Below, piece by piece: positions 1 through 64,000 of a DNA stretch of 64,000 bases (position 1 is its first letter; each line of letters opens with the position of its first letter). Source of the DNA: Roseivirga spongicola (lineage in GTDB: Bacteria > Bacteroidota > Bacteroidia > Cytophagales > Cyclobacteriaceae); assembly GCF_001592965.1 (NCBI RefSeq), contig NZ_LRPC01000001.1, positions 992,001 through 1,056,000 of the forward strand, given 5' to 3'. The position numbers were made by a program, and so were the translations under genes. A model generated the notes under the pieces. That model did not search any database. It had not been told where the DNA came from and worked only from the letters and a program-made list of their open reading frames with translations.

Positions 1-1002
1 TGCTACAAAAGTGAAACCAGCTCTATTGAACTTGAACTCTTCTCTATAATTTTTCTCTTTCTTAAAGTAAGCGACCTCATTAGCATAGTCGTATATAATG
101 TTGAATTTTGATAAAACATCTGAGCCAATAGTTCCATATCTTACTATGGAGCCATCATCATCCGTCAAGTTTTTCTGTATCTTCCAATCCTGTGGAAATG
201 AGGTTAGCACTTTTCTGAATGTAAATTTTCCACCTATATTAACCTTTTGGACTCTTCCAATTTTTCCTTCAAGGCTACCTGTAATACTGCTACCCAACGT
301 GTGTTCAATTGTTTTTCTGGGGAGAACGATTTCATCATGTCTTTGTTCATCCAAGAATATAGCGCTGCTGGCTCCAGTATCAATTAATAAGCTGGCTTTT
401 ACCTTCTTTTGACCTTTCTGTTTTATCTCTGTGATTATGTAAGGCCTAAAACCCTTAACATCGATCTTTACCTTTTTATAGCCTTTCGGAGCTTTAAATT
501 TACTATGGTCATAAAGCCTTATCCTTTCTTCTTCATAATCTATTTCAACAACAAATCTGTTGAATAACTCTGACCCAAGAATACCATGGGCATCAATGCC
601 TAGCATACCCTTAATGTCCAAATTATTTTCTTTAAGGACGAGCATGGTTTGTTGTGACGCCTCTACACCTGTCATCTTTATATTAAGGTCGCTTGCTACT
701 AACAAGTCTGTAACCTTGTTACCGTTCGAAGCATAGACGGGAATTTCGCGTGCGTTAACCAAGTTATTCTCTCCTATAACCCAACGATCAAAGACCAAAC
801 CTGATTCCGAACCAGTGTCTAGAATGAAGTTGAATGGCCCTTTACCATTAAGTACAATGGGAACTACTATTAAGTTACTTTCTTCTCGAAAGCTTAATTC
901 CACATAACCTTTGCCATCAGATAATGAGAACCCAAGAGGGTTTTGAGCAACGGCCTGAAAACAGAGGACTGCCAGAGCCAGAGTAAGTAATTTTCCTTTC
1001 AT
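1..1002 (-). CDS. Secreted retropepsin-like aspartic protease (3' part outside window)
   Basis: The minus-strand reading frame is open from an ATG at 1000-1002 to the window edge (334 residues seen, C-terminus missing). The N-terminus is a signal peptide (MKGKLLTLALAVLCFQAVAQ), so the product is exported. Two aspartic-protease motifs are visible: FILDTGS near D62 and LLIDTGAS near D208. A single chain with two DTG motifs could form a pseudo-dimeric retropepsin/pepsin-like active site; Bacteroidota encode many such periplasmic proteins. The substrate is unknown. The gene stands alone, followed upstream by another minus-strand gene that starts at 1493. Confidence is high for the fold and low for the physiological role. 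Confidence 0.8.
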   Translation of the reverse strand, partial: MKGKLLTLALAVLCFQAVAQNPLGFSLSDGKGYVELSFREESNLIVVPIVLNGKGPFNFILDTGSESGLVFDRWVIGENNLVNAREIPVYASNGNKVTDLLVASDLNIKMTGVEASQQTMLVLKENNLDIKGMLGIDAHGILGSELFNRFVVEIDYEEERIRLYDHSKFKAPKGYKKVKIDVKGFRPYIITEIKQKGQKKVKASLLIDTGASSAIFLDEQRHDEIVLPRKTIEHTLGSSITGSLEGKIGRVQKVNIGGKFTFRKVLTSFPQDWKIQKNLTDDDGSIVRYGTIGSDVLSKFNIIYDYANEVAYFKKEKNYREEFKFNRAGFTFVA

Positions 1003-1052
1003 GAGTTCTTCGATTTGACTGTATTAAGAACACATACGATATATGTCCACCC

Positions 1053-1493
1053 TTAGTTTTTACCGAATATCCTTTTGTATAAAGGCTTCCTGTAAATAAA
1101 CTGTGAAAGTATAAATGGATACATCATGAAGGTTAAGATTTCATTGTAGCTCTTGAATTCTACTATATCTTGGATTTCCGTACCATTACTTAATTGTTTG
1201 ATTAGGTGTTTGTGTCTCCAGAAGACGAGGCCATGAGGTAATTTCACTCCTTCATCAATAAAGTAGTATTCTCCCTCTATTTCGGATTCAGCAACTATTT
1301 TACTTGTCCATGTCTGTTTAAAGAGAAAGAAATTTAGTTCTAAGCTTACAATATCTCCTGGTTTGGAACCATCATACCTTTTTAGAGTGACTTTTGGAAA
1401 AGGTGGACTGAGGCTGCTTAAGAGGTCATCGTTAAAACCGTTTTTCACATTTATAAATGATTGACCTACTTTTGTCTTTACGGTAAACTTCAT
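1053..1493 (-). CDS. SRPBCC-family ligand-binding protein
   Basis: A 146-residue cytoplasmic protein with no signal peptide. Its length, the alternating beta-strand pattern, the central GLVFWRHKH segment and the C-terminal FILSQFIYRKPLYKRIFG helix resemble the small SRPBCC (START/Bet v1-like) proteins common in Bacteroidota, which bind hydrophobic ligands in a cavity. No catalytic residues can be named. It lies 51 bp upstream of the aspartic protease gene on the same strand and is divergent from the CHAT gene. Family assignment rests on overall resemblance only. Confidence 0.6.
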   Translation of the reverse strand: MKFTVKTKVGQSFINVKNGFNDDLLSSLSPPFPKVTLKRYDGSKPGDIVSLELNFFLFKQTWTSKIVAESEIEGEYYFIDEGVKLPHGLVFWRHKHLIKQLSNGTEIQDIVEFKSYNEILTFMMYPFILSQFIYRKPLYKRIFGKN

Positions 1494-1599
1494 GTGCTAG
1501 AAACCAATAATTTTGCTCGTTTGTTAGGCGGATTACGTGAGTTCTTGTTCGCTGCAGTCTTTGTTATTATATTATAGTAGTTCGCCTCAACACAAAATA

Positions 1600-4500
1600 A
1601 TGTTTACTTATCAAGTTAATAAGGCATGTATAATCAGGGCAATAACTTTTTGCTCGTTAATGGTCTTATGTCTTTCCTTAAGGTCTCAAGATTTTTCTAA
1701 TAAAAAGCTAAAATATGTAAGGGATACTTCTGCTTTTACTAAGGCAATAGATTTTCACAGCAAAGCGAAATCTGCTATAAGTAAAGGTCGCACAGATGAG
1801 GCGATAACAAACTATTTGGCTACAATCGAGGAGTACAATTCCATTTATAACTCTGCTAAGGATGCTGGTGATTATGAGTTGGCTGTTAATGCTCTGATTG
1901 AAAAAGCTGACATAGAAAGAAGAATCTATTCTTATGAGACTCCTTATGAGACTTTATCTGAAGCAAAAGAGTTATTAGAAAGCCATATTCCTTTAGATAA
2001 TTTTCTGTGGTTCAGGACTTACCTTTCCTTCGGTCAGGTGACTCATATAGGTGCGGACTATTATCGAGCGACCAGCTATCTAGATTCCGCTCAAATATTA
2101 TATAGTAAGTCCATCACATATGATAGTGCCCTATATAGTGATTTTTTAGAGTATAAGTTCTATGGTTACCTATACTCAAATAAGAGTATAGACACTGTTC
2201 AAAAGTACATCGACATTCGTTTGATTTGGGAGAATGAAGAACAGAAAAGAGCTCCTAACCCTGAAAACTTAATGTATCTCTTGGAGGATTATCCGGATAT
2301 TTATAGTCAAAAAGGTGAGTATGACATTGCCCTAGCTTATGCAATAAGTAACTATAAATACTTTAAACAAAACATTCAAGCAATGAATAGTGCTAGGTTT
2401 GGAGAGGTGTACTACGACTTGTCTCTGGCATTGTTTCGCAAAGATCAATTTGAAACAGCTCTAGAAATAGTAGATGAATATCAGAATGCAGATGAGTCTA
2501 TGTTGAATAATGAGTACTACGCTGGAATGATCTCTTTAGTAGGACTTATTTATAACGAGATGGGTGACTACACTCAGTCTATTGAGTACTTTGAAAGGTT
2601 CTTAGATATGCAGGCTGCATCTTTTTCAGAGAGAGATCAGCAGAATCAAAAGATTGCTAGAGCCACTGCTTTCCTAAATATGGGAATTAATCTATATGAA
2701 TTGGGAGAAACAGAAAAAGCTATCAGTAATTATAATCGCTCTTTAGAAGAGATGAAGGCTATTGTCGACTTTCCAAGTAGTGTATTAATAAACTGTTACA
2801 GGTATATAGGGGATTTTCAGGTAAGAGAAGGGAATTGGAAAGAGGCCTTAATTAGTTACGATAGTGCATTAAGAAACACAGAGTTGAAGTATCAAGATGC
2901 GGTCTTAGATTTTCCTAACAAGGATAGTATATCTCGATTTTCTCTAGAGTCGTTAACTATCCTCAAAAAAAAATCTAAGGCTATTTTCAATAATTACGAG
3001 CAAGACCCAATAACCTATCTCGAATCAGCAATCAATTATGTTGATCATACTCACGAAAGAATTAGAGCGAATAGAGACGATCTATATAAGTCGGATGGAA
3101 AACTATTCCTAAGTCAATTTTTCAAGGAATTGTATGAAACTGGGATTGATGCGAGTTTCCAACTTTTTTCTATAACTGGTGATGAGCAATATGCATGGAA
3201 AGCTTTCAAATATGCGCAACTAAGCAAGTCTAATCTCTTTCTAGAACAAGAGAAAGATTATAAGGAGTTCACCAGTTCAGATATACCTTTCTCACTTAAA
3301 GAAAACTATTATTTAACTACGGCAAGGTTAGACAGTTTAAAGGGGATACTTTACAATACGCTAGATAATTCAGTCACAGGTGACTCAGTTCTCAGGTTGA
3401 GCGAACAAATCATAACATTAGAAGATAGAACAGCCTTTTTGAAAGATAGTATTTCAAAGAATTATTTAAAGTCACCTATAGACCAGTATGAGAATCAGGC
3501 GATAGATAATTTGGAGTCAGAATCACTTTTAATTGAATACTTTTATGGTAATGACCACATTTACAGCTTTGGAGTCAATGCAGGTCGAGAAATTGTTCTG
3601 AATAGAACAGAAAGTGACTCACTACTTAAGAGTAATTTAGAAGGGTTTTTGAAAATAGTTTCTAATCCACCAGATTATGAGAGCTTTGATGACAATTTAA
3701 AAAGATACAGGAGATTTGCTGCAGATTTATACAAGAGGCTCTTAGATCCAATTCTAGAAATGCAAAAATCCAGACCTGAAGAGTTAGTAATTGTAGCAGA
3801 CGAATTTTTGACAAGAGTTCCTTTCGAAGCTTTTTTAGTAGATGAAAATGTTGGCAACACGTTTTGGGACTTCGATTACCTGATCAATTCATTTAACGTC
3901 AGATACTTAATCTCCTCAAATGTATCTAAGACTGCATCTTCTACTATGTCTAATGATTATAAAATTTTAGGAATAGGCTTCAGTCAGGTTGATAAGAGAG
4001 CTCAATCCAGACAAGGAGCCTATGCTTCCTTGCCTGGAACAGAGAGGGAGATTCAATTTTTAGAAGCAAGTTTTGAGGGTGATTATTACTTGGGTGAAAG
4101 GGGGTCAAGGTCAAGGTTCCTGACGGAAGCAAGGAATTATGATATTATACATTTAGCAGTCCATGGAAAGGCAGATGAAAATCGTTTTCAATCAAGGCTT
4201 ATTTTCAATGGAAAGGACAGTGTTTTAAACACAAATCAGCTCTATTTAGCCAATATAAAGGCAAAGCTCACGGTACTTAGTGCTTGTGAGAGTGGTAAAG
4301 GACAAATAGAGTCTGGTGAGGGTACTTTTAGTATCGCCAGAGGTTTTGCGATTGTTGGTGTTCCAAATATTGTTATGAGTTTATGGGAGGTGAATGATCG
4401 TATTACTTCTTCTCAAATGGTTGAGTTTTACAACAATTTCCTAAGTGAAAAACAAGACCTAAATTCTTCATTGAGAAAGGTAAAGCTAGATTATATTAAA

Positions 4501-4680
4501 GACGGAGACTCTTACCTTAGTCACCCATATTATTGGGCTAGTTTTATACATGTTGGCCAGAATACTTCTCTTGAAAAAAGCTTTATTGGTCAGAAATGGA
4601 TGCTATACTTAATTGGGTTATTCTTTATAATTGGTGTGATGATTTTTGTAAGCGCAAAAAAAAGAAAAGGAATCCAATAG
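1600..4680 (+). CDS. TPR-repeat CHAT-domain (caspase-like) membrane protein
   Basis: 1026 residues from the ATG at 1600. An upstream GTG at 1537 is in frame, but 1600 puts a signal-type hydrophobic stretch (IIRAITFCSLMVLCLSL) near the N-terminus. Residues ~35-500 are tetratricopeptide-like helical repeats (for example YNEMGDYTQSIEYFERFL). The C-terminal third is a CHAT domain: the dyad is visible as AVHGKAD (His855) and LSACESGKG (Cys896), followed by GVPNIVMSLWEVND. A C-terminal transmembrane helix (~995-1015) ends in lysines. CHAT proteins are clan-CD peptidases related to caspases and separase; TPRs usually recruit substrate or partner. The gene converges on an ECF sigma/TPR anti-sigma pair, an arrangement that suggests but does not prove a shared pathway. 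Confidence 0.85.
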   Translation: MFTYQVNKACIIRAITFCSLMVLCLSLRSQDFSNKKLKYVRDTSAFTKAIDFHSKAKSAISKGRTDEAITNYLATIEEYNSIYNSAKDAGDYELAVNALIEKADIERRIYSYETPYETLSEAKELLESHIPLDNFLWFRTYLSFGQVTHIGADYYRATSYLDSAQILYSKSITYDSALYSDFLEYKFYGYLYSNKSIDTVQKYIDIRLIWENEEQKRAPNPENLMYLLEDYPDIYSQKGEYDIALAYAISNYKYFKQNIQAMNSARFGEVYYDLSLALFRKDQFETALEIVDEYQNADESMLNNEYYAGMISLVGLIYNEMGDYTQSIEYFERFLDMQAASFSERDQQNQKIARATAFLNMGINLYELGETEKAISNYNRSLEEMKAIVDFPSSVLINCYRYIGDFQVREGNWKEALISYDSALRNTELKYQDAVLDFPNKDSISRFSLESLTILKKKSKAIFNNYEQDPITYLESAINYVDHTHERIRANRDDLYKSDGKLFLSQFFKELYETGIDASFQLFSITGDEQYAWKAFKYAQLSKSNLFLEQEKDYKEFTSSDIPFSLKENYYLTTARLDSLKGILYNTLDNSVTGDSVLRLSEQIITLEDRTAFLKDSISKNYLKSPIDQYENQAIDNLESESLLIEYFYGNDHIYSFGVNAGREIVLNRTESDSLLKSNLEGFLKIVSNPPDYESFDDNLKRYRRFAADLYKRLLDPILEMQKSRPEELVIVADEFLTRVPFEAFLVDENVGNTFWDFDYLINSFNVRYLISSNVSKTASSTMSNDYKILGIGFSQVDKRAQSRQGAYASLPGTEREIQFLEASFEGDYYLGERGSRSRFLTEARNYDIIHLAVHGKADENRFQSRLIFNGKDSVLNTNQLYLANIKAKLTVLSACESGKGQIESGEGTFSIARGFAIVGVPNIVMSLWEVNDRITSSQMVEFYNNFLSEKQDLNSSLRKVKLDYIKDGDSYLSHPYYWASFIHVGQNTSLEKSFIGQKWMLYLIGLFFIIGVMIFVSAKKRKGIQ

Positions 4681-4692
4681 GACTCCTTTTCT
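4663..4692 (-). terminator. Rho-independent terminator for the anti-sigma gene
   Basis: Arms 4663-4675 and 4680-4692 pair over 13 positions with one mismatch around a 4-nt loop. On the minus strand the stem is followed by eight T residues. The structure overlaps the last codons of the CHAT gene and could also weakly terminate plus-strand transcription. Confidence 0.7.
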
Positions 4693-4721
4693 CGCGTGCA
4701 TGTGTGTGATTAGAGAGTATC

Positions 4722-5759
4722 TTAATACTTGTCGATAATGAAGGCTCTACCATCCATACCGTTATTTCTATTACCTCTGGCTTTAAATTTTCTTTCTACC
4801 ACTACAAATACCGTCATATCTCCTTCTCCCAAGTTATCGATGGGATGATCGGTCATGAACTTATAACTTTTTTCTCCAGATAAGTCTGAAACAACTCCCC
4901 ATTGCCAAGATCTTAAGCCCTTGGTGTCTTTTGAGCCATCAGGTGCCCAATCATCTCTGTCTGGCTTTCTATTTACGATTATAACAGGGCCTGAATCTAA
5001 ATCATTATCATCTAGAGTATAACCCATTTCCTCTAGAAGAACTCTAGCTTTTGCTTCATATTCAGACTCTTTGGTAATTATACTTGCTAAAGAGCCAATA
5101 GTGGCATCATCATCTTCATTTCTAAGGTGAGCCAATGCTAGATACCATTCAGATTGTGCTTTAAATCCAGAATAGTTGTTGATTACGGTATTTAAGTTTT
5201 TGATGGCTTCTTCTGCTTTTCCCAGTTCAAGTTGACTAGCTCCTAAGTAGAAATAGTTCATTGCACTTGGTTCAGCAGCTACTAAAGAGGTTAACATTTC
5301 CTCTGATGCATAAAAGTCTTTTGCGTCAAAAGCCATAAATGCTTTATCTTCTAAAGACAAATTTTCTTCAGCAGTACCCCTAACTTGACCTGTAAGGCTA
5401 TTGTAAGAAGTAAAGTGTTGATTAAAAAGCTCTTGATTTGACGGAGGGCTATTAAAGTCTCTTAGCCCAATGTAGCTAATGGCAGCTATTAGCACAAGGC
5501 TAGCAGCAATTGAAATTACTTTTTTCATAACAGTCTGATCTTTGGTTGTTTTATCTTTTTCGATAGAGGTCTCAATTCCATCGAAAAAGGATTTAATGTC
5601 GTTGCGAGCGCTTTGCCTTACTTGAAGACGGATTTCTTTTAATTCCTGAAATTCTTGATTGAATGCAGGATCGTTCAGAAGCCTACTTCTAAACTTACGT
5701 TTCTCTTCCGGAGAAAGCTTTCCAGATAGATATTCTTCAATCAATTCAAAATCACTCAT
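4722..5759 (-). CDS. Membrane anti-sigma-like protein with periplasmic TPR domain
   Basis: 345 residues. The N-terminal ~75 residues (FELIEEYLSGKLSPEEKRKF) resemble the cytoplasmic sigma-binding helical region of Bacteroidota anti-sigma factors. One transmembrane helix follows (~residues 79-98, VISIAASLVLIAAISYIGL). The remainder contains tetratricopeptide-like repeats (MNYFYLGASQLELGKAEEAI) and an unusual C-terminal ~90 residues without a recognised fold. It starts 4 bp after the ECF sigma gene, so the two are co-transcribed. By family logic it would hold the sigma factor at the membrane until a periplasmic signal arrives. The zinc-binding motif of ZAS anti-sigmas is absent. Confidence 0.75.
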   Translation of the reverse strand: MSDFELIEEYLSGKLSPEEKRKFRSRLLNDPAFNQEFQELKEIRLQVRQSARNDIKSFFDGIETSIEKDKTTKDQTVMKKVISIAASLVLIAAISYIGLRDFNSPPSNQELFNQHFTSYNSLTGQVRGTAEENLSLEDKAFMAFDAKDFYASEEMLTSLVAAEPSAMNYFYLGASQLELGKAEEAIKNLNTVINNYSGFKAQSEWYLALAHLRNEDDDATIGSLASIITKESEYEAKARVLLEEMGYTLDDNDLDSGPVIIVNRKPDRDDWAPDGSKDTKGLRSWQWGVVSDLSGEKSYKFMTDHPIDNLGEGDMTVFVVVERKFKARGNRNNGMDGRAFIIDKY

Positions 5760-5763
5760 GTCT

Positions 5764-6303
5764 TTATTGTAACAGTCTCTTAATTCTTTGAATGCACTTG
5801 TACTTCAAGTTTTTCACCGTGTTCCCATTCTTATAACCTAGTATTTCAGCGATCTCATCGTTAGAAAGATTGTTGAAGTAGAACAGTCTTAAAATATCAG
5901 CACACGGGTTTTGGAGGTTTTCAATAACGCTTTTTATCCGATTGATTTTTGAATCGGAATCTTGTTGGGTCTCATCAAGCTCTTCTAGAAGAAGATGATC
6001 TTCATATTCTTCGTTAAAAGAAAGTTTAGAGTCTCTTCTGGAGTCGGATAACAACTTGTTTTTGCCAATGGAATACAAATAAGTTTTTATTCCAGCGTCA
6101 TTCATTTCCTCAATTACATCTTCTAGAACGTTTTCATAGAAGGAGAGAATGGCGTATTGAAAAATGTCAATTGCCTGCTCATAACTACATTTATGTGAGT
6201 AAGTAATCCATTTGATGAAACTTGGTCGAAACTTCCGATATATTTCCTCTAGGGCTTCCTTATCACCAGCTTTAAGCCGCAAGATCAACGAGTTTTCACT
6301 CAT
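5764..6303 (-). CDS. ECF-type RNA polymerase sigma factor
   Basis: 179 residues. Sigma region 2 is at ~25-90 (IFQYAILSFYENVLE ... TYLYSIGKNKLLSDSRR) and the region 4 helix-turn-helix at ~125-175 (CADILRLFYFNNLSNDEIAEILGYKNGNTVKN). The ending KCIQRIKRLL is typical of Bacteroidota ECF factors. It is the first gene of a two-gene operon with the membrane anti-sigma-like gene. The upstream region carries the bipartite motif also found in front of the divergent response-regulator gene, so autoregulation is likely. Confidence 0.9.
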   Translation of the reverse strand: MSENSLILRLKAGDKEALEEIYRKFRPSFIKWITYSHKCSYEQAIDIFQYAILSFYENVLEDVIEEMNDAGIKTYLYSIGKNKLLSDSRRDSKLSFNEEYEDHLLLEELDETQQDSDSKINRIKSVIENLQNPCADILRLFYFNNLSNDEIAEILGYKNGNTVKNLKYKCIQRIKRLLQ

Positions 6304-6315
6304 GCTCTCTTCTCT

Positions 6316-6345
6316 TTAGTGATTTTAAAGTTGAAATGTCACCCA
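6316..6345 (-). promoter_or_regulatory. Predicted ECF promoter of the sigma/anti-sigma operon
   Basis: On the minus strand TGGGTGACA (6345-6337) is followed after exactly 12 nt by AATCACTAA (6324-6316), 12 nt before the sigma-factor ATG. The same two blocks at the same spacing occur on the plus strand at 6473-6502. A -35/-10 pair read by the ECF factor it precedes is the simplest explanation. Confidence 0.65.
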
Positions 6346-6472
6346 AAGGAGAGTGAAATTTTTTCAAATTTTTTTCAAGCATAGGTTTTTATAGAAAATT
6401 ACTACTAATGAGAATAACAAATCTAGGTATGATTATATCTCGGGAGAAAGTTAAAAATAATTTGTTGGAAAT

Positions 6473-6502
6473 GGGTGACAATTGCTTTTTCCAATCACTA
6501 AT
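6473..6502 (+). promoter_or_regulatory. Predicted ECF promoter of the response-regulator gene
   Basis: TGGGTGACA (6473-6481), 12 nt, then AATCACTAA (6494-6502), 18 nt before the ATG at 6521. All 18 block positions match the minus-strand copy in front of the sigma gene, while the 12-nt spacers differ, which argues against a simple duplication. Confidence 0.65.
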
Positions 6503-6520
6503 TGATACAAGGGTGAAGTT

Positions 6521-7024
6521 ATGGGAATGCGATCGTACTACTTAATTGATAACAAAATTCAGTCTCTCGAAGAGACTGATGGAGGAGCTCAACAACTGAA
6601 GAAGTCTAAGTCTGCCTCGATTTTAGCTGAGCAAAATGTTCTTATCGTAGACGATAGTCCCATTAACCTTATTGTAGCTGAAAAAACGCTTTCAAAATTC
6701 GGAGCCACTTGTTTTCGAGCAATTTCTGCTAAAGAGGGGCTGAAAGTCTATAATCAGGAGAAGATTGATTTAATTCTGATGGATTTACATATGCCTGTTA
6801 TAGATGGATTTAAGGCTACAGACCTAATTCGCGAAACCGAGAAGTTTCACTCATCCCCAATTCCTATTATGGCTTATACTACCTTTTCTTACGATGAGGT
6901 AATGGAGGGCATCAAAAATCATAAGCTTGATGGTTACATCGGAAAACCATTTACTCAAGCCCAAGTAATAGGTTCTATCTTCGAAGTGCTAAGTTTAAAG
7001 CAACAGAAATACAAGCAAGCCTAG
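6521..7024 (+). CDS. Single-domain response regulator (CheY-like)
   Basis: 167 residues: about 35 residues of unassigned N-terminal extension, then a receiver domain (~38-162) with the acidic pocket VDDSP, the phospho-acceptor Asp88 in LILMDLHMPVIDG, and the switch Lys in GYIGKPF. There is no DNA-binding or enzymatic output domain, so it would act by protein contact or as a phosphate relay or sink. A partner kinase is not adjacent. The shared promoter motif with the divergent sigma operon places it in that sigma factor's probable regulon. Confidence 0.88.
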   Translation: MGMRSYYLIDNKIQSLEETDGGAQQLKKSKSASILAEQNVLIVDDSPINLIVAEKTLSKFGATCFRAISAKEGLKVYNQEKIDLILMDLHMPVIDGFKATDLIRETEKFHSSPIPIMAYTTFSYDEVMEGIKNHKLDGYIGKPFTQAQVIGSIFEVLSLKQQKYKQA

Positions 7025-7099
7025 TTCTGTTCAATAACTTGCTTTCTATCAATTGTTAATTCAATAGCCATCAGCTATTTTTGGCACAAACATCTAAAA

Positions 7100-8374
7100 A
7101 TGGCCAAAGACAGTTTAATCTTTGATTTAATCAGCAAAGAAAAGGAAAGACAAACAAAAGGTATCGAGCTTATTGCTTCTGAGAATTTTGTTTCTGATGA
7201 TGTAATGCATTCAATGGGTTCAGTGCTCACAAATAAGTATGCTGAAGGCTTACCGGGTAAAAGATATTATGGTGGTTGTGAAGTTGTAGATGAAGTAGAA
7301 AACATTGCCATAGATAGAATTAAAGAGTTATTCGGAGCCGTTTGGGCTAATGTTCAACCACACTCTGGAGCTCAGGCCAATGCTGCTGTTATGTTAGCCT
7401 GTTTGAACCCAGGCGATAAAATCTTAGGTTTCGATTTATCTCACGGAGGGCATTTAACCCACGGATCAACAGTAAACTTTTCTGGAAAACTCTATCAACC
7501 ATTCTTCTATGGTGTAGAAAAAGAGACAGGCCTTATCGATTGGAATAAGGTAGAAGAAACTGCTAAAAAGGAAAAACCTCAGATGATTATCTGTGGAGCC
7601 TCGGCATATAGTAGAGACTGGGATTATGTGAGGCTTCGTGAAATAGCAGATTCTGTTGGAGCTATTCTGTTGGCTGATATTTCTCATCCTTCAGGATTAA
7701 TTGCTCGTGGTCTTTTGAATGATCCGCTTGAGCATTGTCATATTGTAACCACCACCACTCATAAAACCCTCCGTGGACCTAGAGGAGGTTTAATTATGAT
7801 GGGAGAGGATTTTGAAAACCCTTGGGGTCATTCTACTCCAAAAGGTCAGGTAAAGATGATGTCTCAATTATTAGATGGTGGTGTTTTCCCTGGAACTCAA
7901 GGCGGCCCACTAGAGCACGTCATTGCAGCGAAGGCTGTAGCTTTTGGAGAAGCTTTGAGTGATGACTATATGTCTTACATTATTCAGGTGAAAAAGAATG
8001 CTCAGGTAATGGCCGAATCTTTCGTAAAGAAAGGATATGACCTAATATCTGGAGGAACAGATAATCACCTGATGTTAATAGACCTTAGGTCTAAGGGATT
8101 GAGTGGAAAATTGGCTGAAGCAGCGCTTGGTCAAGCAGATATCACTATTAACAAGAATATGGTGCCATTCGATGATAAGTCACCTTTTGTTACCTCTGGA
8201 ATGAGAATTGGCACAGCAGCTATAACCACTAGAGGCTTTGTTGAATCAGATATGGAGAGAATAGTAGACTTAATAGATAAGGTACTGGCTGCTCCTGAAA
8301 ATGAAGCAAGCCTTGCCTCAGTAAGGAAAGAAGTTAACGATTGGATGGGTACCTATCCTTTATTTAAAGCATAA
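7100..8374 (+). CDS. glyA: Serine hydroxymethyltransferase
   Basis: 424 residues, full length for the family. It interconverts serine and glycine with tetrahydrofolate, supplying one-carbon units in the cytoplasm. The N-terminal [11 protein letters not shown], the [13 protein letters not shown] motif and the PLP-lysine segment [14 protein letters not shown] (Lys222) are all present. It heads a tight run glyA-tatC-rpiB. tatC starts directly after its stop codon, so co-transcription is likely although the functions are unrelated. Confidence 0.97.
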
Positions 8375-9208
8375 TTGGCACTAGATCAACTTTTTGATGA
8401 AGATGAGAAGGAAATGGGCTTTCTGGATCATCTGGAAGAGCTAAGATGGCACCTAGTGCGATCAGTTCTCGCCATTGTGGTATTCACTATATTGGCTTTT
8501 ATCGCGAAAGACTTCTTCTGGGATGTTCTCGTGATGGGGCCAACTAATTCAGACTTTTGGACGTACCGAAAGCTTTGTGAAATAGGAGATTTAATTGGTT
8601 CATCTGCCTTGTGTATAGATGATATGCGAATTGAGGTTCAAAATAGAACCTTACAAGGTCAGTTCTTGGTTCATATTAAATCTTCTTTTGTGGCAGGCTT
8701 AGTTTTAGCCTTTCCTTATACTTTTTGGGAAATCTGGAGATTTGTGAAGCCAGGCTTAAGATCTAATGAAAAGAAGGCCTCTAGAGGTGTTGTTGCAGTA
8801 GTAACTCTCCTTTTTCTCATGGGAGTATCATTCGGCTACTTCATTGTAACTCCACTAAGTATAAACTTTCTATACAACTATCAACTAAGTGATCAAATTC
8901 GGAACATCCCAGACGTTTCTAATATTCTTGGTACAGTTTCTACCTTGGCCTTAGCTTGTGGTTTAATGTTTCAATTGCCAGTAGCTTCTTACATGCTCTC
9001 AAAAGCGGGTATTGTAACTCCAGAACTAATGAAGCGATTTAGAAGGCACGCTATTGTAGTTATTCTAGTGGTTTCTGCCGTTATAACACCGCCCGATGTT
9101 TTCAGTCAAATACTTATTGCATTGCCTTTATCTGGGCTATATGAAATAAGCATCATCATATCTAAGAGAGTAAATAAGAGAAGGGACAAAGAACTATACG
9201 AATCATGA
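8375..9208 (+). CDS. tatC: Sec-independent protein translocase subunit TatC
   Basis: 277 residues with the family signature FLDHLEELRWHLVRS near the N-terminus and six predicted membrane helices. It is the twin-arginine signal receptor of the Tat pathway in the inner membrane. The start taken is a TTG immediately after the glyA stop, because homologues carry an acidic stretch before EMGFLDHLEEL; the ATG at 8414 would give a 13-residue shorter protein. No tatA/B gene is nearby. rpiB overlaps its 3' end by 4 bp. Confidence 0.93.
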   Translation: MALDQLFDEDEKEMGFLDHLEELRWHLVRSVLAIVVFTILAFIAKDFFWDVLVMGPTNSDFWTYRKLCEIGDLIGSSALCIDDMRIEVQNRTLQGQFLVHIKSSFVAGLVLAFPYTFWEIWRFVKPGLRSNEKKASRGVVAVVTLLFLMGVSFGYFIVTPLSINFLYNYQLSDQIRNIPDVSNILGTVSTLALACGLMFQLPVASYMLSKAGIVTPELMKRFRRHAIVVILVVSAVITPPDVFSQILIALPLSGLYEISIIISKRVNKRRDKELYES

Positions 9209-9639
9209 GAAAAATAGGAATTGGAGGAGACCATGCAGGTTTCGAATACAAAGAAGAGCTTAAGAAAATTCTATCAAGTAAAGGGTTCGATGTGACTGAC
9301 TTTGGTCCAGACTCAGACGCTTCTACTGATTATCCGGACTATGTGCACCCAATGGCTACAGCTGTTGAAAAGGGTGACCTTGAATTAGGTATTGCTATTT
9401 GCGGTAGTGGTAATGGAGTTTGTATGACCGTGAACAAGCATCAGGATATTAGAGGTGCTTTAGTATGGAATACAGAATTGGCGGCATTGGCGCGCCAGCA
9501 TAACAATGCTAATATAGTTTGTATACCTTCCAGATTTATTGATTTCGATTTGGCTTCTGAAATTGTTGATACTTTCTTGAATACTGATTTTGAAGGAGGA
9601 AGACACCAAAGAAGAGTAGGAAAGATCGCTTGTCAGTAA
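9205..9639 (+). CDS. rpiB: Ribose-5-phosphate isomerase B
   Basis: 144 residues, the usual length. IGGDHAGFEYKEELK (substrate and dinucleotide-like loop), DFGPDSDASTDYPDY and the anion-hole segment ICGSGNGVCMTVNK mark the RpiB/LacAB family. It interconverts ribose-5-phosphate and ribulose-5-phosphate in the pentose phosphate pathway. ATGA overlap with tatC implies translational coupling. The 3' end overlaps the convergent membrane-protein gene by 7 bp. Confidence 0.95.
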   Translation: MRKIGIGGDHAGFEYKEELKKILSSKGFDVTDFGPDSDASTDYPDYVHPMATAVEKGDLELGIAICGSGNGVCMTVNKHQDIRGALVWNTELAALARQHNNANIVCIPSRFIDFDLASEIVDTFLNTDFEGGRHQRRVGKIACQ

Positions 9640-10661
9640 AGCGGCTCTACATAAAGCATTACGAATATAAGTAGGATAACTAGGCTGAAAGTTAGTTCAG
9701 CCATCCACTTTTTCTTTGTATTCAGTAAGTGTTCTGTTAAAAAGTAACTTAAAGACACAATTAACAGGTTTGTGCTGCTTGCTGAATTTCCAGAAAGAAA
9801 CAGCACATGTAATATTCCGAACAGGCCTATCCAAGTAAAAACTCGCTTCACAGTAATTTGTAGGTTTGTCATTCCCATTCCAGCTAAATTGCTAGCACTA
9901 GTTTTCAGGCTTATTAGCAAAGGAAGAGCTAATGCTATACCTATGTTTATAAGCCATGTGCTATTGAACTGAAAGGTTGAAAGACCTTTGTAAAACAGAC
10001 CCCAGAAGTCAGAACCTTTTTCTAGATAAAGGAAAGGCAGCCAGGCTAGTAGCAAGACCATAGCAAGACCCCAAAACAGTAGTAAATACCTTCTGCCCAC
10101 CGTTCCAGAATAAAATAGGAATAGGATGAGAATAAGGACAAGAAGCCAGATATAAGGAATATGAAATAGACTGGCTAAAGCCAAAGTGCTCCCTATGCTT
10201 AGAATTTTTTCGTCACTGTTTCTGAACCTCAAATGTTGATGCAAGAATAAGAAGGCAATCAGCAGAAAGCTTGTGCCTAAAAGTTGGGAAGTCAGAAAGA
10301 AGTTGTCTGAATTAAAAGAGATAAGAATAACGTAGAGTGCTGAAGGAATAAAAGAGTTATCCTCAAAAGCCGAGTTTCTTATGAGCAGAGCGTTCAACAA
10401 GGTAGCATTCCACAAAATAATCAATGCTGCAAAAGATGCATTGAGATAAGCGTTGCTGAGTATAAAAGAAAGACCTGCCGAGAGAAGTTGAAACAGAGGG
10501 CCAGCACCCTCGTTAAAGTAGGTTTCTATACCATTAAGCTTAATTTGATCGAAAGTCGCTTCTGTACCTACAGCCAGAAAAAAGAAGAGCCGTGTTAGAA
10601 ACAATAAGACAATCAGTCCGAATATTCTAAAGGGGTCATTTTGTCGAAAATAACTAAGCAA
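9633..10661 (-). CDS. Polytopic membrane protein, DUF6427-like
   Basis: 342 residues, almost entirely hydrophobic, with about ten predicted membrane helices and no soluble domain. The opening (MLSYFRQNDPFRIFGLIVLLFLTRLFFFL) resembles Bacteroidota DUF6427 proteins, which are of unknown function. No catalytic motif can be seen. It is transcribed alone, convergent with rpiB and divergent from rbfA. Confidence 0.65.
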   Translation of the reverse strand: MLSYFRQNDPFRIFGLIVLLFLTRLFFFLAVGTEATFDQIKLNGIETYFNEGAGPLFQLLSAGLSFILSNAYLNASFAALIILWNATLLNALLIRNSAFEDNSFIPSALYVILISFNSDNFFLTSQLLGTSFLLIAFLFLHQHLRFRNSDEKILSIGSTLALASLFHIPYIWLLVLILILFLFYSGTVGRRYLLLFWGLAMVLLLAWLPFLYLEKGSDFWGLFYKGLSTFQFNSTWLINIGIALALPLLISLKTSASNLAGMGMTNLQITVKRVFTWIGLFGILHVLFLSGNSASSTNLLIVSLSYFLTEHLLNTKKKWMAELTFSLVILLIFVMLYVEPLY

Positions 10662-10738
10662 TGGTCTTAATTTAACTACGAGCTAAGGTATAAAATGCAA
10701 AGGAAGGAAAATCAATCAATAAATCAGATATTTGTGCA

Positions 10739-11116
10739 ATGGCTACAAAAAGACAGCAAAAATTTTCAAAACTAATTAAAGAGGAGGTTAGCAAAATCTT
10801 CCATCTTCAATTTTCAGCACAGTTCTCAGGTAAGTTGGTTACCATTACAGATGTTGAAATGAGCCCTGATCTCGGGTTTGCTAAAATCTTTGTGAGTGTA
10901 TTTCCAGTTCTTCATTCCGATGAGGTTGTGAGTTTTATTGAAGAGAATAAGTCTAAGGTGCGTGGAGCTTTAGGAAGAGCTATAGGCAAAGAGGTAAGAA
11001 TTGTTCCTGAAATAGCTTTCTTCTTAGACAGCACTGCAGAACAAGCCTCAAAGCTAGACTCACTCATTGATTCATTGGATATTCCTGATCTAGACCCAAC
11101 GGACGAAGAAGATTGA
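10739..11116 (+). CDS. rbfA: Ribosome-binding factor A
   Basis: 125 residues. The start MATKRQQKFSKLIKEEVSKIF and the KH-like core (GKLVTITDVEMSPDLGFAKIFVSVFP ... RGALGRAIGKEVRIVPEIAFFLD) are diagnostic. It binds the 30S subunit during late 16S rRNA maturation. The stop codon overlaps the TTG start of the downstream permease gene, a pairing that is common in Bacteroidota. Confidence 0.95.
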   Translation: MATKRQQKFSKLIKEEVSKIFHLQFSAQFSGKLVTITDVEMSPDLGFAKIFVSVFPVLHSDEVVSFIEENKSKVRGALGRAIGKEVRIVPEIAFFLDSTAEQASKLDSLIDSLDIPDLDPTDEED

Positions 11117-12342
11117 ATGTCTCCACGTTTATAGCTAAGCGGTACTTTACTACCACTAAAAAGAAAAACTTCATTCAAGTGCTTTCTTGGATTTCCATGT
11201 TCGGGGTGGCAATAGGTACTATGGCGCTTATCGTAGTGCTGTCGGTTTTCAACGGATTAGGAGAAGTTCTCAGAGGGGTTTATAGCACATATGATGCTGA
11301 TTTCAAGATTGTACCTCTAGAAGGAAAGTCGTTTTCTTTAACAGATGAGCAATTAGGCCAGATTCAGCAGGTTCAAGGAATACAATCTTATTCAAGAATA
11401 ATCGAAGACAATGCTGTGGCCATTCACCGAGATCAGCAAGCGGTGGTGCAGTTGAGAGGTGTAGAGCAATCGTTCATTGAAACCAATAAGCTAGATACAT
11501 TTTTGGTTCGTGGCAACCTTGAAGTTAGAGATGATAAAGGTAGAAATAGTGCTATTCTGGGAGCAGGGTTGTACTACGAGTTAGGGGCTCTGATAGAAAC
11601 TGGTGCCTATGAGATCGAACTTATTTACCCTAAAAATTTGAGGCCAGGAGCATTGCCAAGTACCAATTCGGTGAGAAGAGTTAGACTTAGACCTGCTGCC
11701 CAAGTAAACATTGATGAAGTGCTTAACGAAAAGCTTCTTTTAACTTCGTTTGAAGCAGCCAGTGAGGTATTAGACTATAAGAATCGTTACACTGCTTTAG
11801 AAGTTTACTTTACTTCAGATGCTAATGCCGATAAGATTGAAGAGGCCTTAGAAGGCATTGTAGGAGATAAGTATGCCATTCTCAATAGCGACCAACAGCA
11901 CAGTGAGATTATGAATGCGGTTAAGGTGGAAAAGCTCTTCACATATCTTGCGTTAAGTTTCATCACCCTCATTGCTTCATTCAACATTTTCTTCTCTCTT
12001 TCAATGCTAGCAATAGAAAAAAGGAGAGATATGTCTGTACTCTATGCCATTGGCGCACCTACGAAAATGGTCAGGCAGATCTTCTTAAAACAAGGAATTC
12101 TGATTGCCTTTATTGGTGCCTTCTTTGGAATGGTGCTAGGCCTTTTACTTTGCTACTTGCAGGACCGCTACGGCTTGGTTGGTTTGGGCATGGCTAACGC
12201 AGTGGTTCAGGCTTACCCTGTAAAGATAGTTTGGACAGATGTTGCGCTAGTGGCCGTTAGCATCACACTTATCACTATTGTTACCTCATATAGGCCCGCT
12301 CTTTTGGCCTCCAAGGTTAATCCTATCGAGTTTCTCGATTAA
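11113..12342 (+). CDS. LolC/LolE-type ABC transporter permease
   Basis: 409 residues. One N-terminal membrane helix (SWISMFGVAIGTMALIVVLSV), a large periplasmic MacB/PCD-like domain (~50-260) and three C-terminal helices form an FtsX-type permease. The family extracts lipoproteins from the inner membrane for transfer to the outer membrane. The ATP-binding partner is not in the window. Translation must begin at a TTG overlapping the rbfA stop: the nearby ATG at 11117 is out of frame. Confidence 0.88.
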   Translation: MNVSTFIAKRYFTTTKKKNFIQVLSWISMFGVAIGTMALIVVLSVFNGLGEVLRGVYSTYDADFKIVPLEGKSFSLTDEQLGQIQQVQGIQSYSRIIEDNAVAIHRDQQAVVQLRGVEQSFIETNKLDTFLVRGNLEVRDDKGRNSAILGAGLYYELGALIETGAYEIELIYPKNLRPGALPSTNSVRRVRLRPAAQVNIDEVLNEKLLLTSFEAASEVLDYKNRYTALEVYFTSDANADKIEEALEGIVGDKYAILNSDQQHSEIMNAVKVEKLFTYLALSFITLIASFNIFFSLSMLAIEKRRDMSVLYAIGAPTKMVRQIFLKQGILIAFIGAFFGMVLGLLLCYLQDRYGLVGLGMANAVVQAYPVKIVWTDVALVAVSITLITIVTSYRPALLASKVNPIEFLD

Positions 12343-12414
12343 TTCGTAATACATCATTTTTCTCTTTTTGAGAATGGACTAAAAGGCTTAATTTGCGAGT
12401 CGGTCAATGCAAAA

Positions 12415-15351
12415 ATGAAGGTATCTACAGCTCAACCCTTTCAGTTAATCTACTCCCTTTATCAACATGAATACCTTGGGTATCTCTTTGAATCATTTGT
12501 GGTTCAATTAGATGAGAAAGGTCGACTTACTTTACAGCATCAAAACATTTCATCGAAAAACGCCAGAGAGTTCGAGTCTGGTTGTGATGAGAACGACTAT
12601 AAGCTCATTAAACTGATGGATGAGATGCAGCAAGATTCTGTTGTACTCAAGTTCTATAAGAAGAAGGTAAAGCCAGACGAGTTCTTTTTTAAGGTTTATG
12701 ATAAAGAGCGAGGAGATAAGGTTCTTCAAGAGTCTATTGAACTGTATTTAGAGACGAGAAGAGCCAAAATTCTCGACCTACTGAAGGGAAAAATGATCTT
12801 TGAGATGGGGCGAGACGGAGAGCCTGCCTGGAAGCAAATTCATTGGGTAGAAGAGAAGGCAACGGTACTTTTCCATTTTAGGAGAAACGATGATAATACT
12901 CATTACTTTCCCACCATTAAGCTGCAAGGCGAAAAGCTAGAATGGCAATACAATAACTCATATTTGGTTTGTCTTGAACCTGCTTGGCTTATTGTAAAAG
13001 ATAAACTCATAAGCTTTGAGAAAAATGTAGACGGCAATAAGCTAAAGCCCTTCCTCAATAAGAAGTTTATTGTTATTCCGCAGAAGGTAGAAGAAACTTA
13101 CTACCAGAAGTTTGTGACTCAATTGGTGGCTAGCTTCGATGTTTATGCCAAGGGATTCGAAATAAATGCAGAGAAATACCCAACTCAACCGGTTATTAAT
13201 TTCTCTGAGCTTGTGCAAACAACTAATGGAACACTTTTCGATAGCAGTGGGCGAAGCAATCAACTTAAAGATGAAGAAGACTCCAAAATTCTTTTCAAGC
13301 TCGCCTTTAAATATGGCCCGTATCAATTTAACTATGAAAAACAACCTCTAGCCTCTGTTAAGCTAGAAAAAAGCAATGGCTCCTATATTTTCCATAAGGT
13401 GAATAGGAATGCAAATGTTGAGGTTGAAATGGTGCAGGAGCTTAGTAAAAGAGGCTTAAAGTTTCAGAATGGAAGAGCCACTTTGCCAAGAGCAACGGCT
13501 TTCAACTGGTTAAATGAAAATGCTGACTTTTTACACGACTTCGGAATAGAGGTTCAGCAAACTGATACGGAGAGGAAAAAATACTTTGTTGGAGAGTCTA
13601 AGATCGAGATTAAGGTGGAAGAAGGTATCGATTGGTTCGATATTAAGGCTACTGTTCGATTCGGTGAATTTGAAACCACTTTCCAAGAGCTAAGAAAACT
13701 TATCAACAAACATAAACGCGAGGTTAAACTACCTAATGGAGAAATAGCGGTTATTCCAGAGGCATGGATTAAAGACTATGCAGAGCTTTTCGCGTTTATG
13801 GAAGAAACAGACGATCAGTCTACTTTGAAACTAAGAAAGCATCACCTTTCCCTTATTCAGGACCTTCAAAGCGGAAGTTTAGCGCAGGTCACTATGGATA
13901 GGAAGCTGCAAAAACTTCAGGAGTTTGAAGAAATAGAAGACTACGAAATGCCGGCTGCTTTTAATGGCACCTTAAGACCTTATCAGAAAGCTGGTTACAA
14001 CTGGATGCGTTTTCTATCTGAATACAATTTTGGTGGCTGTTTGGCAGACGATATGGGTTTGGGTAAAACCGTACAAACTCTGGCGCTTTTACAGGCTCAA
14101 ACGGAACACTCCTCTGGCCAGGCTTCTTTGTTGGTTATGCCTACCTCGTTGATCTACAACTGGCAGATTGAGGCCTCTAAGTTTACACCAAACCTTAGGG
14201 TTTTGGTCTACACTGGAACCAACCGCGATAAAAATGCAGAACAATTCGCTAATTATGATTTAGTCGTTACTTCCTATGGTATCACACGAATAGACATAGA
14301 TATTTTATCTTCTTACTATTTCAATTATGTGATACTAGACGAGTCTCAGGCCATTAAAAACCCTGACTCACTAATCGCTAAGTGCGTAACCGAGCTTAAG
14401 TCCAGACATCGCCTTATTCTTACGGGTACTCCGCTAGAAAACAGCACCTTCGACCTATGGTCACAAATGAGCTTCATTAACCCAGGCTTATTAGGTGCAG
14501 CTAAATATTTTAAGAACGAGTTTCAGCAGCCGATTGAAAAACGTGGAGACATTGATAAAACCAGAAAGCTCAATGTCATTATCAAGCCATTTATTCTGAG
14601 AAGGCAAAAATCACAAGTGGCAAGAGATCTTCCTGAGAAGTTCGAGAGTGTGAAGTACAGCCAAATGACTCCTGAACAAGAGGAGAAATATGAGGAGGTA
14701 AAATCGCACTACAGGAACCAAATTCTTGATACCATAGAGAAAAGCGGTATCAAAAAATCGCAGCTGCTGTTATTGCAGGGCTTAACCAAGTTGAGGCAAA
14801 TTGCCAATCACCCTAAAATGGTTGAACCAGATTTTGAAGGGGGTTCAGGTAAGTTGGAAGATATCACCTATATGATTGAATCGGCCATTAGTGAAGGTCA
14901 CAAGATCTTGGTGTTCAGTCAGTTTGTGAAGCATCTTTCCATTGTAAAAGAGTTTTTGGAAGATCGAAAAGTAGACTTCACTTACCTCGATGGTTCTACA
15001 AAAGACCGACAAGGTCAGGTAGAGAAGTTCCAGAATAATGAAGACATAAAAGTCTTCCTCATTTCCTTGAAAGCGGGTGGTTTGGGATTGAATCTCACCA
15101 AGGCAGACTATGTGTTCTTGCTAGATCCATGGTGGAACCCAGCCATTGAAGAACAAGCCGTAGATAGAGCACATAGAATTGGTCAGGTTAATACCGTTTT
15201 CACGTATAAGTTCATTACGCGCAATACGGTGGAAGAGAAGATTTTAGCACTTCAGAAGAACAAGCTCAAGTTGGCCAATGACTTGATTACCACAGAAGAA
15301 AGCTTCATTAAGAAGTTGACCACAGAAGATATATCGGAATTACTTAGCTAA
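12415..15351 (+). CDS. SNF2-family DEAD/DEAH helicase
   Basis: 978 residues. The first ~520 are a divergent N-terminal region. The SNF2 ATPase core follows: motif I DDMGLGKTVQTLALL, motif II DESQ, motif III LTGTPLENS, and the second RecA lobe with LKAGGLGLNL, LLDPWWNPAIEEQA and DRAHRIGQ. Such proteins translocate on double-stranded DNA and remodel protein-DNA complexes; the bacterial target is unknown. radA begins 8 bp downstream. TAATTTGC at 12389-12396 may be its promoter element. Confidence 0.92.
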   Translation: MKVSTAQPFQLIYSLYQHEYLGYLFESFVVQLDEKGRLTLQHQNISSKNAREFESGCDENDYKLIKLMDEMQQDSVVLKFYKKKVKPDEFFFKVYDKERGDKVLQESIELYLETRRAKILDLLKGKMIFEMGRDGEPAWKQIHWVEEKATVLFHFRRNDDNTHYFPTIKLQGEKLEWQYNNSYLVCLEPAWLIVKDKLISFEKNVDGNKLKPFLNKKFIVIPQKVEETYYQKFVTQLVASFDVYAKGFEINAEKYPTQPVINFSELVQTTNGTLFDSSGRSNQLKDEEDSKILFKLAFKYGPYQFNYEKQPLASVKLEKSNGSYIFHKVNRNANVEVEMVQELSKRGLKFQNGRATLPRATAFNWLNENADFLHDFGIEVQQTDTERKKYFVGESKIEIKVEEGIDWFDIKATVRFGEFETTFQELRKLINKHKREVKLPNGEIAVIPEAWIKDYAELFAFMEETDDQSTLKLRKHHLSLIQDLQSGSLAQVTMDRKLQKLQEFEEIEDYEMPAAFNGTLRPYQKAGYNWMRFLSEYNFGGCLADDMGLGKTVQTLALLQAQTEHSSGQASLLVMPTSLIYNWQIEASKFTPNLRVLVYTGTNRDKNAEQFANYDLVVTSYGITRIDIDILSSYYFNYVILDESQAIKNPDSLIAKCVTELKSRHRLILTGTPLENSTFDLWSQMSFINPGLLGAAKYFKNEFQQPIEKRGDIDKTRKLNVIIKPFILRRQKSQVARDLPEKFESVKYSQMTPEQEEKYEEVKSHYRNQILDTIEKSGIKKSQLLLLQGLTKLRQIANHPKMVEPDFEGGSGKLEDITYMIESAISEGHKILVFSQFVKHLSIVKEFLEDRKVDFTYLDGSTKDRQGQVEKFQNNEDIKVFLISLKAGGLGLNLTKADYVFLLDPWWNPAIEEQAVDRAHRIGQVNTVFTYKFITRNTVEEKILALQKNKLKLANDLITTEESFIKKLTTEDISELLS

Positions 15352-15356
15352 TTTGC
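15349..15356 (+). promoter_or_regulatory. Possible -7 promoter element of radA
   Basis: TAATTTGC lies 3 nt before the radA ATG and contains the SNF2 gene's stop codon. It resembles the Bacteroidota TAnnTTTG element with one spacer base fewer. If used, it would give an essentially leaderless radA transcript. Confidence 0.3.
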
Positions 15357-15359
15357 CTT

Positions 15360-16733
15360 ATGGCCAAAACCAAATCAGTATTTATCTGTCAAAATTGTGG
15401 TGCTACTTCCGCCAAGTGGATCGGTAAATGTCCATCCTGTAACGAGTGGAATACCTATACTGAAGAGGTGGTTTCTAAAGGCAAGAAAGAGGAAGACAGC
15501 TGGCGCGAAGAATCAGGTCCCGCGGTTAGACCAAAACCTATCAATATTCGCGAAGTAGAGAATAGCTCTGAAGAACGATTAGTTACTTACGATAAGGAGT
15601 TAAACCGAGTACTTGGAGGAGGAATTGTTGCGGGTTCGCTCGTACTAATTGGTGGTGAACCAGGCATTGGAAAGTCTACATTAATGCTTCAGTTGGCTTT
15701 AGCTGCCAGAAAGAAAAAAGTGCTATATGTTAGTGGAGAGGAAAGTCAGCAGCAGATAAAAATGCGTGCTGAAAGAATCGGAATTCAGACCGATCAATGC
15801 TTTGTACTTTCAGAGACTAATACACAAAACATCTTCGCCCAAATAAAAAATGTAAAGCCTGATTTACTAATAGTTGATTCTATCCAGACTTTGCACACAG
15901 AAAGAATAGAAAGTGCTGCAGGTTCTGTTTCTCAAGTTAGGGAGTGTACAGGTGAGCTAATGAAGTTCGCTAAGGAGACACAAACTCCTGTTTTCCTCAT
16001 TGGTCATATTACCAAAGAAGGAAGCATTGCTGGCCCGAAGGTATTGGAGCATATGGTAGATACGGTCTTGCAATTCGAAGGCGACCGCCATTTGTCATAT
16101 CGAATTTTGAGAACGGTGAAGAACAGGTTTGGATCTACCTCTGAATTGGGTATTTACGAAATGCAAACAGAAGGTCTTCGCCAAGTATCGAACCCTTCAG
16201 AAATTCTGATTTCTCAAAAAGCAGATGACCTAACAGGAATTGCGATTGGTGCAACCATTGAGGGGAACAGGCCTCTACTGATAGAAATTCAGTCGTTGGT
16301 GAGTTCTGCAACTTACGGCACGCCACAGAGAAGTTCAACAGGCTTTGATGCCAAGCGATTAAACATGCTTTTGGCAGTACTAGAAAAGCGTGGAGGTTTG
16401 CGGTTTGGAGCCCAAGATGTATTTCTGAATGTGGCAGGAGGAATCAGAATTGATGAACCAGCACTAGATTTAGCCGTTTGTGCATCTCTGGTGAGTGCGT
16501 ATCATGATATTTCTATCTCAGATAAAGTGGCTTTTGCAGCAGAGGTCGGATTAGGTGGAGAAATTAGGGCTGTCAATCGTATTGAAAGCAGAATAGCTGA
16601 GGCCGAAAAACTAGGGTTCACAGAAATCTATATTTCTAAATTCAACACTAAAGGACTAGATCTTAAAGGAAGAAATGTAACGGTTAAGCCTTTCGCGAAG
16701 CTTAAAGAAGTGTTTGAAGATTTAATGGGCTAA
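15360..16733 (+). CDS. radA: DNA repair protein RadA
   Basis: 457 residues. The N-terminal C4 zinc finger (CQNCGATSAKWIGKCPSC), Walker A GGEPGIGKSTL, the family-specific KNRFG motif and a C-terminal Lon-protease-like domain (~290-455) are in the usual order. RadA is a RecA-family branch-migration and helicase factor in homologous recombination. It follows the SNF2 gene closely and converges on the PLP-enzyme gene with a 4-bp overlap of stop codons. Confidence 0.96.
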   Translation: MAKTKSVFICQNCGATSAKWIGKCPSCNEWNTYTEEVVSKGKKEEDSWREESGPAVRPKPINIREVENSSEERLVTYDKELNRVLGGGIVAGSLVLIGGEPGIGKSTLMLQLALAARKKKVLYVSGEESQQQIKMRAERIGIQTDQCFVLSETNTQNIFAQIKNVKPDLLIVDSIQTLHTERIESAAGSVSQVRECTGELMKFAKETQTPVFLIGHITKEGSIAGPKVLEHMVDTVLQFEGDRHLSYRILRTVKNRFGSTSELGIYEMQTEGLRQVSNPSEILISQKADDLTGIAIGATIEGNRPLLIEIQSLVSSATYGTPQRSSTGFDAKRLNMLLAVLEKRGGLRFGAQDVFLNVAGGIRIDEPALDLAVCASLVSAYHDISISDKVAFAAEVGLGGEIRAVNRIESRIAEAEKLGFTEIYISKFNTKGLDLKGRNVTVKPFAKLKEVFEDLMG

Positions 16734-17629
16734 AGGCCGAACCCTGCTCTTCCTTGTAAACCCCCAGTGTGGACGGCCAGAATTTTACTTCCCTTTTCAA
16801 ACTGACCCTTTTCAATCATATCTAGTATACCATACAGCATTTTTCCCATATAAATGGGCTCTAGTTCCAGCTCAAACTGCTCTTCCATTGCCTTGATAAA
16901 CTCTATTAAGTTGGGTTTGGTCTTTGCATAACCACCAAAGTGATATTCGTTTTGGATTGACCAGTTGTGAAGGCTTTCATGCCCGAAGCTTTGAAGTAAG
17001 TTGGCTACTTCATCTTGTAAAAAAGACCCTTTCAAAGAGCTGAACCCAATAATGTTTCCTTGCCCTTTCATTCCTGAAATAAGCCCAGCAATGGTTCCTC
17101 CTGTGCCAACAGCAAGGCAATAATAATCGAAAGGTTCAGGAATTAAACTAGGAATTTCTGCAGCTCCTTGAATAGCCAATCTGTTGGTTCCACCTTCAGG
17201 AATGAGATAGAACTCACCGAATTCGGCTCTTAATTGATTTATGAAGTGCTCCACAGTTTTGTTGCGATAGCTCTCCCTATCCACGTAGTGTAAATGCATT
17301 CCAGCATCTGTTGCAAACTGTAAAGTAGGGTTTAGCGGAATGTGCTCTTCGCCCCGAATAATACCAACGCTTTGAAACCCGAATAGCTTAGCTGCAGCAG
17401 CCACAGCATAAATGTGATTGGAATAGGCTCCACCGAAAGTGAGGAGCTTGTTGATGCCTCGATTTCTGGCTTCAAGCAGATTGTATTTGAGCTTGAACCA
17501 TTTATTGCCAGAAATTTCTCCGTGAGTTTTGTCAAGCCTTAAAATACGCAGGTCAATTTGGTTTTCCGTGGCAACAGGGTGCTGAAACCTTTCGATTGGA
17601 AGCTGTTCATTGATCTGCGAAAAATCCAT
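16730..17629 (-). CDS. ACC deaminase / D-cysteine desulfhydrase family PLP enzyme
   Basis: 299 residues of the fold-type II PLP family. The PLP lysine segment is EISGNKWFKLKYNL, followed by LLTFGGAYSNHIYA (substrate loop) and the phosphate-binding AVGTGGTIAGL. Family members open the ring of 1-aminocyclopropane-1-carboxylate or release sulfide from D-cysteine. The sequence alone does not separate these; in Bacteroidota a desulfhydrase-type activity is more likely. It is a single gene, divergent from rluD. Confidence 0.85.
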   Translation of the reverse strand: MDFSQINEQLPIERFQHPVATENQIDLRILRLDKTHGEISGNKWFKLKYNLLEARNRGINKLLTFGGAYSNHIYAVAAAAKLFGFQSVGIIRGEEHIPLNPTLQFATDAGMHLHYVDRESYRNKTVEHFINQLRAEFGEFYLIPEGGTNRLAIQGAAEIPSLIPEPFDYYCLAVGTGGTIAGLISGMKGQGNIIGFSSLKGSFLQDEVANLLQSFGHESLHNWSIQNEYHFGGYAKTKPNLIEFIKAMEEQFELELEPIYMGKMLYGILDMIEKGQFEKGSKILAVHTGGLQGRAGFGL

Positions 17630-17679
17630 GGTGCAAGTTAGGTTGAGTTACGCCTTTCGACAAATCCCAATTATTGATC

Positions 17680-17688
17680 TAAATTTGC
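17680..17688 (+). promoter_or_regulatory. Probable -7 promoter element of the pseudouridine synthase gene
   Basis: TAAATTTGC matches the Bacteroidota TAnnTTTG consensus exactly and ends 6 nt before the ATG. A TTTC stands about 21 nt upstream as a weak -33 candidate. Confidence 0.45.
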
Positions 17689-17694
17689 AAACTA

Positions 17695-18702
17695 ATGGAA
17701 GAGCAGGACGAGTTATTTGAGCATCACCGTTTGGTGTGCGACCCAGGGCAGGAACCGTATAGAATCGATAAATTCTTGATGGATAGGTTGCCTAACGTTA
17801 CAAGAAATAAGGTTCAGCAGGGCATAAAAGATGGCTTTGTGAAAGTAAATGGTAGTGAGGTAAAGCCTAACTACAAGGTGCACCCTGGCGATGAAATTAT
17901 AGTTGAGCTTCCGGAGCCACCACGCGATACAGATGTTGTCCCTGAGAATATTCCACTCAACATTGTCTTTGAAGATGACCACATTTTAGTTGTCAATAAG
18001 GAAGCGGGAATGGTAGTGCACCCTGCATATAATAACTGGACGGGAACATTAGTGAATGCACTGACTTACCATTTTCAGCAGTTGCCAACCATGCCGGGAA
18101 ATGATGGTAGACCAGGCTTGGTACACAGAATAGATAAAGATACTTCTGGCCTTCTGGTAATTGCGAAAACCGAAAAAGCCATGAGTAGTCTGGCCAAGCA
18201 ATTCTTCGATCACAGTATTGAAAGAACCTACTACGCCCTAGTTTGGGGTGTACCGAAAGAGGAAATGGGCACTATAGATGTCCATTTAGGCAGAAGTGAA
18301 AAAGATAGAAGAGTAACCGTGGCTATCGAAGATGGCTCAAGAGGGCGTAACGCTATAACTCACTATAAGCTTTTGAAAGACCTTCGATACATATCGCTTA
18401 TTCAGTGTAATCTGGAAACTGGTAGAACTCATCAGATTCGTGCACACATGAAGCATTTGGGGCATCCTTTGTTCAATGATGCTACCTATGGTGGAAATCA
18501 GGTATTGAAGGGAACTCAGTTTTCGAAGTACAAGTCATTTGTTGAAAATGCTTTTAAGTTGATGCCTCGCCAGGCACTTCATGCGAAGTCATTGGGCTTT
18601 ATTCATCCTGAAACTAAGAAGTTTATACAGTTCAACTCAGAATTGCCAGAGGACTTTACAGCGGTAATGGAGAAGTGGGAGAATTATGTTCAGTATGAGT
18701 AG
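17695..18702 (+). CDS. RluD-family ribosomal pseudouridine synthase
   Basis: 335 residues. An N-terminal S4 RNA-binding domain (~18-80, YRIDKFLMDRLPNVTRNKVQQGI) precedes a pseudouridine synthase domain with the catalytic motif VHRIDKDTSGLLVIAKT and the GRTHQIRAHM block. RluD modifies helix 69 of 23S rRNA; paralogues (RluC) modify other sites, so the exact target is inferred. Its stop abuts the convergent hemolysin III gene without a gap. Confidence 0.93.
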   Translation: MEEQDELFEHHRLVCDPGQEPYRIDKFLMDRLPNVTRNKVQQGIKDGFVKVNGSEVKPNYKVHPGDEIIVELPEPPRDTDVVPENIPLNIVFEDDHILVVNKEAGMVVHPAYNNWTGTLVNALTYHFQQLPTMPGNDGRPGLVHRIDKDTSGLLVIAKTEKAMSSLAKQFFDHSIERTYYALVWGVPKEEMGTIDVHLGRSEKDRRVTVAIEDGSRGRNAITHYKLLKDLRYISLIQCNLETGRTHQIRAHMKHLGHPLFNDATYGGNQVLKGTQFSKYKSFVENAFKLMPRQALHAKSLGFIHPETKKFIQFNSELPEDFTAVMEKWENYVQYE

Positions 18703-19350
18703 TTAAGCCACCACATACTTTAGCACGGCATACATATGGAAGCCAGTTCCACCTAAAACAAACAGGTGCCAAATAGCATGATGGTATTTTAGTTTACGCA
18801 TTAGGTAGAATGCCACACCAACGGTATAGGAGACTCCACCGTAAAGCATCATATTCACTACTTCTTGAGAAAGGATTTCGGCAATTTCATCGAACATAAG
18901 AAAGCCTAACCAGCCCATACCGAGGTAAGATGCCAGTGAGATGAACTCAAGCTTTCCCGTAAGGAATATTTTGAAAACAATACCTGCAATGGCAATGGCC
19001 CAGACGGCAATTAGTAGATTAATTCCTAACGATGTGTTTCCTAAAACACCCCAACAGAAGGGGGTAAAAGTACCTGCAATAAGCAGGTAGATAGATATGT
19101 GATCTAATTTCTTAAAAAGAAATTTCTTCGATTTAGATTTTACACTGTGGTACAGGGTAGAGGAAGAATAGAGAATGAATGCGGTAGCGCAGAAAACGGA
19201 AGTACTCCAAAACACAGCAGTGTTTTCAATTGGCTGAAGTAAAACGTAAATAAAAGCTACCAATGCTCCGAGAATGCCTATACCATGAGTTATAGCATTG
19301 GCCAATTCTTCTTCTGGAGTATAAATATCTAGCTTAACTTCTTTTTTCAC
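18703..19350 (-). CDS. Hemolysin III / PAQR family membrane protein
   Basis: 215 residues with seven predicted membrane helices. PAQR features are visible: EELANAITHGIG at the N-terminus, SSTLYHSV in helix 2-3 and HHAIWHLFVLGG near the end, supplying the conserved His residues of the metal site. Bacterial members are of unclear function despite the hemolysin name. It is the last gene of an operon whose three genes overlap by 4 bp each (MscS, K+ channel, PAQR), suggesting a shared membrane or stress role. Confidence 0.88.
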   Translation of the reverse strand: MKKEVKLDIYTPEEELANAITHGIGILGALVAFIYVLLQPIENTAVFWSTSVFCATAFILYSSSTLYHSVKSKSKKFLFKKLDHISIYLLIAGTFTPFCWGVLGNTSLGINLLIAVWAIAIAGIVFKIFLTGKLEFISLASYLGMGWLGFLMFDEIAEILSQEVVNMMLYGGVSYTVGVAFYLMRKLKYHHAIWHLFVLGGTGFHMYAVLKYVVA

Positions 19351-20147
19351 TCGGGTAACTTCTCACCACAAAATTTGCAATATAAGGCCTCAGTGTCATG
19401 GCCTTTTGAGTTACAGCTTTTGCAAGCTTTGTTTTTCTGGTACTCTCTATCTTTTTGAAGCTCGACAGTGACAATACCCGTTGGCACAGCAATAATTGCG
19501 TAACCGAGAATCATCACAAATGAGGCGATGCTCTGACCCAAAATGGTTTGCGGAGCAATATCTCCATAGCCCACAGTAGTGAGCGTAACTATAGCCCAAT
19601 AGATACTCAGCGGAATACTGGTAAAACCATTGTCTCTGCCTTCTACCAAATACATAACGGTACCAAGTAGAATCACCAGCATAACCACGGTACCCATAAA
19701 GACCGTGATTTTATGCCTACTGGCCTTTAATGCCCTTCCTAATTGCTCTCCTTCACCAACAAACCTACCTAGCTTCAGAATTCTGAAAACTCTTAATAAT
19801 CTCAATGCTCTAATGATTAATAGGTATTGAGTGCCTGTAAAAATGAAGCTCAAATAAGTAGGTAAAAGTGAAAGCAGGTCAATTAGACCGTAGAAGCTAA
19901 AGATGTACTTTTTACGATGGTCAGTTACGTAAATTCTAGTGAGGTACTCAAGGCTAAATACTACAGTGAATATCCATTCAGCATATTTGAAAACATATCC
20001 AAACCGGTTGTTTAGGCTAGGTACACTTTCTAGCATTACCGCAAGTACACTAATAAGTATGGCCACGAGTAGGGCAACATCAAAAGCTTTCCCTGCTGGG
20101 GTATCGGTACCGAAGATGATTATGTACAGCTTTTTTCTAAGCGTCAT
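19347..20147 (-). CDS. Voltage-gated-type potassium channel with C-terminal zinc ribbon
   Basis: 266 residues. Six membrane helices with an S4-like segment of regularly spaced arginines (RALRLLRVFRILKL) and the selectivity filter TTVGYGD near residue 190 identify a Kv-type channel. After the last helix a short linker leads to CKSCNSKGHDTEALYCKFCG (~242-262), a four-cysteine zinc ribbon. It is the middle gene of the MscS-channel-PAQR operon with ATGA overlaps on both sides. The voltage dependence is inferred from the arginine pattern. Confidence 0.9.
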   Translation of the reverse strand: MTLRKKLYIIIFGTDTPAGKAFDVALLVAILISVLAVMLESVPSLNNRFGYVFKYAEWIFTVVFSLEYLTRIYVTDHRKKYIFSFYGLIDLLSLLPTYLSFIFTGTQYLLIIRALRLLRVFRILKLGRFVGEGEQLGRALKASRHKITVFMGTVVMLVILLGTVMYLVEGRDNGFTSIPLSIYWAIVTLTTVGYGDIAPQTILGQSIASFVMILGYAIIAVPTGIVTVELQKDREYQKNKACKSCNSKGHDTEALYCKFCGEKLPE

Positions 20148-21772
20148 TCTTTGTTTTTAATTCTAAACCAAGGCACCTCATAGTCTTCTGGCAGATACTT
20201 CTGCGGAATGGTGCTTTGGTTTCCGTCTCTATGCGCACCATAATGTGGCGACATAATTTCTACTCCAGCTTCATTAAACTTATCCTGAATGTTTTTATGC
20301 AGTTCAGAATAGATAACGGCCATTTTTTGAATTTCTCTCGTCCTAGCGTTCAGCTGATAACTCACGTAAAAATCGTCAAGACTCGTTTGTAGTACAAAAG
20401 GAAGAGGTTTCTTTTTTACATGTTCTGTGGCCAGTGCTGCATTTACCAACAATTCTTGTACTTGGCGCCATGGCACATCATAACCGATAGTCACAGTAGT
20501 GTGTAAAATAAGTCCTTGCTCATCATTTGCTGTGGTATAGTTAATGGTATGGCTATTCAGCATTTGAGAGTTAGGAATGGTAATGATTTCATTCTTGATG
20601 GTTTTGACCTTGGTGTTCAACAAGGCTTTTTCTTTTACATCGCCAATTACTTCACCGATTTTTACCCTATCGCCAATTTTGAACGAACGCATGTAAGTGA
20701 TTACTAAACCGGCAATAATATTAGAGAATGCGCCAGCACCACCAAGGGCAACCAATAGACCAAAAAAGGTTGATACTCCCTGAAATATCTTAGAGTCAGA
20801 CATTGGTAAAAGAGGCCAAATGCCTACAAAGCCTAGCGCAATAATAATGCCTCTTACTATGTTAAAAGTAGGTTTTGCCCACTCGGAATAAAACCCATTA
20901 ATTACCAACCTACCTTTAGAAATCTCTTCTGTAAAGAAGGCTAGCATTCTTAAGAAGTACCTTAGAATGATAACAATTACAACAATGAATAAGAGGTTAG
21001 GTATGTAGTTGAGGATGTTAATACCCAAGTTGGTAAGCGGATGCACCACATAGCCTATTAGTTTTTGTGCAATGCCCCTTGTCCAAGGGAATAAGCCAAA
21101 AATGGCCGGAAGTAATAAGTAAATCAAAAACAGCAGTAGGGCATATTTTACAATAGTAAGACCCCAAGTAGCAATAGCTACTTGCTTCTCTTGGGTAAGA
21201 AGCTCGTAACCTTTTACACTGAAGCCTTTAAATTTTACTCCTTTTTGTGCCTGTATTTTTATGCTGATGAGCCTGAACAGCTTATTATAGTACTTAAGCC
21301 CAAAAATAAACGCAACTATAATCAGTATGGCAATGGCTATATTTACGAAGAGAATGTTGCTGAATGCAGGCTCTTCAATCTTTAGAGAGTTTTCAATTAG
21401 CTCTAAGTAGTATTCTGTGGCTCCTCTGCGACTTAGACCTAAAGCTTTAGCATCAGCATCGTTAATGCTCAGTATAATTTTTTCTTGTACTATAATGTCA
21501 TTTACAAGGTCTTCATACTTTACAGTAAACTCTCTTAAATCTTGCTGATTGCTTTTTAGGTTTTCTAACTCAGTTCTTAACTTTTGTACTCGCTGCTTTA
21601 AAGAGTAAGGGCCAATACCGTTAAATAAGAATATGGTTGAATCTGCATCTACCGGAACACCTCCTTTTTCTATTAAGAGGTGTACTTCTTGTTGAACCAC
21701 AGTAGAATCTGTGCTAAGAGGAGAAAGTACGGATTGCCAAAGTATGGCTATAGCAAAGAGTAAAGCTTTCAT
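20144..21772 (-). CDS. MscS-family mechanosensitive ion channel
   Basis: 542 residues. A signal-like N-terminus and a periplasmic helical region (~20-125) precede five membrane segments and the MscS pore/beta domain (GGAGAFSNIIAGLVITYMRSFKIGDRVKIGE, ~345-375), followed by the alpha/beta cytoplasmic domain. Family members open under membrane tension to release solutes during osmotic downshift. It is the first gene of the three-gene membrane-protein operon. The CRISPR array begins 188 bp upstream of its start. Confidence 0.92.
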   Translation of the reverse strand: MKALLFAIAILWQSVLSPLSTDSTVVQQEVHLLIEKGGVPVDADSTIFLFNGIGPYSLKQRVQKLRTELENLKSNQQDLREFTVKYEDLVNDIIVQEKIILSINDADAKALGLSRRGATEYYLELIENSLKIEEPAFSNILFVNIAIAILIIVAFIFGLKYYNKLFRLISIKIQAQKGVKFKGFSVKGYELLTQEKQVAIATWGLTIVKYALLLFLIYLLLPAIFGLFPWTRGIAQKLIGYVVHPLTNLGINILNYIPNLLFIVVIVIILRYFLRMLAFFTEEISKGRLVINGFYSEWAKPTFNIVRGIIIALGFVGIWPLLPMSDSKIFQGVSTFFGLLVALGGAGAFSNIIAGLVITYMRSFKIGDRVKIGEVIGDVKEKALLNTKVKTIKNEIITIPNSQMLNSHTINYTTANDEQGLILHTTVTIGYDVPWRQVQELLVNAALATEHVKKKPLPFVLQTSLDDFYVSYQLNARTREIQKMAVIYSELHKNIQDKFNEAGVEIMSPHYGAHRDGNQSTIPQKYLPEDYEVPWFRIKNKE

Positions 21773-21960
21773 TTAAGGTCAATATATAAATTTGACAGCG
21801 TATCGGGCATAAAATGTTTTAAGCAGCCAGATAATATCAATATCAAGATTAGACGCACAAAGACTAAAAAGTCACATTTACATATAGATATGAACAGAGT
21901 AGAGGGAGATGTGTTTGATTTGATTCTCTGATTCAATTTTAAAAGTAATGTCATAGTTGG
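21773..21960. other. AT-rich gap between the MscS gene and the CRISPR array
   Basis: No gene is visible. TAAATTTG at 21787-21794 on the plus strand matches the Bacteroidota -7 consensus and points into the array, but no clear -33 partner stands upstream of it. The region could hold the MscS promoter on the minus strand and an array promoter on the plus strand. Confidence 0.35.
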
Positions 21961-23250
21961 AGTGTTAATGTCTTTCAAACTGTATCTTAGAAGAAGCAGA
22001 AAACTAATGAGGGCAAAGGCAGAAGAGTTGTGACTAGCTTTCAAATTGTATCTTAGAAGAAGGGCACCACCTACTGAGACATAAGTCAATAGGTTGTGAC
22101 TAGCTTTCAAATTGTATCTTAGAAGAAGACTGATTCTGCAATAACTTCTAGCCTTTCAGTTGTGACTAGCTTTCAAATTGTATCTTAGAAGAAGAAGCAT
22201 AGCTGGAACTGTGTTCCTTAGCTAGTTGTGACTAGCTTTCAAATTGTATCTTAGAAGAAGTACATACACCATTTCACGCCCTTCTTTATGGTTGTGACTA
22301 GCTTTCAAATTGTATCTTAGAAGAAGTCGTCCGTTGTTTTAAATAGCATGGCTAAGGTTGTGACTAGCTTTCAAATTGTATCTTAGAAGAAGTGATCGGC
22401 AGTAATCAGGTTGAGCGCTCTGGTTGTGACTAGCTTTCAAATTGTATCTTAGAAGAAGAGCCGTGCAAGCCTTAGGCACTCCTTACCTGTTGTGACTAGC
22501 TTTCAAATTGTATCTTAGAAGAAGTTTGACGATTTCCTTACAATGTCATTGACCGTTGTGACTAGCTTTCAAATTGTATCTTAGAAGAAGTTCACGTGCT
22601 GCCAGAGCTGGATGGCGTTTGTTGTGACTAGCTTTCAAATTGTATCTTAGAAGAAGTTTGTTTACCTCGTTATTCAACAGAGGGTAGTTGTGACTAGCTT
22701 TCAAATTGTATCTTAGAAGAAGATAGATTTGTCTGCATCTACTGTACTGGTAGTTGTGACTAGCTTTCAAATTGTATCTTAGAAGAAGAGGAGAGATTAT
22801 TTTAAACCCTGCTTTAGAGTTGTGACTAGCTTTCAAATTGTATCTTAGAAGAAGTGGAGGGGCAACCCACGTAAAGATCTGCTAGTTGTGACTAGCTTTC
22901 AAATTGTATCTTAGAAGAAGCTCCTTCCATTCGAAGGCGATTGTTCCCCAGTTGTGACTAGCTTTCAAATTGTATCTTAGAAGAAGAGACATTCTCAACT
23001 CCTGTAATAGCCTTGTGTTGTGACTAGCTTTCAAATTGTATCTTAGAAGAAGTTTAGGCTGTTCTTTTTTCCCGTTTCGGGAGTTGTGACTAGCTTTCAA
23101 ATTGTATCTTAGAAGAAGCCGAAGGACAGAGGGGTAAATCCTCCCCTTGTTGTGACTAGCTTTCAAATTGTATCTTAGAAGAAGGCTTTAAAGTTCCGCA
23201 TCAGCAAACGCTAGGTTGTGACTAGCTTTCAAATTGTATCTTAGAAGAAG
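21961..23250 (+). CRISPR. Type II-C CRISPR array, 20 repeats and 19 spacers
   Basis: A 36-bp repeat starting GTTGTGACTAGC and ending CTTAGAAGAAG recurs at a strict 66-bp period. All spacers are 30 bp. Nineteen copies from 22027 to 23250 look identical. The copy at 21961-21996 is degenerate in its first 11 positions and carries one change in the remaining 25. The opening GTTGTG and the CTTTCAAATT core match type II-C repeats of Bacteroides. The plus-strand orientation is set by complementarity to the tracrRNA anti-repeat at 29753-29777. Spacer targets cannot be named from this sequence; no match inside the window was noticed. Confidence 0.98.
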
Positions 23251-23293
23251 ATGTCTTGTCGTAAACAATTGAAAACCTGTTGATTACGGCTGT

Positions 23294-23332
23294 AAAACCC
23301 TGGTTGTTTTTAACGATAATCAGGGTTTTTTT
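23294..23332. terminator. Bidirectional terminator between the array and cas2
   Basis: A perfect 9-bp stem (AAAACCCTG 23294-23302, CAGGGTTTT 23321-23329) with an 18-nt loop. On the plus strand it runs into seven T residues. On the minus strand it follows cas2 and ends in four T residues. It separates the converging array and cas transcripts. Confidence 0.7.
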
Positions 23333-23336
23333 GGAT

Positions 23337-23365
23337 CTTTTGGAAAGTTTCAAGCTTTCCAGAAG
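23337..23365. repeat. REP-like palindrome next to the array terminator
   Basis: CTTTTGGAAAG and CTTTCCAGAAG flank a 7-nt centre. It matches 26 of 29 positions of the palindrome inside the transposase gene at 25035-25063, so it is likely a target-type repeat of that transposase. Confidence 0.55.
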
Positions 23366-23391
23366 CTAATGGAGTGTAAGCCAACAGAATC

Positions 23392-23730
23392 CTAGAACAA
23401 CTCTAACTGTTGAATTGGTTGAGGTACTTCTTCTTTTTTGGTAGAAAAATATACCTCCATCATACCGAATTGCTTGTCGGTAATATGCATGATTCCTACA
23501 TGCCCTTTAGGCGGTAAGTTTTGTTTTATACGCTTAATGTGGACTTTGGCATTTTCCATGCTTGGGCAGTGACGCAAAAAAATGGAAAACTGAAAGCGAG
23601 TGAAGCCATCTTTCTCCAGTACATCTACAAACTTGCGATAGTTCTTTGTATCTGTTTTGGTTTCGGTTGGTAAATCGAAGAATACCATTACCCACATAAC
23701 TCTGTATTGATTGAACCTGTCAAAACTCAA
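23392..23730 (-). CDS. cas2: CRISPR-associated endonuclease Cas2
   Basis: 112 residues, type II form. The N-terminal strand [11 protein letters not shown] carries the conserved Asp. A ferredoxin-like fold follows, with the [12 protein letters not shown] segment typical of II-C Cas2. Cas2 dimers bridge two Cas1 dimers in the spacer-integration complex. The ATG overlaps the cas1 stop by 4 bp. It is the last cas gene before the array, separated from it by the terminator at 23294-23332. Confidence 0.96.
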
Positions 23731-24623
23731 AAGCTAGGAAGTTTAAGTGCTTTTTCTTCTTTACTATAGCACTTGGCTAAGCTAGCTGCGCTTTGTTGAG
23801 CGGCTAACATTAGCGGGCTGGATTGATTGTTTATAATTACATCGAGAACTGGAACCTTAAGTAAGTCTTGTTTTAGTGACGGTGTCAGTTCGGTATAGCT
23901 ATCTTCTGTTCTTATCAATTCTAAAACTAATTGGTCTACAAATGGACGGTAAGGTTCCATTAGATCATCGGCTAAACAATAACTATTGTATTGATTGCTA
24001 TGGTGATAACCCATGGTCGGTAGTAGCCCAGAAATCATTAAAGACCTAGCTATGGCTCCCCTTAGAATGGCATAACCATAATTGAGTAAGTTGTTAGGTT
24101 CACCTTCATATCGCCCTCTTTTAAAGTTTTGAATAAGATCAGTAAATAGACATTTCCAATAATAGGCTGCTGCGCGACCTTCAAAGTTTTCAGGGTCGCC
24201 ATTCTGTACCTTGCTGGCCCATCTCTCCATATTTTCAGCAGCAATGTTATTCATTTTTAGCAGTGCTGCCTGATTCTTTATTTTAGCTTGAATTGTTTGT
24301 TTCCATAGCCTATCCTTTAATACTTGAGTTGCCGAAAGCTGGTGTCGCATTTGAGCTACCTGCTTATGATGGGTATTCAGGTTAAGCATTAAACCTTGAG
24401 GCAAATGTTGAGCATCGCAGGTAATTATAGCAACTTGGTTACCCAAGAGCTTGCTAATTAGCGTGTGTGTAATGGTAATTTGTGGATGCTCCAAAAGCAC
24501 TACGCCAATATCTTCAATGGGCATGGTTTTCTTTTGATCATCATCAGGGTACTTAACTACTAGTTGCTCTTTTCTTGTAGAAAGGTGGGCCGGGTTACCA
24601 AATAAGAGTGTACGTTTTATCAT
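23727..24623 (-). CDS. cas1: CRISPR-associated endonuclease Cas1
   Basis: 298 residues, full length for type II. Metal-ligand segments are visible: [13 protein letters not shown] (Glu), [11 protein letters not shown] (His) and [11 protein letters not shown] (Asp). Cas1 is the integrase that inserts new spacers. It lies 55 bp downstream of the transposase gene that separates it from cas9, and overlaps cas2 by 4 bp. There is no csn2 or cas4, which fits subtype II-C. The adaptation module therefore looks intact. Confidence 0.97.
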
Positions 24624-24637
24624 AGGCTTATTCGTTT

Positions 24638-24672
24638 GAACTTTCCAACAGCTCTAAGCTTTTGAAAAGCTT
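24638..24672. repeat. REP-like half-site and palindrome between cas1 and the transposase gene
   Basis: GAACTTTCCAACAG (24638-24651) resembles the right arm of the palindrome at 25035-25063. A second perfect palindrome, AAGCTTTT-G-AAAAGCTT, follows at 24656-24672. They mark one edge of the segment carrying the transposase. Confidence 0.45.
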
Positions 24673-24677
24673 ATTTT

Positions 24678-25265
24678 TTAAATATTCATTTCTTCACCGG
24701 GAATCGTGTTTATATAAGCTTGGTGAAAGTCCTCGAATGGCTTCTTACCACCAAACCAATCGAGTACCATTGTCCGAGCTAATTTTGTAGAGTTAGTAGA
24801 GAGCATGCTCGAATAGCTGGTAAAGCTCCACTTTCTTAAATCTTGGGTAAACCTGTGGTGGATTGGATTGGTGTGTATGTAGGCAATTACCTTGGTGATG
24901 TAATCATTAGAGGTAATTTCCTTCTTTTTGAAGTTAGGTGCGAAAAGGCTTCCTTTTCGATTGTATCTTTTATTATAAGCTTGTGTGTAGCTACTGAAAA
25001 AATTAGCAAACTGTTTGCTCAAGAGGTACTCTAGCTTTTGGAAAGTTTCGAACTTTCCAAAAGTTGCTTCAATCTCCTCTTGTTTTTTTATTAGCACCAA
25101 ACAATGAAAATGGTTGGGCATTAAACAGTAAGCTAAGGTTTCGGCTATTGGGCTAATGTATTTGTCCCACTGCCGTAAGAAGTAAAGGTAATTCTCTGTC
25201 TCCCGAAAAAGGTTTTCGCTACCATTGGCATGGTTATAAATATGATATAACTTTTCTGTTTGCAT
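24678..25265 (-). CDS. REP-associated tyrosine (Y1/HUH) transposase
   Basis: 195 residues of the TnpA-REP (RAYT) family. The HUH motif is PNHFHCLVLI (His52, His54). The catalytic tyrosine is in VIAYIHTNPIHH (Tyr129). Such enzymes nick single-stranded DNA at REP palindromes; most are domesticated and move little. The gene lies between cas9 and cas1 on the same strand, with 69 and 54 bp gaps, so it probably shares the cas transcript. Related palindromes lie within the gene, on both flanks and beyond cas2. A role in CRISPR is not known; an inserted passenger is the default view. Confidence 0.9.
   Translation of the reverse strand: MQTEKLYHIYNHANGSENLFRETENYLYFLRQWDKYISPIAETLAYCLMPNHFHCLVLIKKQEEIEATFGKFETFQKLEYLLSKQFANFFSSYTQAYNKRYNRKGSLFAPNFKKKEITSNDYITKVIAYIHTNPIHHRFTQDLRKWSFTSYSSMLSTNSTKLARTMVLDWFGGKKPFEDFHQAYINTIPGEEMNI
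25035..25063. repeat. Perfect REP-like palindrome inside the transposase gene
   Basis: Two 13-bp arms (CTTTTGGAAAGTT and its exact complement) around a 3-nt centre. It encodes part of the protein around residues 68-77, between the HUH motif and the catalytic tyrosine. A near copy lies at 23337-23365 and a weaker one at 25310-25329 (16 of 20 positions). Confidence 0.6.
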
Positions 25266-25334
25266 GTGTGCTTCTGTTTTATGGCTTTAGAGGCTCTTTT
25301 AAACACCCTTGGAAAGCTTAAAGTTGTCCTCTAA

Positions 25335-28300
25335 TTATGCGATTCTTTCAGTTTTAAGCTTACCTAGAGAGTTTATCTGAATTTTTAAACATTTCTCTTT
25401 AATTGTTTCACCCGTTATAGCTTTCTCTGCCTTATTCAGACTTCCAAATTCACCGACTTTTTGCTTAGCATTATATTTCATAATAAGCCTCGAAATATGA
25501 TGTGGAATGAAATGACACTCATTGCCTGTTGAGCTTACCATTTTATAGATACGGTTGGTTTGATCTTTAGAAAGGTTTTTAAGGTCTACTAAATGTGGGT
25601 TTTCTATCTCTTCTTCTGTAGGTACGTAAACTAGGTCATTTGGAGAAAGAGAAAACAGGAAGAGACCTAGTTCCGGCTTAATCGGTACTGAGGTTCGTTG
25701 TTCAGTAGGCAAAGAGGCAACCTGTTTTTGATGTACAATTACTTGGTGGAGTGGTACAGTCTCAAAATTTCTTTTTTGCTTTTCTTCGTTCCAATATACG
25801 GCAAAAAACAGGTTGGTGCCTTTATCTGCCTCAACATACTTTTGGTTTTTAGGCGATTTTGCATCCTCAGAAACAGGGAACTTACTACCAACTTCAAACA
25901 AAGGGACTTTGTATATGGGGGCGTGTGGTTTGCCCTCATTGAGTACTTCTATATTCTCATTGAGTTGCTTTATTCCCGACTGGCTAAATGCAGCTTCATA
26001 ATTAGGCTTACCTTTTTCATCTAAGTACTTATTTAGATGGTTTGGAATGATTACCTCACGTATCCTTGCATCATAAATTTTTTCAACATGTTTTTCGCCC
26101 TTGATCTCACCGAGCGGGGTTCGGTTGGTAGTTTTGATTTTACCCTTTCCAACACTTTCAACTTTGGCTGAAACCGTGGCTTTATGCATGGATTTTCTTA
26201 TGGCCCAACTATCTCCTTTGGTTTGTGGTATAAGCTTTTTCTTTTGTTCTCCATTAACATTTCTCCATTGCCAAGTTTTGTTAGAACTCTTGTTAATAAC
26301 CCTCAAGTTTTGTTTAAAACTAATGACAGTAGTTTCTAATTGATGCTTGGCATCAAGAGGAAAAGAAGACCAAGGAAGCTTATAGGCCTTGGCTATTCTC
26401 CTTTCTTTACCATTGATCAGCACTTTTTTAGTGTTTCTTAGTTTGGATACTAGGCTGTGGTTATTTCTTTCTGTGTTAAGAGAGGTAATGTAGTTTACAT
26501 GATCCTTGGTACATGCTGCAATAACTAATGCATCCAATGTGTGGTGCCTATGGTCTATTCTTTTTTTGTTGAACCCTTTGCTGAGTTCTTTCGGAACAGT
26601 TATTCTAAATGCGTTGATTTTATTGTCCCAAAAGCCAAAGTCTGTTGTGCCCGTTAAATTATTCAGTCTTTCAAACCTATGAGTAACAACCTCATTCCAT
26701 TTTTCATTAAGCCCCCAATCTTGCTTTAACTGACTGGTGATTGACCCTGGTATGGTTAGTATGTGTTTAGAAATGGCTTCTCGCTCCTCTTCTTCCCGAA
26801 CAATATTGCTAAGAAGGTTTCTCACATACTTACTGATAAATCTACTATCGTTTAACTGTCTATTGATAAACCCTTCTGGCACATCATAACTTAATAGGTT
26901 TTTCAGCTTTGTTCGGTTCCGCTTGAAATACCTTTTACAATGTTCCGTATACTTATCTGAGCTTAATATTTCTACTGTTTTTCCAGCAAATTCTACTTTT
27001 TCATTCCCATGGTTAGTTATAAACTCGAGTGCTGTTTTGTTATCCTTAAGGGCATTTACACTACTTTCACAAATTACCTTGTTGGCTAAGGAATCATCGA
27101 AAAACCTTGACCTTGGGATAATATGTTCTATTTCATACTGATTCGAGAAAAGTTGACTTAATGGAATAACTTCACCTGTATAAGGAGATATATAGCCTTG
27201 TTCTAGCCAAAGCCTATACCTATTTATATCTTTAGAACTGGGTGTATTATTTTTGCGGATTTTCTCTATCTCATCTTCGACATTTTCTATCGATTGGTAA
27301 ACCCCTTCTTCATAAATTTTAAGTATCTCTTGGTGGCTTGGAGAGTAGGGTTTAGCATCTATATTGTTCTCCTTTAGGTTCCTTAGAACTTCTTTAATTC
27401 TGTAATTGGTGTTTTCGTTTTCTTGAATCTTTTGAGAAAGTTTTTTACGCTTAATGGCAGGGTTTTTCATTTCTCTACCAAGCTCTACATGGATTTCATC
27501 AAAAAAATCTTTTTGCCCTTGCCCATAATGTTTCCAAATATCTCTTACCACTCTCAGGGCTTCTGTAATAAGCTGTTCTACAATGGGGTTTCTTAAACTA
27601 TGCTGTTTGAAATCTTTTAAGTATTTGTCAATGTCAGAAGGAGTCTGCCACTTCTGATTTTCCTCATTTTCAGAATGTCTATTATAAGCCACATAGCAGG
27701 CTAAAGAAGTGGGTAGCCCTTGAAAACTTTTGGTGTCGTTTAGGTGCAACGCCAATTTTCTCGCGCGAATGCTAATTTTATCATCTGCCTCGCCATTAAC
27801 GATTTTTTCAATTCTCTGTAAGGTTTGAGGTCCTAGGTTTTCTGCTTTCCAGTATTTACCTCTTCTCATAAGGGGTAGAATCTTTTTGATTGCCTTTAAT
27901 GAGTACGAGGCATAATCGTTTTTAAATGGAGGAAATTTTTTGAAGTTTTCAACAAACGACTCTGAATCAAGCTCTCTTTTTTCCGCAAATGTTACAAGTG
28001 CTTTTTCAAATTCGGTCTTATCGGTAACTGAGTAAATTATATGCCATAGGTCAAGCTCATTCTTTTGGGTTAAAAATTTATCGGGTTGGCAGTTGCGTAC
28101 TTTTTCTAGTCTTGATAATAATTGAGCTTTAAACTCACCCATTTCATATTTTTTATCTTCGGGAAAGTTCCATCGGATTGTTGGATTATCCTTCTTTTGC
28201 TTTGGAATGAGCTTTTTCTGTGTGAAGTATTTTAGTGTTTTATTTTGGTCAACCTCTCTCTGGTGAGATAACCAATGATAAAGTTCAGCAAAATCAGAAT

Positions 28301-29711
28301 CTGATTTCAATAGCTTTTCGGTAATACTAACTTCTTGTCCTTCAACGATTTCTTCTTTGTCATAAAACCGGAGATTAGAAATGAATTGCCAAATACGAAA
28401 TTCTTGAAAACTAGGATGGGACTTTGGTGCTCCCTGTAGTGAAACTTCAATGGTTTCTCCACCATTGTTTTTATAGGTTCGTTTTTCGTATTGGCAATGA
28501 GCAATTAGGTGTTTTTGGCTTTTAAGAGGTCTTTGGTAAAAAATGATATCCTCTATGAATAAATACTTGAAGCCTCGTTGCTTGATGTTTGATCTGTGAG
28601 CTGAATTTTTAGGGTATAGTTCTAGAGTAGCCTCTTTATATAACGCATCATTCCTAAGCTCTCTATGAAAGGATGTTTGTTTATCAAGAATAGCCTCAAG
28701 TTCCTTTTTGTAATATTTCCTTTCAATTGTCTTTATAAGGCTACCTCTAATTTTCTGTTCGGGGTTTTCTAATAAGCTTTCATAAATAAATTCACCAACA
28801 TGAAGCCCAGATTTTTCTAAAACAGACTCTGTGCGCTTTTTCACAAGCCCCCAATCATCTTCTTTTGGAGCGCGAAAGCTCCGAGATACATTTCCATCTT
28901 TATCCAATTTTTCACTACCATCTGCATTCAGGTGAGTTGTGACGATGAACTTTTTGTTTAAACCTTCCCAGTCTTTTAGAGAATCTTTGCTTTTCCGTCT
29001 GTAAACCCAGCCATTTTGAAGGTGAACATTATACCAAGTGCCTGATGGTGAGGTGTCATGAGTTTGTTCAACACTGCTTACCTTTAATTCATAGAATTCT
29101 TCTTTCTTATTGGAGTTAGTATCTTCCTCTTCCCCTCTTAATTGATAGTACCCTCTTTTTTGATTGAAGTTTAATAGTAACCAAGCTAATTCTTCCTTTT
29201 CTATTTTCTTTTCTAGAGCTTTCTTTCTCAAATAGTAGATGGTCCAATCATAAGGTATTGCTCCATTATAGCCTCTCCTTTTAAAGTCCTCGACCATTTC
29301 TAAGAAAGAGCTCTTAAATAGAAATTGGTATTTGACTTTACTGGCTACTTGTTCTGGGTAATAGGCTATTTTGGGCTCTTTATTAGGGTAGAATTGACCT
29401 TTCCTTTGTTCAAAGTCAATCTCGTTTTTGTAGTGTTCAGGTAAAAATCCCAGTACATTAAGGCTTCGATGAAGTCTCTCTCTTCTTAGCTTAGTTCGCT
29501 GATATAACCTTCTTATTGACCTGTAATGTGTGCGGTCAGCGGTTTGAGAATATGACTGGCCTGTTTCAAATGTTCCCAATATGTCTTGGGACATAGGTAT
29601 AATTCTACTACCCGCCCCACTAATTTTCCCTGCTTTACTTTCAAAGTCTTGTTCAATAAGCGCCCACCCAATACTATTGGTTCCCAGATCAAGCCCTAAA
29701 ATCTTTTTCAT
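25335..29711 (-). CDS. cas9: Type II-C CRISPR effector nuclease Cas9
   Basis: 1458 residues, in the range of the larger Bacteroidota II-C proteins. All catalytic centres are present: RuvC-I LGLDLGTNSIGWA (Asp8), RuvC-II IHVELGREMKN (Glu743), HNH YEIEHIIPRSRFFDD (His863) and RuvC-III DHRHHTLDALVIA (His1056/1057, Asp1060). An arginine-rich bridge helix follows RuvC-I (YRSIRRLYQRTKLRRERLHR). The enzyme should cut DNA matching crRNA next to a PAM that cannot be read from the sequence. The tracrRNA is encoded just upstream on the opposite strand. No truncation or frameshift is seen. Confidence 0.98.
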   Translation of the reverse strand: MKKILGLDLGTNSIGWALIEQDFESKAGKISGAGSRIIPMSQDILGTFETGQSYSQTADRTHYRSIRRLYQRTKLRRERLHRSLNVLGFLPEHYKNEIDFEQRKGQFYPNKEPKIAYYPEQVASKVKYQFLFKSSFLEMVEDFKRRGYNGAIPYDWTIYYLRKKALEKKIEKEELAWLLLNFNQKRGYYQLRGEEEDTNSNKKEEFYELKVSSVEQTHDTSPSGTWYNVHLQNGWVYRRKSKDSLKDWEGLNKKFIVTTHLNADGSEKLDKDGNVSRSFRAPKEDDWGLVKKRTESVLEKSGLHVGEFIYESLLENPEQKIRGSLIKTIERKYYKKELEAILDKQTSFHRELRNDALYKEATLELYPKNSAHRSNIKQRGFKYLFIEDIIFYQRPLKSQKHLIAHCQYEKRTYKNNGGETIEVSLQGAPKSHPSFQEFRIWQFISNLRFYDKEEIVEGQEVSITEKLLKSDSDFAELYHWLSHQREVDQNKTLKYFTQKKLIPKQKKDNPTIRWNFPEDKKYEMGEFKAQLLSRLEKVRNCQPDKFLTQKNELDLWHIIYSVTDKTEFEKALVTFAEKRELDSESFVENFKKFPPFKNDYASYSLKAIKKILPLMRRGKYWKAENLGPQTLQRIEKIVNGEADDKISIRARKLALHLNDTKSFQGLPTSLACYVAYNRHSENEENQKWQTPSDIDKYLKDFKQHSLRNPIVEQLITEALRVVRDIWKHYGQGQKDFFDEIHVELGREMKNPAIKRKKLSQKIQENENTNYRIKEVLRNLKENNIDAKPYSPSHQEILKIYEEGVYQSIENVEDEIEKIRKNNTPSSKDINRYRLWLEQGYISPYTGEVIPLSQLFSNQYEIEHIIPRSRFFDDSLANKVICESSVNALKDNKTALEFITNHGNEKVEFAGKTVEILSSDKYTEHCKRYFKRNRTKLKNLLSYDVPEGFINRQLNDSRFISKYVRNLLSNIVREEEEREAISKHILTIPGSITSQLKQDWGLNEKWNEVVTHRFERLNNLTGTTDFGFWDNKINAFRITVPKELSKGFNKKRIDHRHHTLDALVIAACTKDHVNYITSLNTERNNHSLVSKLRNTKKVLINGKERRIAKAYKLPWSSFPLDAKHQLETTVISFKQNLRVINKSSNKTWQWRNVNGEQKKKLIPQTKGDSWAIRKSMHKATVSAKVESVGKGKIKTTNRTPLGEIKGEKHVEKIYDARIREVIIPNHLNKYLDEKGKPNYEAAFSQSGIKQLNENIEVLNEGKPHAPIYKVPLFEVGSKFPVSEDAKSPKNQKYVEADKGTNLFFAVYWNEEKQKRNFETVPLHQVIVHQKQVASLPTEQRTSVPIKPELGLFLFSLSPNDLVYVPTEEEIENPHLVDLKNLSKDQTNRIYKMVSSTGNECHFIPHHISRLIMKYNAKQKVGEFGSLNKAEKAITGETIKEKCLKIQINSLGKLKTERIA

Positions 29712-29737
29712 GATGTGCTATTTTATATTTAAAAAGT

Positions 29738-29832
29738 TCTTTTTAGATTGAAATACAATTTGAAAACTAGTCACAATAAGGATTATTCCGTTGTGAAAAC
29801 ATTTAAAGCGGCCTCTACGGGTCGCTTTTTTT
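29738..29832 (+). ncRNA. tracrRNA
   Basis: The anti-repeat at 29753-29776 is complementary to the first 25 nt of the CRISPR repeat with one internal mismatch, plus a G-U pair at 29777. It is followed by a small stem (GGATTATTCC, 29780-29789), a GTTGTGAAAAC linker and a terminator hairpin (AAGCGGCC 29806-29813 with GGGTCGCTT 29819-29827) running into T residues. This is the usual II-C tracrRNA order. The 5' end is estimated: TATATTTA at 29724-29731 is a 7-of-8 match to the -7 consensus. It is divergent from cas9. Confidence 0.88.
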
Positions 29833-30002
29833 GTTCCAATAAACGTGAGGTCTTTCAGGTGTGTCTTTCAGAACAGGCACAGAAGTACTTTATAAAAATT
29901 GGTATTTACAAGTGGTTTTTTATGGTTTAATCAATTTTAGGTTGGTAGGGTTATTGAAAGTTGTTGCTTTTAGGCTACAGCTTCATTAAAAGAGTTGACC
30001 AC
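29833..30002. other. Gap between tracrRNA and the LytTR terminators
   Basis: No gene or clear structure is seen. A short open frame crosses the tracrRNA but has no coding features. Confidence 0.4.
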
Positions 30003-30030
30003 AAAAAAACCCTGACGCGTAACGTCAGGG
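30003..30030 (-). terminator. Rho-independent terminator downstream of the LytTR regulator
   Basis: A perfect 8-bp stem (CCCTGACG 30010-30017, CGTCAGGG 30023-30030) with a 5-nt loop, followed on the minus strand by seven T residues at 30009-30003. Confidence 0.8.
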
Positions 30031-30048
30031 CCAATAAACACACACAAT

Positions 30049-30068
30049 AACCTCGCGAGCGCGAGGTT
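30049..30068. terminator. GC-rich hairpin at the end of the LytTR gene
   Basis: AACCTCGCG and CGCGAGGTT form a perfect 9-bp stem with a 2-nt centre, 12 bp beyond the LytTR stop codon. Tail T residues are few on either strand. It probably acts with the stronger terminator at 30003-30030. Confidence 0.5.
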
Positions 30069-30080
30069 TTCTTTAACGAG

Positions 30081-30806
30081 TTATAAACTCATCATTTCTT
30101 TAAATCGGGCAGCTTGCCTACGGCTTACTTCCACTTTGTCTCCACCTCTGAGTACAACCATTAAGCCTCCGTTAAACCAAGACTCAATACTTTCTACCCA
30201 AGTAAGATTTATAATATGCTTACGGCTGGCACGGAAAAAAGATCTGTCGTCTAACTTCTCATCTAATGCATTCAATGATTTATGAATCATTGGCTTAAAA
30301 TTATCGAAGTAAATTTTGATATAATTTCCGTCTGACTCGAATAAGCGGATGTTTTCCAACTTAACAAACCAGCACTTATCTCCATCTTTAACAAATACTC
30401 GGTCGCTAGGACCTAGTTTAGAAGGCTCAGTTTCTGTTTTTTCTTCTTCTTTTTTAGACTGACGAGCAATTAACTTACTCACAGTTTCTTTAAGTCTGTC
30501 TGGCTCAATCGGCTTTAGCAAATAATCCATTGCGTTATAGTCGAAGGCTTTCAGCGCATACTCATCATAAGCTGTTGTAAATACTACATCAGGCACAGAA
30601 TCTAGAGACTCCAATAGTTCAAAACCAGTTTTACCAGGCATTTGAATGTCTAAGAATAACAAGTCTGGCTTCAGACTGTTTATTTTTTCTTCCGCATCCT
30701 CAGCATTCACCGCTTCTCCCACAATTTCAATCTCTTGAAACTCCTGCAAAAGGTTGGTTAGCTCTTTACGAGCCAATCTCTCATCGTCTACTATTAGTGC
30801 TCTCAT
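30081..30806 (-). CDS. LytTR-family response regulator
   Basis: 241 residues. Receiver domain (~1-120) with VDDER and phospho-acceptor Asp53 in LLFLDIQMPGKTG, then a LytTR DNA-binding domain (~140-240; FVKDGDKCWFVKLENIRLFESDGNYIKIY ... RKHIINLTWVESIE). It begins 10 bp after the LytS-type kinase gene and is its natural partner. Target genes are unknown. Confidence 0.94.
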   Translation of the reverse strand: MRALIVDDERLARKELTNLLQEFQEIEIVGEAVNAEDAEEKINSLKPDLLFLDIQMPGKTGFELLESLDSVPDVVFTTAYDEYALKAFDYNAMDYLLKPIEPDRLKETVSKLIARQSKKEEEKTETEPSKLGPSDRVFVKDGDKCWFVKLENIRLFESDGNYIKIYFDNFKPMIHKSLNALDEKLDDRSFFRASRKHIINLTWVESIESWFNGGLMVVLRGGDKVEVSRRQAARFKEMMSL

Positions 30807-30816
30807 AGATTATTAA

Positions 30817-31869
30817 TTATATGCGCTGAGGTATTTTCACTTCAGTCACAACAAACTTATCATTTTCGTTATAAATATTAAACGTGGCGGTGTCGCCATA
30901 GATTAATTTAAGCCTTTCCTTCGTATTTATTAACCCAACACCCGTTCTATTGGTTGGTTTTTTCTTGATTCCGCTCAGCTGACCACTGTTTCTGATCTTA
31001 ATGGTGAGCATAGAATCGGTTACATTCGACTGTATTTCAATGAGGCCACCTTCCATTAGGTTAGAAACTCCATGTTTAATGGCGTTTTCAACTAACGTTT
31101 GCATCATCATAGGTGGTATATCAAAATGGTCAGACCGTGGGTCTATTTTATACTTTATCTTCAATCGTTCTTCAAAACGAATGCCCTCTAACGCCAAGTA
31201 ATCTTTTACTGTATTTAGCTCATTTCTGAAGTTTACCACTCGTTTTTTATCCGTAATCAGCGAGTTTCTAAGAATGTTAGAAAGCTGTGTAATGGCTATT
31301 TTAGCCTTAGTAGGTTCTTCATCTACCAAAGCCCTCATGCTATTGAGTGCGTTAAAGATAAAGTGAGGATTCAATTGAGCCTTAAGTTGGTTGAGGTGCA
31401 TTTCGTTCATGGCGGCCTCATACTTTAACGAGCGATTGTTACTCTCTAAATAATGGTAGAGAAAATACACTGTAGACCACAAAACAAAGAGCACAAAAGA
31501 AGAACCAAATAGCAATGGAATTTCGGTTTGCAAACTCTGATCGCTCGGAGTTCTGGTGCCCACAACAAAGTATAGGCTAAAGGAAAGAATGTTCCCTATG
31601 ATGGAAGCTAGTAGAATTACGCCCAGTATTCTTGGAATAACCTTGGTAATGTTGATTTGTAGCCACCCTCTTTTTATGGTAATGCCCCTAATGAAGTAAT
31701 GAGAAAGGAGGAAAAAGAAAATGGAATGAATGGTAAGCTCAATGCGCTGGTTTCTTACCACTTGCTCGCCTAAGCTTTGAGGGTCGAAGCCTTGAGAAAT
31801 GAAGTTAGCCGAGAAGTACAACCCCCAACCTACTAATTGCAAAATCCAGTAAAGTCTTCTCTTTCTCAT
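30817..31869 (-). CDS. LytS-type sensor histidine kinase
   Basis: 350 residues. Four N-terminal membrane helices (~10-150) lead to a coiled linker and the His_kinase (PF06580-type) motif LKAQLNPHFIFNALNSMRAL, with phospho-acceptor His169. A C-terminal HATPase domain follows (MMMQTLVENAIKHGV N-box, GVGLINTKERL G-box). It has no large extracellular sensor. It forms an operon with the LytTR regulator. Confidence 0.93.
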   Translation of the reverse strand: MRKRRLYWILQLVGWGLYFSANFISQGFDPQSLGEQVVRNQRIELTIHSIFFFLLSHYFIRGITIKRGWLQINITKVIPRILGVILLASIIGNILSFSLYFVVGTRTPSDQSLQTEIPLLFGSSFVLFVLWSTVYFLYHYLESNNRSLKYEAAMNEMHLNQLKAQLNPHFIFNALNSMRALVDEEPTKAKIAITQLSNILRNSLITDKKRVVNFRNELNTVKDYLALEGIRFEERLKIKYKIDPRSDHFDIPPMMMQTLVENAIKHGVSNLMEGGLIEIQSNVTDSMLTIKIRNSGQLSGIKKKPTNRTGVGLINTKERLKLIYGDTATFNIYNENDKFVVTEVKIPQRI

Positions 31870-31951
31870 TTTCGAAATTGAAAAATAAGCAAACTTAGCC
31901 TTTCGTAGAAAAGCAATAATACAAGAGGTTAAGAGCTAATATGGTTGGAAA

Positions 31952-33268
31952 TCAGAGAGTATCTCCTGGTTTATAGTTCTTATTCCTTAAAAATGTTCTG
32001 ATGATTAATCTGGTGCCACGGTCATAAGTCATGTAATTCCATATCCAGTTGGTTAGTATAACCAGTCTGTTTCGGAAACCAACTATAGACATCAGGTGAA
32101 CAAACATCCATACCATCCAGGCAAAAAGGCCCCCAAAATGGAATTTAGGTAAATCTACTACCGCCTTATTTCTACCTACTGTGGCCATTGAGCCTTTGTC
32201 TTTATACTGGAAAGGCTTCCAGTCAGCCTGACTTTTTCGCTTTAGGTTTTTAGCCAAATTGGTGGCCTGCTGAATGGCTACCGGAGCTACCATAGGGTGA
32301 CCTTTAGGAAAAGCTTCACTGTACATTCCCGCAATATCGCCAAGCGCATAAATGTCTTTAACACCTTCCACTTTATTGAAGCTGTCCACGGCTATTCTTC
32401 CTCCTTTCAGGCTTTCTTTCGGAAGTCCGTCAACAATGTTACCAGTTACCCCAGCCGCCCAGATTACCGTTTTGGCTGGAATTTGGGTGCCATCGCTAAG
32501 CACTACATCTCTTCCATCGTAAGACTTGAGCATGGTCTTTACCCTCACATCGATGTCGAATTCTTTCAAATACTTTTCGGCTTTTTGACTAGATTTTTCC
32601 GACATTCCAGCCAATAAACGCGGACCAGCATCTACTAAATGGAGCTTCATTATATCGAAGTTAATATCGGGATAGTCTTTAGGTAGAACATGCTTCTTTA
32701 GCTCTCCTAATGCTCCGGCTACTTCAACTCCCGTTGGGCCACCGCCTACAATCACAAAGTTTGTAAGGCGGTCTTTTTCTTCATCATCTTTAGCTAAAAC
32801 TGTTTGTTCGAAGTTCTGAAGCAAATGACTTCTGAGGTTAAGCGCCTGTGGCACCTGTTTCATCGGAAAAGTACGATCGTACATTTGCTGATCTCCGAAA
32901 TAGTTGGTTTTAGACCCATTAGCTATTACTAAGAGATCATAGCTCAGTTCGCCCACTAAGGTTTTGATACACTTCTTCTCTGGATCAATTCCTGTAACGC
33001 GCGCCATTCTAAAGTAGAAGTCTTTGTGTTTTTCAAAAAGCTGGCGCAACGCTCCCGCAATAGAGTCTGGCTCTAAACCAGCGGTAGCTACCTGATACAG
33101 CAACGGCTGAAAGGTATGGTAGTTATGCCTGTCTAAAAGGACGATTTGATAATTAGAGTTTTTGAGGGATTTTACCAGTTGGATGCCAGCAAAACCACCT
33201 CCAATAATAACCAGTCTAGGTTTATCAGAGGTTGGAATCTCCAGATGGAGATGGTCGAATGGGCTCAT
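31952..33268 (-). CDS. ndh: Type II NADH dehydrogenase (NDH-2)
   Basis: 438 residues. FAD-binding GGGFAGIQLVKSL near the N-terminus, the family signature HTFQPLLYQVATAGL, NAD-binding VIVGGGPTGVEVAGAL near 170, and a second flavin contact ALGDIAG near 300. The C-terminal ~70 residues contain an amphipathic or membrane-associated stretch (GGLFAWMVWMFVHLMSIVGF). It oxidises NADH and reduces quinone without proton pumping. It is a single gene. Confidence 0.93.
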   Translation of the reverse strand: MSPFDHLHLEIPTSDKPRLVIIGGGFAGIQLVKSLKNSNYQIVLLDRHNYHTFQPLLYQVATAGLEPDSIAGALRQLFEKHKDFYFRMARVTGIDPEKKCIKTLVGELSYDLLVIANGSKTNYFGDQQMYDRTFPMKQVPQALNLRSHLLQNFEQTVLAKDDEEKDRLTNFVIVGGGPTGVEVAGALGELKKHVLPKDYPDINFDIMKLHLVDAGPRLLAGMSEKSSQKAEKYLKEFDIDVRVKTMLKSYDGRDVVLSDGTQIPAKTVIWAAGVTGNIVDGLPKESLKGGRIAVDSFNKVEGVKDIYALGDIAGMYSEAFPKGHPMVAPVAIQQATNLAKNLKRKSQADWKPFQYKDKGSMATVGRNKAVVDLPKFHFGGLFAWMVWMFVHLMSIVGFRNRLVILTNWIWNYMTYDRGTRLIIRTFLRNKNYKPGDTL

Positions 33269-33360
33269 ATTAGTGGTTTGTGGTTATAACATGAGCCTTT
33301 CATTTTGGGTTCTTAAAATGAAACAAATTTGATGGAACATTGAAGAGTCAAAAAGTGTTA

Positions 33361-33552
33361 AAAAGACAAATAATAGCTAGAACACTATAATAGGCCATTG
33401 GGCCTTCCGTTATAGAGACAGAAAAAGGCAATTAAAATCGATGATTGAAGTCGGGCAATCGAGCCTGACGATGAGGTGTTAGATTAAAGTGTTGATTTTA
33501 ATGTTTTGGTTGAAGATGGTGCTGTTCGCGTATGCGGCAGCACTATTTTTTT
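33361..33552 (+). ncRNA. Putative small RNA ending in an orphan terminator
   Basis: The 314-bp gap between the NDH-2 start and the next minus-strand gene has no credible reading frame. It contains a plus-strand terminator (GTGCTG 33519-33524, CAGCAC 33538-33543, with an inner CGC/GCG pair, then seven T residues) with no plus-strand gene before it. Upstream, ATTAAAATC (33431-33439) can pair with GATTTTAAT (33494-33502) around an inner GGC/GCC stem. An untranslated RNA is the simplest explanation. The 5' end is not determined. Confidence 0.4.
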
Positions 33553-33582
33553 GTCTTATTCAAAATTATTTAGCCTATCCGA

Positions 33583-34191
33583 CTAATGTAGTTTTCGATA
33601 GCCAGTTCCCTCTAGTTTATATTTGGCCTTGAAATCCTGAATCTCTTCATAAGAGAGGTCTTTTCCAAGGTAGGTTCGATTTCCTGGGTTCTCATTAACA
33701 AATAGCCCTTCTTTATAGTAAAAGTGAAGAACGCTTAATATGTCAGAGATATGATTTCGATTATATATTAGAAAATTATAGTTATATTCTTTACCACCAG
33801 TTTTCACGCTAATTTTATTTTCTGTGCCTGATAGAAAATAATAGCCATACCGATGAAATATCTTTTGATTCTGATAAGTATTAAATGAGATGTTCAGACC
33901 GTTTACCTCTAAAATATTAATTTTTTCTCCGTTAAGAGTGATGTCCTTTTCTGTTAAGACAATTTCCCCAATGTAATCACCCAGTATGGGCTTTTCTCCG
34001 ATATCGAAGTACAAGCTTCCTATTGCACCCAATCCGCCAATTGCCACAAGCGCGTTAACTTGATGCCCCTGAAAAGTGGCGATTAAATAGCCTATGGCAC
34101 CCACAAGTATAAAAATCATTAGCCCTAAAGTGCTCCTTGACGGTTTCTTCCAAAAGGGAGGTTCATAAAGACTTGATTCAAACTTGGGCAA
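33583..34191 (-). CDS. Hypothetical membrane protein
   Basis: 202 residues and no family recognised. Two closely spaced membrane helices (~22-65, LGLMIFILVGAIGYLIATF and VNALVAIGGLGAIGSLYF) are followed by ~135 mostly beta-type soluble residues. It stands alone, between the putative small RNA and the repeat/IS region, so its neighbours say nothing about its role. Confidence 0.6.
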   Translation of the reverse strand: MPKFESSLYEPPFWKKPSRSTLGLMIFILVGAIGYLIATFQGHQVNALVAIGGLGAIGSLYFDIGEKPILGDYIGEIVLTEKDITLNGEKINILEVNGLNISFNTYQNQKIFHRYGYYFLSGTENKISVKTGGKEYNYNFLIYNRNHISDILSVLHFYYKEGLFVNENPGNRTYLGKDLSYEEIQDFKAKYKLEGTGYRKLH

Positions 34192-34234
34192 GGTCTGTTG
34201 CGGTTTACTTGGAAAAGATAACTATTTCTGTTTT

Positions 34235-34404
34235 CTCATCCCTAACGTAGGGAGGGATCTGCCAAACGACTCTGTCTGGTTGATTCTTCGGCTTCGCTCA
34301 GAATGTAAAAGGAGACTCGGATTGCACTAAAATTCCCCTCCTGTTTTAGGGGGGGTAGGGGTGGTCAGCTCGTCTTTCAAAGGTAAGCAGTATAGTTTTT
34401 AGCC
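34235..34404. repeat. Left copy of a ~170-bp repeat, includes a decayed uvrA 3' fragment
   Basis: It aligns through most of its length with 35940-36113 on the other side of the IS, with scattered changes. It contains the palindrome at 34282-34305 and, in minus orientation, a damaged copy of the last codons of uvrA (the reading frame is broken). Beyond it (34411-34467) lie two more hairpins, ATCGGTG/CACCGAT and CTTGGTG/CACCAAG. Confidence 0.65.
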
Positions 34405-34510
34405 AGAATCGGTGTCCCCACCGATTCACTGAGCGGTTGTCTTGGTGAGGACACCAAGGACTAGCACGTTTGTCTTGTCCTAAAATAGGTTTACACAAAT
34501 AAGTGTAAAA

Positions 34511-34855
34511 ATGAACAAAAGGTATGAGACAAGTTTTAAGCATAAGGTATGCCGAGAGTATCAAAAGGGAGGTGTAACCAAAGTAGAGTTGCAATACAGA
34601 TACGGTATTGGAGGAAAGTCAGCCATCGTCAACTGGCTCCGAGATTTCGGCTATATTGCAGATAATCGAATAAAGCCACATAGCGCCATTACATTGTCAG
34701 CGAACGAGAAATCAGATTCTGCCCAGCTCAAGGCACTCAAGAAAGAACTAGAAGACGCTCAGCTTAAGTTGGAAGCCTACCAGCGAATGATTGCAATAGC
34801 AGAGAAGAAGTTCAAGATTGAGATTGAAAAAAGTCAGATTCCAAGTGATCCATGA
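34511..34855 (+). CDS. IS3-family transposase OrfA
   Basis: 114 residues. The N-terminal helix-turn-helix (MNKRYETSFKHKVCREYQKGG ... YGIGGKSAIVNWLRDFG) binds the IS ends. The C-terminal part is a leucine-zipper-like coiled coil (LKALKKELEDAQLKLEAYQRM) used for assembly with OrfAB. In active IS3 elements a -1 frameshift near the OrfA end makes the OrfAB transposase. Confidence 0.9.
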   Translation: MNKRYETSFKHKVCREYQKGGVTKVELQYRYGIGGKSAIVNWLRDFGYIADNRIKPHSAITLSANEKSDSAQLKALKKELEDAQLKLEAYQRMIAIAEKKFKIEIEKSQIPSDP

Positions 34856-34892
34856 GATGAAAGACACCTACCATGCGGTAAGCTTGATATGA

Positions 34893-35804
34893 TTGTGTCG
34901 ATTACTTGGTGTTAACCGCCAGGCCTATTATCAGCATTTATGGGTAAGAGAAGAAAAGAGCATTGAAGAGCACCTGATAGTACAGCAAGTACATCAGATA
35001 AGGAAGACCCACAGACGTATGGGAGGTAAGCTGTATGAATTATTAGAGCCATTTATGCTAGAACACCAGATTAAGATGGGCAGAGACGCACTTTATGAGC
35101 TGTTGGGCAGAAACCATCTGTTGGTTAAAAAGAGACGTAGCAGGGTCTATACCACACAATCATCTCATTGGTTGAGGAAGTACCCGAACCTGATAAAAGA
35201 CCAGTGTATTGACAGAAAGAACCAAGTATGGGTGAGTGACATAACCTACTGGAAGTCAAAAGGTAAAAACTACTATATATCTTTTGTAACCGATGCTTAC
35301 TCAAAGAAGATTGTCGGATATAGGATGTCTGATACCCTTGAGGCAGTAGAATCAGTGAAAGCGCTCAAAATGGCTGTCTCTGGCTTAAAGAAAGAGCCAG
35401 ACAGCTATTTACCGCTCACCCATCACTCAGACAGAGGAATACAATATTGTTGTAAAGAATATGTAAAGCTATTGCAGGACAACCAGATCAACATAAGTAT
35501 GACAGAGCATGGAGATCCGCTTGAAAATGCAATAGCCGAAAGAATCAATGGTATTATAAAAAGTGAATATCTCGATAATTATGAGGTAGATAACCTCACG
35601 GAAGCCAGCGCTTTACTCAAAGAAATAGTAAAGCTATATAATGAAGAAAGGCCACACATGAGCTTAGGTATGTTGACTCCAGAACTAGTACACAATCAAA
35701 GTCTAAACCCTAAGAGAATATGGAAGAACTATTACAAGAAAAAGCCTGATATTGTAAACCCAGATCAGGACAATCAAACAACTGTAAATCTATTACAGTA
35801 CTAA
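34893..35804 (+). CDS. IS3-family transposase OrfB (rve integrase), probably interrupted at its start
   Basis: 303 residues from a TTG. An HTH_21 region (RRMGGKLYELL) is followed by the integrase core with the DDE residues visible in VWVSDITYW (D), HHSDRGIQY (D) and DPLENAIAERINGIIK (E). The expected beginning (MKDTYHAVSLI from the ATG at 34857) is in the same frame but separated by a TGA at 34890-34892. Unless the stop is bypassed, the OrfAB fusion cannot form, so the element is probably inactive. Confidence 0.8.
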   Translation: MCRLLGVNRQAYYQHLWVREEKSIEEHLIVQQVHQIRKTHRRMGGKLYELLEPFMLEHQIKMGRDALYELLGRNHLLVKKRRSRVYTTQSSHWLRKYPNLIKDQCIDRKNQVWVSDITYWKSKGKNYYISFVTDAYSKKIVGYRMSDTLEAVESVKALKMAVSGLKKEPDSYLPLTHHSDRGIQYCCKEYVKLLQDNQINISMTEHGDPLENAIAERINGIIKSEYLDNYEVDNLTEASALLKEIVKLYNEERPHMSLGMLTPELVHNQSLNPKRIWKNYYKKKPDIVNPDQDNQTTVNLLQY

Positions 35805-35939
35805 ACGTTAAACCTGTAAACTTTTTTTAGGACGAGTCAGTTGGTTTACGAGTGCTCTGCGAACTCCGCGCCCTTTGCGGTTATTAATACTCCCCTCATT
35901 CTTCGCCAAACTCATAAAGAAAAGTGGCTTGGGTTCTTT

Positions 35940-36113
35940 CCCATCCCGACCGTAGTGGAGAGATCTGCCAAACGACTTTGGTTGGCAGATTCTTCGGCTT
36001 CGCTCAGAATGGAAAAGGAGATGCGGATTGCACTAAAATTTTCCTCCTGATTTAGGAGGGGTTAGGGGAGGTCAGCTCATCTTTCAAAAACTTAGCAGTA
36101 TAGCTTTTCTTGC
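35940..36113. repeat. Right copy of the ~170-bp repeat, running into the uvrA 3' end
   Basis: Partner of 34235-34404. It includes the palindrome at 35988-36011 and the true last codons of uvrA (36052 onward). The last residues of UvrA, TSPNPS, are encoded by a CT-rich segment of this repeat. Confidence 0.65.
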
Positions 36114-38958
36114 TTTTAGCCACTTCTTCTGGAGTTCCTTGTGCCACAATCTGACCGCCTTTGTCACCACCTTCAGGGCCAAGATCTATAATATGGTCGG
36201 CTACTTTGATGACATCTAGGTTGTGCTCAATGATCAGAACAGAATTGCCTTTGTCGACTAAGCGATTCAGTACGTCTAACAAATGCTGAATATCCTGAAA
36301 GTGGAGGCCGGTAGTAGGCTCATCCAGAATATAGAGTGTTTTACCCGTATCTTTCTTAGAAAGCTCAGTAGCCAGTTTTACCCTTTGGGCTTCTCCACCA
36401 GAAAGGGTAGTGGCATGCTGACCAAGTGAAATATAGCCTAAGCCAACATCATTCAAGGTCTTGATTTTCCTAACAATCTTTGGCTGATTTTCAAAGAATT
36501 CAACGGCTTGCTCCACCGTCATATCTAGTACGTCTGAGATAGACTTTCCTTTGAATCGAACCTCAAGTGTTTCGCGATTGTAACGCTTTCCCTTACAGGT
36601 TTCGCAAGGCACATGAACGTTCGGCAAAAAGTCCATTTCAATGAGCTTCATTCCAGCCCCTTCACAGGTTTCGCAGCGGCCACCTTTCACGTTGAAGGAG
36701 AATCGGCCGGCTTTATAGCCTCTAATTTTTGCTTCTGGCAACTCGGTGAATAAGGTTCTGATATCTGAGAATACACCAGTGTATGTAGCCGGGTTCGATC
36801 TTGGTGTACGTCCAATTGGTGACTGATCAACTTCAATCACCTTATCTATTTCCTTCAGCCCATCGATTTCATTGTAAGCCAATGGCGCTTTTCTAGACCT
36901 AAAGAAATGGTGGTTTAGAATAGGGAAAAGGGTGTCGTGAATCAAAGTAGACTTTCCACTTCCTGAAACTCCCGTAATGCACACCATTTTACCCAAAGGA
37001 ATTTCGAGTGTTACATTCTTCAGGTTGTTACCGCTTGCACCTTTCAAGGTTAAGCTATTTCCAGAACCTTTTCTTCTTTCTTTCGGAATCTCAATCTGCT
37101 TTTCTCCTTTCAGGTATTGAGCTGTGGTGCTTCCTTCTTCGAGGAAAGTTTTTGGCTCGCTGGCAGCTACAATATTTCCACCGTGTCTACCTGCTCCCGG
37201 TCCAATATCTACGATAAAGTCTGAAGCGAGCATCATATCTTTATCGTGCTCTACCACGATGATGGTATTACCAATATCTCGCAGGTTTTTCAGGGCACTT
37301 ATCAGCTTCACATTATCTCTCTGATGCAGGCCAATACTTGGCTCATCTATAATATAAAGCACTCCCACTAGCTGCGTACCAATTTGAGTAGCCAACCTAA
37401 TTCTTTGTGCTTCTCCACCAGAAAGCGTCCTCAAAGGTCTGTTTAGAGTGAGGTAATCGAGGCCAACATCTAGCAAAAAGCCAATTCGTTTTCTAATTTC
37501 CTTCAGAACTTCAGGGGCAATCTGATTCTGTTTGTCAGTTAGCCTTTCTTCCAAGCCAACGAACCATTGAGACAAACTCTCAATATCCATTTCTGCTAGT
37601 TGAGAAATGTTGGTATCGGCAATTAAGAAGTGAAGTGATTCTTTTTTCAACCTTGCTCCATCACAGGTAGGGCAAGTTTTTACGGTCATGAAGTCGGAAA
37701 TCCACTGGCGAGTTTTCTCCGTTCCTTCTTCCATCTGCTTCTCTAGGAATTTGATGATTCCTTCGAACTTGGTGTTCCAGCTGGTTCCTGGGTATTTCTT
37801 TGAACTGACAGCCACGGGAACATCATCTCCATAGAGAAGAGTGTCTAAAACTCCATCTGGTAAGTCCTTGATAGGAGTAGTTAAATTGGCCTTGTTCTTT
37901 TTTAGAATCGCTTCTAGTTTCTTGAAAATCCAGATGTCACGATAATCTCCAAGAGGGGCAATACCTCCTCTGCTTATGCTCAAATTCGGATCTGGAATTA
38001 CACTCTCTTTGCTTATTTCTTCAATTTGACCGAGTCCGTTACAGGTCTGGCAAGCACCGTATGGCGAGTTGAAAGAGAAGTTATTCGGAGCAGGTTCATC
38101 GTATGAAAGACCAGTTTCTGGGTCCATCAAAAACTTAGAGAAATGGTGAATTTGGTTGTCTTCATCACGAACCATCATTACCCCATTACCGTGATTCATT
38201 GCAGTTTTAATACTTTGAGCAATTCGGAATCTATCGTTTGGATCTGCAATAATCCGATCGATTACGATTTCAATGTCGTGAGTTTTGTAACGGTCTACCT
38301 GCATTTTAGGCACCATTTCCATCACTACTCCATCTACTCGAACCTTAGTAAAGCCCATTTTACGAATCTGCACAAAGAGTTCGCGGTAATGCCCTTTTCT
38401 ACCTTTCACCACAGGGGCTAGAATGATGAGTTTCTTCCCTTCGAAATTCTTAATCAGGTGATCTATAATCTGATCTTCCGATTGGCGAATCATTGGTTTG
38501 CCACTCAGGTAGGAGTAGGCAATTCCTGCTCGTGCGTACAAGAGTCTGAGGAAATCGTAAATCTCGGTTAGTGTACCGACAGTAGACCTTGGGTTTCTGG
38601 AGGTAGTTTTTTGCTCAATGGAAATTACCGGGCTGAGGCCGTTAATTTTGTCTACATCGGGACGCTCCATATCGCCAATAAAAGAGCGGGCGTAAGCCGA
38701 GAAACTCTCCATGTACCTGCGCTGCCCTTCAGCATAGATGGTATCGAAAGCCAATGATGATTTTCCTGAACCTGAAATACCGGTGATGACTACCAGTTTG
38801 TTTCTAGGAATGGTAACATCGATGTTTTTAAGATTGTGCTCACGAGCCCCAAAAACTTCAATGTTTTCATGCCCTGAAATATCTACAGGAGCAGGTTCTA
38901 TATTCACATTTTCTTTGAATTTTTCCATCAGATCTGGCTGCAAACGCAGAATCGACAA
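36052..38958 (-). CDS. uvrA: Excinuclease ABC subunit A
   Basis: 968 residues. Two ABC ATPase modules: Walker [15 protein letters not shown] (~58) and [14 protein letters not shown] (~660), signature motifs [12 protein letters not shown] and [12 protein letters not shown], and zinc-binding CQTCNGLG and [16 protein letters not shown] pairs. UvrA recognises DNA damage and loads UvrB in nucleotide excision repair. The start used is [14 protein letters not shown]; the internal Met at 38928 is also possible. The C-terminal six residues derive from a dispersed repeat and are unlikely to be conserved. Confidence 0.97.
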
Positions 38959-39066
38959 AGGTCAGGATTTCACAACGCAAATACAACTGAGGGTGAATGA
39001 TTAAAGTTTCGGGTTTTGGTTAATTAGGGAAACTGGTGAATTGGGGAAATGGGCAATTAGGAAAAT
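38959..39066. other. Region upstream of uvrA
   Basis: No gene is seen. On the minus strand GTATTTGCG at about 38975-38983 is a weak candidate for the uvrA promoter element. Short AATTAGGGAAA-type repeats occur between 39020 and 39066. Confidence 0.3.
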
Positions 39067-39624
39067 GGGCAGATCCTTCGGCAAGCTCAGGATGGAAAGG
39101 TGCAGTGCTCTACCTTTGACAAACTTGAGTAAGCTATTGCTTTAAAGTCAATTGCTGTGGAGGTTTTGGAGATATAAGTTTGTCAAAGGTTCTTCAGCAT
39201 CACCATCAGTGTCTCTCGTGAGGACACTGATGATTATTTGTTCTTAGCTCATTGGGGCATACTTTTTATTGGGCAGATCCTTCGGCAAGCTCAGGATGGG
39301 AAGGTGCAGTGTCTACCTTTGACAAACTTGAGTAAGCTATTGCTTTAAAGTCAATTGCTGTGGAGGTTTTGGAGATATAAGTTTGTCAAAGGTTCTTCTA
39401 CATCACCATCAGTGTCTCTCTTAGAGGACGCTGATGATTAGTTGTTTTCAGAGTTTTGGATGATCCTTTCTGTTGGGCTGATCCTTCGGCAAGCTCAGGA
39501 TGGGAAAGTAGTTGGACTGTCACTCGGTATTAACCTTTGACAAACCTTAACCCAGAGGCTCATCATTTTTTCGACTTGAGCCATTCCTAAGAATTTCAAG
39601 TTTTTCAAAGGTTGGTTGTGGTGA
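39067..39624. repeat. Three tandem 204-bp structured repeat units
   Basis: Units begin with GGGC at 39067, 39271 and 39475, a constant 204-bp period. Units 1 and 2 are nearly identical; unit 3 is diverged after ~30 bp. Each unit starts with the GATCCTTCG/CTCAGGATG palindrome. Units 1 and 2 contain a perfect 15-bp inverted repeat (39112-39126 and 39176-39190 in unit 1). They also carry a second hairpin (ATCAGTGTC 39205-39213, GACACTGAT 39223-39231). There is no reading frame. Origin as a non-autonomous mobile repeat or a structured RNA cannot be decided. Confidence 0.75.
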
Positions 39625-39636
39625 TTGCTCAAGGTT

Positions 39637-40632
39637 TTATTTCCCCGCCACTAAGAAACTACCCATAATCGCTTTGTGGTCAGAAGTGATTCTAACTGCA
39701 TCGAGTGAGTCGCAGCCAATTCCTTTGGAGTGGAGGATGTAGTCTATCGGAATTTGCGCAATAAATGGATTCCAAGTCGGGTAGGTTGGAGTCAGCTTTT
39801 TACGGCTATCCGTGAGCTTTGTAGAAGACTGAAAATGTAGCATTCTATTGTCCCAAGGCACGGTGTTAAAGTCGCCTAAGACTAAAAATTCCCCAGGTTG
39901 ATTATTGACGTATTCTTCTGCCCACTTGAGGTGCTGATTTCTGTTGTTCCACTTACTTCTGGTTGTTGGTGACTTGGTGTGCAAAGCCAAGAAGTTAACG
40001 GCTTCATTTCCCACCAAGATTTTACCCGTAATGTTGGCTGTTTCATCTAAATGAACTTCTTCAACCTCTTGGAAAGGATATTTGCTGAACACCGCAATGC
40101 CTTGGCCTTGGTTTTCGTGTTCAACAACTTTGTAAAATGGATAGTCAGCACTAAGGCCACCAACAAGAGATTCTGCCCATTGATGACTAACCTCTTGAAA
40201 GGAGACAAAATCTGGGTCTAGATTCAATACGCTATTGATGGTTTCGTCATACTTATCATTAATAGAAAGTACGTTGAATTGAAGTACTTTGAGTGATTCT
40301 TCCCCCTGATCTATTCTATAAGTCTTGCTGATTGGCCCACTGATTTTTACCAGAAGGAGAAAGTAGATTACAAAATTGACACCCGCTAATCGGTAATGGT
40401 GCTTTACGATCCAGAAAACACTCAGCGCTCCATACACTAACATTGCCTGAAACAAAAAAGACTGTAACAGGGTGAGTTTAAATGTATAGCTAGGGATAAG
40501 TAGAAGTATGGCAGGGACTAATAGAAAGGCGGCTAATAGCCTCTCTAGGTTCTTTTTCTGCCTAAACCAACAATAGATTCTTACTAACACTAAGCTAAAT
40601 TTTAGTAGAAACTTAAGCTTCTGTTGCTGCAT
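39637..40632 (-). CDS. Endonuclease/exonuclease/phosphatase (EEP) family membrane protein
   Basis: 331 residues. Three N-terminal membrane helices (~25-100) anchor an EEP domain: FVSFQEVSHQW (metal-binding Glu), FLALHTKSP, FLVLGDFNTVPWD (catalytic Asp/Asn) and SDHKAIMGSF (Asp-His). The membrane anchor suggests action on an extracytoplasmic phosphodiester or a lipid phosphate rather than chromosomal DNA. It overlaps the 3' end of creD by 20 bp and is its operon partner. Confidence 0.88.
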   Translation of the reverse strand: MQQQKLKFLLKFSLVLVRIYCWFRQKKNLERLLAAFLLVPAILLLIPSYTFKLTLLQSFLFQAMLVYGALSVFWIVKHHYRLAGVNFVIYFLLLVKISGPISKTYRIDQGEESLKVLQFNVLSINDKYDETINSVLNLDPDFVSFQEVSHQWAESLVGGLSADYPFYKVVEHENQGQGIAVFSKYPFQEVEEVHLDETANITGKILVGNEAVNFLALHTKSPTTRSKWNNRNQHLKWAEEYVNNQPGEFLVLGDFNTVPWDNRMLHFQSSTKLTDSRKKLTPTYPTWNPFIAQIPIDYILHSKGIGCDSLDAVRITSDHKAIMGSFLVAGK

Positions 40633-42031
40633 GGTTCAACCCTCCTTTAGCTTTAATATTATACCAATCTATATTTCTTGAAAGATACATGCATATGCCT
40701 AGTACAATTAGTAGGCCAACGCTCCCGAAAAGCAACGCGTAATCTTCTAATTTCAGCACAACGAATACAAAGGTGTAAATGATGCTGAAGAACATGAATA
40801 AAATACCTGCTAGCTTTTTGCTCTTCAGAATAGACATGGAGTACAGCGAAATCATGGCAATGATTACCAGGGATGAAATCCAGTAGGCCGCACTAAAATT
40901 GAGGTGTTCTGAAATAGATAAAAGTAGGGTATAGAATATGGTTAGTGTGAGCCCGACCAATATGTAATGGATTGGGTGAATTCTCTTTTTGTTAAGAATT
41001 TCAATAAAGAAAAACGTGATAAAGGTGAGGAAGAGAATCAGCACTGCATATTTGGCCGAACGAGTGTTTTGCTGATAGTTATCTACTGGTTGAAAAAGCT
41101 TAACACCAAACTCAGAATCTGCAATTCTATGTTCACTGCCCACCCATTGCTGAGGGTAATTTCTATTTAGGTCGAAAATAGACCATTCTGCACTGAATCC
41201 GCTTTCGGTTACTTCATGGTTATCCGGTAAAAACTGACCTTCAAAACTCGGGTGAGGCCAAGGGGAATTGAGCTTAGCTATGGTACTTTTTCCAATTGGG
41301 TTGAACTTCAGCGATTGAGTACCATGAAGACTGAGTTGGGTTGAAAAGCTGGCAGACTTAAGTTCTTCTGACCAATCAATATTTGCTGAAACGCCACTTT
41401 GATATTCGGCTCTTCTCGATGTTGAGTATTGGTTTTCATTTGCGTGAGCAAGTTGAAGAGCAAACTTCTTTGGAATGCCAGACTCCATCAAATACGGTTT
41501 ATCATTGATCTGAATTTCGATCTTGTTCTGTATGCCTCGCATGTCTGGAATGCCAATGCTTATGGTGGCCATATCCCATAAAATAATATCGTCTTCCTTA
41601 ATGAGCTTGCTGAAATCTGGCTGAGAAAATGTCCCTTCAAGTTGAAGTTGGGTTTCATACAGTGCTACTTCATATATTCCTCTTTTTCTCGACTTTGGGT
41701 TGATGTCACCCACCACCTTAAGCTTTTCCGGCAAAAAGTGAGCGTATTTGATGGTGCTGATCTCCTTACCATCGTCTAACACTAGAATAGCCTCGAAAGG
41801 AATGGTAAGAATTGGACCAGTGATTTGTTGAGGTGAAGCCCAACTGCTGGAAATCTCTCGAATAGCCTCTTCTTGCCTGAATTCTCTCTCCGATATCAAC
41901 GATTTAATCATGCTATTAGGAATGAGTAGGATAGCTATAAGAAAGCCGATTGAGAGTAATTTTATACTGACCGAATTTTTGATGGAGTAGTTGATCTTAT
42001 CAAATACTGTACTGTTTGTGTTGTTTTCCAT
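40613..42031 (-). CDS. creD: CreD-family inner membrane protein
   Basis: 472 residues. An N-terminal membrane helix, the conserved block SSWASPQQITGPILTIPFE, a large periplasmic region and five or six C-terminal helices match the CreD family, named for colicin E2 tolerance in E. coli and of unclear biochemical role. The promoter region contains a TACTTTG-N5-CAAAGTA palindrome that also stands before the gene pair carrying the winged-helix regulator, so it is probably controlled by that regulator. Confidence 0.92.
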   Translation of the reverse strand: MENNTNSTVFDKINYSIKNSVSIKLLSIGFLIAILLIPNSMIKSLISEREFRQEEAIREISSSWASPQQITGPILTIPFEAILVLDDGKEISTIKYAHFLPEKLKVVGDINPKSRKRGIYEVALYETQLQLEGTFSQPDFSKLIKEDDIILWDMATISIGIPDMRGIQNKIEIQINDKPYLMESGIPKKFALQLAHANENQYSTSRRAEYQSGVSANIDWSEELKSASFSTQLSLHGTQSLKFNPIGKSTIAKLNSPWPHPSFEGQFLPDNHEVTESGFSAEWSIFDLNRNYPQQWVGSEHRIADSEFGVKLFQPVDNYQQNTRSAKYAVLILFLTFITFFFIEILNKKRIHPIHYILVGLTLTIFYTLLLSISEHLNFSAAYWISSLVIIAMISLYSMSILKSKKLAGILFMFFSIIYTFVFVVLKLEDYALLFGSVGLLIVLGICMYLSRNIDWYNIKAKGGLNHAATEA

Positions 42032-42047
42032 TTTGTTGTTTTAAAAG

Positions 42048-42066
42048 TACTTTGAGTTACAAAGTA
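42048..42066. promoter_or_regulatory. Palindromic operator upstream of creD
   Basis: TACTTTG-AGTTA-CAAAGTA, a perfect 7-bp inverted repeat 16 bp before the creD ATG. The same arms with a different centre lie at 43002-43020. It is probably bound by the adjacent winged-helix protein. Confidence 0.65.
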
Positions 42067-42081
42067 TAAGCGTAAATTTTT

Positions 42082-42375
42082 TTACTGTGTGTTCTTTATC
42101 AATTGTTCCAAGGCGTCTATATGTGCTTTGAATGACTGTTTTCCTGTTTTTGTGACCATATATTGTGTGTTTGGTTTTCTTCCAACGAAGGTTTTAGACA
42201 CTTCGATATACTCTTCTTTCTCCAAAGCTTTTAAGTGGCTAGCCAAATTGCCATCGGTCAGGTTCAACAGCTCCTTAAGTCTGTTAAAGTCCAACGATTC
42301 ATTGGCCATCAATGCCGACATGATCCCTAGCCGGACCCTGCTTTCAAAAGCTTTATTCAGATTGTGGATATCCAC
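42082..42375 (-). CDS. Winged-helix transcriptional regulator
   Basis: 97 residues, a single winged helix-turn-helix domain (RVRLGIMSALMANESLDFNRLKELLNLTDGNLASHLKALEKEEYIEVSKTFVGRKPNTQYMVT, ~13-75) of the ArsR/MarR-like HTH_27 type with a short dimerisation helix. It begins immediately after the stop of the membrane-protein gene (no gap) and lies upstream of creD. Palindromic sites flank it on both sides, consistent with autoregulation and control of creD. Confidence 0.88.
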   Translation of the reverse strand: MDIHNLNKAFESRVRLGIMSALMANESLDFNRLKELLNLTDGNLASHLKALEKEEYIEVSKTFVGRKPNTQYMVTKTGKQSFKAHIDALEQLIKNTQ

Positions 42376-42993
42376 TTATTTCTCGTATTTAAAGTACATC
42401 ATGGCTCCGTAAATGATGTGCAGTACACCGAAGCCTATGGCCCAAATTAGTAAGCCATAGCCAATAACGGCCGAAGCAACCAAGCCCAAAACTACTTCAG
42501 AAATACCAAGAAATCTCACATCGCGATAAGTATAATAGCTAGCATTAATTAAACCGAGGCCATAAAAGATCAAAGTAGTGGGAGCAATAAGGCCAATAAG
42601 GCCTTGGTAATAAAAGATAACGACTAATATTCCTCCTGTTGCAAGTGGAATCAAAAGATTAATTAATAGTCGCTGAGCTGTTTTATCCCAAGTTTTGACT
42701 CCCTGTTTTTTGGCTTTTTGTCTTGTCAGGTATACACCCGTAATAATGGCTAACAAGAGAACTGCCGCGGCATCTAGCATCAACCAAGTCAGGTTTCCTC
42801 TCACATCTCTCACAATTAGTTGGTCGTAAACCAGCGTTTCGCTAGTATAGGCCAACTTCCAGGCAACGTAGGCACCAATGAGCGCATAAATTCCTGCCAT
42901 TACTCCAGAAAGGCCACTGAGAGAAATAAAGCGTGAAGACTTCTCCATCATCTGGCGAATCTCCGCTATATCCTGAATGTATTTATCTGACAT
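42376..42993 (-). CDS. Hypothetical polytopic membrane protein
   Basis: 205 residues with about six membrane helices and short loops; no family is recognised with confidence. It is the first gene of the operon with the winged-helix regulator, an association seen in other Bacteroidota creD loci. It may be the sensor or modulator for that regulator, but this is inference. The operator palindrome lies 8 bp before its ATG. Confidence 0.65.
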   Translation of the reverse strand: MSDKYIQDIAEIRQMMEKSSRFISLSGLSGVMAGIYALIGAYVAWKLAYTSETLVYDQLIVRDVRGNLTWLMLDAAAVLLLAIITGVYLTRQKAKKQGVKTWDKTAQRLLINLLIPLATGGILVVIFYYQGLIGLIAPTTLIFYGLGLINASYYTYRDVRFLGISEVVLGLVASAVIGYGLLIWAIGFGVLHIIYGAMMYFKYEK

Positions 42994-43001
42994 ATCAAAA
43001 G

Positions 43002-43020
43002 TACTTTGAGATTCAAAGTA
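43002..43020. promoter_or_regulatory. Second palindromic operator, between divergent genes
   Basis: TACTTTG-AGATT-CAAAGTA. It lies 8 bp upstream of the membrane-protein/regulator operon and 57 bp upstream of the divergent ECF sigma gene. On the minus strand TACTTTTG (43003-42996) overlaps it and could be the -7 element it blocks. Confidence 0.65.
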
Positions 43021-43066
43021 AATGAATCGCTATAAGTTTTCCAATATTCATTCAGCAATTTTCTTC

Positions 43067-43074
43067 TACTTTGC
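43067..43074 (+). promoter_or_regulatory. Possible -7 promoter element of the ECF sigma gene
   Basis: TACTTTGC ends 3 nt before the ATG at 43078. It is close to TAnnTTTG with a shorter spacer and would imply a nearly leaderless transcript. Confidence 0.3.
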
Positions 43075-43077
43075 AGC

Positions 43078-43659
43078 ATGTCTAACCAGCAAGATGTAGC
43101 ACTACAACAGCGCCTCTCTAGGGGAGATGAAACCGCTTTTCAAGAAACTTTTGAGCTGTATTTTAAGGTGTTGGTACTTTTTGCTACCAAGTTTTCTTTG
43201 GACAAAGAGGCGGCTGAAGATCTGGTTCAAGATGTTTTTGTAAAGCTCTATGAGCAGAGAGATCGCTTACAATTCCATAGTTCGCTAAAAGCTTTCTTGT
43301 ATCAATCTGTGCGGAATAGATGTATCGATCTTATCCGATCTACTAAGACACGCGAAAAACATCATGTGGAAATTAAGGCCGATACTGATGTGGAGGGGCT
43401 CAATAGTGAAGAGCTTATGCTTCAGTCTGAATTACAAGAAAAAATTTACTACAGCATTAAGCAACTGCCGGAACAATGCCAGCTTATTTTCAAGATGAAT
43501 CGGTTCGAAGGCAAAAAGAATCAAGAGATTGCCGATGAGCTGAATATTTCTAAACGCACCGTAGAAACACAAATCAGTAAAGCACTAAAGCGACTGAGAG
43601 AAGATATTTATCCGTATTTGAAGGCGGTATTGTTGGCGGTTTCCTTTTGGATTAGCTGA
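43078..43659 (+). CDS. FecI-like ECF sigma factor
   Basis: 193 residues. Region 2 (~20-85: FELYFKVLVLFATKFSLDKEAAEDLVQDVFVKLYE) and region 4 (~130-180: LPEQCQLIFKMNRFEGKKNQEIADELNISKRTVETQISKAL) are complete, of the Bacteroidota RNA polymerase sigma-70 family 1 type. It is followed 67 bp later by a FecR-type anti-sigma gene. It differs from the ECF factor at 5764-6303 in family and in partner. Confidence 0.94.
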   Translation: MSNQQDVALQQRLSRGDETAFQETFELYFKVLVLFATKFSLDKEAAEDLVQDVFVKLYEQRDRLQFHSSLKAFLYQSVRNRCIDLIRSTKTREKHHVEIKADTDVEGLNSEELMLQSELQEKIYYSIKQLPEQCQLIFKMNRFEGKKNQEIADELNISKRTVETQISKALKRLREDIYPYLKAVLLAVSFWIS

Positions 43660-43679
43660 CTCGAAAAAAAAATTTACTT

Positions 43680-43714
43680 ACCCGTACGTGTGAATTTTGA
43701 TTCACTCGTCATAT
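43680..43714 (+). promoter_or_regulatory. Possible ECF-type promoter before fecR
   Basis: After an A-rich tract, ACCCGTA (43680-43686) and CGTCATAT (43707-43714) resemble the block layout seen before Bacteroidota fecR genes. It lies 12 bp before the FecR ATG. Confidence 0.35.
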
Positions 43715-43726
43715 CCATGAAAAGCA

Positions 43727-44692
43727 ATGAAAAACCCGAACGACATATCGAATGAATTGATGCTGAAGTTCCTTTCAGATACGGCCACAGCCGAGGAAAG
43801 AGAGGCTATGGAAGCATGGATGGCCGATTCGGAAGAAAATGCGAAATACATTGAACAGCTCAAGTCGCTTTGGTCCAATGCAGAGTCGTTTTCACTATTA
43901 GACAGCATAGACTTAGACCAAAACTGGCAAGGAGTTCAGTCTAAAGTGAATCAGCAGAAGGCTGGTAATTCTAAAATATTCTGGCGAATTGCCGCTGCGG
44001 TGGTATTCATAGTTTCGGCTAGCTTTTTAGCGAAAAGCTTACTCTACAGTCCGCCTGAGCAATTGAGCATTACAGCACAAGAGCAGTCTGATTTTACGCT
44101 GCCAGATGGTTCTGTAGTAACTCTCAAAAAAGGTGCTACCCTCAAATACCCAGAAGAATTTGAAGACGAAAGAAGGGTTACGTTTGAAGGAGAGGCATTT
44201 TTTGATGTGGTGAGTAATCCGCAGAAGCCATTTATTATTAATGCTGACGATACTGAAACCGTGGTTTTGGGAACCTCATTCAACTTAAAAACAGCTACTT
44301 CCCATACTGGTTTTGAACTGGTTTTGGTGGAGGGAAAGGTTAGTTTTTCTACTCCAAACGAGAAAGTGGTGCTTACGCCTGGTCAGCGTGTAGCATTGGG
44401 CCCGAATGGGCTGTTGGAAAAAACTGAGAACACAAATAGAAACTTTCAGGCATGGCAAACAGGCACTTTGGTTTTTGAAAACGCCAAAATGAGCGATGTC
44501 TTTCAAGATATAGGCAATGCATATAATGTTCGATTCGAAATGGAAAATGCAGCATTTGCTAGCTGTACATTGACGGCTCGATACGATCAGGAAGATTTGG
44601 ATAGCATATTAAACACTTTAGAAATACTTTTTAATACATCATTTAATAAACAGCAAGAGACCATTTTGGTCAGTGGCGGCTCTTGCAACTAA
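43727..44692 (+). CDS. FecR-family anti-sigma factor
   Basis: 321 residues. Cytoplasmic N-terminal sigma-binding region (~1-80), one membrane helix (~87-105, IAAAVVFIVSASFLAKSLL), the FecR domain (FTLPDGSVVTLKKGATLKYPEEF ... RRVTFEGEAFFDV, ~120-215) and a C-terminal DUF4974-type domain (FENAKMSDVFQDIGNAYNVRFE). It normally receives a signal from the STN-type domain of an outer-membrane TonB receptor. Here the downstream STN-bearing protein has a small barrel-like C-terminus instead. Confidence 0.93.
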   Translation: MKNPNDISNELMLKFLSDTATAEEREAMEAWMADSEENAKYIEQLKSLWSNAESFSLLDSIDLDQNWQGVQSKVNQQKAGNSKIFWRIAAAVVFIVSASFLAKSLLYSPPEQLSITAQEQSDFTLPDGSVVTLKKGATLKYPEEFEDERRVTFEGEAFFDVVSNPQKPFIINADDTETVVLGTSFNLKTATSHTGFELVLVEGKVSFSTPNEKVVLTPGQRVALGPNGLLEKTENTNRNFQAWQTGTLVFENAKMSDVFQDIGNAYNVRFEMENAAFASCTLTARYDQEDLDSILNTLEILFNTSFNKQQETILVSGGSCN

Positions 44693-44713
44693 GAACTTAC
44701 AACTCGAAATATC

Positions 44714-45355
44714 ATGAACAACAAATTATTCAAAGCCATTTTGATGGTGGCAGTGTTTTTCGCAGCGATTAACCTGCAAGCCCAAGAAGACGAACCTATG
44801 AGAACGCTGTTTAATAACGGAGGAATTCGTTCGAACGGAGGCTATGGGGGAGTGCATGTAGGGTATACTCAGATAGGAGGGGCCGATGCTCTTACTATTG
44901 GAGGTCAAGGTGCTTGGCTCATTAATCATCAGTTTGGAATCGGACTTTCAGGAACTGGCTTCATGACCGAAAGAATTGATGATGCCACACTTGGTTCTAG
45001 ATACATTACCACAGGTGGCTATGGCGGATTAATGTTAGAGTTTATTGCCATGCCGAAAAGTCCAATCCACTTGAGTTTTCCTGTTACTATTGGAGCTGGA
45101 GGCGTTAGCTACGTTCGTTCTAATCGCGACTTTGAGTTTTACGAGTCGGAAGATTCACATGCCTTTTTTGTGGTAGAACCTGGGGTAGATGTAGAGTTCA
45201 ACCTCCTGCCTTTTGTACGCTTTGGCGTAGGAGTGAAATATAGAGTTACATCAGATATGGAAATGACTTATATAGACTCTGGCAATAGAATCTTAGACCG
45301 AGATGCACTTACAGGATTCAGCACAGCACTCACTCTGAAATTTGGAAAATTTTAA
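44714..45355 (+). CDS. Outer-membrane beta-barrel-like protein
   Basis: 213 residues with a signal peptide (MNNKLFKAILMVAVFFAAINLQAQ). The rest is glycine- and aromatic-rich alternating beta strands (GGYGGVHVGYTQIGG ... GGYGGLMLEFIAMPKSPIHLSFPVTIGAGGVSYV) ending in LTLKFGKF, a barrel-type C-terminal phenylalanine. It is paralogous to the C-terminal half of the protein at 45454-46749. It lies 21 bp after fecR in the same operon. Function is unknown. Confidence 0.75.
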   Translation: MNNKLFKAILMVAVFFAAINLQAQEDEPMRTLFNNGGIRSNGGYGGVHVGYTQIGGADALTIGGQGAWLINHQFGIGLSGTGFMTERIDDATLGSRYITTGGYGGLMLEFIAMPKSPIHLSFPVTIGAGGVSYVRSNRDFEFYESEDSHAFFVVEPGVDVEFNLLPFVRFGVGVKYRVTSDMEMTYIDSGNRILDRDALTGFSTALTLKFGKF

Positions 45356-45386
45356 AAACTTAAGCTAAAACTGACCATTTGTTAAC

Positions 45387-45437
45387 GAGCCTGTAATTTC
45401 ACTTTCAGTGTTTTACAGGCTCAAATACTTACTTTTG
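45387..45437 (+). promoter_or_regulatory. Hairpin and -7 element before the STN-barrel gene
   Basis: A perfect 10-bp stem (GAGCCTGTAA 45387-45396, TTACAGGCTC 45413-45422) lacks a T tail on the plus strand. It is followed by TACTTTTG at 45430-45437, an exact TAnnTTTG match 16 bp before the ATG. This may be an attenuating hairpin plus an internal promoter. Confidence 0.45.
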
Positions 45438-45453
45438 TAGTACCTAATTGAAG

Positions 45454-46749
45454 ATGAAAGCTGTAGTCATTTGTTTTATGCTCATTCTCTGTCAGGCATT
45501 AGCTTTTGGCCAAAGACAGTCTTTGCTTCAAACTCAGGTGACGGTTAGTTTTAGCAATACATCTATTGAAGAGATTCTGAAATCTCTAGAAACCGAATCG
45601 CTGTCATTTGTTTATTCACCAGAAGTTTTTGATGTAAAAAAGCGAGTTAGTATCAATAGACATAATACTGCATTAGCTTCAGTGGTCACTGAGTTGTTTT
45701 TGGGTCAGTCAGTTGAAATGCATGAAATGAATGGTCAGGTTTTGTTGAGAAAGAAAATCACCCCAAAACCTGATTCGCAGCAAGAGGTTTTAGACACCAT
45801 TAGAACTCAACCAAGCGTATCACCCTCCATTGTAGTTAGTTCAAGTTCCACTGTTCAAAAAGCAGCCATTATTGAGAAAAGCGAGCCTGTTCCCACTCAG
45901 CAGATGAATCAACAGGAAAAGCAAGCAAGCTTAGACTCTTTGGCAAACCCCACGGTGGACGATAGTGTAGATTCATTTGGCTCACAGGTTAGAGCTCCTA
46001 CATCATCTCTACTTGCACAAACAAGTACTTTTATTCCTAGGTGGAACATGCGGCCTTATGAGCCCTATGCTTACCAAGCTAATCCCTTAGCCTTAGACTA
46101 TTCACTCTTGCTACCGAAGTTTAAGGAAGAGGCACCACAACCCTCTATTTGGGACGAAATTGCCAGTGAGAACAGAAAAAACACGAAGCGCGAGAAGAAA
46201 GAGAAAAGGGCTACCGATGATAGGAAATTCAGGATGGGTCTGGGTCTTTATACCGGTTTCGCTCCACTAGATAATTTGGATGCCTTTTTAATTGGTGGGC
46301 GGATTATGTATTATCCATCTATCAGAACTGGAGTTGGCTTTAATGCAAACGCCTTATTATCTAAAAGTTTCTACAGCGAAACTTTGCAAAAAGATATCAG
46401 AGTAGAAGGCGGTTATGGTGGTTTAGCTATAGAATATGTACTGTTCCCAAAGAGTGTTATTCACATAAATTTACCGCTTACTCTAGGGGCAGGTGGTTAT
46501 AATTATGTTGAGTCGGAAGACCCATTTGCGCCTATAGATCCTGAAAATTCTGAAGCCTTTTTTATGATAGAAGTTGGAGCTGAGTTAGAGGTTAATGTGG
46601 CGAAGTTCTTGAAAATTGGAGCAGGCTTTAGCTATAGAAGTATATCTGGTTCAGACTTCCTGAACCGAGATAACAACCAGGATATTATCAAAGCCTCTGC
46701 ACTAGAGGGTGTTAACTACGGTATAATTCTAAAGTTTGGTAGGTTCTAG
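45454..46749 (+). CDS. STN-domain protein fused to an outer-membrane barrel-like domain
   Basis: 431 residues from the ATG at 45454 (a TTG at 45448 is also in frame). Signal peptide to ~residue 20. An STN (secretin/TonB short N-terminal) domain at ~25-105 (VSFSNTSIEEILKSLETESLSFVYSPE) is followed by a low-complexity Ser/Gln/Pro-rich linker (~110-240) and a ~180-residue barrel-like domain (GGYGGLAIEYVLFPKSVIHINLPLTLGAGGYNYV). There is no plug or full-length TonB receptor. STN domains signal to FecR, and the FecR gene is two genes upstream, so this is probably its outer-membrane signalling partner. Confidence 0.78.
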   Translation: MKAVVICFMLILCQALAFGQRQSLLQTQVTVSFSNTSIEEILKSLETESLSFVYSPEVFDVKKRVSINRHNTALASVVTELFLGQSVEMHEMNGQVLLRKKITPKPDSQQEVLDTIRTQPSVSPSIVVSSSSTVQKAAIIEKSEPVPTQQMNQQEKQASLDSLANPTVDDSVDSFGSQVRAPTSSLLAQTSTFIPRWNMRPYEPYAYQANPLALDYSLLLPKFKEEAPQPSIWDEIASENRKNTKREKKEKRATDDRKFRMGLGLYTGFAPLDNLDAFLIGGRIMYYPSIRTGVGFNANALLSKSFYSETLQKDIRVEGGYGGLAIEYVLFPKSVIHINLPLTLGAGGYNYVESEDPFAPIDPENSEAFFMIEVGAELEVNVAKFLKIGAGFSYRSISGSDFLNRDNNQDIIKASALEGVNYGIILKFGRF

Positions 46750-47399
46750 ATTCCAGAAAGATATTCTGTGAGTTCCTTATGGCTTCTCACTAAGTCTAAA
46801 GCACCTAGCTGTTTCAGCTTTTCTCCATGTCCGTTTCTTACATGAGTTCCACCTAAAAAACCTACCGTTTTTAAGCCAGCAGCCGTAGAGGCGGTTACTC
46901 CAGCAACACTGTCTTCTATAACCAAAACCTCTTCTTTGTTAAGGTTCAATTTTTCTAAAGCCAACAGATAAACTGCAGGGTCAGGTTTTCCCTTAGGTAC
47001 CATTTCGGCAGAAAACACTCTTTTCTGGAATATATGATTGGCTTCTAATAATTCTATGGCCTCTAACACGTAGTCTTCGGCACTATTGGAAACCATACTT
47101 GCAGTAACGGGAACGCCAGATAGCATTTCTTTGACGCCAACAATAGGACGCATGTTTCGCCTTATCTCCTCATCCATGAAAGCCACTGCCTCGCGAGTTG
47201 CTGTGCTAGCTGCTAGCAGCTGTTTAGCCTTCAAGATTTCTAAAATGTCTGTGAAAGTTTTACCTGTATAATCGGCTATAAAGGTTTCAATGTTAATATC
47301 TACGCCTTCAGAAATAAGCCAGTTGGTTACTACTTCTGCAGCTACAATTTCAGTGTCGATCAGAACTCCGTCACAATCGAACAGTATATGTTTTGTCAT
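46746..47399 (-). CDS. HAD-superfamily hydrolase, beta-phosphoglucomutase-like
   Basis: 217 residues. Motif I FDCDGVLIDTE, motif II MVSNSAED, and motif III/IV KGKPDPAVYLLA ... VIEDSVAGVTASTAAGL give a complete HAD active site with a helical cap (~15-85). Substrates are probably sugar phosphates. It overlaps the LOG-family gene by one base (TAATG), so the two are translationally coupled, and it converges on the STN-barrel gene. Confidence 0.9.
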   Translation of the reverse strand: MTKHILFDCDGVLIDTEIVAAEVVTNWLISEGVDINIETFIADYTGKTFTDILEILKAKQLLAASTATREAVAFMDEEIRRNMRPIVGVKEMLSGVPVTASMVSNSAEDYVLEAIELLEANHIFQKRVFSAEMVPKGKPDPAVYLLALEKLNLNKEEVLVIEDSVAGVTASTAAGLKTVGFLGGTHVRNGHGEKLKQLGALDLVRSHKELTEYLSGI

Positions 47400-48103
47400 T
47401 AGAAATTCGGAGAAAGCAAGTATTTAGAATAGAACTCATCGATTACTCTTACCGCATCTGTTGGGGTTTCTACTATGCTTATCAGATCTAAATCGGTATT
47501 ACTAATATTTCCGAATTTCAACATAGTGCCTTTTACCCAATCTATAAGCCCAGACCAGAATGCTTCACCAACCAAAACAATTGGGAAGCGCCCAATTTTG
47601 TTAGTTTGAATTAACGTAATGGCTTCAAAAAGCTCATCTAATGTTCCAAACCCACCCGGCATAACCACAAAGCCTTGAGAGTACTTAACAAACATAACTT
47701 TGCGCACAAAGAAATAATCGAACGTAATGAGTTTATCTGGGTCTATGTAAATGTTATTGCCTTGCTCATGCGGTAGCTCAATGTTTAGCCCAACGGATTT
47801 TCCGTTTTCACTTCTGGCGCCTTTGTTTCCGGCTTCCATAATGCCTGGTCCACCACCAGTAATAACTCCGTAACCGTGTCTGACCAACTTGGCTGCAATA
47901 TCTTCTGCCATTTGATAATATTCAGTGCCGGGCTTAGTTCTGGCAGAACCGAAGATAGATACACAAGGGCCAATTTTAGCGAGCTTTTCAAAGCCTTCAA
48001 CCATTTCGGCCATTACTTTAAAAATTACCCAAGAGTCGTGGGTCTTAATTTCGTTCCAATCTCTGTCTCTAAATGCCTGCTTGATTTTATCTTCGTTGTT
48101 CAT
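47399..48103 (-). CDS. LOG-family (TIGR00730) phosphoribohydrolase
   Basis: 234 residues. The nucleotide-binding Rossmann core has GGGPGIMEAGNKGA and the diagnostic PGGFGTLDELFEA motif. Characterised members split nucleoside 5'-monophosphates (including cytokinin-type) into base and ribose-5-phosphate. It is the first gene of a pair with the HAD hydrolase, which could act on a released phosphosugar; that link is inference. Confidence 0.9.
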   Translation of the reverse strand: MNNEDKIKQAFRDRDWNEIKTHDSWVIFKVMAEMVEGFEKLAKIGPCVSIFGSARTKPGTEYYQMAEDIAAKLVRHGYGVITGGGPGIMEAGNKGARSENGKSVGLNIELPHEQGNNIYIDPDKLITFDYFFVRKVMFVKYSQGFVVMPGGFGTLDELFEAITLIQTNKIGRFPIVLVGEAFWSGLIDWVKGTMLKFGNISNTDLDLISIVETPTDAVRVIDEFYSKYLLSPNF

Positions 48104-48206
48104 ATTATTCTGTTTGAGTTAAACATAGGTGAAAACCTTTTTCTAAACGGATGCACCATATCAAAGTTCCTTTAAGTTTTAATGAACTTACTGCTTTGAT
48201 CTCTAA

Positions 48207-49106
48207 TTACATGGATTTGAGGTGTTTTAGTGCTGGCTCTAGTTTAGGGTGATCATACTCAAAACCAGCTTCCATAATCTTTTCACTACTTACTCTATTT
48301 CCTCCCACAACCATTTTGGCCATTTCGCCTAGAACTACCTTTAGTGCAAGACCAGGTACTGGAATTGGAACATATTTTTTGTCGAAAGCTTTAGCAGCTG
48401 CTTCTGTAACTTCTCGGTTGGTGGCAGGTTTTGGTCCTACAGCATTGTAAGTGCCTACCATTTGATCGTTCTCTAATGCGTAAAGGAACATCTTGCAAAG
48501 ATCGTCTATATGAATCCAGCTCATATATTGTTTTCCGTTGCCTAAAGGAGCGGCTACCGGTGGCTTGAGTAGTTCTACTAAAGCGCCTCCTTCTTTGCTA
48601 AAGACCACGCCAATTCGGAGTTGTACCAAGCGAATATCAAGGTCTGTTACCTTGCTAGTTGAAGTTTCCCAAGCATCTACTACGTGGGCTAGAAAATCGT
48701 GCCCAACAGGCGCTGTTTCTTTTAGGTTGGTGGTTCCAGTATCTAGTCCATAATAGCCAATGGCAGAGGCAGAAATAAAGGTTTTAACTTTGTTATCTAT
48801 GTTTTTTAGCGTGTTATAGAGTAAAAAAGAGGTCTTAGTACGGCTATTGTATATTTCTTCCTTGCGTTCTGCTGTCCACCTTTTGTCTGCCACTCCCGCA
48901 CCAGCAAGGTGAATGACAGCCTCTACTCCATTAAACGCACCACTTTCAATGTATTCCTTCTTATAGTCCCATTCAAAAATGGGGTATGGTTTAGAAGCAT
49001 CTTTAGACCTGCTGAGTACAACCACTTCATGCCCTTTAGATTTAAGTAGTGGAATAAGTCTTGAGCCAACTAGACCAGTCCCTCCTGTAATTAATACTTT
49101 AGCCAT
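48207..49106 (-). CDS. TIGR01777-family NAD-dependent epimerase/dehydratase-like protein
   Basis: 299 residues from the Met before AKVLITGGTGLVGSRL; a Met 20 residues upstream (49166) is in frame, but the Rossmann strand normally begins at the start used. GGTGLVGS binds NAD(P), ISASAIGYYG carries the Tyr-containing motif, and the C-terminus has the DUF1731-type segment (VPIPVPGLALKVVLGEMAKMVVGG). It is an SDR-type enzyme of unknown substrate (SulA/YfcH-like). It is a single gene. Confidence 0.9.
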   Translation of the reverse strand: MAKVLITGGTGLVGSRLIPLLKSKGHEVVVLSRSKDASKPYPIFEWDYKKEYIESGAFNGVEAVIHLAGAGVADKRWTAERKEEIYNSRTKTSFLLYNTLKNIDNKVKTFISASAIGYYGLDTGTTNLKETAPVGHDFLAHVVDAWETSTSKVTDLDIRLVQLRIGVVFSKEGGALVELLKPPVAAPLGNGKQYMSWIHIDDLCKMFLYALENDQMVGTYNAVGPKPATNREVTEAAAKAFDKKYVPIPVPGLALKVVLGEMAKMVVGGNRVSSEKIMEAGFEYDHPKLEPALKHLKSM

Positions 49107-49152
49107 AGACTTAAAAGTAGGGAATGGCCTCGAATGTTTGGCAGATGAACAT

Positions 49153-49176
49153 AAAAAAAGCCGCACTGGGCGGCTT
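49153..49176 (-). terminator. Rho-independent terminator of the blaI-blaR1 operon
   Basis: AAGCCGC (49158-49164) and GCGGCTT (49170-49176) pair around 5 nt and are followed on the minus strand by T residues. It lies directly after the BlaR1 stop codon. Confidence 0.8.
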
Positions 49177-49179
49177 AAA

Positions 49180-51723
49180 CTATTTTTCAGTTTCGACTAT
49201 AAGTAAGGAAGAAGCATTACCAAGTTTTCGCTTTGAATGGTAGTTATACATGGTTTTTCCTTTAACAATGGTCAGCTTACCGATCTTTTGAATGTTTAAT
49301 TTTGACTTAATGTCTTCTAAACTCCAATCCTTTTTGAGTTTTCCATTTAACTCTATTGCCACTTTAGTTCTTTCAAGGGTGGTTAGAGTATGGTTTAAAA
49401 TGTCTTCCCTATTGGATTTATTGAGGTAAAACACACTTTGATTGGGGTTACCCAAAATATTGTTGATGGAGAGGGAGTCCATTTTATATTGAATACCGAT
49501 TGAGGCATAATTAATCTTCGGAATGCCTGTATTTTCTCCAATGAACTGATAAGTATTTGATATTCTGTCGGTAAGAAGATCTTTTCTATTCAAGGCATCC
49601 AAAAACTGACCTTTAATTTCTAAATCATTCATTCCTTGGTTTTCATAAAGCTGAATCAACGTGTTCAGTTTTTGGCTTTCTCTGTTAAGAAACTCCAACT
49701 CCCTATGCCTTCTATATTCGTTTAATGCCCTTTCTTTTTCGTTGCCAGTAAGTTCTATTCCATTGACAAGTATTTGCTTTGGTTCGAAATTTTCGTCTAG
49801 AATAAATTGGGCTTTGTCAGTTGGCTTGTTTATCTCAGGGTCTTGGTTGGTAATTCTTATTACTTCTCGATAGTCGTTGAACTTATCAAAGGCAATTACC
49901 TCTTTCATTCTATTTCCTGTGTAGAATTCTACTTTTCGAATTTTGAGTATCAAGGAGTCAGAAAGGTCTGTTAGCTTTTTACCTGGTATGACTATATTAT
50001 CAATCACCAATAAAGGTTCTGAGCCATTCAGACTATATTTAATATTTATTGACCTGAAGAGATCTCGATTTTCAGCTCCACCAGGGAATTGCATCAAGCT
50101 ATATGTGCCACTGGTTGTACTGTTTCTTTCTTTCGAGTAACGCTTTTCTAGTTCTGCATCTATTTCAGCATTATTTTCTAGTACTTTCTTTGTCTCTATT
50201 ATGTCTTTGGTGAGTTTATCTAACCTTTCTTGATATACATTGACTCTTTCTTGTTGAACCTTATCTCGATTGTTTTCTAAGTTTTGAATCTGTTCTAGTC
50301 GTTTTTCTACTCTATTCCTCTCTTCTTGAAGGATAGCTTCTCTCTGTCTCAATTCATTTCGGACTTGCTCTTCATAGGAATTTGAGGATGTTTTTGGTTT
50401 TGTAAGCCCAAGGCTCACTAGTTTGGTGTAGGCTTGCTTATAGTTAATCAGTTCAGTGCTTTTCAGCTCCTTTCCATCTTTGGTAATTTGTAGCAGTTCT
50501 CCCTCCTCATCAAATTCGAAAATGAATGCTTTTGGTTTATTGACCATTTCCAAAATAGCTTTAGACACTGCCAAGCTATCATTGTCTTGTGGCAGAGGAG
50601 CACTATCAAATTCAGGGTTACCGATGCTCGGCTGAATAGTTTCAGTATGAGTGGCAGAATCTAAATCTAAGAGCATGGAAGCAGGTAGGTTTTCTTCTGC
50701 ATTTTCGGTTTTCGGCAGGGTATCCTGCACACTCATTAGGCCAAATGCGACCAGCAGTATGGCGATGGTAAAGGTGGCACTTAGCCAATTGGGTTGTTGT
50801 TTTGAATTCATCATAATGTTAATGCGTTTAAGGACCTGATTTTTTGAGTTTCCCGCAAAGGCAAGACCGGGTTGGTTCATGCTGAAAGCTTGAACTTTGG
50901 CCAAGGCTTTGATCATAGGGAGTTTCTTTTCTGAGTATTTGAGTGCCAACTCATCGGTGGCATATTCGCGCTCATTGTCAAGCTGGCTTTTCATCCACCA
51001 ATAAGCAGGGTGATAGAAAAATACTATCTGTAATACGTTGATAATGATGTTGATAACAAAGTCGTTTCGTTTCAAATGAGCCAGTTCATGGTATAGAATG
51101 GCTTCTACCTCCTCTATAGAAAGCCCTTCGATTAAGCCAATGGGAAAGAGAATGGTAGGTCGGATGACTCCTATAATGATGGGGCTTTTGATCCAATGAC
51201 TAGACCTCAGCTGGACTTTTGTTCGGATACTTAAACTGTGTTTAACTTTATTCAACAGCCCATTTAGGCCTTCAGCCTCCAAAAAACCAGAGTTATTAAT
51301 GAGCCTTTTCATCCAGATGAAAGAACCGATAATCTTAAGAAAGAATAGCCCCACACCCACAAACCAAATGAAGGCTATGGTTGAAGCATTTTTCTTTAGC
51401 CATAGCATGGTGGTGTTACTTTCCTGATTAAGGCTAATAGGTTGAAAATCTGTGGGTAAGTCAAAAGAGTTGCTTTCAGTAAGTAGTTGGGCTGGTACAG
51501 AGTTTTCCACATAAGCATTTGGCCAGAAGAAGTATAGGTTGAAGGCTAGAATGATAGGAAGTAAGGCAATTCCCGCCAAGGTAGTATTATACCTGACTTT
51601 CGCTCTTTTGTTGCGGAGCATCACCAAGGCTAAGAGCAATAAAAAAAGCAGTAAAGCTCCTTGCCAAAGTGAATGTACTAAGCTGAGGCCTAGCGCTTCT
51701 AGTATGTGATTACTGGTGTCCAT
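49180..51723 (-). CDS. BlaR1-like M56 metallopeptidase with long coiled-coil C-terminus
   Basis: 847 residues. Four membrane helices in the first ~330 residues surround a zinc metallopeptidase site YHELAHLKRND (~209). After the fourth helix (~325-345) the chain has no penicillin-binding domain. Instead it has a charged coiled coil (~450-540, REAILQEERNRVEKRLEQIQNLE) and a mixed region to the end. In BlaR1/BlaI pairs the protease domain triggers repressor cleavage. The sensed signal here is probably not a beta-lactam. It overlaps the BlaI gene by 14 bp. Confidence 0.88.
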   Translation of the reverse strand: MDTSNHILEALGLSLVHSLWQGALLLFLLLLALVMLRNKRAKVRYNTTLAGIALLPIILAFNLYFFWPNAYVENSVPAQLLTESNSFDLPTDFQPISLNQESNTTMLWLKKNASTIAFIWFVGVGLFFLKIIGSFIWMKRLINNSGFLEAEGLNGLLNKVKHSLSIRTKVQLRSSHWIKSPIIIGVIRPTILFPIGLIEGLSIEEVEAILYHELAHLKRNDFVINIIINVLQIVFFYHPAYWWMKSQLDNEREYATDELALKYSEKKLPMIKALAKVQAFSMNQPGLAFAGNSKNQVLKRINIMMNSKQQPNWLSATFTIAILLVAFGLMSVQDTLPKTENAEENLPASMLLDLDSATHTETIQPSIGNPEFDSAPLPQDNDSLAVSKAILEMVNKPKAFIFEFDEEGELLQITKDGKELKSTELINYKQAYTKLVSLGLTKPKTSSNSYEEQVRNELRQREAILQEERNRVEKRLEQIQNLENNRDKVQQERVNVYQERLDKLTKDIIETKKVLENNAEIDAELEKRYSKERNSTTSGTYSLMQFPGGAENRDLFRSINIKYSLNGSEPLLVIDNIVIPGKKLTDLSDSLILKIRKVEFYTGNRMKEVIAFDKFNDYREVIRITNQDPEINKPTDKAQFILDENFEPKQILVNGIELTGNEKERALNEYRRHRELEFLNRESQKLNTLIQLYENQGMNDLEIKGQFLDALNRKDLLTDRISNTYQFIGENTGIPKINYASIGIQYKMDSLSINNILGNPNQSVFYLNKSNREDILNHTLTTLERTKVAIELNGKLKKDWSLEDIKSKLNIQKIGKLTIVKGKTMYNYHSKRKLGNASSLLIVETEK

Positions 51724-52087
51724 CGTTTTCCAATTTCTGAATGAGTGCTTTTATTTCTTCTAGCTCTTTAGCGGAGGTTTTTCCTGAGCCTAGTGCGCTT
51801 AGCACCAGTTTGCTGGCAGAACCACCAAAGGCCGTATTGAGCAGCTTATCTAGCATTTCTCCCTGAATATCTTCTGCCTTTACTTTGGCAGAATAGATAT
51901 GAGTTCGAGCGCTTTCATCTCTTTCTACCAAGCCTTTTTGTGTCATTATCTGCAACAACTTTAAAGTAGTTGTGTAGCCAACTTCTTTTTGCTGATTGAT
52001 GATGTTGTTGACGGTTCTTACGTTCGAAGGCCCCTCATTCCATAGAATGTTCAGGATTTCCAGCTCACTTTCGGTAGGTTTAATCAT
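51710..52087 (-). CDS. BlaI/MecI/CopY-family repressor
   Basis: 125 residues from the Met of MIKPTESELEILNILW. A Met 8 codons upstream (52111) is in frame but would lie inside an operator site. The winged helix (~5-75) contains VRTVNNIINQQKEVGYTTTLKLLQIMTQKGLV, and the C-terminal part is the dimerisation region. Three TACGAA-N4-TTCGTA palindromes stand immediately upstream. It pairs with the M56 protein in one operon. Confidence 0.93.
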   Translation of the reverse strand: MIKPTESELEILNILWNEGPSNVRTVNNIINQQKEVGYTTTLKLLQIMTQKGLVERDESARTHIYSAKVKAEDIQGEMLDKLLNTAFGGSASKLVLSALGSGKTSAKELEEIKALIQKLENDGHQ

Positions 52088-52089
52088 AG

Positions 52090-52161
52090 TACGATTTGTT
52101 TCGTACTTCAATTATATACGAAGATTTTCGTAATAGGAATTTATCTACGAATTATTTCGTA
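52090..52161. promoter_or_regulatory. Three BlaI-type operator palindromes
   Basis: Sites at 52090-52105 (TACGAT-TTGT-TTCGTA, one mismatch), 52117-52132 (TACGAA-GATT-TTCGTA) and 52146-52161 (TACGAA-TTAT-TTCGTA). Spacing between site starts is 27 and 29 bp. They fill the gap between the blaI start and the 3' end of the upstream antiporter gene. Confidence 0.8.
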
Positions 52162-52191
52162 ATAAACCTGATGGAGCTCATTAGTAAGGGC

Positions 52192-54075
52192 TTACTTCTG
52201 AGAAAGTCTGATTTGCTCGCTATCCCAATGGTGGTCTTCTTCTACCAAACCTCGCTTGAGGTCTTCCTCCAGAAGTCTTTCTTGTTGCTCAATTTCTTCC
52301 TTCGCTTTAAAAATGTACTCTTCGCTATTGGAAGGTTTCTCGGAAAGACGCTTCAGACTGTCTTCGTCATATTTTATAAAATTTTGGCCTTGCCTAAACA
52401 GGCTATACTTTCTAAAGCCCATATGGCTGAGCACATCGGTTGCCAATTTTACAGAAGTATCTAGGGTTTCTCTGTAAACGTTCTCAATGCCCATGTTTAG
52501 AAGCTCATAAGCGTCAATTCTGCTTTTGGCTCTTACCATAAGCCGAACATTAGGGTAGTTTTTTTGCACCAACTTCACCAAATCCATGGTTACGTCTGGA
52601 TTGTCTATGGCACAGATGAGGGTGTCAGCCTCCGCAATTCCAGCAGACTCAAGAAGCTCTTTTCTGGTAGCGTCACCATAATATACCTCGAAACCCATTT
52701 TACGAAGAATGTCTACTCGTGAAGAGTCTTGGTCTAGAATGGTGGCTTCAATTCCATGAGACCGAAGAAACCTGCCAACCGTACTTCCGAAATGTCCGAA
52801 GCCAACTAAAATGGTTCGGTGCGATTTGGCAATATGATCCATTGATCTGGCCTCAGACTTTTTAGTACCCACTCTTGGTAAAACAAGCCTTTCATTGAGC
52901 ACATTTAAAAAGGGTGTCAGCGTCATGGAAAGGGCAGTTACCACCAGCATAATGTCTAAATGTTCTCGGTCTAAAATATTGAGCTGAAAAGCGAATGATA
53001 GAATTACAAAGGCAAATTCACCTACCTGAGCCAAACCAACTCCTAGTAAGAGTCTTTGGTCCATCTTTAATTTGAATATGTATGCTACTACATAAATGAT
53101 TATGGCTTTCATCAGGATGATACCCACCACAAGGCCGCTTATCATTAGCGGGTTTTCGCTCAGCACTACAAAGTTGATGGAGGCACCAACCGCAATAAAG
53201 AATAGCCCAAGCAGTAGGCCCTTAAATGGTTCTAAGTTGCTTTCTAATTCATGCTTAAATTCACTTGTGGCCAGTACAACTCCGCCTAAAAATGCACCTA
53301 GGGCTGGGCTTAAACCAACCAATTCCATAGCTAATGCTAGCCCCAAGACTATCAGCAACCCACATGCTACTAGCAGCTCTCTTACCTTGGTTTGTGCAAC
53401 TAGCCTAAGCATAGGGACGAACAAATACCTACCAGCTAACACCACGGAAACTACAGAAAGCACAATAGTTAAGGCTTGTAAACCGATAGGCAAGCCTTCT
53501 AGCAAATATCCTTTCAGTCCTTCACTGTGTCCGTCACCTGTAGCAGTATGTGAGTTTTCGCTGGCTAAAAGCGGGATTATGGCCAGCATTGGAATAACAA
53601 TAATATCTTGAAAAAGCAGAATGGAGAAAGAGGCAGCACCACTTGGTGTTTCCATCATGCCTTTTTCTTTCACGGTTTGCAGTACAATGGCAGTAGAAGA
53701 TAGCGCCACTGCCATAGCAAAAATGATAGAAACGTTCCACCCAAAACCTACCAACTGAAAAAGTCCAAATGAAAGGAGAGTAGTAACAATTACTTGACCT
53801 CCACCCATTCCGACAATGCTTTTTCTCATTCGCCAGAAGTTTTTAGGCTCTATTTCTAGTCCAATCAAAAACAGCATAATAACCACCCCAAACTCAGCAA
53901 AGTGAAGAATGTCTTCTCCTTCTGAGCCAACAAAACCTATTACATAAGGGCCAATGAGAATACCTGCAAGCAAGTACCCAAGCACAGAACTGAGCCCAAA
54001 GCGCTTAGCGATGGGCACACAAATGATAGCCCCCAGAAGAAATACAATAGCCTCGAATAGTACGTTTCCACTCAT
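52192..54075 (-). CDS. CPA2-family cation:proton antiporter (KefB/KefC-like)
   Basis: 627 residues. About twelve membrane helices (~5-385) form the Na+/H+-exchanger domain, then a TrkA-N/RCK domain (~405-525; ILVGFGHFGSTVGRFLRSHGIEATILDQD) with a Rossmann glycine motif. A charged coiled C-terminus (KAKEEIEQQERLLEEDL) follows. Kef proteins export K+ in exchange for protons during electrophile stress. The gene overlaps its ancillary oxidoreductase gene by 4 bp, which supports this role. Confidence 0.92.
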   Translation of the reverse strand: MSGNVLFEAIVFLLGAIICVPIAKRFGLSSVLGYLLAGILIGPYVIGFVGSEGEDILHFAEFGVVIMLFLIGLEIEPKNFWRMRKSIVGMGGGQVIVTTLLSFGLFQLVGFGWNVSIIFAMAVALSSTAIVLQTVKEKGMMETPSGAASFSILLFQDIIVIPMLAIIPLLASENSHTATGDGHSEGLKGYLLEGLPIGLQALTIVLSVVSVVLAGRYLFVPMLRLVAQTKVRELLVACGLLIVLGLALAMELVGLSPALGAFLGGVVLATSEFKHELESNLEPFKGLLLGLFFIAVGASINFVVLSENPLMISGLVVGIILMKAIIIYVVAYIFKLKMDQRLLLGVGLAQVGEFAFVILSFAFQLNILDREHLDIMLVVTALSMTLTPFLNVLNERLVLPRVGTKKSEARSMDHIAKSHRTILVGFGHFGSTVGRFLRSHGIEATILDQDSSRVDILRKMGFEVYYGDATRKELLESAGIAEADTLICAIDNPDVTMDLVKLVQKNYPNVRLMVRAKSRIDAYELLNMGIENVYRETLDTSVKLATDVLSHMGFRKYSLFRQGQNFIKYDEDSLKRLSEKPSNSEEYIFKAKEEIEQQERLLEEDLKRGLVEEDHHWDSEQIRLSQK

Positions 54076-54674
54076 GATATAGCCGTTTTGAGTTGAGGAA
54101 TGTTGTTGAGAAAATCAGCCTGATTCAATGCGTGAAAGTCTTCTTCTTCACATAATAATTTAATGGCTGCCTTGTATTGCTGCGCATAATTTTCCACCTC
54201 ATCATCAGTAAGCGTATAAGTCCCTGTAACAGTAAAGGGAGGCAAATAAAACATGCCACAAAGTGTAGCGGTTTGCTCAAATGGTCTTAGAAATTCATTA
54301 ATGGAATAGTTGTTTTTGCCCTCTCTGCAATAGACTTCTTCTTTTCCACCTGTAGTTATTACGCTTATGGCTCTTTTACCTAAAAGTGCATTTCCTTTTG
54401 GCCCATATGCCCAGTTGTACTCCAAGACTAGATCTATCCATTGCTTAAGCAGTGGAGGGCAGCTATACCAATAAAACGGATGGTGCCACACCACAACATC
54501 GTGTTCTTCTAGTAACTTTTTTTCTTTGTCTATATCTATGTTAAAGTCTGGGTACTTTTCATACAAATCATGAATAGTAACATCAGAAGTCTGATCTATA
54601 CTTGATATTAAGGCTTTATTTATCCTTGACCGTTCAAATTTCGGATGCGCAAAAAGAATCAGTACTCTGGCCAT
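54072..54674 (-). CDS. KefF/KefG-type NAD(P)H oxidoreductase
   Basis: 200 residues, flavodoxin-like fold. ILFAHPKFERSRINKAL binds the flavin phosphate, HHPFYWYSCPPLLKQWIDLVL and NWAYGPKGNALLGKRA are the NQO1/KefF signature blocks, and TTGGKEEVY follows. Such proteins reduce quinones and activate the partner Kef antiporter. The 4-bp overlap with the antiporter gene makes the assignment firm at the level of system, less so for the precise subtype. Confidence 0.9.
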   Translation of the reverse strand: MARVLILFAHPKFERSRINKALISSIDQTSDVTIHDLYEKYPDFNIDIDKEKKLLEEHDVVVWHHPFYWYSCPPLLKQWIDLVLEYNWAYGPKGNALLGKRAISVITTGGKEEVYCREGKNNYSINEFLRPFEQTATLCGMFYLPPFTVTGTYTLTDDEVENYAQQYKAAIKLLCEEEDFHALNQADFLNNIPQLKTAIS

Positions 54675-54850
54675 ATTGTTGAAGATGGTTTGAACTTAAT
54701 TTCGTTATTCTTTCGGTGAGAAGCCAGTTTGAGAAGCTGCTTCTTAACTTCCTTTCTCAACCGTTTAAATCATAATATGAGTTCCTGAAACAGCCAGCAT
54801 TGTACTTTTTGTCTTTAGGTGTAAATTCAAAGTCACTAAACCTTATAACC

Positions 54851-57319
54851 ATGCGGAAAAGAAGAAACTATGGACTTTTTCTGTTAGCAGTGCTAGCGAT
54901 TTTGTTCTACACCAGCCAACCAATTTTTGCCCAAGAGGGCTATCAGCGGCCTCCAGAGGCTATCGCGAAACTTATTGATGCACCAAGTACTCCTGCGGTA
55001 AGAATAGATTCTAAAGCAGAATGGATGCTTTTAATGGAGCGACCAGGTTACCCGAGCATTGAGGATATTGCTGCCCCAGAATTGCGTATTGGAGGTACTA
55101 GAATTAATCCCGCAACAAATGGTAGAAGTAGACAAAACCCAATGACTGGGTTGAGTTTGAAGAATATTAAAACAGGTGAGACTTTTGAGTTCTCTAACAT
55201 GCCGGCTAAGCCTGCCATCAGTAATGTTTCTTGGTCTAATGACGAAAAGAAGATTGCTTTTACCAATACAGTAGAAGATGGTATTGAACTTTGGGTGGTT
55301 AACCTAGAAAGTAAATCGGCCAAAAAGCTAACAGAAGCCATTATTAATAATGCTTATGTATCTGCTTTTGAGTGGATGCCTGATGGCCAGTCACTTTTAG
55401 TAAGTACGGTAAAAGACGGTAGAGGTAATGCGCCTGTTAAGCCAAGAGCACCAAAAGGGCCAGTAATTCAGGAAACTGCAGGAGCTGAGGCTGCTTCTAG
55501 AACTTATCAAGACCTTCTTGAAAATGCTTATGATGAGCAACTTTTCGAGTATTACACTACGGTTCAACTTAGAAATGTAGACCTGAACGGGAATGCCAAA
55601 AAGATAGGTCAACCTGCAATTATCAAAGGATTCGATGTGTCACCAAATGGTGAATATATTCTGGTACAAACAATTCAGAAGCCTTTTTCTTACCTAGTTC
55701 CTGCTTCCAGATTTCCTTTCAATTATGAGGTATGGAGTGCCAATGGTAACAACAAGAAGGTATTGGCCCAAATTGCTTTAGATGAGGTTCGTCCTAAAGG
55801 GTTTGATGCTACTCGCTTAGGAATGAGAAGTGTGAATTGGAGAGCCGATGCACCAGCTACATTGTACTGGGCAGAAGCGAATGATGGTGGAGACCCTGCC
55901 ATGGATACTAATGAGCGCGATATCGTTTACATGCAGGCAGCACCTTTCGAAGGTCAGCCAACTAAGTTGGCAACAACATCGCTTCGTTATGGTGGTATAG
56001 TTTGGGGCGATGAAAAAAGAGCTTGGTTGAACGAGCAGTGGTGGGCAAACCGCATGGAGAAGGCCACAATTATAGACCCTACCAAACCTGGCCAAGCAGG
56101 AAATGTGATCATTGAAAGAGCTACTACTGACAGATACAATGATCCAGGTAACCCAATGACCATTAAAAATGAGTATGGCAGATACGTTCTGAAATTCGAT
56201 AAAGATGAGGTATTCATGAGCAGTGTAGGTGGTTCTCCTGAAGGGGATAGACCATTCTTGAGCAGGTTCAACCTTAAAACGAAAAAGCAAGACATCATAT
56301 TCAGGTCTGAAGCTCCATACTACGAAAGACCAATCGATATCATTACTGAGAAGGCCGACAAAATCATGACTATCCGTGAGTCTGAAACCGAGCCTCAGAA
56401 TTATTTCATCAGGGACTTGAAGAAAGGTACACTTACGGCTATCACCGATTTCCCTCATCCACAACCAGAAATGATGGAAGTGAATAAGGAAATTATCAAA
56501 TACAAAAGAGCTGATGGGGTAGACTTAACCGCTGTGCTTTATACCCCAGCAGGATACGATAAGGCCAAAGACGGTCCGCTTCCAGTGCTTATGTGGGCAT
56601 ATCCAAGAGAATACAAATCTATTGCAACCGCTGCTCAGGTAAGAGGAACGCCTTATTCGTTCACGAGAGTAAGCTCAGGCTCTCCATTGTTCTGGGTGTT
56701 GAGAGGTTATGCGGTGATGGCTAATACTGAATTCCCAATTATTGGTGAAGGCGATAAGGAGCCAAACGACTCTTTCCGCGAGCAATTGGTGATGAATGCT
56801 GAAGCGGCCATTGATGCTGTGGCAGAACTAGGGGTTGGCGACAGAAACCGTGTAGGTGTAGGAGGCCATAGCTATGGTGCGTTTATGACCGCCAACTTGT
56901 TGGCGCATTCAGACTTGTTTGCTGCAGGAATTGCCAGAAGTGGAGCATATAACAGAACCCTTACTCCATTTGGTTTTCAGCGAGAAGAGAGAAGCTATTG
57001 GGAAGATCCAGATTTGTACAACTACATGTCGCCATTTATGCATGCGGATAAGGTTAATGAGCCACTTTTACTTATCCACGGTGAGGCCGATAATAACTCA
57101 GGGACTTTCCCAATTCAAAGTATTCGTTTTTACAATGCTGTGAAAGGCCATGGGGGAACTGCTAGGTTAGTCATGTTACCAGAAGAAAGTCATGGATATG
57201 CAGCAAAAGAGTCTATTCTGCATATGCTATGGGAGATGGATACTTGGTTAGAGCGGCATGTGAAAAACGCTACCACCAAGCCAGAGGGTGCTAAAATTGA
57301 TAGTAAGGATAGGGACTAG
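54851..57319 (+). CDS. Secreted S9-family prolyl oligopeptidase-type peptidase
   Basis: 822 residues from MRKRRNYGLFLLAVLAILFYTSQPIFAQ, a signal peptide; a frame extends 17 codons upstream without features. A beta-propeller (~60-560) precedes an alpha/beta hydrolase domain with the nucleophile GGHSYGAF (Ser674), the acid in HGEADNNSG and the histidine in EESHGYAAKE. Related proteins are exported dipeptidyl or glutamyl peptidases. A TACTTTTTG sequence near 54805 is a possible promoter. It is divergent from the Kef operon. Confidence 0.93.
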   Translation: MRKRRNYGLFLLAVLAILFYTSQPIFAQEGYQRPPEAIAKLIDAPSTPAVRIDSKAEWMLLMERPGYPSIEDIAAPELRIGGTRINPATNGRSRQNPMTGLSLKNIKTGETFEFSNMPAKPAISNVSWSNDEKKIAFTNTVEDGIELWVVNLESKSAKKLTEAIINNAYVSAFEWMPDGQSLLVSTVKDGRGNAPVKPRAPKGPVIQETAGAEAASRTYQDLLENAYDEQLFEYYTTVQLRNVDLNGNAKKIGQPAIIKGFDVSPNGEYILVQTIQKPFSYLVPASRFPFNYEVWSANGNNKKVLAQIALDEVRPKGFDATRLGMRSVNWRADAPATLYWAEANDGGDPAMDTNERDIVYMQAAPFEGQPTKLATTSLRYGGIVWGDEKRAWLNEQWWANRMEKATIIDPTKPGQAGNVIIERATTDRYNDPGNPMTIKNEYGRYVLKFDKDEVFMSSVGGSPEGDRPFLSRFNLKTKKQDIIFRSEAPYYERPIDIITEKADKIMTIRESETEPQNYFIRDLKKGTLTAITDFPHPQPEMMEVNKEIIKYKRADGVDLTAVLYTPAGYDKAKDGPLPVLMWAYPREYKSIATAAQVRGTPYSFTRVSSGSPLFWVLRGYAVMANTEFPIIGEGDKEPNDSFREQLVMNAEAAIDAVAELGVGDRNRVGVGGHSYGAFMTANLLAHSDLFAAGIARSGAYNRTLTPFGFQREERSYWEDPDLYNYMSPFMHADKVNEPLLLIHGEADNNSGTFPIQSIRFYNAVKGHGGTARLVMLPEESHGYAAKESILHMLWEMDTWLERHVKNATTKPEGAKIDSKDRD

Positions 57320-57349
57320 GTAATCCAAGATTTTTTACTCTAAAATTTG

Positions 57350-57383
57350 AAAAAACCTTTGACCATTCTGTCGAAGGTTTTTT
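57350..57383 (+). terminator. Terminator of the S9 peptidase gene
   Basis: AAAAAACCTTTGAC (57350-57363) pairs with GTCGAAGGTTTTTT (57370-57383) around a 6-nt loop, with one T-G wobble. The A and T tracts make it usable on both strands. Confidence 0.75.
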
Positions 57384-57472
57384 CATTTATGATTACTATA
57401 CAATCGACTCTTGTGACAGTGTCATACTGAGGCTTGAAGGCTATATCACTCTAAGTAAGTCTTTAATGCTTA

Positions 57473-57619
57473 ATAAGATTCCTCGCTTACTCGTAATGAC
57501 TTATCCGAGAGGTTTTTAGGTTAAAACAATCTTCTGTCGGTTGTCAGAATTAAGCAGTGATATTCCCTTCAGCAAAAGAGCATGGTAACAGTCATCCTGA
57601 GGTACGAAGGATCTTATCA
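57473..57619. repeat. Left direct repeat of the GIY-YIG cassette
   Basis: 147 bp, aligned without gaps to 58013-58159 at an offset of exactly 540 bp with roughly 19 differences. It carries a palindrome at each end: GATTCCTCG-type at its start and CATCCTGAGG-TACG-AAGGATC at 57593-57613. Confidence 0.8.
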
Positions 57620-57662
57620 ATTAGCCCATAGTTATTATCTTGAAAACAATAAATCCACACTT

Positions 57663-57983
57663 ATGGCAGGCCTTCATGTTTATATTTTAACTAATACTTC
57701 GAAAAAGGTACTTTATGTCGGTGTTACTAATGATCTAGAAAAACGACTCATTCAACACTATCAAAATCGAGGAGAAAAAAGAACCTTCGCTGGAAGATAC
57801 TATTGTTATTATCTCATCTACTTTGAATACCACCATAATAATATTGGGGGTATTGAGAGAGAAAAGGAGATAAAGGGTTGGTCAAGACAAAAGAAGGTTG
57901 ACCTGATTAATTCATACAATCCAAAATGGCTTTTTCTCAATGATCAAATTACCAAATGGCCTCCTGATCCAGGGACATTTTAA
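57663..57983 (+). CDS. GIY-YIG nuclease-domain protein
   Basis: 106 residues from MAGLHVYILTN. A frame continues upstream into the flanking repeat but has no features there. The GIY-YIG core is visible: HVYILTN (GIY position), LYVGVTNDLEKRLIQH (YIG position and Arg) and the metal-binding Glu in GGIEREKEIKGW. The protein is a stand-alone domain of the COG2827/YhbQ-like group. It is enclosed by ~147-bp direct repeats, suggesting a cassette that was copied or inserted as a unit. The activity and target are unknown. Confidence 0.88.
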   Translation: MAGLHVYILTNTSKKVLYVGVTNDLEKRLIQHYQNRGEKRTFAGRYYCYYLIYFEYHHNNIGGIEREKEIKGWSRQKKVDLINSYNPKWLFLNDQITKWPPDPGTF

Positions 57984-58012
57984 TTGAAATGGGTTTGATT
58001 TACTATGATAGA

Positions 58013-58159
58013 TAAGATTCCTCGCTCACTCGGAATGACTTATCCGATAGGCTTTTAGGTTAAAACAATCTTCTGTCGATTATCAGAATTAGGCAGTGAC
58101 GTTCCTTTTATTGAAAGAGTATTGTAGCAGTCATCCTGAGGTACGAAGGATCCTATCAG
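58013..58159. repeat. Right direct repeat of the GIY-YIG cassette
   Basis: Partner of 57473-57619, about 87% identical by eye. It begins with GATTCCTCG-CTCACT-CGGAATGAC and ends with the palindrome at 58133-58153. The ROK-kinase gene ends 22 bp beyond it. Confidence 0.8.
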
Positions 58160-58180
58160 TTTTTACAATGATTTCAATTA

Positions 58181-59092
58181 TCACTCACACAAAAATGCGG
58201 CACCAAAAACACCGGCACTATCACCGAGTTTAGGCCTGACTATTTTAGTTTCTAACCTGGGGTTGAAGGTGTACTTTTCGGCTTCTTCTACCCCTCGGGT
58301 GTATAGCTCATCTACGTTGCCCACACCACCACCTAAGACAATTACATCTGGGTCTAGCACATTAATAATAGTAGAAATGCCCAAGCCGAAAAAGTGAACT
58401 AATCTGTCTAGCGTTTTTAGTGCGTTTTCGTCTTCTCCACTTCTTGCTGCTGGCAATATGTCTTTGAGTCGTTTGCGCGTTCCGGTCAGTTGTTCGTAGT
58501 AGTTTTCTAAGCCAGTTCCTGAAATTACCGTTTCGGTACAGCCAGTTTTTCCGCAATAGCATGGCCCACCAGAAGCATCTAAAAAGTTATGTCCCCATTC
58601 TCCACCAATACCTTGTTTACCATTCAAAACCTTTCCGTTCACCACTATTCCACCGCCACAACCGGTACCCATAATTACACCAAACACTACTTGGGCTTCA
58701 GGGTCAACTTCAGGAACAATACCCATTTTAGCTTCAGCTAAAGCAAAGCAATTGGCATCGTTAGCCATGAGTGTAGGAATGCCCAAAAGTGCTTCTAAGT
58801 CTTTTTTAAAGGGTTTTTTGTTGATAGCCTGAGAATTGGAGTTTTTCAGAAGCCCAGTTGGAGGATCAATAGCCCCAGGCGTTCCAATACCTATAATTGA
58901 AGGATGCTCCCCAACTTCTTCGGCTACCAGATCGATAAGCTTTTTTATGTTACTTAAAACATGTTCATACCCTTTAGCCGCTTCTGTTTCTATTCGCTTT
59001 CGAACAAGAGGTGTTGGGTCATCTTTCGACTTAAGTACTGCCGCTTCAATCTTAGTTCCACCAAGGTCTATTCCCCAGAGTTTTGTCATCAT
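58181..59092 (-). CDS. ROK-family sugar kinase
   Basis: 303 residues. The ATP motif GIDLGGTKIEAAVL is at the N-terminus, then MANDANCFALAEA (catalytic Asp), the ROK signature GTGCGGGIVVNGKVLNGKQG and a zinc site GPCYCGKTGC. It is complete and of usual length. It phosphorylates a hexose such as glucose, fructose or an N-acetyl sugar; the substrate cannot be fixed from the sequence. Met2 is an alternative start. It is a single gene. Confidence 0.92.
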   Translation of the reverse strand: MMTKLWGIDLGGTKIEAAVLKSKDDPTPLVRKRIETEAAKGYEHVLSNIKKLIDLVAEEVGEHPSIIGIGTPGAIDPPTGLLKNSNSQAINKKPFKKDLEALLGIPTLMANDANCFALAEAKMGIVPEVDPEAQVVFGVIMGTGCGGGIVVNGKVLNGKQGIGGEWGHNFLDASGGPCYCGKTGCTETVISGTGLENYYEQLTGTRKRLKDILPAARSGEDENALKTLDRLVHFFGLGISTIINVLDPDVIVLGGGVGNVDELYTRGVEEAEKYTFNPRLETKIVRPKLGDSAGVFGAAFLCE

Positions 59093-59177
59093 TTTATAAT
59101 TCTTACCTTAAAATAAGCGTTTCGTAACAAAATCTTACACAGATTCACACACAGTACTTTCTAAAACTAAAAACCAC

Positions 59178-60347
59178 ATGAAAAACAAGCACACATTAAT
59201 CATATTCATTGTTTTGGCGATTCTGTTCGCGGGGTCTTGTTCTACCTCGAAAGAAGAAATAGGTGTGCCTCAAACTAGAAACTATAAGGCCATAGTAGCT
59301 GATTCCGTTGTGTTTGAATGGCTTTCAGAACTTGACTTATTAGACTACAATGAGGAAGCCGAGGAGCTTTTGCTTCTCGATAAAACCTCAAATGAAGTTC
59401 TAATCATTAATGAAGAGGGAGAGTTATTGAGCCAGTTCAACCCACATATTGAAGGGCCTAACTATGTAGGTGACTATGATTTTGGATGGACGTTCTATGG
59501 TAATGATTATTTGATATGCTATGGCACTTATTATTTCCACCTGTTGGATAAAGAAGGCAAGAGAGTAAAGCGTTTTCCGTACCCCGTGGAAACAAATGGT
59601 CTATGGATGCTAGACTACAACCCACGGATGTTATTTGATTATGAGTATCAAGGAGATGATAAGTTCGTTGCCTTTATTACTGCTCCTCAGGGGCCGAGCT
59701 ATCCAAGTATGGATTATTATGACTCTATTGAAATGGTATATGCCATAGATGTAGAAAGCGAATCTGGTTATTCAATAATGAGTAAACCCGAATCAAGTAC
59801 CTATCGAAACCTGAAAGGTTATGTAGATCATGGATGGCCATATATGACCAATTACTTCGGAAGTAAATTTGCTCAGATCCACTCAGTTGATAGTATGCTT
59901 TACATCTGGAATGCAGAAGGTGATGAGTTACTGAATAGCATTGTGATTCCGAAGGAATTTCAACCAGACTATGAGGTTAAGTCTTATGGAGATTCTGGAA
60001 ACCCTGATAGATTTAGAATTAATTCTAACGTGTATTCTACAAAAGATTACATTCTACTCCACAGTTTGAAAATTATACCTGAGTCAATTAATCGAGAGCT
60101 TCGAAATAAGTACCCGAGGTATTGGGAATCTGAAGAATATAGAGAGGCTGCTCAGAAATATATGGACGCAAATTACCTCGTTTTCAATGAAGAGGGGTTT
60201 TTAGGCGAACTTAAATATGAAACAGGCCCTACTGGTGTTAATAGGCTTAGTACTAAAAAGGACTTTATATGGAAAGATCGTAGGTATGAAGATGAGAGGG
60301 ACTACCGTACCTTCCTAAAGGTTAAGATTGTTCCTGTTGAAGAATAA
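59178..60347 (+). CDS. Lipoprotein, DUF4221-like
   Basis: 389 residues. Signal peptide with lipobox LFAGSC (Cys at ~21), so it is a lipoprotein. The remainder is beta-rich with repeated NEEGELL/DKEGKRV strand-turn units, suggesting a propeller. Length, lipobox and the pattern DWLSELDLLDYNEEAEELLLLDK resemble DUF4221 proteins of Cytophagales. Function is unknown. No operon partner. Confidence 0.65.
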   Translation: MKNKHTLIIFIVLAILFAGSCSTSKEEIGVPQTRNYKAIVADSVVFEWLSELDLLDYNEEAEELLLLDKTSNEVLIINEEGELLSQFNPHIEGPNYVGDYDFGWTFYGNDYLICYGTYYFHLLDKEGKRVKRFPYPVETNGLWMLDYNPRMLFDYEYQGDDKFVAFITAPQGPSYPSMDYYDSIEMVYAIDVESESGYSIMSKPESSTYRNLKGYVDHGWPYMTNYFGSKFAQIHSVDSMLYIWNAEGDELLNSIVIPKEFQPDYEVKSYGDSGNPDRFRINSNVYSTKDYILLHSLKIIPESINRELRNKYPRYWESEEYREAAQKYMDANYLVFNEEGFLGELKYETGPTGVNRLSTKKDFIWKDRRYEDERDYRTFLKVKIVPVEE

Positions 60348-60400
60348 AAAAGCCGGACTCAAAAGAGCGCGGCCGTATTGTTGTGGTGATTGATATCTTA

Positions 60401-61738
60401 TTATTCCTCGTTTTGGCTTAATGCTTCGTTTCGGAGTTCAAGCTTGTCTACCACGAAGTTTCCTAACTTTCTTCCTTGAGTTACACCGTTTTCGATAGCC
60501 GGCATATAGTGGATTCCTCCGTATAGACGGCTAATAGCAGCTTCTTCAGAAGCATCTATAAACGAATCGAAATCTCTCACGCTTAGGCCATACTTTTCTT
60601 CTGTATCGTCTCTGAAAGAGAAGTTATCGCCAAAGATTGAAGTTAGTGCTACGGCTGCGGCATTAGATATAACTGAGTGGCCACTCGTATATTCAGGGAA
60701 GGGAGGAGTTTGTAACAATGGCAACCACTCTTCATCTATGTATTTATTAATTACAGTTTCAGGCCTAATCAGGTTAGAACGGAACTTCTCATTCCAGCAA
60801 CTAATAAAGCCATCGGCCAAAGCCACAGAGGTAAGTGCATAAGCTTCTGCTGTTTGCATTGGGTTGGTTTCTGCTTTTCGACAAGCAATTTTTACAATAC
60901 CAATCCAGTGCCCACCAGGAGTAATTTTCTTAGTGGCTGCCATTACGTGGCCAGTTACATTCATTACATATGGATTGCAATCCCAGAAAGAGGCAATCTC
61001 TTTTTGCTCTTGGGTAAGATTTACTGCCGTTTCGTAAACTTCCATCACTTCTTTATAGAAAGTGCTATTCTTGTCCATATCGAAGGCTGTTGGCCTTTCG
61101 GGAGTAAACTGGCTTGCAGAGTCTATAGCGAAAGGACGAATTTGTGTCCAGTGCGGCTCAATCGCTTCAAAATAACCAGGAGGTGTTGGCTGCCAACGCG
61201 TAGGGTCATTGGTAACAGTGAATTTAGGGTAAGTACGTGTTTGCTTATACATATCGCCATCAGCCCACTGAAGAATGTGAGCCGCCACTTCATCACCATA
61301 AGCCACGGAGGCTTCAAAAAAGTCGCTATTTACACCTTTGCCCAATTCTTCATAAAGCTCATCTCGATAGGCGTCCATATCTGCTTCCGAGAAAATTAGA
61401 GCCGTCCCAATTTTTATGAATGCCTGAAGAGCAGCTAAATCGTACGAAACTTCTTCTTTCGGGTCAGGAATTTCTGACAGCTCTGTCAACTGGCCTGCCA
61501 ACGACTGATAACCAGCATCATTTTTGGCGAGTACTTCATACATAGCGATGCTTGGGTAAGCATAGATTCTACTCGCAACAGGTGGAGAAAAAATGTCATG
61601 GACAATAATTTCAGATAGCTTATCCATGGTCTCATGGTAAACATCAGATTCGATCTCAAGTTCTTTTACTCCACTATCGCAAGCAGAGATGGCAAACAGC
61701 ATAGCCAACGTTACAGTTAAAAAAATCTTCTTCATCAC
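60401..61738 (-). CDS. Vanadium-dependent haloperoxidase / PAP2-family lipoprotein
   Basis: 445 residues with a lipoprotein signal (MKKIFLTVTLAMLFAISAC). The phosphate/vanadate-binding motifs of the PAP2-VHPO superfamily are visible in order: KFRSNLIRPETVIN, PPFPEYTSGHSVISNAA and RLYGGIHYMPAIENG. Family members oxidise halides with hydrogen peroxide or act as acid phosphatases; which applies here cannot be told. It is a single gene facing the DUF4221-like gene. Confidence 0.85.
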   Translation of the reverse strand: MMKKIFLTVTLAMLFAISACDSGVKELEIESDVYHETMDKLSEIIVHDIFSPPVASRIYAYPSIAMYEVLAKNDAGYQSLAGQLTELSEIPDPKEEVSYDLAALQAFIKIGTALIFSEADMDAYRDELYEELGKGVNSDFFEASVAYGDEVAAHILQWADGDMYKQTRTYPKFTVTNDPTRWQPTPPGYFEAIEPHWTQIRPFAIDSASQFTPERPTAFDMDKNSTFYKEVMEVYETAVNLTQEQKEIASFWDCNPYVMNVTGHVMAATKKITPGGHWIGIVKIACRKAETNPMQTAEAYALTSVALADGFISCWNEKFRSNLIRPETVINKYIDEEWLPLLQTPPFPEYTSGHSVISNAAAVALTSIFGDNFSFRDDTEEKYGLSVRDFDSFIDASEEAAISRLYGGIHYMPAIENGVTQGRKLGNFVVDKLELRNEALSQNEE

Positions 61739-61860
61739 AATCTCCTTTCTTTAGGATTACAAATGTTATGACTATCAAGCATTTGATCAAGCGAAAAGCA
61801 TAAAATATAAGCCATCTCTTCCTTGGGTTATACTTAGAATAATACAAGCAGCATTCTGAG

Positions 61861-63531
61861 TTATTTTGCGATTGTATAGAATAGTGGTGGATGCTTTTCG
61901 TCAAACTCAGTTAGTGACTGATAGTACTTAGCTAACTGTAGAATTTTGTCTTCTTCGTACAAATTACCAATTAATGTTAGGCTAGTAGGTCTTCCTTTTT
62001 CATCAAAGCCAGTAGGGATAGAAATTACAGGGTGACCAGTAAGGTTTGTGATTTGGAGTTGACTACTTCTTGCTGAAGGCGCAATAATCACATCGTAATT
62101 TTTGAACAGCTGATGTATTTCTTCGATCAGCCTTCTGCGTTCACGGTTAGCCTGAAGGTATTCTACTGCCGGAATAAAGCGTGCTTGACGAAGCGAGTTG
62201 GCTCTACTGCCGGAGGTTTGTTCTACCATATCATCTACAGCTCCGCTTCTCACTAGCTCTTCAAAAAAGGCTCCTGCTTCAGCCCTTAGAATTACATCGA
62301 ATACTCTGAAGGGGTAATTTTTTGGAAGAGAAAGCGTATCGAAGCTAGAGTTGAGCTCTTTCTCTAAAAGCGCTACAGCAGCTATAACGTTTTTTCCTCT
62401 TTGGGTTTTACTGTCGGAAAGGATATCCGATTCTAACTTGGCGATTTTTAGATTCGAAACCTTGCCATTGGCAGGGGTGAAGGGCACATTATTGGTAGTG
62501 GGGTCTAGCGGATCCTTTCCGTAGATAGCCGCCAGAACTATTTCACAGTCTTCTGCCGAGCGACAAATGGGGCCAACCTTGTCCATAGACCAGCTTAGGC
62601 TCATCACTCCGTGTCGGCTGATTCTCCCGTAGGTTGGTCTCAGGCCAGTAACGCCATTTCTTGTGGCTGGTGAGGTAATAGATCCTAAGGTTTCTGTTCC
62701 GAGAGAAAATGCCACAAGTCCTGCAGAGGTGGCCGAACCTGAACCCGCAGAAGACCCACTGGCTCCTTGTGAAAGATCCCAAGGGTTTTTGGTTTTGCCG
62801 CCAAACCAAACATCTCCACGAGCTAAAGAACCAGAAACAAGTTTGGCAATCAATACGGCACCTTGTTCGGTTAACTTATTCACTACAGTAGCAGTGTGGT
62901 CAATCATTTGATCTTTGTAAGGTTCTGCTCCCCAAGTAGTGGGATAACCTTCGACCGCCATTAAGTCTTTTACACCATAAGGTATGCCGTGCAAAATGCC
63001 TTTATAATTGCCAGCAGCTATTTCCTTATCGGCTTTACGGGCCTGTTTAAGCGCCAACTCTTTGGTTACAGTAATTACTGACTGTAGCTGACCATCGTGC
63101 TTTTCAATTCTCTCTAAATAAATGTTGGTAAGCCGCTCAGAAGTAATCTTTCGTGCTTTAATAAGTGAGGCCAGTTCGGGAATACTTAGAAAGGCAATTT
63201 CTTCATCAGTTGCAGGCAACATGATGTTGTCAGATACTTCTGGCTGCAAAATTTGTTGCTGGCCAGTGGGCATTTCAAAACCAGCAGGGTGTGGGTTAAA
63301 GGTGAGGGCAGGAAAGGTTTCGTTATCTACCTGGTACTCTCTCAGGTTTTCGTAACCCCTCTTATTTCTGCCCAGGTAATGATACATAGTGTCAATACCG
63401 GTCTTGTCGAATTCTAATCCATATAGTCGCTGGGCAGATTTTATGTCTTTGGTTCGAAAACCGTATTGAGTGGGCTTACAGCTGATAGCCAAAGAAATGG
63501 CAAGCAGCAAAACAATTGTTCTTTTTAGCAT
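61861..63531 (-). CDS. Exported amidase (amidase-signature family)
   Basis: 556 residues with a lipoprotein-type signal (MLKRTIVLLLAISLAISC). The Ser-cisSer-Lys triad segments are present: GIPYGVKDLMAVEGYPTTWG (Lys), QGASGSSAGSGSATSAGL (cis-Ser) and ETLGSITSPATRNGV (nucleophile Ser). The family hydrolyses diverse amides. An extracytoplasmic location, rather than a GatA role, follows from the signal peptide. No close partner gene. Confidence 0.92.
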   Translation of the reverse strand: MLKRTIVLLLAISLAISCKPTQYGFRTKDIKSAQRLYGLEFDKTGIDTMYHYLGRNKRGYENLREYQVDNETFPALTFNPHPAGFEMPTGQQQILQPEVSDNIMLPATDEEIAFLSIPELASLIKARKITSERLTNIYLERIEKHDGQLQSVITVTKELALKQARKADKEIAAGNYKGILHGIPYGVKDLMAVEGYPTTWGAEPYKDQMIDHTATVVNKLTEQGAVLIAKLVSGSLARGDVWFGGKTKNPWDLSQGASGSSAGSGSATSAGLVAFSLGTETLGSITSPATRNGVTGLRPTYGRISRHGVMSLSWSMDKVGPICRSAEDCEIVLAAIYGKDPLDPTTNNVPFTPANGKVSNLKIAKLESDILSDSKTQRGKNVIAAVALLEKELNSSFDTLSLPKNYPFRVFDVILRAEAGAFFEELVRSGAVDDMVEQTSGSRANSLRQARFIPAVEYLQANRERRRLIEEIHQLFKNYDVIIAPSARSSQLQITNLTGHPVISIPTGFDEKGRPTSLTLIGNLYEEDKILQLAKYYQSLTEFDEKHPPLFYTIAK

Positions 63532-63602
63532 TAGTTAGAAGGGTTGAAATCGAATATTTATCAATATCTAACAAAAACTCAAAGAGTTAGAGGGGAAATG
63601 TG

Positions 63603-64000
63603 CTACTGGTTAGATTTGAGTTTAAGCAGGGTAGGGCCTGAATTGTTCTTTATTGCGAGCACATAATCTTCACCTGCAATAGATATTTTTGATGCATTTC
63701 GGTATTCGCCCCAAGTCTCATTAGTGTTTAGCAAATGGTCTTTTGTTGGATTGAAAGTACCATCACCATTACCTAAGAGTAATGTAATTGGCTTGGCGTC
63801 AGCACGTCCAAAATCAGTTCTGTAGCCATAATTATTTCCAAATAGTAAAAGGTCTTCATTACCATCTTGGTTGAAGTCATTGGTAACAATGGCCATTATA
63901 GGGCTTAGTTGTGCTACCTCGGGTAGCGGTATTGCGCTAAACTCCCCATTGCCTTGGTTAATGAAAGCATGAGACTTAAACTCCGTGGCCTTTTTATTTG
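63603..64000 (-). CDS. VCBS/FG-GAP-repeat protein, C-terminal fragment
   Basis: The minus-strand frame is open to the window edge, so the start lies outside. The visible 131 residues contain the calcium-binding blade motif NDFNQDGNEDLLLFGNNYG and NGDGTFNPT, as in FG-GAP/VCBS beta-propellers of secreted Bacteroidota proteins (often with ASPIC/UnbV domains). The internal Met at 63896 is not the real start. Confidence 0.8.
   Translation of the reverse strand, partial: NKKATEFKSHAFINQGNGEFSAIPLPEVAQLSPIMAIVTNDFNQDGNEDLLLFGNNYGYRTDFGRADAKPITLLLGNGDGTFNPTKDHLLNTNETWGEYRNASKISIAGEDYVLAIKNNSGPTLLKLKSNQ

Follow-up and report, generated by a model that had tools for sequence, protein, structure and literature searches.

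Introduction

Regulatory systems that pair a sigma factor with a membrane inhibitor, a protease or a response regulator offer the closest described counterparts of the locus reported here. In the RpoE-RseA type, RpoE recognizes -35 elements of the GGAAC type. In type III-E CRISPR systems the TPR-CHAT protein Csx29 is reported to cut the inhibitor of CASP-sigma (the Csx30 system) (PMC10028731), and in Porphyromonas gingivalis the response regulator PorX is described as binding the sigma factor SigP, which is absent without PorX (PMC4800418). According to one survey, a class I anti-sigma domain is encoded close to only 6% of the extracytoplasmic function (ECF) sigma factors of the Bacteroidota (PMC7406223).

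The Roseivirga locus combines an ECF-type sigma gene, a gene for a probable transmembrane anti-sigma factor, a divergent response-regulator gene and a TPR-CHAT gene. Two copies of a bipartite motif lie in the divergent gap, and we interpret these as promoters that the adjacent ECF sigma factor would read, activating its own operon and expressing the response regulator alongside it; the sequence features described below give this reading a probability of roughly 0.9. The sigma factor would recognize GGGTGAC and ATCAYTAA as -35 and -10 elements, would positively autoregulate the operon that it shares with the anti-sigma factor, and would also transcribe the stand-alone response regulator. The TPR-CHAT neighbor, the third promoter and the link to secreted or bacteriocin-type genes go beyond the first-pass annotation of this DNA.

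The paired motif in the divergent gap

The gap (6304-6520) is 217 bp in length and is flanked by ATG codons at 6303 (minus strand) and 6521 (plus strand). The first-pass annotation had reported an exact bipartite motif once on each strand, each copy pointing at its own gene, with the same blocks and unlike spacers. All of this is found: TGGGTGACA-N12-AATCACTAA occurs at 6316-6345 on the minus strand, oriented toward the sigma/anti-sigma operon, and at 6472-6501 on the plus strand, oriented toward the response regulator. In the window (the whole 64-kb stretch of DNA analysed here) these are the only two matches with up to three mismatches permitted; 100 shuffled windows average 0.03 matches and none reaches two, and the third-best motif match in the window scores 3.9 versus 36. 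In the complete genome of 4,478,125 bases the full pattern gives four matches at up to three mismatches (0, 0, 2 and 2) versus six for the reversed control, and the signal is thus confined to the exact matches.

The annotated block sequences hold as an exact pair, but their limits are slightly too wide when set against the comparative core, GGGTGA(C/t)-N14-A(T/A)CA(C/T)TAA. Neither the T that opens the annotated first block nor the A that closes it is conserved among relatives, and W-T-T is mostly present two bases past the first block. Coordinates are collected in Table 1.

Table 1. Features of the locus and of additional high-scoring motif sites in the genus
Feature	Coordinates	Strand	Details
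TPR-CHAT protein	1600..4680	+	CHAT E 3.1e-52
Probable transmembrane anti-sigma factor, 345 aa	4722..5759	-	Weak anti-sigma model matches, tandem position
ECF-type sigma factor, 179 aa	5764..6303	-	TIGR02937 sigma70-ECF E 7.7e-19
Putative promoter, sigma/anti-sigma operon	6316..6344	-	-35 GGGTGAC (6344-6338), 14-nt spacer, -10 ATCACTAA (6323-6316)
A/T tract 5' of sigma-side -35 block	6356..6376	-	Putatively UP-element-like
Putative promoter, response-regulator gene	6473..6501	+	-35 GGGTGAC (6473-6479), 14-nt spacer, -10 ATCACTAA (6494-6501)
Stand-alone response regulator, 167 aa	6521..7024	+	Response_reg E 4.1e-19
glyA-like gene (presumed)	7100..8374	+	75 nt downstream of response regulator; syntenic in relatives
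Extra site, G000 (C1, L108)	gene 1408494-1409327	-	278-aa lipoprotein, then 71-aa membrane ORF
Extra site, G012			263-aa lipoprotein, weakly like the 278-aa lipoprotein (25% over 240 aa, E 6e-5)
Extra site, G004 (C8, L113)			433-aa lipoprotein with DUF6973
Extra site, G006			HlyD, C39-ABC exporter, HTH protein, two GG-leader peptides matching lactococcin G beta and alpha models below cut-off
Extra site, G016			HTH-like protein, membrane protein, two GG-leader-like peptides, C39-ABC exporter
Extra site, G014			111-aa protein with signal-like start and beta-propeller protein

Conservation of the paired sites

The comparison covered 39 genomes (the window's own, designated G000, and others of its genus, family and order), with 19 belonging to the genus and 20 lying outside it. 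At zero mismatches the core matches 26 times in 13 genomes, all of the genus, with 23 matches in the sigma-regulator gap and three elsewhere; no zero-mismatch match is present in the 20 genomes outside the genus, and the reversed control has none in all 39. A sigma ortholog (57-100% identity) is present in 16 genus genomes including the window's own. The first-pass annotation had looked to the same gap in related genomes and to a genome scan for corroboration, and both provide it: the two sites, variants included, are present in all 16 ortholog-bearing genomes, and the exact core GGGTGAC-N14-ATCAYTAA occurs three times in 4.48 Mb, each time just upstream of a gene. Because genomes of one genus are not independent, these counts are not to be read as probabilities.

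The positions of the sites are also conserved. The sigma-side site is 10-12 nt from the ATG in 16 of 16 genomes, and the regulator-side site is 19-24 nt from an ATG in 13 and 16-23 nt from a TTG in the three (G004, G006 and G014) where the regulator starts with TTG; in G007 the regulator start codon is 6 nt before the aligned codon. Genome G003 retains the gene order sigma-anti-sigma-regulator-glyA with a sigma factor of 40% identity and a VDELK recognition helix, versus VKNLK, and neither site is present in its gap.

Recent duplication of one promoter copy was considered as the cause of block identity and is rejected, because the two copies have unlike spacers and flanks and are both maintained throughout the genus.

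Genes of the locus

The sigma protein matches TIGR02937 above the cut-off over residues 16-177 and Pfam Sigma70_r4_2 just under the cut-off (E 5.5e-5), and fits the ECF architecture of regions 2 and 4; a putative -35/-10 promoter of its own, common to the target genes, is present at the level of sequence. A search of PDB sequences with the sigma factor gives a single weak match (E 0.046). The 345-aa protein has two NCBIfam anti-sigma matches (E 2.3e-5 and 2.6e-5) and a TPR_6 match, all below cut-off, together with one transmembrane-like segment (residues 81-99), and its gene follows the sigma gene in relatives too. Its predicted topology would place a part of ~80 aa in the cytoplasm and the TPR part on the other side of the 81-99 segment. 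The response regulator consists of a lone receiver domain with an N-terminal extension of ~38 aa. It is by virtue of its own site that it would belong to the regulon, where the first-pass annotation had placed it, and its promoter may read through 7025-7099 into the next gene, which is presumed to be glyA-like. A PADLOC search with the four locus proteins returned no match.

The TPR-CHAT gene is convergent with the anti-sigma gene. Its product is a predicted protease in which the CHAT domain carries a caspase-like His-Cys dyad, His855 and Cys896 (numbered from the ATG at 1600; motifs LAVHG and SACES), and it has an N-terminal signal/transmembrane segment and a C-terminal transmembrane-like segment. 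The CHAT proteins of four relatives all have the Cys motif, and two of the four (L005, L104) the His motif as searched. The body of the TPR-CHAT protein and the TPR part of the anti-sigma factor would both be periplasmic. As a motif target in the window the CHAT gene is ruled out, since no motif site is present upstream.

CHAT genes and ECF sigma factors

Across the 19 genus genomes, at least 42 of 73 CHAT loci are within 6 kb of an ECF homolog, measured against the 95 genus homologs among the matches listed, with ~0.9 expected under uniform placement (the 73 loci represent 75 matches, with two fragment pairs merged). Thirteen of the 42 adjoin the GGGTGAC-type sigma gene, and 31 of the 73 are near no listed ECF. 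Given this clustering of TPR-CHAT genes with ECF sigma genes, our working model is that a periplasmic CHAT protease frees the sigma factor: proteolysis of the anti-sigma factor on the periplasmic side would probably be the releasing step, and the neighboring TPR-CHAT protein is the best protease candidate. CHAT-mediated release, argued by analogy, is a tentative lead. The TPR-CHAT protein could also be a mere neighbor unrelated to the sigma factor, which we consider possible though unlikely; CHAT is non-adjacent to the GGGTGAC-type sigma in three of the 16 genomes (G004, G006 and G014) and lacks an upstream motif site in the window, but the excess of CHAT loci close to ECF homologs over uniform placement argues against coincidence, as does the presence of CHAT genes beside more distant ECFs (L011, L013, L015 and L085). 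No CHAT match is present in G003, G009 or G017 (the latter two being incomplete), the three genomes of the genus that lack the motif-type sigma.

Seven genomes, G000 (C28:66588), G004, G006, G007, G015, G016 and G018, each have another CHAT gene, of ~958-995 aa, with no listed ECF homolog within 6 kb; these genes are equated by size only.

Exporters of the C39 type are found in some of the same neighborhoods. There are 24 strong C39 loci (E <=1e-15) in the genus, zero to four per genome, and at least seven lie within 8 kb of an ECF homolog, counting ECFs among the matches listed, as well as within 10 kb of a CHAT gene. In three of these, G014:C9 (L174), G002:C3 (L175) and G013:C32 (L178), an ECF sigma gene, the anti-sigma-like ORF that follows it and TPR-CHAT genes are found no more than 10 kb from C39 exporters and GG-leader-like peptides. 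Judged by eye from the sequence, L174 and L175 resemble class I lanthipeptide clusters.

Additional sites and the size of the regulon

The third exact core match in the window's genome is at C1:1409364 (minus strand), 36 nt before a 278-aa ORF. A broad regulon is unsupported in this genome, since loose matches are no commoner than those of the reversed control (4 versus 6, 18 versus 16 and 5 versus 5). In the 19 genus genomes a loose search gives 117 matches versus 56 for the control; 30 are gap sites and seven are extra sites discussed here, leaving 80 versus 56. Scores were computed with a matrix built from 26 distinct 29-mers representing 32 sites, leaving out the spacer-15 regulator-side sites of G013 and G018 (the latter ending ATCACTTA), and ORFs of fewer than 60 aa overlapping a site (e.g. 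at L111) were disregarded. Rescoring was applied to 100 sites outside the gap, a set that mostly omits the two-mismatch matches from the core scan of the window's genome. Six sites score 25.8-34.6, one in each of six genomes, and all are outside ORFs of at least 60 aa, gene-oriented, and 32-172 nt upstream of an ORF (Table 1). The seventh (L149, 23.9) is of the GGGTTAC type and is in G009, which has no sigma match. Scores below it are at most 21.5, mostly for sites inside ORFs where located: of 20 located among the 94 lower-scoring sites, 14 are inside ORFs and six outside (ORFs of at least 60 aa), and three of these six are within 350 nt of a downstream ORF (L112, 19.6; L149, 23.9; L154, 11.6).

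The genes behind the six top sites are of the secreted or bacteriocin type. The C-terminus of the 278-aa lipoprotein is hydrophobic and rich in glycine and cysteine, and a single-sequence search of the other 38 genomes found no relative. The weaker of the G006 sites (C12, L112; 19.6) precedes the gene for a 515-aa lipoprotein, which is 71% identical to the 433-aa lipoprotein of G004 over the first 274 aa, with nothing significant thereafter. Polymorphic toxins have a constant front and an exchanged tail, and the two lipoproteins appear polymorphic-toxin-like in this respect. GG-leader peptides and a C39-ABC exporter lie behind two of the six top sites (L110 and L111). The window's genome itself yielded no C39 locus, which speaks against a general bacteriocin role, as do the lack of relatives of the 278-aa lipoprotein and the ten ortholog-bearing genomes that show no convincing third site.

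The regulon thus looks tiny. It would consist of the gap promoter pair in each of the 16 ortholog-bearing genomes and, in six of these, a further one or two promoters that are lineage-specific and serve secreted or bacteriocin-type genes. That the third and further sites arise by chance, with the regulon restricted to the two divergent transcription units, is quite unlikely. Ten of the 16 ortholog-bearing genomes do lack a convincing third site, the 278-aa lipoprotein has the isolated standing noted above, and real genomes contain sites scoring 18-21.5 inside ORFs; but the range of 25.8-34.6 exceeds every located intra-ORF site (highest 21.5), and a single simulated 9-Mb sequence, generated from the window by a third-order Markov model and equivalent to about one genome where 19 were searched, has no site scoring 18 or more. 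The six sites are moreover all oriented toward genes, two head C39-exporter operons in spite of the scarcity of strong C39 loci, and the related lipoprotein genes of G004 and G006 both have a site.

Promoter-like character and proposed -35 specificity

Several features of the sites fit a promoter: the near-fixed distance to the start codon, the A/T tracts, the tolerance of one nucleotide in the spacer, and a -35 letter that tracks region 4.2 of the sigma factor. All 16 sigma-side sites and 11 of the 16 on the regulator side have a run of at least six A or T within 30 nt upstream, compared with 4% of window 30-mers. Thirty of the 32 sites have a 14-nt spacer, and the other two, both on the regulator side (G013 and G018), have one of 15 nt. 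A spacer-15 search of the 19 genomes gives 12 matches versus four in the control, comprising these two sites, one before a paralogous sigma gene (G016:C2), and nine others, of which two were located (L191 and L192), both inside ORFs. The regulator-side -35 block is GGGTTAC in G007 and GGGTGAT in G008 and G010; the last two genomes have AACACTAA in both of their sites, which favors the promoter reading. Paired change is not universal, which counts against it: in G005 and G007 the second block has AACA on the sigma side and ATCA on the regulator side. Another counterpoint to the promoter reading is the 10-12 nt between the end of the sigma-side -10 and the ATG, which implies that transcription would start so as to leave a leader of only a few nucleotides.

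Paralogous sigma genes carry variant boxes. Eight were examined in the genus (some being mutual orthologs), and six have a GGTTAC-type box before their own gene, five of these with a -10-like string at similar spacing and one (L172) with the box alone; the remaining two have a GTTCAC-like box. At distant ECF loci (28-36% identity) a GGTTAC box near the start and a -10-like string are present in 12 of 19 distinct loci, L083 being a repeat of L013. Region 4.2 reads GNT, GGT or GKT in 16 of 16 orthologs, and at the same position 16 of 17 aligned GGTTAC-type relatives, selected because their box was visible, have Asp or Glu; the exception is L013, with GGGTTAC and Phe. The change from Asp to Asn, Gly or Lys is a candidate to explain why the -35 element has G in place of T, and the relation is a correlation among related sequences, not proof.

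The ECF paralogs at L169, L171 and L085 belong to a further class and have a GTTCACATTTTACC box before the sigma gene, a putative third promoter type.

An alternative reading of the blocks is that they are operators of another regulator, bound as a dimer at GTGA-N16-TCAC-like half sites. The window blocks do form an imperfect dyad on one reading (GTGA ... TCAC) and are very close to the start codons, but the first block is steady, with GTGAC in 29 of 32 sites (GTGAT twice and GTTAC once), whereas the second varies (CACT/CATT, ATCA/AACA), and dyad symmetry is therefore not kept. The 15-nt spacer of two regulator-side sites, the loss of the sites in G003 where the sigma factor has diverged, the variant boxes before paralogous sigma genes and the upstream A/T tracts also count against operators, and we consider this reading very unlikely. 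It is less probable still that the sites, although genuine ECF promoters, chiefly serve a different ECF sigma factor of the genome, as, for all the ECF paralogs of the genus (up to 21 per genome among the matches listed) and the cross-talk common among ECF sigma factors, the motif tracks the GGGTGAC-type ortholog genome by genome, the eight sampled paralogs have other boxes, and G000 has only three matches to the sigma query among those listed. Binding by the adjacent sigma factor is thus the preferred reading of the paired sites.

Discussion

The promoter reading defines the exact promoter grammar of one subfamily of ECF sigma factors within the Bacteroidota, and it points to a residue-base pair through which paralogs could be kept specific. 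It also connects ECF sigma factors with TPR-CHAT proteins encoded away from CRISPR loci, and it suggests that modules of this kind govern antagonism between bacteria. In its most extended form the model is a CRISPR-free TPR-CHAT switch, in which a membrane-anchored, periplasmic, caspase-like CHAT protease would cut the TPR-bearing transmembrane anti-sigma factor, and the freed ECF sigma factor would amplify itself, make a dedicated response regulator, and switch on loci for antibacterial peptides or for lipoproteins resembling polymorphic toxins; its insulation from paralogs would come from one -35 base (T to G) matched by one region 4.2 residue (Asp to Asn). Taken whole, including the protease, the targets and the insulation through the -35 element and region 4.2, this model is speculative and somewhat doubtful. 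The full-text literature searched, with the main ECF reclassification outside its scope, contains nothing joining ECF sigma factor, CHAT domain, anti-sigma and Bacteroidetes, and a full-text search likewise has nothing joining bacteriocin, extracytoplasmic function sigma and Bacteroidota.

The Cas7-11 effector has RAMP-type domains. A search for PF03787 RAMPs (Cas7-type) gives no match in the window's genome and is positive in four of 14 control genomes, and nothing in the window's genome thus points to a type III-E CRISPR effector. The locus is nonetheless similar to the CASP-sigma/Csx30/Csx29 system in having a TPR-CHAT protease gene beside an ECF sigma gene and its inhibitor, and in having few promoters, some within the locus itself; it differs in that the CHAT protein and the anti-sigma factor here appear to be membrane-bound with periplasmic bodies (PMC10028731).

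In common with PorX-SigP, the locus ties a Bacteroidota ECF sigma factor to a response regulator, and that precedent establishes, for this phylum, binding and support of an ECF sigma factor by a response regulator. In contrast to PorX-SigP, the shared promoter is the only link here, the regulator is a lone receiver domain, and the proposed SigP motif differs from GGGTGAC/ATCAYTAA (PMC4800418).

The operons with C39 exporters bear comparison to lactococcin G-like two-peptide operons, in that the two L111 peptides match the beta and alpha models (E 4.4e-6 and 7.4e-5) and accompany a C39 ABC exporter; they differ in that the L111 matches are below the curated cut-offs, and in belonging to the Bacteroidota and standing behind an ECF-type promoter. 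In overall plan the locus resembles the RpoE-RseA type, with a sigma gene followed by that of a probable membrane anti-sigma factor, a -35/-10 promoter of its own and an A/T tract upstream. It departs from that type in its GGGTGAC -35 element, in its very few promoters, and in the divergent response regulator that has the same putative promoter in 16 of 16 genomes.
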